This document shows positions 1 through 45,443 of a stretch of DNA of 45,443 nucleotides, in pieces (position 1 is the first letter of the stretch; each line of letters opens with the position of its first letter). Under the pieces are notes generated by a model, which was not told the origin of the DNA, made no database searches, and saw only the letters and a program-made list of their open reading frames with translations. The translations under genes and the position numbers were made by a program. Location of the stretch: assembly GCA_017480565.1 (NCBI GenBank), contig JAFVAL010000031.1, positions 1 to 45,443 of the forward strand, read 5' to 3'. The stretch comes from Lachnospiraceae bacterium. GTDB taxonomy: Bacteria > Bacillota > Clostridia > Lachnospirales > Lachnospiraceae.

Positions 1-156
1 AAATAAAAAGAGCAGGAAGAGGATCTGGTAAAGAGCAAGGAAAAGTGGTAAGATAAAGCAACTACAAAGGTAAAAACAAATCTACCCAAACAGAGGGGAA
101 ATTCTGATCTGTCATTTCCGAAGGTAAGTTAACGCTATCGTTATGCTAGCAGATAG

Positions 157-185
157 TTGCAACCATCGCAATTTCATGGTAAAAT
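157..185 (+). promoter_or_regulatory. Probable secA promoter
   Basis: TTGCAA (157-162), a 17-bp spacer and TAAAAT (180-185) fit a sigma-A promoter and would start a transcript about 60 bases before secA. No open gene is visible in bases 1-156. Confidence 0.6.
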
Positions 186-252
186 AAAGGTTGTGTGTTT
201 TGAAGGGCACGGGGTTTTGCGATTTTTGCGAGAGACTTAAGGAGACCTATTT

Positions 253-2808
253 ATGGGATTTTTCACCAAATTATTTGGTACCCACAGCCAGAGAGAATTG
301 AAGCTGATCGAGCCTTTGGTGGATCAGATTGAGGCGCTGGAACCGGAGTATGAGAAGCTTTCGGATGAAGAGCTGAGAGCGAAGACAACTGAATTCAAGA
401 ATCGTTTGGCACAGGGAGAGACCCTGGATGACTTGCTGGTGGAGGCATTTGCGACGGTGCGTGAGGCAGCGAAGCGTACGATTCACCAGAGACATTATCG
501 TGTACAGCTGATTGGCGGCGTCATTTTACATCAGGGTCGTATCACAGAGATGAAGACCGGTGAAGGTAAGACGCTGGTGGCGACGCTTCCTTCTTACCTG
601 AATGCGCTGGAAGGCAAGGGTGTTCACGTCGTGACGGTCAACGATTACCTGGCAAAGCGTGACCGGGAGTGGATGGGTCAGATTCATGAGTTCTTGGGTC
701 TGACGGTCGGCGTGGTGTTAAATAGCATGGAGCCGGATGAGCGTCGTGCTGCGTACGCGTGCGATATCACGTATGTGACGAACAACGAAGTCGGTTTCGA
801 TTACCTGCGTGATAACATGGTCATTTACAAGGAACAGCTTGTGCTGCGCGGGTTGCATTATGCGATCATCGATGAGGTCGACTCGATCTTGATCGATGAA
901 GCGAGAACACCTCTGATTATTTCCGGTCAGAGCGGCAAGTCCACGAAGCTTTATGAGGCGTGTGATTTGCTGGCGAGACAGCTCCAGAGAGGTACTGAGA
1001 AGGAACTCTCCAAGATGGATCTGATCATGCAGGAGGACTCTGAGGAGACCGGTGACTTCATTGTAAATGAGAAGGAGAAGACGGTGAACCTGACTGCGCA
1101 GGGCGTGGAGAAGGTAGAGCAGTTCTTCCACATTCCGAACCTGGCAGATCCGGAGTATCTGGAGATTCAGCACAATACGATCCTGGCGCTGCGTGCCAAT
1201 TATCTGATGTTCCGCGACAAAGATTATGTGGTCAAGGATGATCAGGTCTTGATTGTCGATGAATTTACGGGACGTATTATGCCCGGACGTCGGTATTCGG
1301 ACGGCTTGCATCAGGCGATTGAGGCGAAGGAAAAGGTGAAGGTCAAGCGTGAGAGCATGACGCTTGCGACGATCACGTTCCAGAATTATTTTAACAAATA
1401 TGATAAAAAGGCCGGCATGACCGGTACGGCTCTGACTGAGGAGCAGGAATTCCGTGAGATCTATAACATGGATGTCATCGAGGTTCCGACCAATGTTCCG
1501 GTGCAGAGAAAAGATTTGGAAGACGCGGTTTATAAGACGCGTCATGAGAAGTTAAATGCGATCTGCGATTCCGTCGAAGAGGCGCACCACAGAGGGCAGC
1601 CTGTGCTGGTCGGTACGATTACGATTGAGGCATCGGAAGAGATTTCCAAGATGTTGAACCGCAGACATATCCCGCACAAGGTTTTGAATGCGAAGTTCCA
1701 TGAGCTCGAGGCGGAGATCGTGGCGGATGCAGGTCAGAAGGGTGCTGTGACGATCGCGACGAATATGGCTGGCCGTGGTACCGATATCAAGCTTGGCGAG
1801 GGCGTGCCGGAGCTGGGAGGCCTTCGTATCATCGGTTCGGAGCGTCATGAGTCGAGACGTATCGACAACCAGCTGCGTGGCCGTGCAGGACGTCAGGGCG
1901 ACCCCGGTGAGTCGAAGTTCTACATTTCCCTGGAAGATGATCTGATGCGTCTGTTCGGTTCGGAGCGAATGATGAGCATTTTCAATGCGATCGGTGTTCC
2001 GGAGGGCGAAGAGCTGCATCATAAGATGCTGACAAATGCCATCGAGACCGCGCAGAAGCGAATTGAGGGAAATAACTTCGATATTCGTAAACATTTGCTC
2101 GAGTATGACCAGGTCAATAATGAACAGCGCGAGATCATTTACGATGAGAGAAGGCGCGTGCTGGAGGGCGAGAGCATGCGTGATGTCATCATCCGCATGA
2201 TCGGTGAGACCGTGGAGCGCAAGGTGAATCTGTCGGTTGGCGATGATGATCAGAGCAACTGGGATCTTGAGCAGTTAAATCAGGATATGCGGCACATTTT
2301 CCCGATTCCGGAGATTACGGTGGAGCGCGGGGAGAGAAAGAAGCAGCTGCTGCAGCGTTTGAAGGAGCAGTGCGTGCATCTTTACGAGGTGAAGGAAGCG
2401 CAGTTTGAGGATCCGGAGTTCTTGCGAGAGAGAGAGCGTACGGTCCTGCTTCGGTCGATTGACCGCAAATGGATGGAGCACATCGACAACATGGATCAGC
2501 TGCGCCAGAGCGCAGGCCTGCAGGCGTACGGCAACCGTGATCCGGTGCAGGAGTATAAGTTTAACGGCTTCGATATGTTTGAGGAGATGACCGAGAACAT
2601 CGCGGAGGAGACCGTCACCATCTTGATCAATATGAATGTTGAGCGCAAGGTGGAGCGTGAGCAGGTGGCGAAGGCGACCGGCACGAACAAGGATGATACT
2701 GCGACGAGGGAGCCGGTTCGCAGAAAAGAGAAGAAGATTCAGCCGAATGATAAGTGTCCGTGCGGCTCGGGGCTGAAGTATAAGTATTGTCACGGCAAGA
2801 ATCGATAA
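253..2808 (+). CDS. secA: Preprotein translocase ATPase SecA
   Basis: SecA is the motor ATPase that pushes unfolded preproteins through the SecYEG channel at the cytoplasmic membrane. The 851-residue product has the usual length. Visible landmarks are the Walker A region ([14 protein letters not shown], near residue 100), the [11 protein letters not shown] Walker B/DEAD-type motif, the helicase-like [12 protein letters not shown] and [10 protein letters not shown] motifs, and a C-terminal zinc-binding SEC-C tail ([14 protein letters not shown]) after a basic linker. The start is preceded by AAGGAG with good spacing. prfB follows after 13 bases, the common Firmicute secA-prfB arrangement, so the two are probably cotranscribed. 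Confidence 0.98.
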
Positions 2809-2821
2809 AGGATATAGAATC

Positions 2822-3934
2822 ATGATTGAATTTGATCAGGCAAAGTTAAGGTTAAGCAGCTATGAACAGCCGCTTGCGGAGTTGGGCGGACAGCTCGATC
2901 TCGAGAACAAGAGACTGCGCATTGAGGAACTGCAGAATACGATGGAAGCGCCGGATTTCTGGGAAGACCCGGTGCGTTCCCAGGATTATATGAAGGAGCT
3001 GAAGTCCTTAAAGAGCATCGTGGACGGCTATGCGAAGCTGCAGAGCCGGTATGATGATTTGGAGGTGCTCATCGAGATGGGCAACGAGGAGGAGGATGCT
3101 TCGCTGGTTCCGGAGGTGCAGGAAGAGCTGGATGATTTTGCTGCGGAGCTTGATGATCTTCGGATCAATACCTTGTTGAATGGTGAATTTGACAATAACA
3201 ATGCGATCCTGACGCTGCACGCAGGTGCGGGCGGAACGGAGAGCTGTGACTGGGCGAGCATGCTTTCGCGTATGTATCAGCGCTGGGCGGAGAAGAAGGG
3301 CTATCAGATTGAGATCCTGGACTTCCTGGATGGCGATGAGGCGGGCATCAAGTCGATCACGATGCAGATCAACGGTGACAAGGCTTACGGACATTTAAAG
3401 TCCGAGCACGGCGTACACCGGTTGGTGCGCATTTCCCCATTTAACGCGCAGGGCAAGCGGCAGACTTCATTTGTCTCCTGTGATGTGATGCCGGAGATCG
3501 AGGAAGATCTGGATGTGGAGATCAAGGACGACGATATCCGTATCGATACCTACCGTTCGAGCGGTGCCGGCGGCCAGCACATCAACAAGACATCGTCTGC
3601 GATTCGAATCACGCATTTCCCGACCGGGATCGTGGTGACCTGCCAGAATGAGCGGTCGCAGTTCCAGAACAAGGAAAAGGCGATGCAGATGTTAAAGTCT
3701 AAGCTGTATATGTTGAAGGTGCAGGAAAATGCAGACGCGGCGGCGGAGATCCGCGGCGAGGTCAAGGACATCGCGTGGGGCAACCAGATTCGTTCTTATG
3801 TCCTGCAGCCGTATACGCAGGTGAAGGATCTGCGGACCAATGAGGTTGTGGGCAACGCGCAGAGCGTGCTGGACGGGAACCTGGATCCGTTTATCAATGC
3901 ATATCTGAAGTGGAGTAACGCAGCGAAGAAGTAA
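2822..3934 (+). CDS. prfB: Peptide chain release factor 2
   Basis: RF2 recognises UGA and UAA stop codons and triggers peptide release on the ribosome. The 370-residue product carries the SPF codon-recognition tripeptide (within RLVRISPFN) and the catalytic GGQ motif (GAGGQHINKTSSA). The N-terminus aligns end to end with full-length RF2 proteins in one frame. At the place where many bacteria have an in-frame UGA and a programmed +1 frameshift, this gene reads CTC GAT (Leu-Asp), so the autoregulatory frameshift is absent. It lies 13 bases after secA and ends at a strong hairpin. Confidence 0.97.
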   Translation: MIEFDQAKLRLSSYEQPLAELGGQLDLENKRLRIEELQNTMEAPDFWEDPVRSQDYMKELKSLKSIVDGYAKLQSRYDDLEVLIEMGNEEEDASLVPEVQEELDDFAAELDDLRINTLLNGEFDNNNAILTLHAGAGGTESCDWASMLSRMYQRWAEKKGYQIEILDFLDGDEAGIKSITMQINGDKAYGHLKSEHGVHRLVRISPFNAQGKRQTSFVSCDVMPEIEEDLDVEIKDDDIRIDTYRSSGAGGQHINKTSSAIRITHFPTGIVVTCQNERSQFQNKEKAMQMLKSKLYMLKVQENADAAAEIRGEVKDIAWGNQIRSYVLQPYTQVKDLRTNEVVGNAQSVLDGNLDPFINAYLKWSNAAKK

Positions 3935-3944
3935 GAGAATAACT

Positions 3945-3988
3945 AACAAAGCCATGTAGAAACGAAAATGTTACTACATGGCTTTGTT
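3945..3988. terminator. Bidirectional terminator between prfB and the ORF6N gene
   Basis: A 15-bp perfect stem (AACAAAGCCATGTAG at 3945-3959 with its complement at 3974-3988) has a 14-base loop. The arms are A-rich and T-rich at their ends, so it can stop transcripts from both converging genes. Confidence 0.8.
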
Positions 3989-4005
3989 TAATTTAAAGAA
4001 ATAGG

Positions 4006-4989
4006 TCATCTCAAGACCAATTTATCATTGGAAAGCAGATTATCTATCATATCTTTACAAATGGTAGTTTCTTTGAGTTCCACAATAGTTGTGATTTTAT
4101 TTCCTGAATCTTTGCTGCTGGAACCACATAAGTATACTTTCATTGCTTTCGTCCCATGATCTAAAACGATAAATCTGTCATGCACCTTGTTCATTGTTTT
4201 GATAAACGAAATCTTCATCTTTGGATATTCCTTCAGATAATCAGTATATTCTATCTGCCGTAGAGGACTATACACTTTATTGTCGCTGATAACGGTGATA
4301 TCGATCTCTGATTTTGCGTGTGTCAGATGATGCAATGTTTTAATGCCAAGGTAGTCATCCACAACAATAATGTTCTTTTTCGCCTTCTCATATATTTTCT
4401 GGTAAGCAATGTCAGCCTTAAACGGCTCTCCGTTTAAGATCAGGATTTCTTCTGAGCTTAAATCATTTTCAAAAAGTCTCATTAAATCTGATAGGTCTGA
4501 GCGCGTAAGCATGTTATCTTCAATGTTTTGGACTTTATCCACCAACTGATAATGCTTTATTTCAAGTGCCTTTAATTCATCATAAGGCAGAAGTTGACGG
4601 TTTTGCCTGATGTAATGGGACATCTCAACAAAAGCTTCCATAATCTGGATGCTTGCTTCAATAGCCCTGTCTGTATGCAATGCAGAGGTCAGCATTGCTA
4701 CACCTTGCTCAGTATAGACATAGGGAAGATATTTTAAATTTGATCCACGGCCACCATTCAAGATGCCAATTTGGAATCTTGAACACTCATCAGCCGTCAG
4801 TTGAAAACAAAAGTTTTCCGGAAACCGCTTTATATTTCTCTTCATCGCTCTGTTCAGATTCCCTGTTGTGGTTCCAAAATATATCGCGATATCTTTATCA
4901 AGCATAACCTGCAGTCCGCGAATATGATAAATCTGAGTCTTTATCTTTTCTTTGTCTATAGGTGCATATACTGTGATCTCTTCTGACAT
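4006..4989 (-). CDS. ORF6N-domain protein with a phospholipase-D-like C-terminal region
   Basis: The N-terminal part (about residues 12-115, with IYHIRGLQVMLDKDIA, LNRAMKRNIKRFPENF and YVYTEQGVAMLTSAL) matches the ORF6N domain, a probable DNA-binding domain common in phage and accessory regions. The C-terminal part (about 175-327) has alternating hydrophobic strands and ends in VHDRFIVLDHG followed by YLCGSSSKDSGNK. This resembles a PLD-type HxK motif in which the Lys is replaced (H-D-R), so nuclease activity is doubtful. The gene stands alone on the minus strand between converging terminators and is more AT-rich than secA/prfB, which suggests acquisition. The function is unknown. Family call for the N-terminus is fairly sure; for the C-terminus it is tentative. 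Confidence 0.75.
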   Translation of the reverse strand: MSEEITVYAPIDKEKIKTQIYHIRGLQVMLDKDIAIYFGTTTGNLNRAMKRNIKRFPENFCFQLTADECSRFQIGILNGGRGSNLKYLPYVYTEQGVAMLTSALHTDRAIEASIQIMEAFVEMSHYIRQNRQLLPYDELKALEIKHYQLVDKVQNIEDNMLTRSDLSDLMRLFENDLSSEEILILNGEPFKADIAYQKIYEKAKKNIIVVDDYLGIKTLHHLTHAKSEIDITVISDNKVYSPLRQIEYTDYLKEYPKMKISFIKTMNKVHDRFIVLDHGTKAMKVYLCGSSSKDSGNKITTIVELKETTICKDMIDNLLSNDKLVLR

Positions 4990-5055
4990 AATCTGAAGTC
5001 CCCTTTCTAAGTTTATTTACGAATAGCATGTTTTGCATAACATATATTTTACATG

Positions 5056-5085
5056 AAGAGCCAGACTTTGTGAAGCCTGGCTCTT
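5056..5085 (-). terminator. Hairpin downstream of the fRMsr gene, possible terminator
   Basis: A 9-bp stem (AAGAGCCAG / CTGGCTCTT) lies below the end of the msrC-like gene. The U-tract on the minus strand is poor, so termination there is only possible; the plus-strand side is pyrimidine-rich. Confidence 0.4.
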
Positions 5086-5135
5086 TCCCTTTACAGTGTT
5101 ATTTAGCTATAAAAAAAGTCTCGATTTTTAGTGCT

Positions 5136-5612
5136 TCAGATTCTTTCCTTAAAGTCCCCGGTTTCTTCAAGTGCATTTGCCACGAGAAGCAACCCTGCAG
5201 CATCTCTTCCATCAAATCTTTCCAAAAGCGGGCTGTCGATGTCCAGGACGCCGATGACCTTTCCCTCCGCGTGCAGCGGAATGACGATCTCGGAGTTCGA
5301 GGCACTGTCACAGGCGATGTGCCCCGGAAATTCATGGACGTTCGGTACCAGCTGCAGCGTGTCAGACTGTGCTGCAGTGCCACAGACGCCCTTTCCGTAA
5401 GCGATGCGGATGCAGGCGGTCTTGCCTTGGAATGGCCCCAGAATGAGCTCCTGTGGGTTCTTGCGATCATTCAGATAAAAGCCGGCCCAGTTTAAGTCCG
5501 GCAAAACCTCATAGAGCAGGGCAGAGGTGTTTGCAAGGAGCGGGAGCCAATTGGGCTCGCTTTCTGCAAAGGCACGTACCTGCGCAGCGAGCAGTGTGTA
5601 GTCTACGTTCAT
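5136..5612 (-). CDS. msrC: Free methionine-(R)-sulfoxide reductase (GAF domain)
   Basis: This enzyme reduces free L-methionine-(R)-sulfoxide to methionine, using thioredoxin as the usual electron donor. The 158-residue single GAF domain contains WAGFYL, GPFQGKTACIRI, GKGVCG and FPGHIACDSASNSEIVIPL. By my count the three cysteines fall at 67, 77 and 101, with the same 10- and 24-residue spacing as the catalytic Cys84/94/118 of the E. coli enzyme. The start follows AGGAATAGGG. It lies 23 bases after trxB on the same strand, so its likely reductase partner is made from the same transcript. Confidence 0.9.
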   Translation of the reverse strand: MNVDYTLLAAQVRAFAESEPNWLPLLANTSALLYEVLPDLNWAGFYLNDRKNPQELILGPFQGKTACIRIAYGKGVCGTAAQSDTLQLVPNVHEFPGHIACDSASNSEIVIPLHAEGKVIGVLDIDSPLLERFDGRDAAGLLLVANALEETGDFKERI

Positions 5613-5635
5613 CCCTATTCCTTTCTTTCATCGTA

Positions 5636-6553
5636 TCACAGACCGTTGATATATCGGCAAGCTGCGAGTGCTGCGGTGGCACCGTCCGCGACTGCGGTGG
5701 TCAGCTGGCGGACATATTTGCTGCGGCAGTCTCCTGCAACAAAGACGCCAGGGGTCTTTGTCAGACACTGTTCGTCGGTATCAAAATAGCCCCAAGAATT
5801 CAGATCTGCAAGGCCTGCGAAGGGCTCATTTTCCGGGATTAAACCGATTGCAACAAAGAGACCATCGCAAGAAATCGACTGTTCTACACCTGTCGTGCGA
5901 TCAGAGACCTTAACACCGCGCAGTTCGCCTCCATCGGTGATCAAAGCATCGATCTTCAGGTTCGTGATACCGCGTACATTTTCTCTTGCGAAGAGAACTT
6001 CCTGCAGCTTTGCTTCTCCGGTAAAGACCGGAAGATCCTGCAGCAGGATGACTTCCTTGCACTTCTCCGCAAGCAAAATGGCTTCCTGCAGAGCAGAGTT
6101 GCCGCCGCCTGCGACGCAGACGGTCTTGCCTGCATAGAAATCGCCGTCACAGACTGCGCAGAAAGAAATGCCTTCGCCGACGAGTTCGTCTTCTCCGGGA
6201 AGCCCGAGCATGCGGTGCTTGACACCGGTGGCGATAACGACGGTCAGGCCTTCAAACAGGTTGCCTTCCTCGGTCTCTACGATCTTCTTCGTGCCTTCAT
6301 CGCGCACAGATACGACGGTCTCAAACTCGATGTCTGCGCCTTGCGCGAGGATCTGGTCTAATGTTTTTTCTGCAAATTCATTTCCACTCATGGAGAGCGT
6401 GCCGGGATAGTTCTCCACCTTCGGAGAATGGGTGATCTGGCCGCCAAAACCAGCCTTTTCAATCACAAGTGCACTTTTTCCATTGCGAAGTGCATAGAGT
6501 GCAGCGGTCATGCCTGCAGGGCCGCCGCCGACAACGATAACATCATATAACAT
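5636..6553 (-). CDS. trxB: Thioredoxin reductase
   Basis: This FAD/NADPH enzyme reduces thioredoxin-like proteins. From the chosen start the product is 305 residues and begins with the FAD-binding motif VVGGGPAG. The redox pair is CAVCDG (Cys132 and Cys135), followed by an NADPH-binding GGGNSA and a second FAD motif GVFVAGDC. The reading frame is open 20 codons further upstream, but the ATG at 6553 has a GGAG six bases before it and gives the usual N-terminus. It lies between nrdD (with a fused redoxin domain) and the methionine sulfoxide reductase gene, both plausible consumers of its electrons. Confidence 0.93.
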   Translation of the reverse strand: MLYDVIVVGGGPAGMTAALYALRNGKSALVIEKAGFGGQITHSPKVENYPGTLSMSGNEFAEKTLDQILAQGADIEFETVVSVRDEGTKKIVETEEGNLFEGLTVVIATGVKHRMLGLPGEDELVGEGISFCAVCDGDFYAGKTVCVAGGGNSALQEAILLAEKCKEVILLQDLPVFTGEAKLQEVLFARENVRGITNLKIDALITDGGELRGVKVSDRTTGVEQSISCDGLFVAIGLIPENEPFAGLADLNSWGYFDTDEQCLTKTPGVFVAGDCRSKYVRQLTTAVADGATAALAACRYINGL

Positions 6554-6574
6554 GGCTTCTCCTTTTTTATCACA

Positions 6575-6598
6575 ACGGCCGGGGCGTTCCCCGGCCGT
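6575..6598. other. GC-rich hairpin between nrdD and trxB
   Basis: A 10-bp perfect inverted repeat (ACGGCCGGGG / CCCCGGCCGT) with a CGTT loop. On the minus-strand transcript it is followed by UUGUGAUAAAAAA rather than a U-run, so it looks more like an mRNA-processing or stability element, or a weak attenuator, than a full terminator. Confidence 0.6.
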
Positions 6599-6620
6599 GT
6601 CGTTTTTGTGCAATGTGAAC

Positions 6621-9050
6621 TTACTTTCTAGTGTTTAACCAGCCCTTGATGTCAGAGACACCGCGGTACTTCTCAAACTCGTCACCGTTGATCAAAACGA
6701 GGGTCGGTGCCTGCTTGACACCATACTTCTCAACGAGCTCACGCTCTTCGTTGGCATTGAGTGCGGTGTAAGCGATGCCTGCACGGTCTAACAGAGCACC
6801 GGCTGCCTTACAGTTCGGGCAGGTCGGAGTCTTAAAGAGGAGTACATTTGCATTTGCAGTTTCGGTCTCAGCAACAACGGTCTCCGGGATCACTTCTGCC
6901 TCTGCAAACTTCGCAACCGCGGCAGCGATCTCATTTGCCTCATCCACAGGTGCCGGATTCGGACCCACATGGGTTAAGTTGGAGTGACCGATGTTGTAAA
7001 CCTTACGATCCTTGTACTCCTGCGCCTTGCCGTCGTTCCAGTTCTGAACCGGACGATAGTAACCGGTGATGCGGGAGTAAACCTCGGTCTTGTTGCCGCA
7101 ATACGGGCAGGTGTACTGCTCGCCGGTCAGATAACCGTGATCCTTGCAGACAGAGTAAGTCGGGGACATCGTGTAGTACGGAAGCTTGTAGTTCTCAGCA
7201 ATCTTACGTACCAGGTTCGCAGCTGCCTTCCAGTCCGGAAGCTTCTCGCCAAGGAAAGCGTGGAAGACGGTGCCGGAGGTGTAGAGGGTCTGCAGATCAT
7301 CCTGAATATCCAGTGCGGAGAAGACATCCTCGGTAAAGCCAACCGGCAGATGAGACGAGTTGGTGTAGTAAGGCGTGCCGTTCATGTTCGCGGTGATGAT
7401 ATCCGGGAACTCTTCCTTATCGTGCTTTGCAAAACGATAGGTGGTGGACTCCGCCGGGGTTGCCTCGAGGTTGTAGAGATCTCCGTAAAGCTCCTGATAG
7501 TCGGAGAGACGCTCACGCATATGATTCAATACGTCGCGGGTAAATCTCTGCACCTTAGGATCGGTCAGATCCGCACGCAGCCACTTCGCATTCAGGCCAA
7601 CTTCGTTCATGCCGATGAGGCCGATCGTGGAGAAATGGTTGTTGAAGGTTCCGAGATATCTCTTGGTGTACGGATACAGGCCCTGGTCTAAGAGCTTGGT
7701 GATGACGGTACGCTTGGTCTTTAAGCTGCGCGCCGCGATATCCATGAGGTTATCAAGGCGTGCGTAGAAATCCTTCTCATCTGCTGCGAGATAAGCGATT
7801 CTCGGCATGTTGATTGTGACAACACCGATGGAGCCGGTGGATTCGCCGGAACCGAAGAAGCCGCCGGACTTCTTACGCAGTTCGCGCAGATCCAGACGCA
7901 GACGGCAGCACATCGAACGTACATCGGAAGGCTCCATATCGGAGTTGATGTAGTTGGAGAAATAAGGGGTGCCGTACTTTGCGGTCATCTCAAATAAAAG
8001 CTTGTTGTTCTCGGTCTCGCTCCAGTCAAAGTTTCTGGTGATGGAGTAGGTCGGGATCGGATACTGGAAGCCACGGCCATTCGCATCGCCTTCGATCATG
8101 ATCTCGATGAAGGCCTTGTTGACCATATCCATCTCTTTCTGGCACTCACCGTAGGTGAAGTCCATCTCCTTGCCGCCGACGATCGCGGGCAGGTTCTTTA
8201 AGTCGTTCGGCACCACCCAGTCGAGGGTGATGTTGGAGAACGGTGCCTGGGTGCCCCAACGGCTCGGGGTGTTCACGCCGTAAATGAAGGACTGGATGCA
8301 CTGCTTGACTTCCCTCTGGGTCAGGTTGTCGACGCGGACAAACGGTGCCAGATAGGTATCAAAGGAGGAGAAAGCCTGCGCGCCTGCCCACTCGTTTTGC
8401 ATGATGCCAAGGAAGTTGACCATCTGGTTGCAGAGGGTGGAAAGGTGACTTGCCGGGGAGGAAGTGATCTTGCCGGGCACACCGCCGAGACCTTCCTGAA
8501 TCAGCTGCTTTAAGCTCCAGCCGGCACAGTAGCCGGTCAGCATGGAAAGGTCGTGAAGATGAATCGCAGCGCTTCTGTGAGCCTCAGCGATCTCATCGTC
8601 GTAAACCTCGCTCAGCCAGTAGTTGGCTGTGATCGCACCGGAGTTGGATAAAATGAGTCCGCCCACGGAATAAGTGACCGTGGAGTTCTCCTTCACACGC
8701 CAGTCATTGATCTTTAAATAGTTGTCGACCAGGTCTTTGTAGTTTAACAGTGCGGAGTTGACGTTACGGACTTTCTCGCGCTGTCTGCGGTAAAGGATGT
8801 ACGCTTTCGCGACATCTGCATAACCTGCCTCGGAGAGGACCTTCTCGACAGAGTCCTGGATCTCCTCGACGGTGATCTTATCGTTCTTAATTTTCTTCTC
8901 AAAATCTGCGGTTACGTGCAGAGAAATGAGATCGATAACGCTGGGATGATACTGCTTGTTGCATGCTTCGAATGCTTTGGTGATGGCTGCGGAAATCTTG
9001 CTGATATTAAAGTCTACGATGCCGCCATCTCGTTTTACGACCTGGTACAT
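6621..9050 (-). CDS. nrdD: Anaerobic ribonucleoside-triphosphate reductase with fused C-terminal redoxin domain
   Basis: The class III reductase makes deoxyribonucleotides in anaerobic cells using a glycyl radical. The 809-residue product has an N-terminal ATP-cone (residues 1 to about 95), the ten-stranded barrel with RSMCCRLRLDL, the zinc site (CKDHG and CPYCGN) and the radical loop RITGYYRP, where Gly663 is the expected radical site. An Ala/Glu/Val-rich linker (about 690-725) then leads to a glutaredoxin/thioredoxin-like domain (about 727-809) with CPNC (Cys744, Cys747) and the cis-Pro motif QAPTL. Most NrdD proteins lack such a domain. It suggests disulfide-based rather than formate-based reducing power. 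nrdG lies upstream and trxB downstream on the same strand. Confidence 0.95.
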   Translation of the reverse strand: MYQVVKRDGGIVDFNISKISAAITKAFEACNKQYHPSVIDLISLHVTADFEKKIKNDKITVEEIQDSVEKVLSEAGYADVAKAYILYRRQREKVRNVNSALLNYKDLVDNYLKINDWRVKENSTVTYSVGGLILSNSGAITANYWLSEVYDDEIAEAHRSAAIHLHDLSMLTGYCAGWSLKQLIQEGLGGVPGKITSSPASHLSTLCNQMVNFLGIMQNEWAGAQAFSSFDTYLAPFVRVDNLTQREVKQCIQSFIYGVNTPSRWGTQAPFSNITLDWVVPNDLKNLPAIVGGKEMDFTYGECQKEMDMVNKAFIEIMIEGDANGRGFQYPIPTYSITRNFDWSETENNKLLFEMTAKYGTPYFSNYINSDMEPSDVRSMCCRLRLDLRELRKKSGGFFGSGESTGSIGVVTINMPRIAYLAADEKDFYARLDNLMDIAARSLKTKRTVITKLLDQGLYPYTKRYLGTFNNHFSTIGLIGMNEVGLNAKWLRADLTDPKVQRFTRDVLNHMRERLSDYQELYGDLYNLEATPAESTTYRFAKHDKEEFPDIITANMNGTPYYTNSSHLPVGFTEDVFSALDIQDDLQTLYTSGTVFHAFLGEKLPDWKAAANLVRKIAENYKLPYYTMSPTYSVCKDHGYLTGEQYTCPYCGNKTEVYSRITGYYRPVQNWNDGKAQEYKDRKVYNIGHSNLTHVGPNPAPVDEANEIAAAVAKFAEAEVIPETVVAETETANANVLLFKTPTCPNCKAAGALLDRAGIAYTALNANEERELVEKYGVKQAPTLVLINGDEFEKYRGVSDIKGWLNTRK

Positions 9051-9129
9051 AAAAAATGCTCCCCCTTGTTGATGTAGTGTTGTTTGTCAAAAAGTCTGCC
9101 ACATTCACTGGCAAAACTCGGATAGTATC

Positions 9130-9158
9130 ACTGTACCACTAAGGGAAAACACTGTCAA
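9130..9158 (-). promoter_or_regulatory. Probable nrdD promoter
   Basis: On the minus strand TTGACA (9158-9153), a 17-base spacer and TACAGT (9135-9130) form a good sigma-A promoter about 75 bases before nrdD. The -35 overlaps a degenerate NrdR-type box. Confidence 0.65.
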
Positions 9159-9164
9159 TATGTT
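9149..9164 (-). promoter_or_regulatory. Degenerate NrdR-like box overlapping the nrdD -35
   Basis: Read on the minus strand, AACATATTGACAGTGT matches the NrdR consensus (ACACWATATMTWGTGT) at about 10 of 16 positions. NrdR boxes normally occur in pairs; this would be the promoter-proximal member. Confidence 0.4.
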
Positions 9165-9183
9165 GTTTATCGAAAATTGTAGA

Positions 9184-9199
9184 ATACTAGATATTGTGT
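9184..9199 (-). promoter_or_regulatory. NrdR box upstream of nrdD
   Basis: Read on the minus strand, ACACAATATCTAGTAT is a near-perfect NrdR box. NrdR is the ATP/dATP-sensing repressor of ribonucleotide reductase genes. The box lies just upstream of the nrdD -35. Confidence 0.7.
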
Positions 9200-9222
9200 T
9201 TGACTTGTAGACAACTGTAGAA

Positions 9223-9915
9223 TCACGAAACACCGCGAAGCTGGGTGTCCGGAACATATTTGCGGGCAGTCTCGGCATAGCTTTGCAGGTCCTCTACAGA
9301 GGGTGCCGAGAGATTTCCAAAGGGTACACTGTCACGGTCTGTAAAACATTGCAGGAAATAGTGCTTTGCACCCGAAATCATTTGCCCAATCTCCTCAAAA
9401 TCTGACAGTTCGTGGAACTGTGCCACGACAGTTGTGCGGAATTCGTAATCAATATTGCTGTTTTTCAGCAGAGAAATGCTTTCGTAGATCGGAGCGAGAT
9501 CCACATACGAGACGCCACAGGTCTGGGCATATTTGCCAGGAGAATTCTTGATATCCATCGCAACATAGTCGACAAGACCTTCATCAAGGAGCGACTTTAA
9601 CATGTCCGGGTGCGCACCGTTGGAGTCAAGCTTGGTCGCAAAACCAAGGGCGCGCGTATTTCTTAAAAGCTCCGGAAGGTCCTTGTGAAGGCAAGGCTCG
9701 CCGCCAGTGATCGCGACGCCGTCAAGAAGCCCCTGGCGCTTCTTTAAAAAGGAAAGCAGTTCGGCATCGTCCATGATGGGCTTTGCGGTACCGTCGATGA
9801 GTTCAAAGTTGTGGCAAAAAGGGCAGCGGTAGTCGCAGCCGCCTAAAAAGACCGTACAGGCGACGCGACCCGGGAAGTCTAAGAGGGTCATTTTCTGTAA
9901 ACCGTGGATGAACAT
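9223..9915 (-). CDS. nrdG: Anaerobic ribonucleotide reductase activating protein (radical SAM)
   Basis: NrdG uses S-adenosylmethionine and a [4Fe-4S] cluster to install the glycyl radical on NrdD. The 230-residue product has the radical-SAM cysteine motif GGCDYRCPFCHN (Cys27, Cys31, Cys34) and the SAM-binding ITGGEPCLH. It starts MFIHGLQKMTLLDFPGRVAC, typical of this activase family. It is upstream of nrdD on the same strand but separated by 172 bases that hold a second promoter, so the two can be expressed both together and separately. Confidence 0.95.
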   Translation of the reverse strand: MFIHGLQKMTLLDFPGRVACTVFLGGCDYRCPFCHNFELIDGTAKPIMDDAELLSFLKKRQGLLDGVAITGGEPCLHKDLPELLRNTRALGFATKLDSNGAHPDMLKSLLDEGLVDYVAMDIKNSPGKYAQTCGVSYVDLAPIYESISLLKNSNIDYEFRTTVVAQFHELSDFEEIGQMISGAKHYFLQCFTDRDSVPFGNLSAPSVEDLQSYAETARKYVPDTQLRGVS

Positions 9916-9946
9916 GGATTTAATCCTTTCGCAAACTATTTTCTTA

Positions 9947-9975
9947 AGTGTACCCTACAAACTTTGTAGGTGCAA
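9947..9975 (-). promoter_or_regulatory. nrdG promoter with a palindrome in the spacer
   Basis: On the minus strand TTGCAC (9975-9970), a 17-base spacer and TACACT (9952-9947). The perfect 17-bp palindrome CCTACAAAcTTTGTAGG (9954-9970) fills the spacer almost exactly, a classic position for a repressor operator. The regulator is not identifiable; the box is not an NrdR box. Confidence 0.65.
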
Positions 9976-10035
9976 GATTGTTTCTGAAGAGAAGTTTTGT
10001 CTTTGACTGGACAAGAGAAAAGAAGCATGGTAAGG

Positions 10036-10065
10036 TTGAAGTATCATTTTTACATTTTATATAAC
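10036..10065 (+). promoter_or_regulatory. Promoter of the DUF3137-like gene
   Basis: TTGAAG (10036-10041), 18 bp and TATAAC (10060-10065). The predicted RNA start near 10072 supports the ATG at 10081 rather than any earlier start. Confidence 0.6.
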
Positions 10066-10080
10066 ATTGTAAGGGGGACG

Positions 10081-10926
10081 ATGATGGAGTACATGAGTCA
10101 AACAGAAATAGAAGCCTATTATGAGAAGAAAAAAAGACAAAATAAGCGCTTCATTATTGCATCTTTGGTTTTGATTTTTGGAGGAGGCTTGTTCTGCCTT
10201 ATCAGTTTGCCGATCGGAATGGTGTTCTTTCTGATCGGTTGGGTGATTGCTATCGCTTTTCTGTTATCGAAGCCATTTCATAAACTAAGTGAGATTGAAA
10301 AGCCTATTCGTGAAGCAATAGTGGGCGACATGATGAATCTGGACAGTTATCAGGAAAATCAGAAATTCCCAGAGGAGATGATCCAGGAGACGCAGATGTA
10401 TGATGAATGGGACAGTTATTCCGGAGGACATTTAACAGAAGGGCGATATAGAACGGTTCCAGTCCGCTTTTGCGAAGTTAGATTAAGTCATTCAGACTAC
10501 GATCGGGACGGAGATAGCTATAATGTACCTGATTTCTCAGGTTTTTTCCTGGAGGCCACTTGCCATCACATGATTCAGGGGGAGCTTCGTATAAAAAAGG
10601 ATGCAGTCAGATCTTTTGATGACCTCAATCAAGAAGTGAAGGAGAATCCTTATAGATTATTCAAGGTCGAGGAAGATACATGGGCAGAGGCATCTTTACT
10701 TTTGACAGACGATTTTATGGATGCGGTTCTTGCAAATGAAATTTTCTATAAGAGGGAAATGAAATGCCTGCTGAGAGGGAGTCAAGTGCTTGTTGCGATT
10801 GATAACCCCTTGTTTTCAGGCGGCGGAAAGACGCTCGATGACTTTAAAGAATCGATTCAGAAAGATATTGAGTTTATCAAGTATGTCCTTGATAGCTTGA
10901 TCGACAAAACAGAACTATTCAGATGA
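10081..10926 (+). CDS. Membrane protein, possible DUF3137 family
   Basis: The product is about 281 residues. A charged N-terminus (YYEKKKRQNKR) is followed by two close hydrophobic segments (about residues 24-60, roughly IIASLVLIFGGGLF and IGMVFFLIGWVIAI), then a soluble domain rich in acidic and aromatic residues (VRFCEVRLSH, FSGFFLEATCHH, LVAIDNPLF). This plan, a two-helix hairpin and a cytoplasmic domain, resembles DUF3137 proteins, whose function is unknown. The ATG at 10081 has AAGGGGG just before it; an upstream in-frame extension lacks a ribosome site and precedes the predicted RNA start. The gene is monocistronic, ending at a strong terminator. Confidence 0.7.
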   Translation: MMEYMSQTEIEAYYEKKKRQNKRFIIASLVLIFGGGLFCLISLPIGMVFFLIGWVIAIAFLLSKPFHKLSEIEKPIREAIVGDMMNLDSYQENQKFPEEMIQETQMYDEWDSYSGGHLTEGRYRTVPVRFCEVRLSHSDYDRDGDSYNVPDFSGFFLEATCHHMIQGELRIKKDAVRSFDDLNQEVKENPYRLFKVEEDTWAEASLLLTDDFMDAVLANEIFYKREMKCLLRGSQVLVAIDNPLFSGGGKTLDDFKESIQKDIEFIKYVLDSLIDKTELFR

Positions 10927-10928
10927 AT

Positions 10929-10979
10929 GAAAAGCATCTAGCTATCAAACCGATTGGTCTTAAAGCTAGATGCTTTTTC
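10929..10979. terminator. Bidirectional terminator
   Basis: AAAGCATCTAGC pairs with GCTAGATGCTTT, followed by further T residues on the plus strand; the minus strand also ends in a U-run. It separates the DUF3137-like gene from the converging DUF4037 gene. Confidence 0.85.
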
Positions 10980-10984
10980 TACCC

Positions 10985-11926
10985 TTACACGCCCGCAAGC
11001 ACATGCAGGTTTCTGACATCTGCATCCGCAATTGCATCATTCACCGAGTATGCATGCTTTTCCAGATCCCCGCAGATTGCTTTGGTAAGATCCTGGTTTT
11101 GCAATTCGTCGATGATGTCAGAAGCGATGCCTTCGATGACGTTGTATTTCTCTTCCGCAGTTTCGGGCTCATTGTCTGTAGTAAGCAGATATTCCAGAAG
11201 CTCTGCTTGAATGGAAAGTTTCGGCAACTGTCTGAGCGCGCGGAAGCTCCATTTATAATAAGGTTCGTATGCATTGTTCAGCAGGAAGATGGTGGAGATT
11301 GTATGCTTAACAAACTCAACGACAGCCAGCTGCGCTGCAGCGACTTCCCCATGCTTTAAGCACCGCAGGTAGTTGTACTGTCCGGACTGCGCCATGAGAA
11401 GCAGATGGCTTGCAAGCTTTTTCAGGCGGATGTCCTCCGGGTAGCGGGAGAGTGCAGCTCGTACTTGAGAAAGTTCGCCGAGGTTGTCAAAGAATATCTC
11501 ACCGTTCGTTACCTCTGCAAGCGTTTCGGAAGGAAGTGTCAGCCACTGTGAGAGCGTGAGGGTTCCGTCCTCTGTTCCTAGCTTGTCTTTCATAAACTCT
11601 GAAATCCGGATCACGCCATGCCTCGGGCCACCGACCGGCGACAACATTTGTCGATGAAAGCCGAGAAATTCTTTCGGAAGCTTCGCGTAGGCGCGTTCCA
11701 GGAGAAATGCCTGGCGTCTGTCGATCACATCCTCGCCCGGCAAAAAGAGAATGAAGCCCGGTTCAAAATCATGATCGGTGGAAATGTCATCGTCAAAACC
11801 GAAGCATTCGGAACCGCTGCCGATAAGCCCCGCGGCAAGGTAAGGAAGTAGTTCCGGGAACTGCTCGGCAAGCATCGGTCGTCCATACGTTTCAAAATAT
11901 GCTTTGGATAAATCAAGTCCCTTCAT
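10985..11926 (-). CDS. DUF4037 protein (nucleotidyltransferase-like)
   Basis: The 313-residue product has GLIGSGSECFGFDDDISTDHDFEPGF near residue 33. This is a GS-x10-DxD arrangement as in nucleotidyltransferase folds, and it is the hallmark of DUF4037. The rest is alpha-helical and resembles the C-terminal helical part of antibiotic or RNA nucleotidyltransferases. The substrate is unknown. It overlaps the upstream TPR gene by four bases on the same strand, so the two proteins are probably made in fixed ratio and may act together. Confidence 0.8.
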   Translation of the reverse strand: MKGLDLSKAYFETYGRPMLAEQFPELLPYLAAGLIGSGSECFGFDDDISTDHDFEPGFILFLPGEDVIDRRQAFLLERAYAKLPKEFLGFHRQMLSPVGGPRHGVIRISEFMKDKLGTEDGTLTLSQWLTLPSETLAEVTNGEIFFDNLGELSQVRAALSRYPEDIRLKKLASHLLLMAQSGQYNYLRCLKHGEVAAAQLAVVEFVKHTISTIFLLNNAYEPYYKWSFRALRQLPKLSIQAELLEYLLTTDNEPETAEEKYNVIEGIASDIIDELQNQDLTKAICGDLEKHAYSVNDAIADADVRNLHVLAGV

Positions 11927-12777
11927 TGCGCATAATTCTCCTTTGCACGCTGCTCAAGATCCTGTGCGGCGAGGAAATAGCCATAGTACGCGAAGGTGGG
12001 AGCGCAGCTCTCGCAGACGAAGGCATAGTAGCCGCGGGAAGGGCCGCCAGGCCCGCCCACACCGGGTGTGTCGAAGAGTTCATAAGCTTTGTCTAAGAGA
12101 TCAAAGATCTCAGGTTCTGCAGCCTCCAGACCTTTCTCGGCTTCCAATGCATTTGCCAGATTGCAGTAGGTGATCGCGCATTCAAGCCAGCCGCCTGGCA
12201 CATTTTCCATCAAGGCAAGTGCCTTCTGATAGCGGTCTTTTGCTTCATCAAACCGGCCAAGAGCAACGAGCACCAGAGCCATATTGTTGTAGAGTCCGCC
12301 AAGAAGAGAAGGGTCAGTGTTGGGCGAAGCCTCGTAGACCGTGCAAGCCTTCTCAAAGAGAGTGATCGCGCGTTCATTTTCCCCAAAGACATTGCAAGCC
12401 GTGGCGGCGTTGGTGTAAGTGGTGCCAGCACTGATCGTGCCCTCAAAGTCGAGCACATTTAGCAGGCGAAACGCCTCGTCGATGCTTTCAAAGGTCTCTT
12501 CTTTGCGCGCACGTTTGCGGTAAAAACCGATCATCTCGTTGCGAAGCAGGAGCTCGCCGCGCAGATCATGGCCAAGCTTTGCCTCCTCGAGCCAATATTT
12601 CAAATGGCGCTCTGCACCTGCGTAGTCGCGGCGCGCCATGTATTCATCCATCTTCTGGACGATGCGTTGCTGCGGGATGGGCTTGAGTTCGGGTGTTACC
12701 CCGTAGGGCTCCTCACAAAGAGGGCAGTTCGGTTCGACATAGTCTTCTTTTTTTAGTTCATTCATATCTTTCACCAT
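11923..12777 (-). CDS. Tetratricopeptide repeat protein
   Basis: The 284-residue product begins with a short Cys-pair region (PNCPLCEEPYG) and continues with helical hairpins typical of TPR repeats (for example NVFGENERAITLFEKACTVY and ALGRFDEAKDRYQKALALM), about 5-6 repeats between residues 30 and 270. TPR proteins act as protein-binding scaffolds. The start may be the ATG at 12777 or the one at 12765, which has GGTGAAAG before it. Translation is coupled to the DUF4037 gene by a four-base overlap. No signal peptide is visible. Confidence 0.85.
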   Translation of the reverse strand: MVKDMNELKKEDYVEPNCPLCEEPYGVTPELKPIPQQRIVQKMDEYMARRDYAGAERHLKYWLEEAKLGHDLRGELLLRNEMIGFYRKRARKEETFESIDEAFRLLNVLDFEGTISAGTTYTNAATACNVFGENERAITLFEKACTVYEASPNTDPSLLGGLYNNMALVLVALGRFDEAKDRYQKALALMENVPGGWLECAITYCNLANALEAEKGLEAAEPEIFDLLDKAYELFDTPGVGGPGGPSRGYYAFVCESCAPTFAYYGYFLAAQDLEQRAKENYAQ

Positions 12778-12803
12778 TCTGTAAGAGTCATCATGTTTTC
12801 TCC

Positions 12804-12832
12804 ATCTTACCGATAAGAGAAGAGGAAATCAA
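12804..12832 (-). promoter_or_regulatory. Promoter of the TPR-DUF4037 pair
   Basis: On the minus strand TTGATT (12832-12827), 17 bases and TAAGAT (12809-12804), giving a leader of about 20 bases. Confidence 0.6.
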
Positions 12833-12938
12833 GAGTAGTATTTTCACGTGCCTCTTGCTTTTCTTCTTGAGATGTTGTAATATCTTTACGTTAAGCACAA
12901 ATGTGTGCGGGAGGCGCACAAGCTATGGGGACAAAGAC

Positions 12939-13379
12939 ATGGTAAAACAAGGACAGTACTATTTGATCCGTGCAAAGGCTGTGCCGGAAGTTTTGCTTTC
13001 TGTCGTGGAAGCGAAGCACCTGCTGGAGAGCGGGAGAGCGGCGACGGTACAGGAGGCGACCGAGATGGTTGGTATCAGCCGCAGCTCATTTTATAAATAT
13101 AAAGATGATATCTTCCCGTTTCATGATGAGTCTGTCGGTAAGACGGTGACGATGATGTTGACCCTCGATGATGAGCCGGGGCTTCTTTCACGTGTCACAA
13201 AACGGGTTGCGGAAGCGCAGGCGAACATCCTTACGATTCATCAGACGATTCCGGTGGGAGGGCTAGCGACTTTGACGTTGAGCCTTCAGGTGGATGAGGA
13301 TCTGGGCGTCGAGGACCTGATTGATGAGCTCGAAAAGCTTTCAGGTGTTCATAAGTTGAAGATTCTGGCGAGAAGCTAA
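12939..13379 (+). CDS. pheB: ACT-domain protein, PheB/UPF0735 family
   Basis: The 146-residue product matches the length and layout of UPF0735 proteins. An N-terminal helix-turn-helix-like part (ATVQEATEMVGISRSSFYKYKD, split by the FYKYKD turn) is followed by an ACT domain (TVTMMLTLDDEPGLLSRVTKRV and GGLATLTLSLQVDED). ACT domains bind amino acids. The family commonly lies beside homoserine dehydrogenase, as here (hom follows after one inserted gene), so it probably senses an amino acid and modulates aspartate-family or aromatic metabolism. The start was set at the ATG at 12939; the open frame upstream has no family similarity. The true function is unproven. Confidence 0.85.
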   Translation: MVKQGQYYLIRAKAVPEVLLSVVEAKHLLESGRAATVQEATEMVGISRSSFYKYKDDIFPFHDESVGKTVTMMLTLDDEPGLLSRVTKRVAEAQANILTIHQTIPVGGLATLTLSLQVDEDLGVEDLIDELEKLSGVHKLKILARS

Positions 13380-13405
13380 ACGATTAATATTATTCACATT
13401 TCTAG

Positions 13406-13434
13406 TTGAAATTTCTCTCCCAAGGCCTTATAAT
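13406..13434 (+). promoter_or_regulatory. Strong promoter of the DUF3800-hom-aspartokinase transcript
   Basis: TTGAAA (13406-13411), 17 bp and TATAAT (13429-13434), near consensus. Transcription should start about 13441, at the head of a structured leader. Confidence 0.8.
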
Positions 13435-13440
13435 AAAAGC

Positions 13441-13522
13441 GTGAAATCTATGATTTCCTTTGGGCTGGTCGCAAGACCCAGGTCCATCATGGGCGGGGAA
13501 GTTCCCCGCTATTTTTTTATTA
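13441..13522 (+). ncRNA. Short structured leader RNA or attenuator
   Basis: From the predicted start the RNA can form a 6-bp hairpin (GAAATC-TAT-GATTTC), a second hairpin closed by a GCAA tetraloop (GGTC-GCAA-GACC, with flanking CT/CAG pairing), and a terminator hairpin (GCGGGG/CCCCGC) followed by TATTTTTTTATT. This is the plan of a cis-acting attenuator or a small terminated RNA of about 80 nt. AUGAU near 13450 can alternatively pair with AUCAU near 13485. I could not match it to a known riboswitch class. Confidence 0.5.
13493..13522 (+). terminator. Intrinsic terminator in the leader before the DUF3800 gene
   Basis: GCGGGG-AAGTT-CCCCGC followed by TATTTTTTTATT, located 60-80 bases after a strong promoter and just before the next ribosome binding site. 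It makes sense only as a conditional terminator or as the end of a small RNA. Confidence 0.75.
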
Positions 13523-13539
13523 TCAGGTGGGAGAAATGG

Positions 13540-14217
13540 ATGGAGGAATTAAGCGTATTTATCGATGAGTCGGGTGATTTTGGCGCCTATGATCATCGAT
13601 CTCCATATTATATCATTACGATGATATTTCACGATCAGAAAGTGAATATCGAACCCGAGATTGAAAAACTGGATCGAGAGCTGGAGTATCTGGGCTTAAG
13701 CAACTTGTGTATTCATACGGGTCCGATCATTCGCCGTGAAGAAGTATATCAGAATATGTCGGTGAAAGAGAGAAGACACATTTTCAACAAAATGGTTGCC
13801 TTTATTCGTCAGATTGATATCAGGTATAAAACTTTTACCATTGAAAAGAAGCATGTAGAAGATGTTGTTGAAGCGACTGGAAAGCTTTCGAAGATCATCG
13901 GTGACTTTATTCGAAATCATTATGAAGAAATACTAGCATATGATGTCGTAAAGATTTATTATGATAATGGGCAAGTGGAGGTCAGCAAAATCCTATCCTC
14001 TGTCTTTCATGCCTTATTACCAAACCCGGTGTTCCGAAAAGCAATGCCTTACGATTATAAACTCTTTCAGGCGGCAGATTTGATTTGCTCTTTAGAGTTG
14101 GTTAAGAGAAAGATGGAAGATCATCTATATTCAAAGTCCGAGATGGCATTTTTTGGAAGCGAAAGAGACTTAAAGAAAAACTACCTCAAGCCTTTGAGCA
14201 AAAAGGAGTGGATATAA
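13540..14217 (+). CDS. DUF3800 protein
   Basis: The 225-residue product starts with MEELSVFIDESGDFG, the DxSGdfG motif that opens the DUF3800 family. It also has YYIITMIFHD, LCIHTGPII, VVKIYYDNGQ and the closing LFQAADLICSLE. The fold is thought to be RNase H-like, and the acidic residues (Asp9, Asp13, the later YYDNG and QAAD) fit a metal-dependent nuclease, but the substrate is unknown. The ATG at 13540 follows AGGTGGGAG. It sits between pheB and hom, which are usually adjacent, and is more AT-rich than both, so it looks inserted. Its stop lies two bases before the hom start. Confidence 0.85.
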   Translation: MEELSVFIDESGDFGAYDHRSPYYIITMIFHDQKVNIEPEIEKLDRELEYLGLSNLCIHTGPIIRREEVYQNMSVKERRHIFNKMVAFIRQIDIRYKTFTIEKKHVEDVVEATGKLSKIIGDFIRNHYEEILAYDVVKIYYDNGQVEVSKILSSVFHALLPNPVFRKAMPYDYKLFQAADLICSLELVKRKMEDHLYSKSEMAFFGSERDLKKNYLKPLSKKEWI

Positions 14218-14219
14218 TT

Positions 14220-15434
14220 ATGAAACATATCGCTATTTTAGGTTATGGCACAATCGGTTCGGGTGTGGCGGCGGTTCTGCGTGTGAATGCAAAGCAGATC
14301 GCGGCGCGTGCGGGCGAGGAGATCGTGGTCTCCAAGGTGTTGGATCTTCGCGAGTTCCCGGGAGACCCGGTGCAGGAGATTCTGGTGCATGATTATCAGG
14401 AGATTGTCGCGGATGAGAGCATCGATATCGTCGTTGAGACGATGGGTGGTGTGCATCCGGCGTTTGAGTTTGTGAGCCAGGCGCTTTCCCAGGGCAGGAG
14501 CGTATGCTCTTCCAACAAGGAGCTTGTCGCGAGCAAGGGTGCGGAGCTTCTTAAGATCGCGAAGGAGCATAACTGCAACTTCTTTTTTGAGGCGAGTGTC
14601 GGCGGTGGCATTCCGATCATCCGTCCGCTTTCGACCTGTCTGACTGCAGATGATATCGATGAAGTGTCCGGCATTTTAAATGGCACGACGAATTTCATTT
14701 TAACGAAGATGGATCAGGAAGGCGCAGATTACGCGGAGACGCTAAAAGAGGCGCAGAAGCTTGGCTATGCGGAGCTGCATCCGGAGGCGGATGTGGAAGG
14801 TTTTGATGCGTGCCGCAAGATTGCGATTCTGCTCTCGCTTGTGACCGGAAAGACCGTGAATTACGAGCAGATTCCGACGATCGGTATCACGGAGATCACC
14901 GCGGAGGATTTCCAGTATGCGAAGTTCTTTGGCGCGAGCATCAAGCTGATTGCGAACAGTTTCAAGGTGGATGATCAGTTTTATGCGATTGTTGCTCCGA
15001 TGCTGGTGCCGGCGGAGCATCCGTTACATGCGGTAAATGATGTCTTTAACGGGATCTTCGTTCATGGAAATGTGTTAGATAACGCGATGTTTTATGGCCG
15101 CGGTGCGGGCAAGCTTCCGACCGCGAGTGCCGTGGTAGCGGATGTGATTGAGGCTGCAAAGCTTGGACATCAGTATGCATCGTATGGCTGGAGTGAGGAG
15201 GCCTACGAGATCGGCAATCCGCTCATCGTCAGACGCCGGTTCTTAGTGAGAATCGCGGAAGAAAGTGCAGAGATCGATGAGAAGATCAAAGAGGTCTTCG
15301 GCAAAGTGATGCATATTCATTATTTGAAGGGAGAAGGAAGCGTGTTCCTTACCGAGCCGATCTGTGAAGGAGATCTTCCGGATATGGTCGCGCAGGTTGG
15401 CACGCTCATCAGCGCAATTCGTGTGCTGGATTAA
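14220..15434 (+). CDS. hom: Homoserine dehydrogenase
   Basis: This enzyme reduces aspartate semialdehyde to homoserine, the branch point to threonine and methionine. The 404-residue product has the N-terminal NAD(P)-binding motif GYGTIGSGVAAVL, the substrate domain signature (GGGIPIIRPL, NGTTNFILTKM, YAELHPEADVEGFDA, with a catalytic Lys-rich region) and a C-terminal ACT-like regulatory domain (about residues 340-404). The ATG at 14220 follows AAGGAG; a GTG four codons earlier is possible but badly placed. The aspartokinase gene follows after 23 bases, so two pathway enzymes are made together. Confidence 0.96.
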   Translation: MKHIAILGYGTIGSGVAAVLRVNAKQIAARAGEEIVVSKVLDLREFPGDPVQEILVHDYQEIVADESIDIVVETMGGVHPAFEFVSQALSQGRSVCSSNKELVASKGAELLKIAKEHNCNFFFEASVGGGIPIIRPLSTCLTADDIDEVSGILNGTTNFILTKMDQEGADYAETLKEAQKLGYAELHPEADVEGFDACRKIAILLSLVTGKTVNYEQIPTIGITEITAEDFQYAKFFGASIKLIANSFKVDDQFYAIVAPMLVPAEHPLHAVNDVFNGIFVHGNVLDNAMFYGRGAGKLPTASAVVADVIEAAKLGHQYASYGWSEEAYEIGNPLIVRRRFLVRIAEESAEIDEKIKEVFGKVMHIHYLKGEGSVFLTEPICEGDLPDMVAQVGTLISAIRVLD

Positions 15435-15457
15435 TAGAGATTTGGGGGAATCATATC

Positions 15458-16681
15458 ATGGTAATCGTGAAGAAATTTGGCGGCACCTCCGTTGCGAATA
15501 AGGAACGCATTTACAACGTGGTCAGCCGCTGCGAGGAGGATTTAAAGAAGGGGCATCAGCTGGTGGTTGTCCTGTCTGCGATGGGGAAGCAGACGGACGT
15601 CCTGCTTGACATGGCAAATGACATCAATCCGGATGCGCCGAAGCGCGAGCTTGACATGCTGGTCTCGACCGGTGAGCAAGTTTCGGTGGCACTGACTTCG
15701 ATGGCATTTGCGGCAAAGGGAATCAAGGCGGTTTCGTTAAATGCATTTCAGGTGCCGATGATGACGACGTCGAGCTATTCACACGCGAGACTGAAGAAGA
15801 TCAATACCGAGCGTATCATCAACGAACTTGACGAGGGGAATGTGGTGTTGATCACTGGCTTCCAGGGCGTGGATAAGTACGATAATGTGACGACGCTGGG
15901 ACGCGGCGGTTCGGATACGACCGCGGTTGCGATTGCGGCAGCGCTGGACGCGGATGCCTGCGAGATTTATACGGATGTCGACGGCATTTACACCGCGGAT
16001 CCGAGAATTGTACCGACCGCGAGAAAGCTGGACGAGATCACGTACGATGAGATGCTGGATCTTGCGACGCTTGGCGCAGGTGTGCTGCACAATCGTTCGG
16101 TGGAGATGGCCAAAAAGTATGGGGTGCAATTGGTGGTGCGTTCCTCTTTGAATCATAACGAAGGAACCATTGTAAAAGGAGAGACAAATACTATGGAGAG
16201 ATTAATGGTCAGCGGTGTCGCTGTGGATAAAAATGTTGCTAGAATTTCCGTTATCGGTCTGGATGATAACCCGGGTGTTGCGTTTAAGCTGTTCCATCAT
16301 CTGGCAAGATACAATGTCAATGTCGATATCATCCTGCAGTCGATCGGCCGCGATGGCACGAAGGATATCAGCTTCACCGTCGAGAAGGGAAAGCTTGACG
16401 AGGCGCTGGCTGTCATCGACCGTCACCGCAAGTCCTCCATCAAGTGCCAGAGCGTGTCTGTCGAGGAAAATGTGGCGAAGGTTTCCATCGTTGGCGCAGG
16501 TATGATGGATCATCCGGGCGTTGCAGCGAAGATGTTTGAAGCGCTTTTTGATGAAAATATCAACATCAAGATGATCTCTACTTCTGAGATTCGTGTTACG
16601 GTTCTGATCGACGAGTCCCAGGCGGAGCGGGCGGCCAACGCGATCCACGACAAGTTTGAGCTGGAGCTTTCCAGAAGATAA
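15458..16681 (+). CDS. lysC: Aspartate kinase
   Basis: This enzyme phosphorylates aspartate, the first step to lysine, threonine and methionine. The 407-residue product begins VKKFGGTSVANKERI, the kinase signature, followed by the STGEQVS, GRGGSDTTAVAIAA and YTDVDGIYTADPR motifs. Two ACT domains occupy about residues 265-407 (VAVDKNVARISVIGLDDNPGVA, split, and VSIVGAGMMDHPGVAAKMF) and would bind the feedback amino acids. Ribosome site GGGGGAATC lies before the ATG. A second strong ribosome site and ATG occur in frame at codon 246, as in Firmicute alpha/beta aspartokinases. A terminator follows the stop. Confidence 0.96.
   Translation: MVIVKKFGGTSVANKERIYNVVSRCEEDLKKGHQLVVVLSAMGKQTDVLLDMANDINPDAPKRELDMLVSTGEQVSVALTSMAFAAKGIKAVSLNAFQVPMMTTSSYSHARLKKINTERIINELDEGNVVLITGFQGVDKYDNVTTLGRGGSDTTAVAIAAALDADACEIYTDVDGIYTADPRIVPTARKLDEITYDEMLDLATLGAGVLHNRSVEMAKKYGVQLVVRSSLNHNEGTIVKGETNTMERLMVSGVAVDKNVARISVIGLDDNPGVAFKLFHHLARYNVNVDIILQSIGRDGTKDISFTVEKGKLDEALAVIDRHRKSSIKCQSVSVEENVAKVSIVGAGMMDHPGVAAKMFEALFDENINIKMISTSEIRVTVLIDESQAERAANAIHDKFELELSRR
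16174..16681 (+). other. Internal ribosome site and start for the aspartokinase beta subunit
   Basis: AAAAGGAGAG (16174-16183) stands nine bases before an in-frame ATG at 16193. Translation from there gives a 162-residue protein consisting of both ACT domains. B. subtilis LysC makes a beta subunit of nearly the same size by the same in-phase overlap. The sequence of the ribosome site is better than that of many full genes in the window. Confidence 0.75.
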
Positions 16682-16689
16682 GAGAGAGG

Positions 16690-16732
16690 GGCAAGGTCTG
16701 AGGAAGCTTGGATCTTGCCTGTTTTATTTGTA
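16690..16732 (+). terminator. Terminator after the aspartokinase gene
   Basis: GGCAAGGTC pairs with GATCTTGCC (9 bp, one G-U), followed by TGTTTTATTT. Confidence 0.75.
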
Positions 16733-16752
16733 AGAAATGTGAGGAAATGACG

Positions 16753-17358
16753 ATGTTAAAGATTCATTTGCAGATTGAAAAGATTGATTATGAAACATGC
16801 ATGGAGGAACTGCTGCCAAAGCTGATGGAGTCGTGGAGCAAGAAGCAGACGCCCAGCGACCTGGAGAATTTTGTGTTGCAGCTTGGGGCAAATGCGGTTC
16901 CTGCCGCGAAGTCTGTGCTTTCTTATATGGATGTGGATCAGCGTGATCAGATCATGGTCAGGATGATTGGAAAACATGAGGAAAAGCTGACGGAGAAAGC
17001 CAATCGTTCGTTGGAGAAGCGCATTCCCGGCGCGGTGAAGATCGGCGGCCTTTTGGCGGAAGATCAGGAAGGGGCGAAGGTTGGTTTGACGGCTCGGGAT
17101 GTGAGCGTGGACTATGCAAAGCTTCTAGAAGCGCCTGCGATCAAAAATGCGGTGGAGCAGATGGGCTTGTTAAAAGGCCCTGCGAAGCTGGCTCTGCAGA
17201 TGGGTGCGAACCTGTCGCCAGATGTCATGGAGAAGATGGGGGTTACGCTTTTAAATTCTGAGGCGGTCAAACCGAAGCTCTTAGGCGTGCTTTCCGACGC
17301 GCTTGCGCAGGCCGGGCTTGCGGTCACACTCAGTGATCTGATGGTGGAAAATGTGTAA
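16753..17358 (+). CDS. Hypothetical protein before the ZIP transporter
   Basis: I do not recognise this 201-residue protein. It is mostly alpha-helical, with no signal peptide or membrane segment. Features are an N-terminal MLKIHLQIEKIDYETCMEELLPKL, a mixed-charge middle (KLTEKANRSLEKRIPGAVKIGG) and a C-terminal half of repeated Leu/Ala-rich helices (KGPAKLALQMGANLSPDVMEKMGV). The ATG at 16753 has GAGG eight bases before it; another at 16747 is too close. It lies 27 bases before the ZIP gene on the same strand and is probably cotranscribed with it. Confidence 0.7.
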   Translation: MLKIHLQIEKIDYETCMEELLPKLMESWSKKQTPSDLENFVLQLGANAVPAAKSVLSYMDVDQRDQIMVRMIGKHEEKLTEKANRSLEKRIPGAVKIGGLLAEDQEGAKVGLTARDVSVDYAKLLEAPAIKNAVEQMGLLKGPAKLALQMGANLSPDVMEKMGVTLLNSEAVKPKLLGVLSDALAQAGLAVTLSDLMVENV

Positions 17359-17385
17359 AGGCACATCTTTAGATTGGAGTTATAA

Positions 17386-18165
17386 ATGAGTGCTGAAGTC
17401 ATTTTAGGAATCCTGATTCCTTTTATCGGAACAAGCCTTGGCGCTGCGATGGTGTTTGTTCTGAAGAAGAATATTTCTGATAATCTGCAAAAGATTCTGA
17501 CCGGATTTGCTGCAGGGGTCATGGTAGCGGCTTCGTTCTGGAGTTTGCTCTCGCCTGCAATTGAAAGCAGCGAACACATGGGAAAATTATCTTTTGTGCC
17601 CGCTGCGGTCGGCTTTTTAATCGGTGTCGGGTTCCTGCTGTTGCTCGATGAGGTGACGCCACATATGCATTTTAACCAGGAGGTGGAAGGTCCGAAATCC
17701 GGCCTTAAGAGAACCACGAAGCTGATTCTGGCGGTCACACTTCATAATATCCCGGAAGGCATGGCTGTCGGTGTTGTATACGCTGGTTTTCTCTCCGGAA
17801 GCGCGGGAATCAGTGCTGCGGGTGCGCTAGCGCTGGCGCTCGGTATTGCGATTCAGAACTTCCCGGAAGGCGCGATTGTGTCGATGCCTCTGCTGGCTGA
17901 AGGCATGGATAAAAAGAAGACCTTCCTGTACGGCGTGATCTCCGGTGTGGTGGAGCCGATTGCGGCTGTGATCACCGTGGTTGCGGCGGCTGCGGTGGTG
18001 CCGGTCATGCCTTATCTGCTTGCTTTTGCGGCAGGTGCAATGATGTATGTTGTCGTGGAGGAGTTGATCCCGGAGATGTCCGAGGGAAAGCACAGCAATG
18101 CAGGAACGATCGCGTTTTCGCTGGGATTTGTGCTGATGATGGTGCTAGATGTGGCGCTGGGGTGA
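17386..18165 (+). CDS. ZIP-family metal transporter
   Basis: ZIP proteins carry zinc or related divalent metals (iron, manganese, cobalt) into the cytoplasm. The 259-residue product has eight predicted membrane helices and the two metal-site motifs HNIPEG (in LHNIPEGMAVGVVYAG) and QNFPEG (in AIQNFPEGAIVSMP). It also has a short His-containing loop (DEVTPHMHFN) and the GVVEPIAA motif in a later helix. The layout matches GufA/ZupT-type bacterial ZIPs. It starts the metal island that continues with the His-rich repressor and the CbiMQO transporter on the other strand. The metal cannot be fixed by sequence. Confidence 0.92.
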   Translation: MSAEVILGILIPFIGTSLGAAMVFVLKKNISDNLQKILTGFAAGVMVAASFWSLLSPAIESSEHMGKLSFVPAAVGFLIGVGFLLLLDEVTPHMHFNQEVEGPKSGLKRTTKLILAVTLHNIPEGMAVGVVYAGFLSGSAGISAAGALALALGIAIQNFPEGAIVSMPLLAEGMDKKKTFLYGVISGVVEPIAAVITVVAAAAVVPVMPYLLAFAAGAMMYVVVEELIPEMSEGKHSNAGTIAFSLGFVLMMVLDVALG

Positions 18166-18207
18166 AGAAACTAATTGTATTTGTAAAAAAGAAAACAAGA
18201 TAGAAAA

Positions 18208-18244
18208 AAGAAGAGATCCGACCTGTTTTGCGGGATCTCTTCTT
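18208..18244. terminator. Bidirectional terminator between the ZIP and repressor genes
   Basis: AAGAAGAGATCC pairs perfectly with GGATCTCTTCTT (12 bp). The minus-strand side continues into a U-rich tract; the plus side into TCATTTT. Confidence 0.8.
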
Positions 18245-18248
18245 CATT

Positions 18249-18623
18249 TTACAGAAACTTCTGTATCGCTTTTTGAAACTCCTCCACAGCCCTGGTGTCT
18301 CCGTCTTCGACTGCGTGGTAGATGCAGTGGGTGATGTGTTCATTGATGATTTCTTTGCCAAGGCCGTTGAGTGCAGAGCGGACCGCAGCGAGCTGCACCA
18401 GGACGTCTGCGCAGTCCACATCGTCTTCGATCATACCTTTGACGTGATTTAAGTGACCGCTGATGCGGTTGATGCGGTTAATCTGGCGCTTTTTCTCCTC
18501 CGGGGAGTGGTGATGCGAATGCAGATGTTCATGCATCGTCTCGTGCTCTTGTTCGTGCTCGTGTGTATGGTCATACACGTGGGCGTGTGTATGTTCTAAT
18601 TCATGTGTGTGATCGTCATGCAT
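18249..18623 (-). CDS. CsoR/RcnR-family metal-sensing repressor with His-rich N-terminus
   Basis: This is a DUF156 all-helical DNA-binding repressor that releases DNA when it binds metal. The 124-residue product has the family core (RINRISGHLNHVKGMIEDDVDC, split, then ADVLVQLAAVRSALNGLG and INEHITHC). If the Cys in VDCADV is set to position 36, His and Cys fall at 61 and 65, the Cys-His-Cys ligand set of copper-sensing CsoR. A neighbouring His64 would also allow an RcnR-like nickel/cobalt site. The first 40 residues are almost half histidine, an extra metal-binding tail. It follows cbiO on the same strand but has its own promoter. Likely targets are its own and neighbouring transport genes. 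Confidence 0.88.
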   Translation of the reverse strand: MHDDHTHELEHTHAHVYDHTHEHEQEHETMHEHLHSHHHSPEEKKRQINRINRISGHLNHVKGMIEDDVDCADVLVQLAAVRSALNGLGKEIINEHITHCIYHAVEDGDTRAVEEFQKAIQKFL

Positions 18624-18659
18624 ATCGTTATTTCCCCCAAAAATCTAATCACGAACCAA

Positions 18660-18689
18660 AGTATAACATAGCAATTATATATGTTTCAA
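18660..18689 (-). promoter_or_regulatory. Promoter of the His-rich repressor gene
   Basis: On the minus strand TTGAAA (18689-18684), 18 bases and TATACT (18665-18660). The -35 overlaps the stop codon of cbiO. No obvious G-tract inverted repeat of the known CsoR or RcnR operator types is seen beside it. Confidence 0.65.
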
Positions 18690-19435
18690 CCCTTTTTCAA
18701 AGGGACGACTTTCTGGTAACAGTAGGGCAGTTCCAGCCGGCAACTCTTTAGCAGGGCTTCGTCCGTCAGGATAACTTCGGCATCTCCGTCTGCTTTGATT
18801 CCATGCTCGTCTAACAGAATCACGCGCTCGCAGGTTTCTAAGATCAAGTCCAGGTCGTGGGAGGCGATCAGCTTCGTCTCGGGCATTGCCTGCAGATTTT
18901 GAATCAGGGTTCTGCGGTTATACGGATCAAGCGTGATGGAAGGTTCGTCCATCAGAATGATTTCAGGCTGCATTGCCAGGATGGTTGCGATGCAAACCAT
19001 GCGTTTTTCACCGCCGGAGAGCTTGTAGTTCTGGCGGTCTTTCAGGTGTTCAATTCCAGTCCTGCGAAGTGCTTCCGTGACCATGCGTTCCACATCCTCC
19101 GCGGATAATCCGTAGTTTCTCGGGGCAAATGCGATGTCATCATAAACCGTGGGTAGGAAGAGCTGGTTGTCGGAGTCCTGCATGACATAGCCGAGTTTTT
19201 TTCGGATCTCCGGTAGATTTACTTTCTCGACGGAGAGCCCTGCCACCTGCATCACACCTTCGTGGGAAATGAGCCCGCAAAGGGCACCAAGTAGCGTGGA
19301 CTTGCCGGATCCATTTGCTCCGATGAGGCCGACAGACTCGCCTTCGTGAATCGCAAAGGAGAGGTTTGAGAGCACCGGCTTTGCTTTCTCGTAATAGCAG
19401 GAAATGTCCTGGCATTCGATCACTATTTTAGACAT
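18686..19435 (-). CDS. cbiO: Cobalt/nickel ECF transporter ATPase
   Basis: This ATP-binding subunit energises metal uptake by the CbiMQO complex. The 249-residue product contains Walker A (GANGSGKSTLLGALCGL), the Q-loop (YVMQDSDNQLFLPTVYDD), the ABC signature (LSGGEKRM), Walker B (EIILMDEPS) and the H-loop (LIASHDLDLIL). The QDSDNQLF sequence is typical of ECF A-components. It is the third gene of a cbiM-cbiQ-cbiO operon, 14 bases after cbiQ. Only one ATPase gene is present, as is usual for CbiO/NikO, which acts as a homodimer. Confidence 0.94.
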   Translation of the reverse strand: MSKIVIECQDISCYYEKAKPVLSNLSFAIHEGESVGLIGANGSGKSTLLGALCGLISHEGVMQVAGLSVEKVNLPEIRKKLGYVMQDSDNQLFLPTVYDDIAFAPRNYGLSAEDVERMVTEALRRTGIEHLKDRQNYKLSGGEKRMVCIATILAMQPEIILMDEPSITLDPYNRRTLIQNLQAMPETKLIASHDLDLILETCERVILLDEHGIKADGDAEVILTDEALLKSCRLELPYCYQKVVPLKKG

Positions 19436-19449
19436 CTTTGCTCACCCCC

Positions 19450-20250
19450 TCATACAAACAGTTGTCCGATCAATGTCGCGATCGGGACGAAACGAACTAG
19501 AAGAATCAACCCCAGGCCTAGCACAAAAAAGAGTACGTCGGGGGTCTGCATTCTGGTGCCTTTTGTGTAATAAAAGTCTCCGGAAAAGCCGCGCATCTGC
19601 ATGCTCTGATAAAGGGCTGTCGCACGGTCCATACTGCGCAGCAGGAGACTTCCTAAAAACGATCCCCAGGCCTTGTAATGGACGCCTTTCTGGTTTGGTG
19701 CGCGCAGGGCGTAGGAGCTTGCCATGGTGCCTGCCTCGGAAAGCAGGAGGCTGATGTAGCGGTAGGTAATCAAAAGGGTGGTCACCAGAAGCTTTGGAAT
19801 GTGCAGGCAGCGCAGCGCATAACAGATGTTCTCGATGCCTGTCGTGGCAATCAAAAGGAAAGAGGCCATCAGGGCATAGATACCTTTGAGTAGCAGGGTG
19901 ATAAAAGAGATCATCCCGGCACTGATCGTGAGCGCACCTAGCGTCATCACGGGGGTGCGGTTTAAGATCGGATTCCAGATCCCGACAAAGGCCACGAGAG
20001 GCAAAATGTAGCGAAGCCTGTAAAAGCACGTACGCACCGGAATGCCGCTTAAGGCGTAGCCGATGAGCGGAAAGAGAAGCATCGGAAAAAGCCCGGCAAG
20101 GGATCTTACCGGGAATGACAGCACGACGGCGATATATGCGATTGTCAGAAGCAATTTTACCAGCGGGTGCAGGCGATGATAAAATGAGTCCAGCCGGGAG
20201 AGTTCATCCATCCCGGCCAGCTCCATCATCGCATTTGTCATTTGATTCAT
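19450..20250 (-). CDS. cbiQ: Cobalt/nickel ECF transporter transmembrane protein
   Basis: CbiQ is the T-component that links the substrate subunit to the ATPase. The 266-residue product starts with a soluble stretch (MDELSRLDSFYHRLHPLVKL, residues 14-33), then about five membrane helices, and carries the two coupling-helix Ala/Ser-Arg motifs (SYALRAP and QSMQMRGF) that contact CbiO. The last helix is near the C-terminus. It lies eight bases after cbiM and 14 before cbiO. Confidence 0.92.
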   Translation of the reverse strand: MNQMTNAMMELAGMDELSRLDSFYHRLHPLVKLLLTIAYIAVVLSFPVRSLAGLFPMLLFPLIGYALSGIPVRTCFYRLRYILPLVAFVGIWNPILNRTPVMTLGALTISAGMISFITLLLKGIYALMASFLLIATTGIENICYALRCLHIPKLLVTTLLITYRYISLLLSEAGTMASSYALRAPNQKGVHYKAWGSFLGSLLLRSMDRATALYQSMQMRGFSGDFYYTKGTRMQTPDVLFFVLGLGLILLVRFVPIATLIGQLFV

Positions 20251-20258
20251 GGTTTGTA

Positions 20259-21296
20259 TTATGTGGTTTGCTTTTTCTTTCTAAAGAAGCCTCCGAGGTA
20301 GCAGATACCGACCGCGACACCGGCGACGATTGCAGATCCGACGATGCCGGAGACTGTTGTACCGACCGGGTTGTCTTCATTTCCTGCAAATGCATAATCC
20401 GGGAGAAATGCGGTCTTTTCCTGGACCGATTCCGCGGCCTGTGAGACGTTGCTGGACTTTCCGTAATCTTCTTCGTCTAGTCCCATGTTCGCGTTGTAGC
20501 CTGCGTCTTCATTTCCAAAGAGAGCCCACTCAAGGCCGTCCGGATGAGAGCTTGCAAACTGCGAACCGATGCCTCCGACTAAAAGCGCCGCGATGGCGAT
20601 CACCAAGATCACGCGCTTTGCGCTCCAGTTGACCTTCGTTTCATTCTCACCGACCACTTCTAAGAGTTCCGGGCGCGTCTGATAGACAAAGACCAAAACT
20701 GCCGCGGTGATCAGACCTTCCACGAGGCCGATGGCCAAATGAATCGGTTGCATGAGGGCCGCGAACGCGCCAAAGGAAAGTTCACTGATGCCGGACGCGT
20801 AGGTCTCTAAGCAGACCGAAAATGCGCCAAGCTGCAAGGTGAGGAGACAACCAAGGATCGAAGCGACGATCAGTCGGATGCGGGTGTTGCCCCATTTTGC
20901 CTTCATGATCGGACGGTAGATCAGGAAATACCCGATGAAGCACCCGTAGAAGGCCATGTTCCATACATTTGCCCCAAGGGCCATTAGACCGCCGTCCGCA
21001 AAGAAGAGACATTGGATCGTGAGCACCACAATCATCGACAGGAAGCCCGCATAGGGACCTAGAAGCGCTGAGAGCATCAGGCCGCCGCAGAGGTGCCCGG
21101 AAGATCCGGTGCCCGGGATCGTATAGTTAATCATCTGCCCCGCGAAGACAAAAGCCGCCATCACGCCCATCACAGGAAGCTTGATGTCTTTCGCATCTTT
21201 TTTCAGTTCATGAATTGATACACCTGCTGCGGAGCCGGAAGCGACGTACATCACGCCCGCGACTGCCGGAGCAAGCAAAGCATCTGCCATATGCAT
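20259..21296 (-). CDS. cbiM: Cobalt/nickel ECF substrate-binding protein (CbiM/NikM) fused to a CbiN/PDGLE-like tail
   Basis: This integral membrane protein captures Co2+ or Ni2+. The ATG at 21296 was chosen because the mature N-terminus must read Met-His (MHMADALL), whose amino group and His2 ligate the metal; the frame is open further upstream. The 345-residue product has the CbiM core of six to seven helices (about 1-215), then a linker, a helix and the PDGLEWAL motif of CbiN/PDGLE proteins (about residue 270), and a final membrane helix. CbiM and CbiN functions are thus in one chain, as in NikMN-type systems. Whether the metal is nickel or cobalt cannot be read from the sequence. No riboswitch is recognised upstream. 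Confidence 0.92.
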   Translation of the reverse strand: MHMADALLAPAVAGVMYVASGSAAGVSIHELKKDAKDIKLPVMGVMAAFVFAGQMINYTIPGTGSSGHLCGGLMLSALLGPYAGFLSMIVVLTIQCLFFADGGLMALGANVWNMAFYGCFIGYFLIYRPIMKAKWGNTRIRLIVASILGCLLTLQLGAFSVCLETYASGISELSFGAFAALMQPIHLAIGLVEGLITAAVLVFVYQTRPELLEVVGENETKVNWSAKRVILVIAIAALLVGGIGSQFASSHPDGLEWALFGNEDAGYNANMGLDEEDYGKSSNVSQAAESVQEKTAFLPDYAFAGNEDNPVGTTVSGIVGSAIVAGVAVGICYLGGFFRKKKQTT

Positions 21297-21455
21297 GGAG
21301 AAGCCCCCCTTTCGCTCTTTTGTTTGATGGTATGGTAGCATAAGAAAGTGAGGTGCGGAAGCCTCTGGGGGGGATACTTTTTTGCAAATATTTACATTGG
21401 GTTCAGATTCGTAAATCTTATGAATTGAATAAATTGTGAAAAAAATTTGTAGAAC

Positions 21456-21484
21456 TTGAAATTTTACGTAGAAAGATATATAAT
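21456..21484 (+). promoter_or_regulatory. Promoter of the COG0523 GTPase operon
   Basis: TTGAAA (21456-21461), 17 bp and TATAAT (21479-21484), near consensus. The predicted start is about 21490, directly beside a Fur-like box. Confidence 0.8.
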
Positions 21485-21491
21485 ACTAATT

Positions 21492-21506
21492 TGAAAATGA
21501 TTATCG
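21492..21506 (+). promoter_or_regulatory. Fur-family box at the COG0523 operon start site
   Basis: TGAAAATGATTATCG matches the 7-1-7 Fur box (TGATAATNATTATCA) at 12 of 14 defined positions. It covers the first transcribed bases, where binding would block transcription. The motif is closer to Fur than to the Zur (TCGTAATNATTACGA) or PerR boxes. Confidence 0.6.
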
Positions 21507-21536
21507 ATTTGTCAAGAGAAAGGAAGTTGATGATTC

Positions 21537-22748
21537 ATGACGAAGATCGACATTTTTTCCGGATTTTTAGGGGCCGGAAAGACGACACTGATTAAGAAGC
21601 TGATCGCTGAGGCGTATCACGGCGAGCAGCTGGTACTGATTGAGAACGAGTTTGGTGAGATCGCCATCGACGGTGGCTTCTTATTAGAGTCCGGGATCAA
21701 GATCAATGAGATGAATTCCGGATGTATCTGCTGCAGCCTGGTCGGAGATTTCCGCAAGGCACTGACAGAAGTGATTGAGACTTATCATCCCGACCGCATT
21801 CTGATCGAGCCTTCAGGCGTTGGCAAGTTAAGCGACGTCATCCGTGCGGTACAGAAGGTGCAGACGGATGAGGTAGTGCTGAATACATTTACCACGGTGG
21901 CGGATGCCAGCAAGTGCAAGGTTTACATGAAGAACTTTGGTGAGTTCTATAACGACCAGGTGGAGCATGCGAACTGTATCGTGCTAAGCCGTACCGGCGG
22001 TATCTCTCAGGAGAAGTTAGACGCGTGCGTGGCACTGCTTCGTGAGCACAACACGGTTGCGACCATTATCACTACGCCTTGGGAAGAGATCACGGGCGCG
22101 CAGATTCTGGAAGCGATGGAGCATGCGGATACGCTGGAAGAGGAGCTGAAGGCTCTGGCAGCGGAGACCGAGGAAGAGCATCATCATCACCATCATCACG
22201 ATGAGGATGAGGAGCATGAACATGAGCATGAGCACCATCATCACCATCACGACGACGATGATGAAGAGGATGAACATGAGCATGAGCACCATCATCACCA
22301 TCACGACGACGATGATGAAGAGGATGAACATGAGCACGAGCACCATCATCACCATCACGACGATGACGACGACGAAGATGAGCATCATCATCACCACCAT
22401 CATCATGACGATGATGAGGAGTGCGATGATCCGGAGTGTTCCTGCCACCATCACCATCATCACCATGATGCCGACGAGATCTTTGGCAGCTGGGGCGTGG
22501 AGACCACGAAGAAGTTTACCAAGGAAGAGATCGCAGATGCGCTTGCGCAGCTTGGCGATTCCGAGAAGTACGGACAGATTCTTCGTGCGAAGGGCATCGT
22601 AGCAGGCACCGATGGGCAGTGGATTCATTTTGACTATGTGCCGGAAGAGACCAATATCCGCAACGGTAACGCGATCGTTATGGGACGTCTGTGTGTGATC
22701 GGTGCGCACATCAAAGAAAAAGCCATCAAGGAATTGTGGCAGATCTAA
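21537..22748 (+). CDS. CobW/COG0523-family GTPase with a His/Asp-rich metal-binding insert
   Basis: COG0523 proteins are GTPases that deliver or store metals (zinc, cobalt, iron). The 403-residue product has the P-loop GFLGAGKT (9-16), ENEFGE, the metal site GCICC (Cys63-65-66) and LIEPSGVGKL. Residues 215-310 form a low-complexity stretch with about 47 histidines by my count, plus Asp/Glu and the Cys-containing CDDPECSC. A C-terminal CobW_C-like domain follows (about 315-403). The insert is built from 54-bp tandem repeats. The operon continues with a second COG0523-like gene and a TetR regulator, and it has a Fur-like box at its promoter, which suggests response to metal limitation. Confidence 0.93.
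   Translation: MTKIDIFSGFLGAGKTTLIKKLIAEAYHGEQLVLIENEFGEIAIDGGFLLESGIKINEMNSGCICCSLVGDFRKALTEVIETYHPDRILIEPSGVGKLSDVIRAVQKVQTDEVVLNTFTTVADASKCKVYMKNFGEFYNDQVEHANCIVLSRTGGISQEKLDACVALLREHNTVATIITTPWEEITGAQILEAMEHADTLEEELKALAAETEEEHHHHHHHDEDEEHEHEHEHHHHHHDDDDEEDEHEHEHHHHHHDDDDEEDEHEHEHHHHHHDDDDDEDEHHHHHHHHDDDEECDDPECSCHHHHHHHDADEIFGSWGVETTKKFTKEEIADALAQLGDSEKYGQILRAKGIVAGTDGQWIHFDYVPEETNIRNGNAIVMGRLCVIGAHIKEKAIKELWQI
22212..22373 (+). repeat. Three tandem 54-bp repeats coding the His/Asp-rich insert
   Basis: Copies lie at 22212-22265, 22266-22319 and 22320-22373. The two middle copies are nearly identical at the DNA level; each codes an 18-residue unit (E-D-E-H-E-H-E, six His, then an acidic run). 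A degenerate fourth unit follows. The pattern points to growth by unequal recombination or slippage. Confidence 0.85.
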
Positions 22749-22760
22749 GGTGGGGTGACT

Positions 22761-23720
22761 ATGCCAGCACAAGTGAATAATGATATGCCGGTCTATCTGT
22801 TTACCGGCTTTCTGGATTCAGGAAAAACGAAGTTCATTCAGGAGACGCTGGGGGATAAGCGGTTTAACAAAGGGGAATCGACCCTGCTGCTCCTGTGTGA
22901 AGAAGGTGAGGAAGAGTACGATCTTACGCTGGATTCCATGAAGAACGTTCACATTGAGCGTTTGGAAAATGAATCCGATCTGACCGAGAAGGTGCTAGAT
23001 TATCTGGCAAAGAAGTACCGGGCAGAGCGTGTGCTCGTCGAGTTTAACGGTATGTGGCAGACCAGCAGCCTGTATCAGAACATGCCGGAAACGTGGGCGG
23101 TCTACCAGGAATTTATGTTCGCCGATGCGACCACATTTCTCGCCTATAACCAGAATATGCGCCAGCTCTGCGTGGATAAGATCCAGGGCTGCGAGCTTGT
23201 GGTATTCAACCGTTTTGAGAAGCGGATGGATAAGATGGAGTTCCACAAGATCGTTCGCACTTTAAGCCGTCGTGCGGACATCGCCTACGAGTATTCGGAT
23301 GGATTTGTCGAGTACGACGATATTGAAGACCCGTTGCCGTTTGATATTAACGCACCGGTCGTAAAAGTGGAAGACGGGGACTATGCATTGTGGTACCGGG
23401 ACATTTCCGAAGAGCCGAAGAAGTACAACGGAAAGACCGTGGAGTACAAGGCGATCGCGATGCAGAATAAGCGTTTTCCGGCAGGGTTGTTCCTCTTTGG
23501 GCGCCGCGTGATGACATGCTGCGTTGAGGATATCCAGTTTGCGGGATTTTTGGCAGAATGCAAGCCAAGTGAGATGCCTACCCACAAGGGGTGGTACACG
23601 GTGCGCGCCAAAGTCTCTTATAAGTTCCATCGCCTGTACAGGAGGAAAGGGCCTCTCCTTACAGTGCTCTCCATGACTCCAGCCGAAGCGCCGGAGCAGG
23701 AAGTGGCAACATTTTATTAA
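22761..23720 (+). CDS. COG0523-like GTPase fused to a YcgQ/DUF1980-like domain
   Basis: The first 200 residues of this 319-residue protein resemble CobW GTPases (P-loop GFLDSGKT, then a Walker B-like LVEFNGMW in place of EPSG). The CxCC metal motif is missing; the equivalent strand reads LLLLCEEGEEE. The last 100 residues (NGKTVEYKAIAMQ, FLFGRRVMTCCVEDIQFAGF and a closing beta-rich part) look like the C-terminal domain of YcgQ (TIGR03943/DUF1980), a family found with Zur-regulated permeases. The CC pair could bind metal. The ATG at 22761 has AAGGTGG before it. It starts 12 bases after the first GTPase gene, so the two proteins probably work together. Confidence 0.8.
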   Translation: MPAQVNNDMPVYLFTGFLDSGKTKFIQETLGDKRFNKGESTLLLLCEEGEEEYDLTLDSMKNVHIERLENESDLTEKVLDYLAKKYRAERVLVEFNGMWQTSSLYQNMPETWAVYQEFMFADATTFLAYNQNMRQLCVDKIQGCELVVFNRFEKRMDKMEFHKIVRTLSRRADIAYEYSDGFVEYDDIEDPLPFDINAPVVKVEDGDYALWYRDISEEPKKYNGKTVEYKAIAMQNKRFPAGLFLFGRRVMTCCVEDIQFAGFLAECKPSEMPTHKGWYTVRAKVSYKFHRLYRRKGPLLTVLSMTPAEAPEQEVATFY

Positions 23721-23752
23721 AAAAGAAAAGAAAAGAAGTAGGGTAATTGAAT

Positions 23753-24319
23753 ATGAGAAAAAAGACATCGCCTCAGATCCTGGCTAGTTCGCTGATTGAG
23801 CTGTGCGAGACGAAGCCGGTTGACAAGATCACGATCAAGGAAATCGCAGAGAATTGCGGGCTTTCCAGCCAGACGTTCTACAATCATTTTACGGATAAGT
23901 ATGACCTGATTTTGTGGATTCACAAGAAAGAAGGAGACGAGCTCCTGCGCGGGATGGAGAACGGAGAGTATAACTTCCGCGAGATGACCATCCGCAACCT
24001 GAAGTTTTATGCAGAGCATGCAAACTTCATGATGAATGCACTCTCCAACACGCACGGAAAGGATTCTTACCGCGTTGCTTCTGCAGAAAATGCGATCGAA
24101 ATGATGGAAGGATTCATCAAGCGTCATTTCTGGCTGCGCGAGATTCCTGAGAAGGAGAGAGTCCTGCTTCGCATGTTTATCTATGCGAGCACGGAGATCT
24201 ACGGATACTGGGTCTTTGAAGGCATGAAGATTCCGGTGGAAACACTGGCAGCTTACATCGTATCTGCGATGCCTGTGGAACTGCGCAAGTATTTCCCGGA
24301 AGATGAACTGTTCCAATAA
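23753..24319 (+). CDS. TetR-family regulator
   Basis: The 188-residue product has an N-terminal TetR-type helix-turn-helix (about residues 10-55: LIELCETKPVDKITIKEIAE, split by the turn, then GLSSQTFYNHFTDKYDLI) and an all-helical ligand domain that resembles the DUF3 4-helix C-terminal domain of DhaS/TetR_C types. It is third in the COG0523 operon, 32 bases after the GTPase fusion gene, and ends at a terminator. It may regulate this operon or an unlinked target; no palindrome that is clearly its operator was seen. Confidence 0.88.
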   Translation: MRKKTSPQILASSLIELCETKPVDKITIKEIAENCGLSSQTFYNHFTDKYDLILWIHKKEGDELLRGMENGEYNFREMTIRNLKFYAEHANFMMNALSNTHGKDSYRVASAENAIEMMEGFIKRHFWLREIPEKERVLLRMFIYASTEIYGYWVFEGMKIPVETLAAYIVSAMPVELRKYFPEDELFQ

Positions 24320-24334
24320 TGGTGAACAAAAATG

Positions 24335-24358
24335 CGGCGGAACCGACTGGTTCCGCCG
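24335..24358. terminator. Terminator between the TetR gene and the SDR gene
   Basis: CGGCGGAACC-GACT-GGTTCCGCCG (10-bp perfect stem) followed by TTTCTC on the plus strand; it serves the converging genes. Confidence 0.75.
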
Positions 24359-24378
24359 TTTCTCTATCTAACATCCAT

Positions 24379-25395
24379 TTATGCAATCTTGCCCATCTCT
24401 TTTAACCAGGTGATCTCATCGTGGATGGTTTCCCGGTAAGATCTGGTGCGATAGCCAAGCTCACGTCTTGCTTTTGAGCTGTCAAATGTATTGTTTCTCG
24501 CAAGATTATAGACTGAAAACGTTGTCATAAGAGGCTTCTCGCCCTTTTTCTTGGCTGCAGATTCTGCCACGGAAGCGACTGCATTTGCTGCCCAGATCGG
24601 CAAGAAGAAGCTGACTTTCTTGCAGCCGGATTCTTCGCAGACCATCTTGGAGAAATCACGGAAAGTGACGGGCTCATTTCCCAAAATGTAGCATTCACCG
24701 GCAACACCTTTGTCTGCGGCCGCAATGGTTCCCTCAGCCAGATCGCGTACGTCGCAGAGATTGAAGCTGCCGTCGATACCGGCAGGCATCTCACCGTTGA
24801 TAATCTTGATCAGTGTACCGGTGGTCTCACCGACCGCGTTGTCCTCAGGCCCCATGATGCCGCTCGGATGGACAATGCAGGCGTTTAATCCGCGGGTGTG
24901 CACCGCATCCAGGACTGCCTGGGTGGCGAGTGCTTTGGACTGGCTGTAGCAGCCAAGCACCTTGGTCTCGTCGAAGGAATCGACTTCGTGAATCGGAGTT
25001 CCCTTCGGTGCTTCCGGGATGGCGCCTGTCGACGAGCAGTAGACGAGTTTTTCGCACTCCGGGTGATTCAAGACCATATCGATGATGTTCTTCGTGCCGC
25101 CGACATTGACGTCCATGACCTTCTGGCTGTAATCGGGGTTGACGGTGACGATGCTTGCGATGTGAAGTGCCACCGTGTGAATGCCTTCCGGAACCGTGAA
25201 AAAGTTCTCAAGCGCTTCAATGTCTGTCAGGTCTCCGTAGCAGACTTCCACCTCTTCCGGCAGATAGCAGACGGTTTTGTCACCCTGCATGACAAATGCT
25301 CTCACCGCGTCGCCACGCTCTAACAGCTGTCTCGTGATCGTGCTTCCTAAAAATCCGGTTGCTCCTGTGACTAAATATAAAATGTTGTTATTCAT
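24379..25395 (-). CDS. Extended SDR / NAD-dependent epimerase-dehydratase family protein
   Basis: The 338-residue product has the N-terminal NAD(P) motif TGATGFLGS, the DLTD and VNVGGTKN motifs and the active-site YSQSK (Tyr-x3-Lys) preceded by CSSTGA. These define an extended short-chain dehydrogenase, closest in style to dihydroflavonol reductase or 3-beta-hydroxysteroid dehydrogenase-like enzymes. The substrate is unknown. A hydrophobic helix-like piece (LPIWAANAVASVAES) near residue 275 is common in that group. Its upstream region carries an 11-bp-period direct repeat and it lies directly after the histidine kinase gene, so control by that two-component system is likely. Confidence 0.88.
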   Translation of the reverse strand: MNNNILYLVTGATGFLGSTITRQLLERGDAVRAFVMQGDKTVCYLPEEVEVCYGDLTDIEALENFFTVPEGIHTVALHIASIVTVNPDYSQKVMDVNVGGTKNIIDMVLNHPECEKLVYCSSTGAIPEAPKGTPIHEVDSFDETKVLGCYSQSKALATQAVLDAVHTRGLNACIVHPSGIMGPEDNAVGETTGTLIKIINGEMPAGIDGSFNLCDVRDLAEGTIAAADKGVAGECYILGNEPVTFRDFSKMVCEESGCKKVSFFLPIWAANAVASVAESAAKKKGEKPLMTTFSVYNLARNNTFDSSKARRELGYRTRSYRETIHDEITWLKEMGKIA

Positions 25396-25461
25396 GATAA
25401 ATACCTCCTCAAGTATGATGTTCTTTTCTGCAAGAGGTTCTTTGTTCCTCTTGATGATGTC

Positions 25462-25501
25462 ATCTTACCCGGGAGGTATTATTGAAATGTTTTTGAAATG
25501 T
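25462..25501 (-). promoter_or_regulatory. Activator-type promoter of the SDR gene with direct repeats
   Basis: Two copies of TTGAAATGT (plus-strand sense, 25482-25490 and 25493-25501) are spaced by exactly 11 bp, one helical turn, as in OmpR/PhoP-type boxes. On the minus strand TAAGAT (25467-25462) is a good -10, with no -35 of its own; the repeats occupy that position. Confidence 0.6.
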
Positions 25502-25535
25502 TTACGTTTTGTTAGTAAAAAAACTTTTTCACACT

Positions 25536-26567
25536 TTATAGGAGCACGGTAAATGTGCTTCCCTCGCCAGGTGCGCTCGCAACGGAGATCGTTCCATGAT
25601 GGATCTCGACGACGCGTTTCGCAAGCGCAAGACCCAGCCCGTTGCCCTGCGAGGCGTGGCTTGTATCGCCCTGGTAGAACTTCTCGAAGAGGTGTTTTGC
25701 GGTCTCTTCGTTCATGCCGCAGCCGGTATCGGAGACGGTTACCTTGGTCTTCTCATCAGACTGTTCCAAGGTGATGCGCACCTCGCCGCCAGGCTCGGTG
25801 AACTTCATCGCATTGCTTAAAAGATTGTTCCAGACTAAAGCAAGCAGTTCCTGATCCGCGGTGATCTCGATCGAATCGTCCAGATCTGTGTCCAGAGAAA
25901 TGTTTTTCTCCTCCCAGGTCTGTTCAAAAAGAAGGATCGATTCGCAGAGTTGCTCGGAGAGATTGTACGTGGTCATCTCCGGGAAGATTTCCTGATTTTC
26001 CAGACGGTTCAGCTTTAAGATGTTGGTGATCAGTGCCGCAAGCCTTTTGGAGACCGCAGAGATCGCGCCTGCATATTCCAGCCGTTCCTCGTCCGAGACC
26101 TCCGGCTGCGAGAGCAAGGTCGCGTAGTTTTGCATGACGGAGAGGGGTGTCTTAAGTTCGTGCGAGACATTTGCCACGAAATCCGTGCGCAGCGTCTCGA
26201 CGCTTGCGAGCTCATTTGCCAGACGGTTGATGCCAAGAGCGATCTGATCAAGCTCGTTTAAGGAGTCTTCTCTGCGTACAGGGATCTGTGCGGTGAAATT
26301 GCCTGCGGTCAGTTCCTGCGTGGCTTTTAGAATCGCTCGCACACGCCGCTCGATCGTAAACTTGCGGGCAAGTCCGTCAAACAGCGTCAAAAGCGAACTC
26401 ATGACGAGAACATTGCCGAAGGTCAAAATGGCTGCCAGCGTGATCTTAGAAGGATCGATGGTCACAAACTGAAAGAAAAGGAAGAAGCTTACAGAGATCA
26501 CGATAGCACTGATGAAAAAGTAAAAGAGCGATCTCTGCCAGGAAAATAAACTGCTTTCGTACTTCAT
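25536..26567 (-). CDS. Sensor histidine kinase
   Basis: The 343-residue product has two N-terminal membrane helices (about 13-34 and 42-64) with only a few residues between them, so it has almost no extracellular sensor. A HAMP-like linker (about 70-122), the HisKA dimerisation helix with phosphorylated His136 (VSHELKTPLS) and the ATPase domain with N, G1 and G2 boxes (WNNLLSNAMKF, VSDTGCGM, GNGLGLALAK) follow. Such short-loop kinases often sense membrane stress or a partner protein. It overlaps the response regulator gene by four bases. Confidence 0.94.
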   Translation of the reverse strand: MKYESSLFSWQRSLFYFFISAIVISVSFFLFFQFVTIDPSKITLAAILTFGNVLVMSSLLTLFDGLARKFTIERRVRAILKATQELTAGNFTAQIPVRREDSLNELDQIALGINRLANELASVETLRTDFVANVSHELKTPLSVMQNYATLLSQPEVSDEERLEYAGAISAVSKRLAALITNILKLNRLENQEIFPEMTTYNLSEQLCESILLFEQTWEEKNISLDTDLDDSIEITADQELLALVWNNLLSNAMKFTEPGGEVRITLEQSDEKTKVTVSDTGCGMNEETAKHLFEKFYQGDTSHASQGNGLGLALAKRVVEIHHGTISVASAPGEGSTFTVLL

Positions 26568-27235
26568 CGGATCACTGCCTTATAACCGAGACCGTGAACG
26601 GTCTGGATCTCAAAATCGTCGCAGTCGGAGAACTTGTCGCGCAGTTTGGTCATGTAGACATCGACGGTTCTAGGGCTGGATGAAGTGTCTACCGACCAGA
26701 ATTCATCCATCAGCTGACTGCGTGTGAACGTCTTTTTAGGGTAAGAGAGCAGTTTGTAGAGTAGATTAAACTCACGCACCGTAAGAGGTACTTCCTCCCC
26801 GTTTAAGGTTGCAGAACGCGCCTCGGCATCGAGCGTGACCGACCCGACCACAAGCTGCTTTGAACTTGCAATCTTTGCGCGGCGCAGCAGGGCACCGATG
26901 CGAAGAACCAATTCATCTAAATCGACCGGCTTTACCATGTAATCGTCGATCCCGACGCGAAAACCGCGCTGTTTTGCGGCAAAATCATCCCTGGCACTCA
27001 CAAAAAGAATCGGAATCTCCGCATTGAGGCTGCGCACGGTCTCTGCAAATTCAAAGCCGTCGATCCCTGGCATCATGATATCGGAAATGATGCAGTCAAA
27101 GAGATTGTGATACATCTGATCATACGCATCTTCTACGCCGAGAACGCCCACCGCTTCGAAGCCATTTCTCGTAAGATAGGTACAAAATGTCTTGTTCAGA
27201 TCTTTATCGTCCTCGACAATCAGTAATTTAAACAT
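26564..27235 (-). CDS. OmpR-family response regulator
   Basis: The 223-residue product has a receiver domain (acidic pocket EDDKD, phosphorylation site Asp52 in CIISDIMMPG, Thr/Ser and Lys in FVSARDD and YMVKPVD) and a C-terminal winged helix (about 125-223, LTVREFNLLYKLLSYPKKTFTRSQL split by the loop, ending RTVDVYMTKLRDK and TVHGLGYKA). It is the partner of the kinase that follows. Its own promoter has the same TAAGAT -10 and a half-site like the one at the SDR gene, which suggests autoregulation. Confidence 0.95.
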   Translation of the reverse strand: MFKLLIVEDDKDLNKTFCTYLTRNGFEAVGVLGVEDAYDQMYHNLFDCIISDIMMPGIDGFEFAETVRSLNAEIPILFVSARDDFAAKQRGFRVGIDDYMVKPVDLDELVLRIGALLRRAKIASSKQLVVGSVTLDAEARSATLNGEEVPLTVREFNLLYKLLSYPKKTFTRSQLMDEFWSVDTSSSPRTVDVYMTKLRDKFSDCDDFEIQTVHGLGYKAVIR

Positions 27236-27265
27236 AAGGACACCTGCCTTTCAGATTCTGTCTGT

Positions 27266-27292
27266 ATCTTACCATAACCTTCAGGCGAAATG
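27266..27292 (-). promoter_or_regulatory. Probable response-regulator promoter
   Basis: On the minus strand TAAGAT (27271-27266) with no -35. GAAATG (plus sense, 27287-27292) lies 15 bp away, close to the 16-bp spacing of the same hexamer at the SDR promoter. The second half-site is not conserved. Confidence 0.4.
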
Positions 27293-27304
27293 GTTAAAAT
27301 TTTG

Positions 27305-28246
27305 TTATAATCCGGAAAGGCTTCGCACTTTTGCCTCAAATGCTTCCGTGATCTTTAGATATCGCGGCTCGTCTACAACGAAGCTCATCACATGCCCTGC
27401 ATTGGGAAATGCGTGGAATTCTGTCATCTGTGGATTGGCTTTTGCAAGTTCCACGCCCATCTCAAAGGGAACGATCAGATCCTTCTCCCCGTGAATGATA
27501 AGAAGCGGAACCTTTGCCTGCTTCACGTGCGCGATCACGTCTGCATCTTCTACGCGAAAATGCCCGTAGAGACGTGCTCCAAACTTTAAGAAGGGGTAAA
27601 GTGCGGCACTGTGGTAATGCTTGGTACAAAAGTGTTTTAAGATGGCCTCTGCGGAGGAATAGGGAGCATCTGCAACGATGCCGATGACATTTGTCGGAAG
27701 GTCAAGAGACGAGGCTAGCAGCACGGTCGCAGCGCCCATGGAATCACCGCAGAGCAGAATTGGACGATCCTTGCCGACAAGATCAGAGACATACTTCGTC
27801 CAGGCAAGACAGTCGTACTGCTCCCGCACGCCCATCGTGATGACGTGACCTTCGCTGGAAATGTGTGCGCGCTCTTCCATCATCAACACCGGGTAACCCT
27901 GCGCGAGGTAGCGGTTGGCAGCGTAGGAGAGGTCTCTGACCGGCGTGCCGCGATAACCGTGGAGCAACATGATGAAAGGGACATCCGTGCGCGAGGAAGG
28001 ATAATAACGACCGTTTAAGGTGAGACCGTCATCGGACTGAATGGAGACTTTTTCATAAGGAACCGCGAGAAGGCGGTCGATGCTTGCGAGGATCCCGGTC
28101 TTCATCTCAGGTGTAAGATCAGAGAAATTCAGCGCATGGTCGTCGTTTTGGTCACCCTGCGGAGAGTAGAAAGCCATGCGAAACGAAAAATAGGTAAAAG
28201 CGAGAAACAAAAGAAGTAAAATGAGAACAATCATTAAATAAATCAT
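27305..28246 (-). CDS. Membrane-anchored alpha/beta hydrolase
   Basis: The 313-residue product starts with one hydrophobic anchor (residues 2-20, IYLMIVLILLLLFLAFTYF) and then an alpha/beta hydrolase domain. The catalytic triad can be read as Ser in GDSMGA, Asp in HGEKDLIVP and His in NAGHVMS; the oxyanion region is MLLHGYRGTP. The family includes membrane-associated esterases and acyl-peptidases; the substrate is unknown. It lies upstream of the two-component genes on the same strand, with its own promoter. Confidence 0.9.
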   Translation of the reverse strand: MIYLMIVLILLLLFLAFTYFSFRMAFYSPQGDQNDDHALNFSDLTPEMKTGILASIDRLLAVPYEKVSIQSDDGLTLNGRYYPSSRTDVPFIMLLHGYRGTPVRDLSYAANRYLAQGYPVLMMEERAHISSEGHVITMGVREQYDCLAWTKYVSDLVGKDRPILLCGDSMGAATVLLASSLDLPTNVIGIVADAPYSSAEAILKHFCTKHYHSAALYPFLKFGARLYGHFRVEDADVIAHVKQAKVPLLIIHGEKDLIVPFEMGVELAKANPQMTEFHAFPNAGHVMSFVVDEPRYLKITEAFEAKVRSLSGL

Positions 28247-28275
28247 ATCGAACCCCCAAAATAATGACTAGACTT

Positions 28276-28304
28276 ATTATAGCCGGATTCCTTGTGGGTG
28301 ACAA
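28276..28304 (-). promoter_or_regulatory. Promoter of the alpha/beta hydrolase gene
   Basis: On the minus strand TTGTCA (28304-28299), 17 bases and TATAAT (28281-28276). Confidence 0.75.
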
Positions 28305-28358
28305 TCAGGAAGCAAAGAAAATGAAAAAAGGCTGCCACCTGCGTGACAACCTTTCAAA

Positions 28359-28432
<74 letters not shown>

Positions 28433-28491
28433 GTATTCACTTGTGCGCCGGCCTTCCGGCTTGTCTGCTTCGTGCATCGAAACAGAAGAGT

Positions 28492-28564
28492 CGGGGTAAC
28501 AGGACTTGAACCTGCGGCCTCATCGTCCCTAACGATGCGCTCTAGCCAAACTGAGCCATACCCC
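28492..28564 (-). tRNA. tRNA-Pro (AGG)
   Basis: Nearly identical to the downstream tRNA-Pro, but the anticodon loop reads TTAGGGA, giving anticodon AGG. Acceptor GGGGTAT with TTACCCC; T-arm CAGGTTCAAGTCCTG. No CCA is encoded. A34 tRNAs are rare in bacteria outside tRNA-Arg(ACG); if deaminated to inosine it could read CCU, CCC and CCA. Confidence 0.93.
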
Positions 28565-28578
28565 GAAACGCATCCTCT

Positions 28579-28606
28579 ATTATACCAAGAATTTGAAAAA
28601 AGTAAA
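28579..28606 (-). promoter_or_regulatory. Promoter of the tRNA-Pro pair
   Basis: On the minus strand TTTACT (28606-28601), 16 bases and TATAAT (28584-28579), about 15 bases before the first tRNA. Confidence 0.65.
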
Positions 28607-28625
28607 GAGAAAAAATCAAATTCTT

Positions 28626-28654
28626 TTGTCTTGGTGTTAACCGTGTGATATACT
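28626..28654 (+). promoter_or_regulatory. Promoter of the YczE-proB-LRR-VWA-MoxR run
   Basis: TTGTCT (28626-28631), 17 bp and TATACT (28649-28654). It diverges from the tRNA promoter. Confidence 0.65.
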
Positions 28655-28661
28655 ATAGGCT

Positions 28662-28691
28662 GTATTCCACGACGAGGCGTCGCAGGAATAC
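28662..28691 (+). other. Hairpin in the 5' leader of the YczE-like gene
   Basis: GTATTCC pairs with GGAATAC, with an inner CGACG/CGTCG stem and AGG loop. It begins at the predicted RNA start and lies just before the ribosome site, so it may stabilise the messenger. Confidence 0.5.
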
Positions 28692-28712
28692 TCCGAAAGG
28701 GGATTAGGAATC

Positions 28713-29375
28713 ATGATTTTGGCAAAGAAGTGGAAGCTGCTTGCGGGCAGGGAGAGAGCACTTGCTTTCTTCTTGTGGTGCGGAGGTCTTGCGCTGCTGA
28801 CGTTAGGTGTGGTGCTCACCATCAACGGGCATCTCGGCGCTGGCGGTGTCGATGCGATGAATTTTTCGATGGCGGATGCACTGCACGTGAATACATCCAT
28901 CGCAATCTATATCACGGGCATTGTGAGCGTGCTGCTCGCAGCACTGGTCAGACGCAGCAGACCGAACTTTCTGACATTTGTCTCCTCGATCGTGATGGGG
29001 CTTTTCACAGACTTCTGGAAGATCGTACTGGCCGGTGTGCAGGGGACAACGCTTTTAAGCAAGATCGTCATCTTCGTGACCGGGATGCTTGCGATCGCAT
29101 TTGCGGTTGCACTGACGATGTGTTCGATCTTTCCGGGATCGCCGGTGGATGATCTTTTAAAAGCCTTCGTGGAACGAGGAAAAAGAGCCTGGCTTGTGAA
29201 GATCTTGATCGAAGGATTCTGTGGCGTGGTTGCATTTTTACTTGGGGGAGAATTGGGACTTGGAACGCTTCTTGTGGTGTTCGGGCTGGGACCGTTTATA
29301 GACATTTTCCACACGTTGCTTGTGAAACTGGGGCTTGATGTGGATGCACGCGTGAGGAAAGAGTTGGAGGAATAA
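28713..29375 (+). CDS. YczE/YyaS/YitT-type membrane protein
   Basis: The 220-residue product has about five membrane helices (for example ALAFFLWCGGLALLTLGVVL, split by Gly residues, and IVIFVTGMLAIAFAVALTM). The motifs LGAGGVDAMNFSMA and FGLGPFIDIFHTLL are typical of the COG2364 YczE family. The family has no proven general role; in B. subtilis yczE lies near an antibiotic synthesis cluster. Ribosome site AAAGGGG precedes the ATG. It overlaps or abuts proB, whose ATG starts three bases after its stop. Confidence 0.82.
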   Translation: MILAKKWKLLAGRERALAFFLWCGGLALLTLGVVLTINGHLGAGGVDAMNFSMADALHVNTSIAIYITGIVSVLLAALVRRSRPNFLTFVSSIVMGLFTDFWKIVLAGVQGTTLLSKIVIFVTGMLAIAFAVALTMCSIFPGSPVDDLLKAFVERGKRAWLVKILIEGFCGVVAFLLGGELGLGTLLVVFGLGPFIDIFHTLLVKLGLDVDARVRKELEE

Positions 29376-29378
29376 GTG

Positions 29379-30173
29379 ATGGCACTGAAATCAAAACGTA
29401 TTGTGGTGAAGGTTGGGACATCGACGCTGACCAACGAGTTTGGCAGGAGTAATCTGCGCAGGATCGAGGATCTGGCGATGACGCTTTCTGACATTCAAAA
29501 TATGGGGCATGAGGTGATTCTGGTTTCGTCCGGCGCGATCGCGGTGGGCGCGAACAAGATGCGTTTGCCGGAGCGGCCGACGTCGATGCGGATGAAGCAG
29601 GCCGCGGCGGCCGTGGGGCAGTGTGAAAACATGTTCCTCTATGACAAGTTTTTTGGCTATTATGATAAGACGGTGGCGCAGATTTTGTTAAATGATTCCG
29701 ACATCCAGGAGGAAGAGAAGAAGGAAAATCTGACGAATACATTTAACGCGCTGTTAGAGAATCATGTGATCCCGATCGTCAATGAAAATGACTCGGTCAG
29801 CTACAAGGAGATCGAGTCGGAGGATCGTCTGTTCTCGGATAACGACCTGCTTTCCGCGGTGGTTTCTGTGCTGACAGAGGCGGATCTGCTCGTGATTTTC
29901 TCGGATATCGACGGATTTTTTGACAAGGATCCACGTCTTTACAAGGACGCGAAACTCATTTCGCAGATTGACGAGATCGATGAGACTGTGTATCATCTGG
30001 CCGGCGGTGCGGGCTCCAGGCGTGGCACCGGTGGGATGCGCACGAAAGTGAAGGCTGCAGATCTTGCGACCGCGCAGGGCATCGATGTAGTGATCACGAA
30101 CGGGGAGAATCCGCGGGCACTGTATGATATCGTGAAGGGTGTGCCGGTCGGTACGTTGTTTAAAGGAAAATAA
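29379..30173 (+). CDS. proB: Glutamate 5-kinase without PUA domain
   Basis: This enzyme makes glutamyl-5-phosphate, the first step to proline. The 264-residue product has only the amino acid kinase domain: VVKVGTSTL, LVSSGAIAVGANKM, the substrate loop NENDSV and FSDNDLLSAVV, FSDIDGFFDKDP and the GTGGMRTKVKAA motif. The C-terminal PUA domain of E. coli-type ProB is absent, as in many Firmicutes. Unusually, no proA follows; the next gene is an LRR protein 27 bases later, so proB may be expressed with an unrelated operon. GGAGG precedes the start. Confidence 0.93.
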   Translation: MALKSKRIVVKVGTSTLTNEFGRSNLRRIEDLAMTLSDIQNMGHEVILVSSGAIAVGANKMRLPERPTSMRMKQAAAAVGQCENMFLYDKFFGYYDKTVAQILLNDSDIQEEEKKENLTNTFNALLENHVIPIVNENDSVSYKEIESEDRLFSDNDLLSAVVSVLTEADLLVIFSDIDGFFDKDPRLYKDAKLISQIDEIDETVYHLAGGAGSRRGTGGMRTKVKAADLATAQGIDVVITNGENPRALYDIVKGVPVGTLFKGK

Positions 30174-30200
30174 ATTCAATCGTTTGAGGAAATTAATTCT

Positions 30201-31055
30201 ATGATCTGGAAGGAAGCGGCAGACGGTATCTGTCTTGAGAAATATGAAGGGGACGCAGAGCGTGTGTCCCTGCCGGAGACTGCCCTCGGGCGGCCGGTGA
30301 CGGAGATCGGCGCATACAGCTTTCACGGTCACAGAGAGATTGTAGCGTGTGCGCTGCCAAAGAGTGTGAAACGCCTTGGCGCACACGCTTTTTATGATTG
30401 CAGAAAGCTTTCAAAGCTTTCTCTGTCAGACCAAGTGACGGAGATCGGGGACGGTGCGTTTAAAAACTGTAGACTTCTCTCCGAGATCGAAGTTGCGGTG
30501 ACGATGGGACATTTTGCAGGACTGAAAAATATCCTGGAGGAGTGTTCCCAGAAGATGGTGGTGACGCTGCATTTTGTAGACGGATCGCAGGCAAAGCTTG
30601 TATTTCCACGGTTTTTGCAGGATTATGAGGAGAACACGGCGGCCCGCATCATCAACCAGGTGACGTACGGAGCCGGGGTGCATTACCGGACATGCATCGA
30701 GGAAAATCGGATCGATTTTGTGCGGTATGATGCGCGTTTTGACCTTTTAAAGAACCTGGAAGCGGAGGAGGTCGCGGGTGAGACTGCGGTATACCGGCTT
30801 ACGTATCCGCAGGAGCTCTCTGAAAGTGCCGCGGACATTTACCGAAGCTTCTTACTGGAAAATGTACTTGGGCTGACGCAGACGTGGCTTGAAAAGGAGC
30901 GTCTGGATCTGATCGAAGCACTCGCAGACCTTGTGGAGGAGAAAGAGCGGGAAGTGATGCTTCGCACCGCGCAGGAAAAAGGCGTGCTTGCGGCGGTGAG
31001 TTTGTTGCTTGCCAAGGGAAGAAAGACGGAGGCACCGGATGAGTGGGCGTTCTGA
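30201..31055 (+). CDS. Leucine-rich-repeat (BspA-type) protein
   Basis: The first 110 residues of this 284-residue protein hold LRR_5-type repeats (VSLPETALGRPVTEIGAYSF, CALPKSVKRLGAHAFYDC, LSLSDQVTEIGDGAFKNC). The rest is a helical domain (about 120-275) without a family I recognise. There is no signal peptide, so it is cytoplasmic, unlike most BspA-like surface proteins. It overlaps the VWA gene start by 17 bases, and with the MoxR gene the three form a tight unit, so it may be the target-recognition part of that AAA/VWA machine. Confidence 0.82.
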   Translation: MIWKEAADGICLEKYEGDAERVSLPETALGRPVTEIGAYSFHGHREIVACALPKSVKRLGAHAFYDCRKLSKLSLSDQVTEIGDGAFKNCRLLSEIEVAVTMGHFAGLKNILEECSQKMVVTLHFVDGSQAKLVFPRFLQDYEENTAARIINQVTYGAGVHYRTCIEENRIDFVRYDARFDLLKNLEAEEVAGETAVYRLTYPQELSESAADIYRSFLLENVLGLTQTWLEKERLDLIEALADLVEEKEREVMLRTAQEKGVLAAVSLLLAKGRKTEAPDEWAF

Positions 31056-32376
31056 GAAGCATGAGAAATTGGCCGCTCTGGGGCTTAAAGTCTTAACCCA
31101 GGCGCGCAACGAGCTTTTCCTTTCGATGCGGTATCTGGAACCGGTTTTTCGCCTGCTTCCCCCGAGAGAGCTTGCCTCGGTGCAAATGATCGGGACGGAT
31201 GGGATCTCGCTTCTCTATCAGCCGATGCTTCTTACGAAGCGATTTCAATATGATCCGGTGCTGGTCAACCGTGCGTATCTGCACACGATGTTACACGGTC
31301 TGCTCCGGCACCTGGAGACGGATGGGCAGAAGGTCGATACCGAGCGCTGGAACCTGGCCTGCGATGTCGCAGTGGAGCACATCATCGATCATCTGGATTA
31401 TGCGTGTGTAAAGCGGCTCATTTCCGACGAGCGGGAGCGGTTTTATCAGATTTGCGAGGAGAAGCTTAAGGTGATCACCGCGGAAGGGGTCTATCATCTA
31501 TTGATGCATGATCCGGTTAGCGACCGCGAGCTGATCTCGCTGGGGCTAGCCTTTCTCGTGGATGATCACCAGTTCTGGCACGAGGAAGGGCAAGAAGAGA
31601 GGAAACAGGAGCAGATGCAGGAGTTTCGCGATGCGTCGGAGAAAATGCGTACGGCCATGGAGACGTATCTGCGTGACCAGGGCGAGAAGGCCGGGTCACT
31701 GCTTCGCGCGATCGGTGTGAAGAACCGGGCAAAGACCAATTATCGGGACTTTCTGCGGAAATTTGCGCAGATTCGCGAGGAGATGAAGATCGATACGGAC
31801 GCGTTCGACTACATTTTCTACCACTTCGGGATGGAGATGTACGGAAACATGCCCCTGATCGAGGAGCTGGAGTACAAAGAAGAGCTGTCGATCGATGAAT
31901 TTGTGATTGCGATCGATACCTCTGGTTCGACGGCCGGTGAGATGGTGGAGCGCTTTCTTGCGGAGACGCACCAGATCTTAACCGAGGTGACCGCGGGCAG
32001 CAGGAAATGTCACCTTTGTATTTTGCAGGCGGATGCCGAGGTGCAGGAGGCTGTGATGATCCATGACCGGAGGGAGATGGAGGCGTATCTGAATACGCTT
32101 ACGATCCGCGGGTATGGCGGGACGGATTTCCGGCCGGTGTTTACTTATGTGGAGAAATTACGGGAGTCCGGGGAGTTAAAGAACTTAAGAGGACTCATTT
32201 ACTATACGGACGGGTACGGAACGTATCCATCAAGACGCCCGGCGTATCCGACAGCCTTTGTCTTTACCGCGCCGGATGCGGTGCTTGAAAAGGTCCCGGC
32301 CTGGGCGATGAAAGTGATATTAGATGCAAATGAGCGTGTGGAAGAGTCGCACGCTTCGGAATCGAGGCAAGAATGA
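31039..32376 (+). CDS. VWA-like protein with degenerate peptidase-like N-terminus (DUF2201/COG3864 type)
   Basis: The 445-residue product begins with the DUF2201 predicted metallopeptidase region. The zinc motif that should read HExxH is HTMLH (His82, His86), with Thr in place of the catalytic Glu, followed by RWNLACDVAVEHIIDH. The C-terminal third (about 290-430) is a VWA-like domain with the metal-site motif DTSGS (in FVIAIDTSGSTAGEMV), then YGGTDFRPVF and LIYYTDGYG. The chosen ATG at 31039 lies inside the end of the LRR gene. It overlaps the MoxR gene by four bases, the standard MoxR-VWA pairing, where the VWA protein binds substrates for the ATPase. Confidence 0.85.
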   Translation: MSGRSEKHEKLAALGLKVLTQARNELFLSMRYLEPVFRLLPPRELASVQMIGTDGISLLYQPMLLTKRFQYDPVLVNRAYLHTMLHGLLRHLETDGQKVDTERWNLACDVAVEHIIDHLDYACVKRLISDERERFYQICEEKLKVITAEGVYHLLMHDPVSDRELISLGLAFLVDDHQFWHEEGQEERKQEQMQEFRDASEKMRTAMETYLRDQGEKAGSLLRAIGVKNRAKTNYRDFLRKFAQIREEMKIDTDAFDYIFYHFGMEMYGNMPLIEELEYKEELSIDEFVIAIDTSGSTAGEMVERFLAETHQILTEVTAGSRKCHLCILQADAEVQEAVMIHDRREMEAYLNTLTIRGYGGTDFRPVFTYVEKLRESGELKNLRGLIYYTDGYGTYPSRRPAYPTAFVFTAPDAVLEKVPAWAMKVILDANERVEESHASESRQE

Positions 32377-33884
32377 ACATTAAACGTGTCAAAGAAGAAA
32401 TCAAGCGGACGGTCGCGGCCTACTTAGAGAAGGACGCTTCCGGCGCGTATGTGATGGATGAGATTCACCAAAGACCGGTGCTTCTGATCGGTCCGCCCGG
32501 CATCGGCAAGACCGCGATCATGGAGCAGGTGGCAAGAGAGTGTAAGATCGGGCTGGTCTCGTACACGATCACCCATCATACGAGACAGTCTGCGATTGGC
32601 TTGCCTTACATCGAGACGAAAGAATTTGGCGGAGAGACTTACCGCGTCACGGAGTACACAATGAGTGAAATCATCGGCTCGATCTACGACAAGATGAGAG
32701 ATACCGGGCTTTCGGAAGGCATTTTGTTCATCGACGAGATCAACTGCGTCTCGGAGACGCTCGCACCGACGATGCTGCAGTTTTTGCAGGCGAAGACATT
32801 TGGCCAACACAAAGTGCCGGCTGGATGGATCATCTGCGCGGCGGGCAATCCGGTCGAGTACAACCGGTCGGTACGCGAGTTTGACGTGGTGACGCTCGAC
32901 CGTGTCAAAAAGATCGAAGTGGATCAAGACTTCGATGTTTGGAAGGAATATGCCTATCAAGTGGGGATTCATGACTCGATTTTGGCCTATTTGGAGATCA
33001 AAAAGGAGAATTTCTACCGCGTCGAGACAACCGTGGATGGCATCTTTTTTGTGACCGCGCGTGGCTGGGAAGACCTCTCGCAGATGCTTTATGCCTACGA
33101 GCGCCAGGGCTTCGTGCCGGATCGGGACATGATTGTGCAGTACGTGCAGAATCCGCAGATTGCGCTGGATTTCGCAAATTATCTGGAGCTTTGGTACAAG
33201 TATCAGAGGCGCTATGACATCGCTGGCGTGCTTGCGGGGCAGATCCCGGAGAGCATGCGCGAGGCGATGAAGCGGGCGGCCTTTGATGAGCGCATCAGTG
33301 TGATCGGGATGCTCTACGGCGGCTGCAATGCGACGTTTCGTGACATTTACCGCGGGAAGATCCGCATGGGCGAGCTTTACCAGGCGATCATCGGCTTCCG
33401 GGACCTGATGGCAAATGAATTCTTAAGCCCGAGGGAGCTGTTCTTAGACGTGCGTGCGCAGAAAGAGGCGGCGTACCAGAAAAACCGCAAGGCAGAGCTG
33501 CTTACGAAGGACGAGATCACGGAGATAGAGGCTGCGCTTGCCACACTCGCTTCTTATGCATATGAACTCGCAGAGGTGAATGACAATCAGGGCGCGTACG
33601 CGAAGCTTCGGGCATTATTTGAAGAGGAAAGGACTTCTTATGATGCGCTCGTGAAGCTCGCGGGAGAGCAGCTTGACCATGCGTTTACATTTATCCGGAC
33701 GTGCTTTGGCGACGGCCAGGAGCTCGTGATCTTCTTGACAGAACTTGCCAGAGGCTTCTACAGCATGGAGTACTTAAACCGTTACGGTAACGAGAAGTTC
33801 TTTGAGTACAACAAGATGCTTCTGTTTAAGGACCGCGAGGCGGAGCTGATGGAGGAAATTGCGGCGGCGGAGTTTATCTCGTAA
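32373..33884 (+). CDS. MoxR-type AAA+ ATPase
   Basis: The 503-residue product carries Walker A (LLIGPPGIGKTAIM, about residue 37), Walker B (GILFIDEINCVSETLAPTML), sensor 1 (IICAAGNPVEYN) and a helical C-terminal extension of about 200 residues. MoxR ATPases remodel or assemble protein complexes, often by metal-ion insertion or cofactor loading, with a VWA partner encoded next to them, as here. It overlaps the VWA gene by four bases. The client is unknown; the LRR protein is the obvious candidate adaptor. Confidence 0.92.
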   Translation: MNIKRVKEEIKRTVAAYLEKDASGAYVMDEIHQRPVLLIGPPGIGKTAIMEQVARECKIGLVSYTITHHTRQSAIGLPYIETKEFGGETYRVTEYTMSEIIGSIYDKMRDTGLSEGILFIDEINCVSETLAPTMLQFLQAKTFGQHKVPAGWIICAAGNPVEYNRSVREFDVVTLDRVKKIEVDQDFDVWKEYAYQVGIHDSILAYLEIKKENFYRVETTVDGIFFVTARGWEDLSQMLYAYERQGFVPDRDMIVQYVQNPQIALDFANYLELWYKYQRRYDIAGVLAGQIPESMREAMKRAAFDERISVIGMLYGGCNATFRDIYRGKIRMGELYQAIIGFRDLMANEFLSPRELFLDVRAQKEAAYQKNRKAELLTKDEITEIEAALATLASYAYELAEVNDNQGAYAKLRALFEEERTSYDALVKLAGEQLDHAFTFIRTCFGDGQELVIFLTELARGFYSMEYLNRYGNEKFFEYNKMLLFKDREAELMEEIAAAEFIS

Positions 33885-33943
33885 ACGAAACCGGCGATGA
33901 TGATAAGCAATCATTTATGAAAAGAGAAAGGGGAACAATTCAC

Positions 33944-35128
33944 ATGCAATATCGCAAGAATCGAAGGGGAGAACCGCTGTCTGTCTTAGGTTACGGCTGC
34001 ATGCGGTTTTCGAAAAAAGGCGTCGGAATCGACATCGACAAGACTGAAAAAGAGATCCTGGCAGCCTATGAGGCGGGCGTCAACTATTATGATACGGCGT
34101 ATCTTTATCCGGGGAGCGAGGCTGCGCTCGGAGAGATTTTGGAGCGCAATCATCTGCGCGAAAAGGTCAATGTCGCGACGAAGCTGCCGCAGTACATGGT
34201 CCGCAGCGGGGCACAGATCGAGAAGATTTTCCAGGAAGAGTTGACGAGACTGCGCACGACGTGGATCGACTATTATCTGATGCACCATGTGACGAACCTC
34301 ACGCAGTGGGAGAAGTTAAAATCCTACGGAATCCTTGACTGGATCAAGGAAAAGAAGGAGTCTGGCCAGATCCGCAATATCGGTTTTTCCTTCCACGGCA
34401 ATACGGACAGTTTTCTTGAGGTGCTAAATGACTACGACTGGGATTTCTGCCAGATCCAGTATAATTACTGGGATGAGCTTTCCCAGGCAGGAAAGGCCGG
34501 ACTGAAGACCGCGGCGGCAAAGGGCATTCCGGTCGTCATCATGGAGCCGCTGCGCGGCGGTAAGCTGGTTGATATGCTGCCAAAGGATGCGAAGGCACTG
34601 ATCGCAAAGGATCCCTGCGGCTATACCCCTGCAGAGCTTGGTTTTCGCTGGCTGTTTTCGCAGGAAGAGGTTTCGGTTGTCCTCTCCGGCATGAATTCCA
34701 TGGAGATGGTCAAAGAGAATGTCCGGGTGGCCTCGGAGACGACGCCGGGCTCATTTACGGAGGAGAACTTCGCACTTGTCGAGAAGGTCAAGGAATGCCT
34801 GAACCGGTCCATGAAGGTCGGCTGTACGGAGTGCCGTTACTGCATGCCATGTCCGAAACACGTTGATATTCCGGGGACATTTCGCTGCTACAACCGGATG
34901 TATGCGGAGAACAAGTTCTCGGGACGTCAGGAGTACTTCCAGACCGTGGCACTTGCGACGGAGCCGAGTTTTGCCAGCCAGTGCGTCGAGTGCGGCAAAT
35001 GTGAGCAGCACTGCCCACAGCACATCGCGATCCGCGAAAAGTTAAAAGAGGCTGACAAGGAGCTGCGTGCATTCCCTTACAACGTGGCAATCAAGGTCGG
35101 ACGTAAGTTTATGGCCAAGGCAAAGTGA
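33944..35128 (+). CDS. Aldo/keto reductase with two iron-sulfur motifs
   Basis: The 394-residue product has the AKR barrel (GYGCMRFS, catalytic Asp and Tyr in YYDTAYLYPGSE, Lys in VATKLP, His in YYLMHH). A C-terminal ferredoxin-like part (about 290-350) carries two cysteine clusters, CTECRYCMPCP and CVECGKCEQHCPQ. It belongs to the predicted AKR/4Fe-4S oxidoreductases common in anaerobes; the substrate is unknown. The ATG at 33944 follows AGAAAGGGG; an upstream in-frame ATG at 33917 has no ribosome site. It may start a separate transcript from the MoxR genes. Confidence 0.92.
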   Translation: MQYRKNRRGEPLSVLGYGCMRFSKKGVGIDIDKTEKEILAAYEAGVNYYDTAYLYPGSEAALGEILERNHLREKVNVATKLPQYMVRSGAQIEKIFQEELTRLRTTWIDYYLMHHVTNLTQWEKLKSYGILDWIKEKKESGQIRNIGFSFHGNTDSFLEVLNDYDWDFCQIQYNYWDELSQAGKAGLKTAAAKGIPVVIMEPLRGGKLVDMLPKDAKALIAKDPCGYTPAELGFRWLFSQEEVSVVLSGMNSMEMVKENVRVASETTPGSFTEENFALVEKVKECLNRSMKVGCTECRYCMPCPKHVDIPGTFRCYNRMYAENKFSGRQEYFQTVALATEPSFASQCVECGKCEQHCPQHIAIREKLKEADKELRAFPYNVAIKVGRKFMAKAK

Positions 35129-35221
35129 CGGGGTGGATGCATTTTCCTTGCAGGCGGTTTTGAGATTTGGTAGAATTGGAATAACAAATATCGTGAACAA
35201 TCGGGGAGGTATTCAATTCTG

Positions 35222-36634
35222 ATGGAAACAAACAATCAAGTGAGTCAAAGTTTTATCGAGAGAACCAGTGGTATTAAGGGACGTGACAAGATCGGTTACG
35301 CGATGGGTGATGTCGGTTCTTTGCTGGTCTTCGGACTGGTGCAGAGCGTCCTGCAGAAGTACTATACAGATGTCCTTGGCATCAGCGTTGTGAGCATTAT
35401 GGTGATGTTTATTGTGGCACGTATCTGGGACGCGATCAATGATCCGATCTGGGGCCGCATCATCGACGGTGCGCCGGCATATCCGGATGGCAGATACCGT
35501 CACTGGATGAAGGTGTTCGCAGTTCCAGTTGCGATCTCCGCAGTGCTGATGTTCGTGAAGATTCCAGGCCTTTCCGAGAACGGCTATCTCATTTACGCGT
35601 ATATCACCTACATCCTGTTCGGAATGCTCTACACCTGCATCAACATCCCTTACGGTTCCATGGCGCAGGTGGTCACTTCCAGTGACAAAGAGAGATCGTC
35701 TCTTTCGGTCTTTCGTTCGATCGGCTCGACCTTCGGCGCGATGCCCGCAATGGCTTTGATCAGTCTTTGCTACGTGAAGCTCGCGGACGGCCGCTCCGTG
35801 ATGTCCTATCAGAAGATTCTGACGGGCGTGATTGCGATCGCAGTCTGCAGTGTGATTGCATATTTCCTCTGCTATGCGTGGTCGAAAGAGCGCGTCAAGA
35901 CGCAGCCGGCCCCGAAGGAGAAGGGCAAAGCACTTGCCACGATCAAGGTGCTCTTAAAGAGCCGTCCCTTCATCGCGGTCTGCGTCGCAAGCATGCTTTT
36001 CCTAGCCGCGCAAATGTTTGCGCAGAGCTACTACAGCTATCTGTTTAACTATTACTTCAACGCACCTGGCCTTACGATGCTCCCGACGGTCTGCCAATAT
36101 CTGCCGGTCGCGGTGATCATGTTCTTTGCGAGCAAGCTCGGCAACAAATTCGGCCGCAGGGATGTCTGCGCTTACGGCATGCTGGTTGCGGGTGCATTTA
36201 ACCTGGTGTTATTCCTTTTGGGCACGAAAAATGTCTGGCTCTACATCCTGGTTTGCTTCATGTCCGGTGTCGGCACCGCGTTTATGTTCCTGCTCGTGTG
36301 GGCGCTCGCAACCGACGCAATCGACTACAACGAAGTGCACTATGATCTGCACGATGAGGCGACGAGCTACGCATTTTACTCCTTTATGAGAAAACTCGGC
36401 CAGACCGTGGCGGCGGTGCTTGTCAACTCCGCGCTGATCCGCATCGGCTACACCGACAACGTATTAAACACCGCGAACATCACGGATGCGACGTTAAAGC
36501 AAATGTATGCGGACTCTGTGTTGATTCCGGCGGTATTGTTCCTGCTCGTATTCATTTTCCTGAAGTTCGTTTATCCTCTTGGCAAGAAGGAGATTGAAGC
36601 GCTGCAGGTCAAGAAGAACGAAGTGCTGGGATAA
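35222..36634 (+). CDS. GPH-family sugar:cation symporter
   Basis: Glycoside-pentoside-hexuronide symporters take up sugars or glycosides with Na+ or H+. The 470-residue product has 12 predicted membrane helices and family motifs: GYAMGDVGSLL at the start, the RIWDAINDPIWGRIID cation/sugar region, then the DGRYRHWM loop and DEATSYAFYSFMRKLGQ near helix 10. A ribosome site GGGGAGG lies about 13 bases before the ATG. The sugar cannot be told. It ends at a terminator that partly overlaps the promoter of the next gene. Confidence 0.92.
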   Translation: METNNQVSQSFIERTSGIKGRDKIGYAMGDVGSLLVFGLVQSVLQKYYTDVLGISVVSIMVMFIVARIWDAINDPIWGRIIDGAPAYPDGRYRHWMKVFAVPVAISAVLMFVKIPGLSENGYLIYAYITYILFGMLYTCINIPYGSMAQVVTSSDKERSSLSVFRSIGSTFGAMPAMALISLCYVKLADGRSVMSYQKILTGVIAIAVCSVIAYFLCYAWSKERVKTQPAPKEKGKALATIKVLLKSRPFIAVCVASMLFLAAQMFAQSYYSYLFNYYFNAPGLTMLPTVCQYLPVAVIMFFASKLGNKFGRRDVCAYGMLVAGAFNLVLFLLGTKNVWLYILVCFMSGVGTAFMFLLVWALATDAIDYNEVHYDLHDEATSYAFYSFMRKLGQTVAAVLVNSALIRIGYTDNVLNTANITDATLKQMYADSVLIPAVLFLLVFIFLKFVYPLGKKEIEALQVKKNEVLG

Positions 36635-36647
36635 ATAGTGTGAAATG

Positions 36648-36678
36648 AGGGCGAAGTCGGAAGGCTTCGCTCTTTTTC
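36648..36678 (+). terminator. Terminator after the GPH symporter gene
   Basis: AGGGCGAAG pairs with CTTCGCTCT (one G-U), followed by TTTTTC. Its T-run borders the -35 of the next promoter. Confidence 0.75.
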
Positions 36679-36708
36679 TTGACAGAAAAGGGTAAAATAG
36701 GGTATAAT
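36679..36708 (+). promoter_or_regulatory. Promoter of the HTH-Uma2 gene
   Basis: TTGACA (36679-36684), 18 bp and TATAAT (36703-36708), near consensus. Confidence 0.8.
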
Positions 36709-36746
36709 CGGGTAAAGAATCAAGAGAGAAAGGGGAGAAAAGGGTA
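36690..36746 (+). repeat. Phased GGGTA repeats in the HTH-Uma2 promoter
   Basis: GGGTA occurs at 36690, 36700 and 36710 with an exact 10-bp period across the spacer and -10, and once more at 36742 over the start codon. Such phasing suggests binding by the helix-turn-helix domain of the gene's own product. Confidence 0.5.
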
Positions 36747-37561
36747 TGTATACGATTGAGGAAATGAAACGCGCAAAGGCAGAACACGGCTTTTCTTATG
36801 AGGAGATTGCAAAGCGGACGGGGCTTCCTTACCGAACGGTGCAGAAGATTTTTTCCGGGGAGACCGCAAAGCCCAGAGACATCACGATGATGAAGCTGCA
36901 GCGTCTTTTCAACGATCAATGTCTCGTCAGGGATCCATTTGAGAAGGTGTATTTTAATGATGATCTGGAACCACACGTGACGGTGCTTAGGGATGAACCG
37001 GCAGAGTACCGTTCTTCTTTCGGGCATGGACCGAATTCGCTAGCAGATCTAAAGAAGCTGCCCGTAGGAACGAGGGCGGAACTTGATGACGGCTTTCTGA
37101 TCTATCTGGAGAGCCCTTCTGTGAGACATCAGATCGCTGTGGAAGAGATTGGATTTCAGATCCGGTCGTACATCAAGAGCCATCATGGACGGTGCCTTAT
37201 GCTCTATGCTCCGATGGATGTCCGCCTGAAAAATGCGTGGAATGAGACCGATGTATTTCAGCCGGATCTTCTTATTGTCTGCGACCCGGACAAGGTGAAG
37301 GAGAACTATATCGAAGGCGCGCCGGACTTTTGCCTGGAAGTGGTTTCCAAGGCGAGCAGAAACCGAGATCTTCGAAAGAAGATGATGAAGTATCTGGACG
37401 GTGGTGTGCGGGAGTACTGGGCATTGGATCTGGAGCGTGAAAAGCTGATTGTATACCGGGAAGACGAGATCCCTGTTATCTATGGGTTAAACGGCTCCGT
37501 TCCGGTGGGAATCTATGGGGACGACCTGAAGATCGATCTGACGCAGATTCCGGCGGGATGA
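36746..37561 (+). CDS. HTH-Uma2 (DUF820) predicted endonuclease or regulator
   Basis: The first 65 residues of this 271-residue protein are an XRE/Cro-type helix-turn-helix (YEEIAKRTGLPYRTVQKIFS). The rest is a Uma2/DUF820 domain of the PD-(D/E)xK nuclease fold, with Asp in FQPDLLIV, Glu and Lys in FCLEVVSKAS, and YWALD near the end. Uma2 proteins are abundant in cyanobacteria and some Firmicutes and their role is unknown; mobile-element or stress functions have been proposed. The helix-turn-helix fusion and the phased repeats at its promoter suggest autoregulation. Confidence 0.87.
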   Translation: MYTIEEMKRAKAEHGFSYEEIAKRTGLPYRTVQKIFSGETAKPRDITMMKLQRLFNDQCLVRDPFEKVYFNDDLEPHVTVLRDEPAEYRSSFGHGPNSLADLKKLPVGTRAELDDGFLIYLESPSVRHQIAVEEIGFQIRSYIKSHHGRCLMLYAPMDVRLKNAWNETDVFQPDLLIVCDPDKVKENYIEGAPDFCLEVVSKASRNRDLRKKMMKYLDGGVREYWALDLEREKLIVYREDEIPVIYGLNGSVPVGIYGDDLKIDLTQIPAG

Positions 37562-37604
37562 GGTGTGAAATGAGCTTTTATTGAAAAAGTGCAAGAGGCA
37601 TTGT

Positions 37605-38654
37605 ATGAAACGACGAATATACATCGGTAGCTACACTCATAAGCACAACCCTCCCCGCGGGGAGGGCATCTATCTTTACGACTTTGATGACGAAGAGGGA
37701 GCGCTTGAGAAAGTATGTGTGAATTCGGATGCAGTGAATCCTTCCTGGATCACTTTTTCGAAGACCAGAGACGTACTTTATGCGACAGAAGAATCGAGGG
37801 AGGCAAGTGCAATCTCAGCGTTTAGAATCGCGGGAGATGAACTTGTGTGGATTGGTAGAATTGTGACCGAAGAGCGCAATCTCTGCCATCTTTCGTTGTG
37901 GCCAGGAGAGAGGTTTCTTACCGCATCAAGCTATAGCAGTGGCAGCCTTGTGACTGTTGAACTTGATGACGAGGGTAATTTCCTTGGGATTACAGACATC
38001 ATCAGACATCAGGGATCTGGACCGCATCCACAGATGCAGCAGGGCGCTCACGTGCATTCTGCATTTCCTTTTCCGGACGGAAAGCACTTGCTGGCTTCGG
38101 ATCTTGGAAGTGATACGCTGACGGTGTATGAGATGGATCCATGTGCGAAGCTACTTGTGGAGAAACAAGTTGTGCAGGTCGAACCAGGAGAAGGACCGAG
38201 GCATGTGGCTTTCTCCCCGGATGGTAGGTTCGTTACAATGGCTGCACAGCTAGGGAATCACTTTCATGTATTTCCTGTGACGAAAGATGGCCTTGGTGAG
38301 CGGATCCAGAAGCTGGGTACATGTCCTGACACTTACCAGGGACCATGCGAAGGAGCTGCAGATGTACATTATTCTGCAGATGGACGATTCGTTTACGGAT
38401 CAAACCGCGGGCACAATTCGATCGTGGTTTGCAAGGTCGAAGAAGATGGTACACTTACATCAAGACGATGGTTTTCCTGCGAAGGAGACGGACCAAAAAG
38501 TTTTTATCTCACCGAAGATCAGAGATTTATATACATTGCAAATCAATACTCCGGGAATGTGGTCGTGAAGCAGGTTGAAGAGGATGGTGCGATCGGAGAG
38601 ACGGTTACGGAGGTGAAGATACCGAAGGCAGTGTTTGTGGCGGAGAGGGGATGA
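37605..38654 (+). CDS. Lactonase family seven-bladed beta-propeller (6-phosphogluconolactonase-like)
   Basis: The 349-residue product matches the Pgl/lactonase family: RRIYIGSYTHK at the start, NPSWITFSKTRDVLYA, HPQMQQGAHVHSAFPFPDGKH (split), PRHVAFSPDGRFV and a final YIANQYSGNVVVK blade. Members hydrolyse sugar lactones such as 6-phosphogluconolactone, but many have untested substrates. The ATG at 37605 follows AAGAGG; the upstream TTG is not supported. It is 43 bases after the HTH-Uma2 gene and ends at an exceptionally long terminator, after which the CRISPR locus begins. Confidence 0.9.
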   Translation: MKRRIYIGSYTHKHNPPRGEGIYLYDFDDEEGALEKVCVNSDAVNPSWITFSKTRDVLYATEESREASAISAFRIAGDELVWIGRIVTEERNLCHLSLWPGERFLTASSYSSGSLVTVELDDEGNFLGITDIIRHQGSGPHPQMQQGAHVHSAFPFPDGKHLLASDLGSDTLTVYEMDPCAKLLVEKQVVQVEPGEGPRHVAFSPDGRFVTMAAQLGNHFHVFPVTKDGLGERIQKLGTCPDTYQGPCEGAADVHYSADGRFVYGSNRGHNSIVVCKVEEDGTLTSRRWFSCEGDGPKSFYLTEDQRFIYIANQYSGNVVVKQVEEDGAIGETVTEVKIPKAVFVAERG

Positions 38655-38665
38655 AAGGAATTAGT

Positions 38666-38713
38666 AACGAAAGCAGAAAAAGCAGTCTAAGGGCTGCTTT
38701 TTCTGCTTTCGTT
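38666..38713 (+). terminator. Long terminator closing the lactonase transcript
   Basis: A 20-bp perfect stem (AACGAAAGCAGAAAAAGCAG and its complement) has an 8-base loop. It isolates the CRISPR-Cas locus from the upstream genes. Confidence 0.85.
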
Positions 38714-38757
38714 TACGGTTTGAAGCGACAACACATCCAAACGTGGACATTTTTCGC

Positions 38758-38785
38758 TTGAAACGTTAGAAAATTGGTTTATAAT
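38758..38785 (+). promoter_or_regulatory. Probable cas operon promoter
   Basis: TTGAAA (38758-38763), 16 bp and TATAAT (38780-38785). The cas9 messenger would start near 38792 and carry a leader of about 195 bases that runs antisense through the whole tracrRNA gene. Confidence 0.65.
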
Positions 38786-38820
38786 AAGGATATATCGTAA
38801 TCGTTCGTATCATCTTTATA

Positions 38821-38849
38821 AAAAAAGAAAACCGTACTTTCGTACGGTT
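38821..38849 (-). terminator. Terminator of the tracrRNA
   Basis: On the minus strand AACCGTAC-GAAA-GTACGGTT, an 8-bp stem with a GAAA tetraloop, followed by TTCTTTTTT. Confidence 0.85.
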
Positions 38850-38921
38850 AGGATTGCCGCACCATGCGGCGTCACAAGGACGATGTCGGATAAACCTTAT
38901 TTGCACTCGTCTTGTTAATTC
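38821..38921 (-). ncRNA. tracrRNA of the type II-A system
   Basis: On the minus strand GAATTAACAAG (38921-38911) is the exact complement of repeat positions 11-21, A and C then pair with positions 10-9, and CAAAT (38903-38899) pairs with positions 1-5. This leaves a bulge of GAGTG opposite AGA, the lower stem - bulge - upper stem plan of crRNA:tracrRNA duplexes. AAGGTTTATCCG follows as in known nexus regions, then a 6-bp hairpin (38856-38870) and the terminator (38849-38830) with a U-run. The predicted length is about 100 nt. A consensus promoter places its first base at 38921. Confidence 0.85.
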
Positions 38922-38927
38922 TTCTTT

Positions 38928-38956
38928 AAGATAACACAGATGAGCTTATTGGTCAA
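38928..38956 (-). promoter_or_regulatory. tracrRNA promoter
   Basis: On the minus strand TTGACC (38956-38951), 17 bases and TATCTT (38933-38928). The expected start seven bases on is 38921, the first base of the anti-repeat. It overlaps the cas9 leader in the opposite sense. Confidence 0.75.
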
Positions 38957-38985
38957 GAGTTTTTGGAAGACAGGAGAAACATGTC

Positions 38986-41900
38986 ATGGGAAAATACTAT
39001 CTTGGTTTAGATATGGGTACAAGCACGGTTGGCTGGGCTGTTACAGACGAAGAGTATCGATTGATTCGAAAGAAGGGAAAAGATCTCTGGGGAATTCGTG
39101 AATTTGAAGAAGCGAAAACAGCTGTTGAACGTAGAACACAACGTGTTGCAAGACGAAGAAGACAAAGAGAAGTTGCTAGGATCGGATTACTGAAGAATTA
39201 TTTTAAAGATGCAGTTTCTGAAGTCGATCCAAACTTTTTCGAGCGAATGGAACAGAGCAAATACTACTTTGAGGATAAATCAGAAGGATTATATGCTTCC
39301 GATGCAACTCCGGATGCACTTTTTCACGACCTTGATTATCATGACAAAGATTATTATAGGGAGTATCCCACGATCTTCCATTTGCGTAAAGAACTGATTG
39401 AGAATTCTGAGCCGCATGATGTGAGGTTAGTATATCTTGCCTTGCTCAACATGTTTAAACATAGAGGCCACTTTTTAAATGCATCACTGGGATTAGAAGA
39501 TAGTGGGGCTGGACTTCATGACGCTTATAATGCATTATGTGAGCTGCTGACAACGAACGAATTGGGTATGTCGCTGCCGGCAGGAGCAGATATCGAACAA
39601 TTACAGGAGATTCTTTCCAGCAGAGATTATTCAAGAAGTAAAAAGCAAGAACTTATAGCTCAATTATTTGGGTTAGGAAAGAACCAGAAGAAAGAAGTTT
39701 TGCTTGTAAAGGCTATTTGCGGTTTGCAAGTCGATGCCAAAGCACTGTTCGGTTTAGAAGAGACTGAAGATAAAATTGGATTCAGCTTCTCAGATTTTTC
39801 TTATGACGAAAAAGAAGCAGACCTGTCTTCATCTGTTGGTGAAGATAACTTCCAAGTTATTCAGGCCTTAAAAGCAATCTATGATATTGGGTCACTTTCT
39901 GGCATCTTAAAGGGGGAGCGTTACCTTTCTCAGGCAAGGGTAAATGACTATAACAAGCATGCAGCTGACTTAAAACTTCTTAAAGAGGTATATAAAGATT
40001 GTCTTTCGAAGAAAGCATATCAGGCGATGTTCCGTTCGGAAGATGGCTCTTCTTATAGTGCGTATGTAGGCTCAAATTTGTCCGATGGGACGAAAAAACG
40101 TAGGTCGTATAAAGACAGAAAGGCTGATGACCTTTATAAGAAAATCAAAAAAGATCTTAAGGACGTAGATGATCCACGAGCCAAACTGATCTTAGAGGAG
40201 ATTAGCAAAGAGACTTTCTTACCAAAGCAACTAACATCTGCAAATGGAGTAATTCCAAATCAAGTGCATGCGAGAGAAATGAAGAAGATTCTTCAGAATG
40301 CATCCAATTATCTGCCATTCTTGGCCCAGATTGGGGAGAGCGGACAGCCGATTGCGGATGAAATTCTAGCACTGTTTACCTTCCAGATTCCTTATTATGT
40401 TGGACCGCTCAGCAGTGAAAGTGAGCGTAATGGAGGAAATGGATGGGTTGTGCGTAAAGAAGAAGGCGTTGTTATGCCTTGGAATCTTGAACAGAAGGTA
40501 GATCTTCGGAAAACATCGGAAAGATTTATTGAAAATTTGATCCGAAAGTGCACTTATCTGCAAGATGAAAAGGTGTTGCCAAAGGCGTCATTAAAGTACC
40601 AAAGATACTGTGTCCTGAATGAGATCAACAACCTGCGTTACGACGGAGACCGACTTCCAGTTGAGTGGAAGAAAGAGATCTATCATGAGCTGTTTGAAAC
40701 AAGAACGAAGGTAACCCGGAAATTAATCGAAGAATACTTGTCGAATAAGATCGGGAACAGAGAATTTGACGCTCAGAAACTGACCGGAATTGACAGGCAA
40801 GTGAATAATACTCTTTCATCATATGTCAAATTGAAAGCTGTTTTTGGGGACACAATTGATACAGATACCGGAAGAGAAATGGCAGAGAATATTATCTTCT
40901 GGTGCACAGTTTATGGTGACTCGAAGAAGTTTCTGCTTGAACAACTAGAACACCATTATCCACATCTAACGAAAGAAGATATTAAAAAGATCATCAGCTT
41001 CCGATTTAAGGATTGGGGGAATCTTTCTGATGCCTTTTTAGGGATGGAAGGTGTTGATAAGGCAACTGGCGAGGTGTGTTCGCTTCTGAAAGCATTGTGG
41101 GATAATAACCTGAACATGATGGAGCTTATACACAGTGAAGACTTTACATTTGCAGACACTTTAGCACAGCGTGAAAGCAGGGACTTAGAGAGTCTTTGTG
41201 AGATGAAGCCGGAAGATCTTGATGAATACTACTTCTCTGCACCGGTGAAGAAAATGATCTGGCAAACACTTCAAATCATCAAAGAAATTGAAAAGGTGAT
41301 GGGAGAAGCACCTGCAAAAGTCTTCATAGAGATGACAAGATCGGATGAAGAAAAGGGAGATCTTGGAAGAAAAGATTCCAGGAAGAAACAACTGCTTGAT
41401 TTATACAAGGCAGTAAAGGATGAATCCAGGGACTGGGCAGACCTGATTGAAAAAGAAGATGCGTCCGGAAGACTTCGCAGTAAAAAAATGTATCTGTATC
41501 TGCGTCAAATGGGACGAGATCTTTATACTGGGAAACCGATCGATCTTGACGACTTGTTTAACGATAATTTATATGACATTGATCATATCTACCCGAGACA
41601 TTTTGTAAAAGACGATAATTTGGAGAACAATCTTGCACTCGTCAATAAGCCTGACAACGCGAACAAAACAGATAATTATCCTTTGGATGCGAATATCCGT
41701 CAAAATCCAAAGGTTAAAGAATTGTGGGAATCTTTGCATATTGCGGGGTTAATGAATGATGAGAAGTATCGTAGATTAACAGGCAGCAGACCATTTACAG
41801 AGGAACAGCAGGCAGATTTTATTGCTAGACAGTTGGTTGAGACAAGCCAAGCTACCAAGGGTGTTGCAGATGTATTAAAGCAAGTATTTCCTGAAACGAC

Positions 41901-43062
41901 TGCAGTTGTATATTCGAAGGCTGGCAATGTCTCTGAATTCCGTCACGATAAGCATTTTTATAAGTCGCGTCTTGTTAATGACTTCCATCATGCGCATGAC
42001 GCATATCTTAATATCGTTGTGGGAAATGTTTATGATGTTAAATTCACCAGAAGTCCACGAAGTTTTATTCGTAAGATGGTAAAGGAAAATGGTGAAGAAT
42101 ACAATCTCAACCGGATGTTTGACTTTGATGTAAAACGAGGTGAAACGGTTGCTTGGATTGGACCCAGAAAAGGAAACGCTGGAACTATCGAGACGGTTCG
42201 AAAGATGATGTCAAAGAACACACCACTGTTGACGAGACAGAGCTTTACGGGACACGGACAGATATCTGATGCTACATTAAAGAGTGCCGAGGATGCAAAA
42301 AATGGTAGCGGGTATATTCCTTTAAAGTCTTCTGATATGAGATTAAGGAATATGGACAGGTATGGTGGCTTTACAAAAGCGACAACAGCATATTTTTTCT
42401 TAGTAGAACATGATGGAAAGAAGGGAAGAGTCAGAACTCTGGAGACGGTACCATTGTTTTTAAAGGCGATGGTGGAGAAAGACCCAGACTATTTAATAAA
42501 GTACTGCAGTGAGATATTAGACCTAAAAAATCCAGACATAAGACTAAACCGTATTAAGATACAATCCACACTTAAGTTAAACGATTTTTATTTATATTTA
42601 TCTGGGAGGACAGGAAACCAGATTTTCCTTCGAAACGCTGTACAGATGAAACTTCATCCTTCTTGGGTAAAATATATTAAAGCACTTGAAAATGGGACGG
42701 AAAAGATGCGCTTCGCAGAGAGCGTTACAAAAGAAAAGAATTTTGAATTATACCAGGTACTTAAAGAGAAACATGTAACGGGGATTTACTCCAAACGACC
42801 CAATCCTGTCGGAAAAAAACTAGTTTCTGGAGAGCATATGTTCTTAGAACTCTCTTTGGATAGACAGGTATATGTACTGCTGCAGATTCTTGGTTTAAGC
42901 AATATCGGTCCTACATCTGCGGATTTAACAGATATTGGAGGATCCGGAGCTAGTGGTACGATGAAGATTTCTAATACTGTTAATACATGGGGTGAGGCAT
43001 ATATTCTTAATCAAAGTACAACGGGTGTATTTGAAGAAAAGATTAACCTATTGACAATCTAA
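38986..43062 (+). CDS. cas9: Type II-A CRISPR effector nuclease Cas9
   Basis: Cas9 cuts DNA matched by a crRNA:tracrRNA guide. The 1358-residue protein is close in size to SpCas9. It shows RuvC-I (YYLGLDMGTSTVGWAV, Asp9), the Arg-rich bridge helix (RRTQRVARRRRQRE, about 50-65), RuvC-II (VFIEMTR, Glu782), HNH (YDIDHIYPRHF, His867; Asn891 matches SpCas9 Asn863) and RuvC-III (HHAHDAYLN, His1002 and Asp1005). All catalytic residues are present. The C-terminal PAM-interacting part ends GGSGASGTMKISN and NQSTTGVFEEKI, like clostridial II-A proteins and without the Arg-x-Arg pair of SpCas9. AGGAGA lies eight bases before the ATG. The gene is AT-rich relative to its upstream neighbours. Confidence 0.98.
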   Translation: MGKYYLGLDMGTSTVGWAVTDEEYRLIRKKGKDLWGIREFEEAKTAVERRTQRVARRRRQREVARIGLLKNYFKDAVSEVDPNFFERMEQSKYYFEDKSEGLYASDATPDALFHDLDYHDKDYYREYPTIFHLRKELIENSEPHDVRLVYLALLNMFKHRGHFLNASLGLEDSGAGLHDAYNALCELLTTNELGMSLPAGADIEQLQEILSSRDYSRSKKQELIAQLFGLGKNQKKEVLLVKAICGLQVDAKALFGLEETEDKIGFSFSDFSYDEKEADLSSSVGEDNFQVIQALKAIYDIGSLSGILKGERYLSQARVNDYNKHAADLKLLKEVYKDCLSKKAYQAMFRSEDGSSYSAYVGSNLSDGTKKRRSYKDRKADDLYKKIKKDLKDVDDPRAKLILEEISKETFLPKQLTSANGVIPNQVHAREMKKILQNASNYLPFLAQIGESGQPIADEILALFTFQIPYYVGPLSSESERNGGNGWVVRKEEGVVMPWNLEQKVDLRKTSERFIENLIRKCTYLQDEKVLPKASLKYQRYCVLNEINNLRYDGDRLPVEWKKEIYHELFETRTKVTRKLIEEYLSNKIGNREFDAQKLTGIDRQVNNTLSSYVKLKAVFGDTIDTDTGREMAENIIFWCTVYGDSKKFLLEQLEHHYPHLTKEDIKKIISFRFKDWGNLSDAFLGMEGVDKATGEVCSLLKALWDNNLNMMELIHSEDFTFADTLAQRESRDLESLCEMKPEDLDEYYFSAPVKKMIWQTLQIIKEIEKVMGEAPAKVFIEMTRSDEEKGDLGRKDSRKKQLLDLYKAVKDESRDWADLIEKEDASGRLRSKKMYLYLRQMGRDLYTGKPIDLDDLFNDNLYDIDHIYPRHFVKDDNLENNLALVNKPDNANKTDNYPLDANIRQNPKVKELWESLHIAGLMNDEKYRRLTGSRPFTEEQQADFIARQLVETSQATKGVADVLKQVFPETTAVVYSKAGNVSEFRHDKHFYKSRLVNDFHHAHDAYLNIVVGNVYDVKFTRSPRSFIRKMVKENGEEYNLNRMFDFDVKRGETVAWIGPRKGNAGTIETVRKMMSKNTPLLTRQSFTGHGQISDATLKSAEDAKNGSGYIPLKSSDMRLRNMDRYGGFTKATTAYFFLVEHDGKKGRVRTLETVPLFLKAMVEKDPDYLIKYCSEILDLKNPDIRLNRIKIQSTLKLNDFYLYLSGRTGNQIFLRNAVQMKLHPSWVKYIKALENGTEKMRFAESVTKEKNFELYQVLKEKHVTGIYSKRPNPVGKKLVSGEHMFLELSLDRQVYVLLQILGLSNIGPTSADLTDIGGSGASGTMKISNTVNTWGEAYILNQSTTGVFEEKINLLTI

Positions 43063-43066
43063 AAAT

Positions 43067-43939
43067 ATGAGTTGGAGAACTGTAGTAATTTCCAATAGTG
43101 CAAAGCTAGATTACCAGTTGGGATATCTTGTGGTCCGAAGGGAGGAGTTGCTGAAGATCCATCTTGATGAGATTGGAATTCTGATCATTGAATCAACAGC
43201 AGTTTCTCTCACGGCTGCGCTATTATGTGAGCTTAACAAAAGAAAAGTAAAAATTGTTTTCTGTGACGAGAAACGGAATCCTTATGGAGAATTGATTCCT
43301 TATTATGGAGCACACGATACAAGTGCAAAAATACGACGCCAAATTGCATGGAGTGAAGAAATAAAAGGAGCTGTATGGACAGAAATTGTTGCAGAAAAGA
43401 TACGGAAACAAGAGAGTGTTCTTAGACGCACTGACCACTCTGAAGCAGATATGCTTGCAACCTATATTCAAGAATTACAATTTTGCGATTGCACAAACCG
43501 TGAAGGACATGCTGCCAAGGTTTATTTCAATGCATTATTTGGAAAAGATTTTACGAGGACAGCAGAGAATAGTATCAATGCAGCGCTCAATTATGGATAC
43601 GGTGTCTTATTATCTCTTGTCAATCGCGAGGTTACTGCTAACGGTTATATGACTCAGCTCGGCTTGTTTCATGACAATACCTACAATCCATTCAACCTTA
43701 GTTCGGACTTGATGGAGCCTTTTCGTCCGATCATTGATGAATTTGTTTATCGATGGAGCCCCAACCAATTTGAATCCAAAGATAAACATAAGATGTTGGG
43801 ACTGTTAGAAAAAGAATTATGGGTTTCAGAAAGGAAAGAAATTCTACCGAACGCTGTAAAAATATATGTTCGCTCAGTGTTTGATGCATTAAATGATGGC
43901 GAGATAGAGCATATCAAATTTTACCAAGATGAGCTATAG
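43067..43939 (+). CDS. cas1: CRISPR integrase Cas1 (type II)
   Basis: Cas1 with Cas2 inserts new spacers at the leader end of the array. The 290-residue product has the usual beta-rich N-terminal and helical C-terminal domains. The metal site can be read as Glu146 (REGHAAKVYF), His202 (GLFHDN) and Glu217 (LSSDLMEPFRP), matching the Glu-His-acid triad of Cas1. It starts four bases after the cas9 stop with no clear ribosome site, so it probably depends on translational coupling, and it overlaps cas2 by 11 bases. Confidence 0.97.
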   Translation: MSWRTVVISNSAKLDYQLGYLVVRREELLKIHLDEIGILIIESTAVSLTAALLCELNKRKVKIVFCDEKRNPYGELIPYYGAHDTSAKIRRQIAWSEEIKGAVWTEIVAEKIRKQESVLRRTDHSEADMLATYIQELQFCDCTNREGHAAKVYFNALFGKDFTRTAENSINAALNYGYGVLLSLVNREVTANGYMTQLGLFHDNTYNPFNLSSDLMEPFRPIIDEFVYRWSPNQFESKDKHKMLGLLEKELWVSERKEILPNAVKIYVRSVFDALNDGEIEHIKFYQDEL

Positions 43940-44249
43940 ATATATGCGAGTACTTGTTTTCTTTGATCTACCGGTTTTAACAGACGCAAACCGGCGGGAT
44001 TACCGAAAGTTTCGAAAGTATCTGATCAAGTCAGGCTTTCTTATGCTTCAAGAATCTGTGTATTGTAAACTAACACCCAATAATACGATGGCAGACTTGC
44101 TGATAGAAAACGTGAAGAAGAACAAACCCCCAATGGGACTCGTTCAGGCTTTGCGTATTACAGAGAAGCAATATGCCAGAATGGAGTTTATTGTGGGAGA
44201 ACATAGAAAAGATGTACTGCAATCAGATGAGAGGCTGGTTATCCTGTGA
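43929..44249 (+). CDS. cas2: CRISPR-associated protein Cas2
   Basis: Cas2 bridges two Cas1 dimers in the spacer integration complex. The 106-residue ferredoxin-like protein begins MSYRYMRVLVFFDLPV, with the conserved Asp13 after the first strand, then the RRDYRKFRKYLIKSGF helix and MLQESVYCKL. An alternative start at Met6 (43944) would avoid the overlap with cas1; neither has a strong ribosome site. It overlaps csn2 by four bases. Confidence 0.95.
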   Translation: MSYRYMRVLVFFDLPVLTDANRRDYRKFRKYLIKSGFLMLQESVYCKLTPNNTMADLLIENVKKNKPPMGLVQALRITEKQYARMEFIVGEHRKDVLQSDERLVIL

Positions 44250-44920
44250 AACTATTAATTCCACAATGTTCTCTTGAACTGTATCAGACTGAAAACACAA
44301 TTGATATTTTAACTATCGAAGAGCCTTCCACTTTCGCTTCGGTGGTAGGCGACCTGTGGCAGCAGGTGACTGGTAATGATGGGGATTGCATGTTATCAGA
44401 ACTTGGAGCTTCTATGGCAATTTCTAAGAGCGCAGACATCATTTTTAATCCGTTTTCATTAGATTGTAATAACAGTAAAGTACTTAAAGTCATTTATCAA
44501 GTGCTTGAAAGGGAGATGGACACAGAGACTATAGAACTACGGGGGAAGATTCAACAAGATTTGCTAGAGCTCATGGATCATATTGCAGAGACTGAATGGT
44601 ACCCTTTAGCATATGATGTGAATTTGGAGTTGCCAACAGTTTTTAAATTATGCAACCTTAAACTTGATTTTCAGGAGAGCGCTTTATTAGAGAGGGTACA
44701 TAATTATGTCCGCATCATGCACCAAGTGTGTGGCGTAAGATTATTTGTTTTTGTTAACCTTAAACAGTATTTTTCAAATCGTGAATTAGATTTGCTATAT
44801 CAAGATTTCCTGTATGAAAATATATGGGTTGTTGATTTTGAGTCTGCTTTTCGTCAGGTGATAGAGCATGAAAATAATGTCATTTTTGACAAGGATTTCT
44901 GCTTGATCCATCTGGATTAA
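44246..44920 (+). CDS. csn2: Csn2, type II-A adaptation protein
   Basis: Csn2 forms a ring-shaped tetramer that slides on DNA ends and is needed for spacer acquisition. The 224-residue product is the length of the short S. pyogenes-type Csn2. Recognisable stretches are MKLLIPQCSLE, the DIIFNPFSLDCNNSKVLK region and the helical middle with DLLELMDHIAE, then VCGVRLFVFVNLKQYFS. The start is a GTG that overlaps the cas2 stop. Its presence defines subtype II-A. The array leader begins directly after its stop. Confidence 0.93.
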   Translation: MKLLIPQCSLELYQTENTIDILTIEEPSTFASVVGDLWQQVTGNDGDCMLSELGASMAISKSADIIFNPFSLDCNNSKVLKVIYQVLEREMDTETIELRGKIQQDLLELMDHIAETEWYPLAYDVNLELPTVFKLCNLKLDFQESALLERVHNYVRIMHQVCGVRLFVFVNLKQYFSNRELDLLYQDFLYENIWVVDFESAFRQVIEHENNVIFDKDFCLIHLD

Positions 44921-44966
44921 CGACGCATTCGTAGTGCGGTGATTCGTGGAAAACCTCGAATTTGAG
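44921..44966 (+). promoter_or_regulatory. CRISPR leader
   Basis: Only 46 bases separate csn2 from the first repeat. The last seven, ATTTGAG (44960-44966), match a leader-end motif reported for type II-A systems, where Cas1-Cas2 integrates. No clear pre-crRNA promoter lies in the 46 bases; TTGACA at 44886-44891 inside csn2 has no good -10. Confidence 0.7.
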
Positions 44967-45443
44967 GTTTGAGAGTCTTGTTAATTCGAAAGGCAGTCAA
45001 ACCGCCCTGGGTATCAAAGCTCCCGAGGTTTCGTTTGAGAGTCTTGTTAATTCGAAAGGCAGTCAAACCTTCGTGGTGTTGGTCAGATCGCCGAGCTGTT
45101 TGAGAGTCTTGTTAATTCGAAAGGCAGTCAAACGAGAGGACTTTGACATGATAAGTAGATGCAGTTTGAGAGTCTTGTTAATTCGAAAGGCAGTCAAACC
45201 GACGATGTCGATGTTCTCTTTGCCGACCTGTTTGAGAGTCTTGTTAATTCGAAAGGCAGTCAAACCATGATCTGCAACGAAGAAGGGAAGATCCAGTTTG
45301 AGAGTCTTGTTAATTCGAAAGGCAGTCAAACCTATGGGTGTGGATAGAGTGCCTTATGATGGTTTGAGAGTCTTGTTAATTCGAAAGGCAGTCAAACGAT
45401 TGTAAAGGTGATCATGCAGATAGCCACGTTTGAGAGTCTTGTT
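44967..45443 (+). CRISPR. CRISPR array, seven full repeats plus a cut eighth
   Basis: The 36-bp repeats start at 44967, 45033, 45098, 45164, 45230, 45296, 45362 and 45428 (the last cut at 16 bases by the window end). All seven full copies are identical, from GTTTGAGAGTCTTGTTAATT to the end CGAAAGGCAGTCAAAC; the ends GTTTGA and TCAAAC are complementary. Spacers are 30 bp except the second, 29 bp. The repeat direction is that of the cas genes. By eye no spacer matches another part of this window beyond chance. Confidence 0.99.

What the first reader, a model, noticed from the sequence alone, without database searches (positions are those of the whole stretch)
38821..38956. Compact tracrRNA on the antisense strand, starting exactly at the anti-repeat
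Sequence shows a consensus promoter (TTGACC-N17-TATCTT) whose predicted start coincides with the first base complementary to the repeat, so there seems to be no extra 5' sequence and no processing needed on that side. The anti-repeat, a nexus-like stretch, one hairpin and a GAAA-loop terminator fill about 100 nt. Known type II-A tracrRNAs often have longer 5' parts that are trimmed by RNase III. This would be a naturally minimal tracrRNA with its own architecture.
Basis: partly seen in the sequence, partly recalled or inferred. Interest (0 to 1): 0.75.

Follow-up and report, generated by a model that had tools for sequence, protein, structure and literature searches.

The report
Half-length tracrRNA in a CRISPR-Cas9 clade
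The small helper RNA of this bacterial CRISPR-Cas9 system appears to be transcribed already trimmed, pairing with only about half of each CRISPR repeat, and a group of related bacteria shares this, which raises the testable question of how they mature their guide RNAs.

Summary
A minus-strand promoter (38956-38928) predicts an RNA start at 38921, the first base complementary to the CRISPR repeat; the RNA ends at a GAAA-loop terminator near 38821, upstream of a complete type II-A locus.

Starting at the anti-repeat is not unusual: predicted starts lie within 4 nt of it in 14 of 18 close relatives and 23 of 45 other loci. The unusual part is the anti-repeat length. The upper stem is 13 nt here, 11-17 nt in 21 of 22 loci of one Cas9 clade, against 26-41 nt in 36 of 39 other measured loci. 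A matrix-free check agrees. In that clade, changes in repeat nt 9-21 are matched in the anti-repeat, but not beyond.

So the primary transcript seems to begin about where RNase III trims the S. pyogenes tracrRNA. RNase III-independent crRNA maturation is untested; RNase III genes are present.

The likely cas9 promoter lies beyond the tracrRNA terminator, making the cas9 leader antisense to the whole tracrRNA, as with a Group B Streptococcus promoter. Verdict: new variant of a known kind.

The parts
38951..38956 (-). -35 box TTGACC of the tracrRNA promoter
   Evidence: conserved position in relatives
38928..38933 (-). -10 box TATCTT with extended -10 TGT
38821..38921 (-). tracrRNA, predicted primary transcript of about 101 nt
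   Evidence: RNA model match 38825-38921, (the window was one of the 19 training sequences, so it matches by construction)
38909..38921 (-). upper anti-repeat, 13 bp with repeat nt 9-21
   Evidence: covariation with the repeat in relatives
38899..38903 (-). lower anti-repeat CAAAU, pairs with repeat nt 1-5 (GUUUG)
   Evidence: duplex prediction
38888..38896 (-). nexus-like GG...CC stem; both pairs invariant in 19 of 19 aligned sequences, so they give no covariation evidence
38856..38870 (-). hairpin GCCGCA-UGG-UGCGGC with compensatory changes in relatives; its outermost pair is unpaired in 11 of 19
   Evidence: 17 cells changed on both sides against 5.8 in shuffles
38820..38849 (-). GAAA-loop intrinsic terminator and T tail
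38758..38785 (+). likely cas9 operon promoter TTGAAA-16-TATAAT, beyond the tracrRNA terminator; predicted 194-nt leader antisense to the whole tracrRNA
   Evidence: 11 of 12 matches
38986..43062 (+). cas9 (1358 aa)
   Evidence: TIGR01865
43067..43939 (+). cas1
   Evidence: TIGR03639
43929..44249 (+). cas2
   Evidence: TIGR01573
44246..44920 (+). csn2
   Evidence: TIGR01866
44967..45443 (+). CRISPR array, 7 complete 36-nt repeats, running off the contig end

Best explanation
This is the tracrRNA gene of a type II-A CRISPR-Cas9 locus in a probable Lachnospiraceae genome, of a half-length anti-repeat form that marks one Cas9 clade. Its promoter starts the RNA at repeat-pairing position 21, so the primary transcript pairs only with repeat nt 1-5 and 9-21 (18 bp with an internal loop). 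The 3' 15 nt of the repeat stay unpaired by it. The RNA is thus made with roughly the 5' end that S. pyogenes tracrRNA has after RNase III trimming. It then works like any tracrRNA: it pairs with each pre-crRNA repeat, docks on Cas9 through the nexus and hairpin, and the crRNA is trimmed to the duplex. Supported by sequence comparison: promoter position, duplex limits, clade conservation. Inferred: the actual start site, expression and Cas9 binding, that no RNase III cut is needed on the tracrRNA side, and that the free repeat 3' half is removed by single-strand nucleases or by RNase III acting inside the short duplex.
For: Promoter, anti-repeat and terminator in register. Complete cas9-cas1-cas2-csn2 and array. 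Distance D from predicted start to the 3' edge of the upper anti-repeat: 13 here, 11-17 in 21 of 22 clade loci, against 26-41 in 36 of 39 others. Matrix-free check: D 10-18 sites in 20 of 22 clade loci and D 24-42 in 0 of 22; others 3 of 39 and 21 of 39. Among 19 loci found by the RNA model and not measured before, 12 give D 11-19, five give 29-32 and two have no promoter in place. Cas9 tree (quick method): the 22 loci form one branch, SH-aLRT 100. Repeat:anti-repeat covariation in 15 clade loci: own pairing 0.974 against 0.805 when swapped, permutation p 0.0005; Watson-Crick pairing in 14 or 15 of 15 for nt 9-20, 11 of 15 at nt 21, 7 of 15 at nt 22. Predicted duplex 16-20 bp in 16 clade loci against 27-34 bp in 35 of 36 others, L128 having 22.
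Against: No RNA data: every start site is a consensus prediction with a +7 rule. L108 gives D 21, and L153 and L177 show no promoter in place. For 33 of the 39 non-clade loci the anchor required a good anti-repeat match, which favours long anti-repeats (this also bears); of the 6 anchored without that rule, 3 are long and 3 short (L017, L128, L130). 39 of 100 loci were not measured. RNase III is encoded in the own genome and in 24 of 24 examined genomes with such a locus, so nothing indicates that it became dispensable. Processing sites are described as often unpredictable in lactobacilli (PMC6070500, passages), so the S. pyogenes cut may be a poor guide for this clade.
Confidence: 0.78

Rival explanations
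1. Ordinary S. pyogenes-like tracrRNA: RNase III still cuts both strands inside the shorter duplex, and the short anti-repeat has no consequence for the maturation pathway.
For: Start near the anti-repeat edge is common. RNase III is encoded in 24 of 24 examined genomes of the group. 18 bp of duplex remain.
Against: The duplex ends at repeat nt 21, whereas long-type duplexes continue much further (S. gallinaceus L052: paired to nt 33) and S. pyogenes tracrRNA is trimmed from 89 to 75 nt (PMC6546361, passages). For repeat nt 24-33 the clade shows hardly more pairing with upstream bases in own than in swapped pairs (0.49, 0.45).
Confidence: 0.5
2. A longer primary tracrRNA (tracr-L type) starts upstream, so the start at 38921 is only one of two forms.
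For: S. pyogenes makes 171-nt and 89-nt forms (PMC6546361, passages; PMC11417352, passages, on the long and short forms).
Against: Only 29 nt separate the tracrRNA -35 box from the cas9 start codon. The scanner finds no second minus-strand promoter in 38655-39100. Upstream bases do not extend the anti-repeat.
Confidence: 0.15
3. The promoter match is chance and the RNA is cut from a longer antisense transcript starting in cas9.
For: The single-site score is only modestly above chance.
Against: A site recurs at a similar offset in 20 of 22 clade loci, shuffles at most 3, and in 12 of 19 further loci found by an RNA model that does not include the promoter, five more having one at the long-type offset.
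Confidence: 0.05
4. The locus is also an antisense switch: cas9 mRNA starting near 38792 carries a leader complementary to the whole tracrRNA, so tracrRNA and cas9 levels limit each other by duplex formation or colliding polymerases. This is compatible with the best explanation.
For: Plus-strand promoter signal in the 120 nt at and beyond the tracrRNA terminator in 22 clade loci: 8 of 22 with p up to 0.05, Fisher 9e-8; between tracrRNA and cas9 0 of 22, Fisher 0.95. Group B Streptococcus has a cas promoter (P2cas) at the tracrRNA 3' end (PMC12216829, passages).
Against: The same zone on the other strand also deviates slightly (2 of 22, Fisher 0.019), 14 of 22 loci are not individually significant, the shuffles keep only base composition, the signal is weaker in 34 other loci (3 of 34, Fisher 0.008), and regulation itself is untested.
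Confidence: 0.35

Closest known systems
S. pyogenes type II-A tracrRNA, short form (tracr-S, 89 nt; 75 nt after RNase III)
   Same: Type II-A; tracrRNA near the cas operon with an anti-repeat, nexus, 3' hairpins and terminator; antisense placement upstream of cas9 and start close to the anti-repeat are recalled for S. pyogenes
   Different: Here the primary anti-repeat upper stem is 13 nt. In S. pyogenes it is about 26 nt before and 12 nt after trimming (26 and 12 are from the recalled sequence; 89 and 75 nt from PMC6546361, passages)
Treponema-type II-A locus (T. putidum, L046)
   Same: Same GAGTTCAAATAA core; among loci of named species outside the clade its Cas9 is the closest (38% identity)
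   Different: Long anti-repeat, D 34, 30 bp duplex
Group B Streptococcus P2cas arrangement
   Different: There a proximal P1cas, repressed through tracr-L, also exists except in strains that lost it; no such proximal promoter was found here
Rfam RF02348 tracrRNA
   Same: A weak match overlaps the gene (38849-38938)
   Different: 16.5 bits against a gathering score of 70, E 2.8

Membership tests
[quoted passage not shown]
   all four above curated cut-offs; co-transcription not tested
Type II tracrRNA | Anti-repeat that pairs with the locus's own repeat | tested here: met
   13 nt exact plus 5 bp lower stem; covariation in relatives
Type II tracrRNA | Nexus, 3' hairpin(s) and intrinsic terminator | tested here: met
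   by sequence only, the nexus pairs never vary
Type II tracrRNA | Expressed small RNA bound by Cas9 | not testable with these tools
   no RNA data
Rfam RF02348 tracrRNA | Score at or above gathering threshold | tested here: not met
   16.5 bits against 70
S. pyogenes-type tracrRNA with long anti-repeat | Primary anti-repeat pairing with most of the repeat (to about nt 33) | tested here: not met
   pairing stops at nt 21, if the predicted start is right
RNase III-processed dual RNA | RNase III cut of tracrRNA and pre-crRNA in the duplex | not testable with these tools
   RNase III gene present; cleavage unknown
tracr-L autorepression | Second upstream promoter giving a long form with a guide to Pcas | tested here: inconclusive
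   no second promoter in the scan of 38655-39100; guide match not tested

The most novel reading that the evidence does not exclude
A type II-A clade makes its tracrRNA 'born trimmed': promoter placement replaces the RNase III cut on the tracrRNA side. The pre-crRNA repeat is then processed without the canonical RNase III cut, which would be RNase III-independent guide maturation in type II-A.
Probability: 0.3. Interest if true: 0.68.

Novelty: new variant of a known kind. Interest (0 to 1): 0.46.

Why it matters
RNase III co-processing is described as conserved in type II systems (PMC6546361, passages; RNase III-independent exceptions in type II-C are recalled, not looked up). A clade whose tracrRNA starts at about the trimmed position and whose repeats keep pairing on one half only is a natural experiment on whether that step is needed in type II-A. 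The natural duplex also has about the length used in engineered single guides (16 nt of repeat in PMC7606464, passages), and tracrRNA searches that rank anti-repeats by match length may place such systems low.

Tried and rejected
Rejected: that a start at the anti-repeat is itself unusual. Rejected: that the RNA is exceptionally short (clade median 95.5 nt; S. pyogenes 89 nt; the length rule stops inside the terminator loop of L012 and L113). Not found: a second site that could pair with the repeat 3' half. Tested without support: loss of RNase III in the clade (a match in 24 of 24 genomes, 23 over the cut-off; G332 holds it as two pieces on two contigs). Tested, inconclusive: a single origin of all 25 short-type loci (AU p 0.066). 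Suggestive but without a significance test: faster change of the repeat 3' half (pairwise identity 0.55 against 0.74 for nt 9-21 in 16 clade repeats; 0.63 against 0.69 in 11 sister-clade repeats; 0.65 against 0.65 in 24 others). Mixed: in the hairpin count, changed cells and covariation score beat all 500 shuffles, but the number of pairs changed on both sides is reached by 28 and of further pair types by 218 of 500. The first anti-repeat mapping placed the L018 anti-repeat wrongly, and L018 with it is one of the 45 'other' loci; one search uses a core-motif anchor instead.

Dropped before counting: of 100 loci with a Cas9 match, 39 were not measured (no anchor, cas9 start or enough upstream sequence; L137 is identical to L009; listed). 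L119 (clade, identity just under 42%) is in the 22 but not in the 15. L009, L015 and L118 were left out of the structure alignment A1 (19 of 22 clade loci used). Five of 39 non-clade loci had no terminator run and were left out (34 counted).

Literature: in the listings of 9 searches and in the passages I read, I saw no report of a half-length anti-repeat clade. The library lacks most subscription papers, and three papers that I looked for by DOI from recall (a 2013 tracrRNA-Cas9 survey, a 2018/2019 tracrRNA survey, the tracr-L paper) were not held, so novelty is not established.

Full report
Setting. The window holds a complete type II-A locus: cas9 (38986-43062), cas1, cas2, csn2, all above curated cut-offs, and an array of 36-nt repeats from 44967 that runs off the contig end. 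Sixteen more exact repeat copies lie on contig C61 of the same genome. The genome's family is probably Lachnospiraceae: a same-family genome contributes a contig identical to one titled Lachnospiraceae (L137 = L009).

Observation. On the minus strand, TTGACC-17-TATCTT with an extended -10 lies at 38956-38928, and +7 from the -10 is 38921, the first base of a 13-nt exact complement of repeat nt 9-21. With the 5-bp lower stem the predicted crRNA:tracrRNA duplex is 18 bp, -20.8 kcal/mol, paired at repeat nt 1-5 and 9-21. Downstream come a nexus-like GG...CC, a hairpin and a GAAA-loop terminator. The single promoter is only weakly above chance (2 sites on both strands against 0.8 +/- 1.0 expected), so relatives had to decide.

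Relatives. Cas9 searches gave 69 loci from species genomes and matches in 31 of 397 family genomes, the window's own included; flanking DNA of the other 30 was fetched. Anti-repeats were mapped with each locus's own array repeat, or with a generic clade repeat where no array was found. I first asked whether a start at the anti-repeat edge is special. It is not: within +/- 4 nt in 14 of 18 close relatives (the window included) and 23 of 45 other loci, one of which (L018) was mis-mapped.

What is special. I measured D, the distance from predicted start to the 3' edge of the upper anti-repeat. D is 13 here. Of 100 loci with a Cas9 match 61 could be measured. The 22 loci of the window's clade (Cas9 about 42% identity or more) give 11-17 in 21 and 21 in one (L108); of the 39 others, 36 give 26-41 and three give 12, 15 and 16. 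A matrix-free count of TTG-N16-18-TAnnnT sites agrees: D 10-18 in 20 of 22 clade loci and 3 of 39 others; D 24-42 in 0 of 22 and 21 of 39; 200 shuffles reach at most 3 for D 10-18 and 5 for D 24-42 in either group. One bias must be stated: 33 of the 39 non-clade loci were anchored through a good anti-repeat match, which favours long ones; among the 6 anchored on the core motif alone, 3 are long and 3 short. The clade side is free of this bias, as all 22 were anchored on the core motif.

Further loci. A covariance model of the RNA (R1, 19 sequences, promoter not included) matched 29 of 397 family genomes and 21 of 392 order genomes (the two sets overlap). R1 also matches long-type loci (for example L122), so it does not select for D. 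Of the 40 loci it gave, 19 had not been measured. Twelve give D 11-19 (two of them with matrix scores below 8, L152 and L174), five give 29-32 (L156, L157, L161, L165, L178; long type), and L153 and L177 have no promoter in place.

Phylogeny and selection. In a Cas9 tree of 61 rows (quick method, no bootstrap) the 22 clade loci form one branch (SH-aLRT 100); the short trait needs 3 changes, with L128/L130 beside long-type loci (99) and L017 apart. Forcing all 25 short loci into one clade is not firmly rejected (AU p 0.066). In 15 clade loci with repeats, Watson-Crick pairing holds at repeat nt 9-20 in 14 or 15 of 15 with several compensatory pair types, then drops to 11 of 15 at nt 21 and 7 of 15 at nt 22. 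Own pairing over nt 9-21 is 0.974 against 0.805 with swapped partners (permutation p 0.0005). For repeat nt 24-33 own and swapped pairing are 0.49 and 0.45 in the clade but 0.87 and 0.65 in 35 long-type loci. Predicted duplexes have 16-20 bp in 16 clade loci and 27-34 bp in 35 of 36 others, with L128 at 22. The 3' hairpin shows 17 cells changed on both sides against 5.8 in shuffles, though two coarser measures do not stand out clearly (reached by 28 and 218 of 500 shuffles).

Interpretation. S. pyogenes makes 171- and 89-nt primary tracrRNAs, and RNase III gives a 75-nt form (PMC6546361, passages; PMC3936727, passages). Trimming 14 nt from an upper stem of about 26 nt (26 measured for S. gallinaceus L052; S. 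pyogenes sequence recalled) leaves about 12, close to where this clade's primary transcript begins. So the promoter appears to do what trimming does elsewhere. What happens to the pre-crRNA is open. RNase III is encoded in the own genome and in 24 of 24 examined genomes, 23 of them with an R1 match and one (G332) whose clade locus came from the Cas9 search, so independence is a hypothesis, not a finding. Rfam's tracrRNA family scores far below its threshold here (16.5 against 70 bits).

Second feature. The space between the tracrRNA -35 box and the cas9 start codon is 29 nt and holds no promoter-like site. A strong plus-strand promoter (TTGAAA-16-TATAAT, 38758-38785) lies beyond the tracrRNA terminator. 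Across the 22 clade loci this zone is enriched for plus-strand promoters (Fisher 9e-8; 8 of 22 individually at p up to 0.05), the same zone read on the other strand much less (0.019; 2 of 22), and the tracrRNA-cas9 interval not at all (0.95; 0 of 22). In 34 other loci the zone is weaker (0.008; 3 of 34). The shuffles keep base composition only. The cas9 mRNA leader would then be antisense to the whole tracrRNA. A promoter at the tracrRNA 3' end (P2cas) is known in Group B Streptococcus (PMC12216829, passages), so the arrangement has a precedent; a regulatory role is inference.

Novelty. New variant of a known kind. The listings of nine searches of the held open library and the passages I read showed no report of it, but three papers on tracrRNA diversity and tracr-L that I looked for were not held, so the short anti-repeat may have been drawn somewhere in print.

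Noticed in passing
window 13461-13507 +: Rfam DUF3800-XI RNA match (66.7 bits, gathering 37.8), far from the CRISPR locus.
   Followed up: no
window 38762-38802 +: Weak gut-2 RNA-like match (21.8 bits, gathering 39.8, E 0.012) overlapping the likely cas9 promoter; may be chance.
   Followed up: partly
window 44960-44966 +: ATTTGAG directly before the first repeat, like the recalled leader-anchoring site of streptococcal type II-A arrays.
   Followed up: no
window 44600-44966 +: Only a weak plus-strand promoter-like site before the array (44851-44878, 9 of 12), so the array may be transcribed with the cas operon.
   Followed up: partly
window 38666-38713: Long perfect hairpin (20-nt arms, read directly from the sequence) between the upstream lactonase-like gene and the CRISPR locus, perhaps a two-way terminator.
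   Followed up: no
L120, L121, L125, L126: In these same-family relatives the tracrRNA core lies on the same strand as cas9 instead of antisense; three of them give long-type D 30-31 (L156, L157, L161).
   Followed up: partly
L128, L130, L017: Short-type tracrRNAs outside the main clade, possibly independent origins.
   Followed up: partly
G000 contig C61:28173-29309: Second stretch of the same array (16 exact full repeats; one copy with a variant 3' half at 28437), probably the rest of the array broken by assembly.
   Followed up: no
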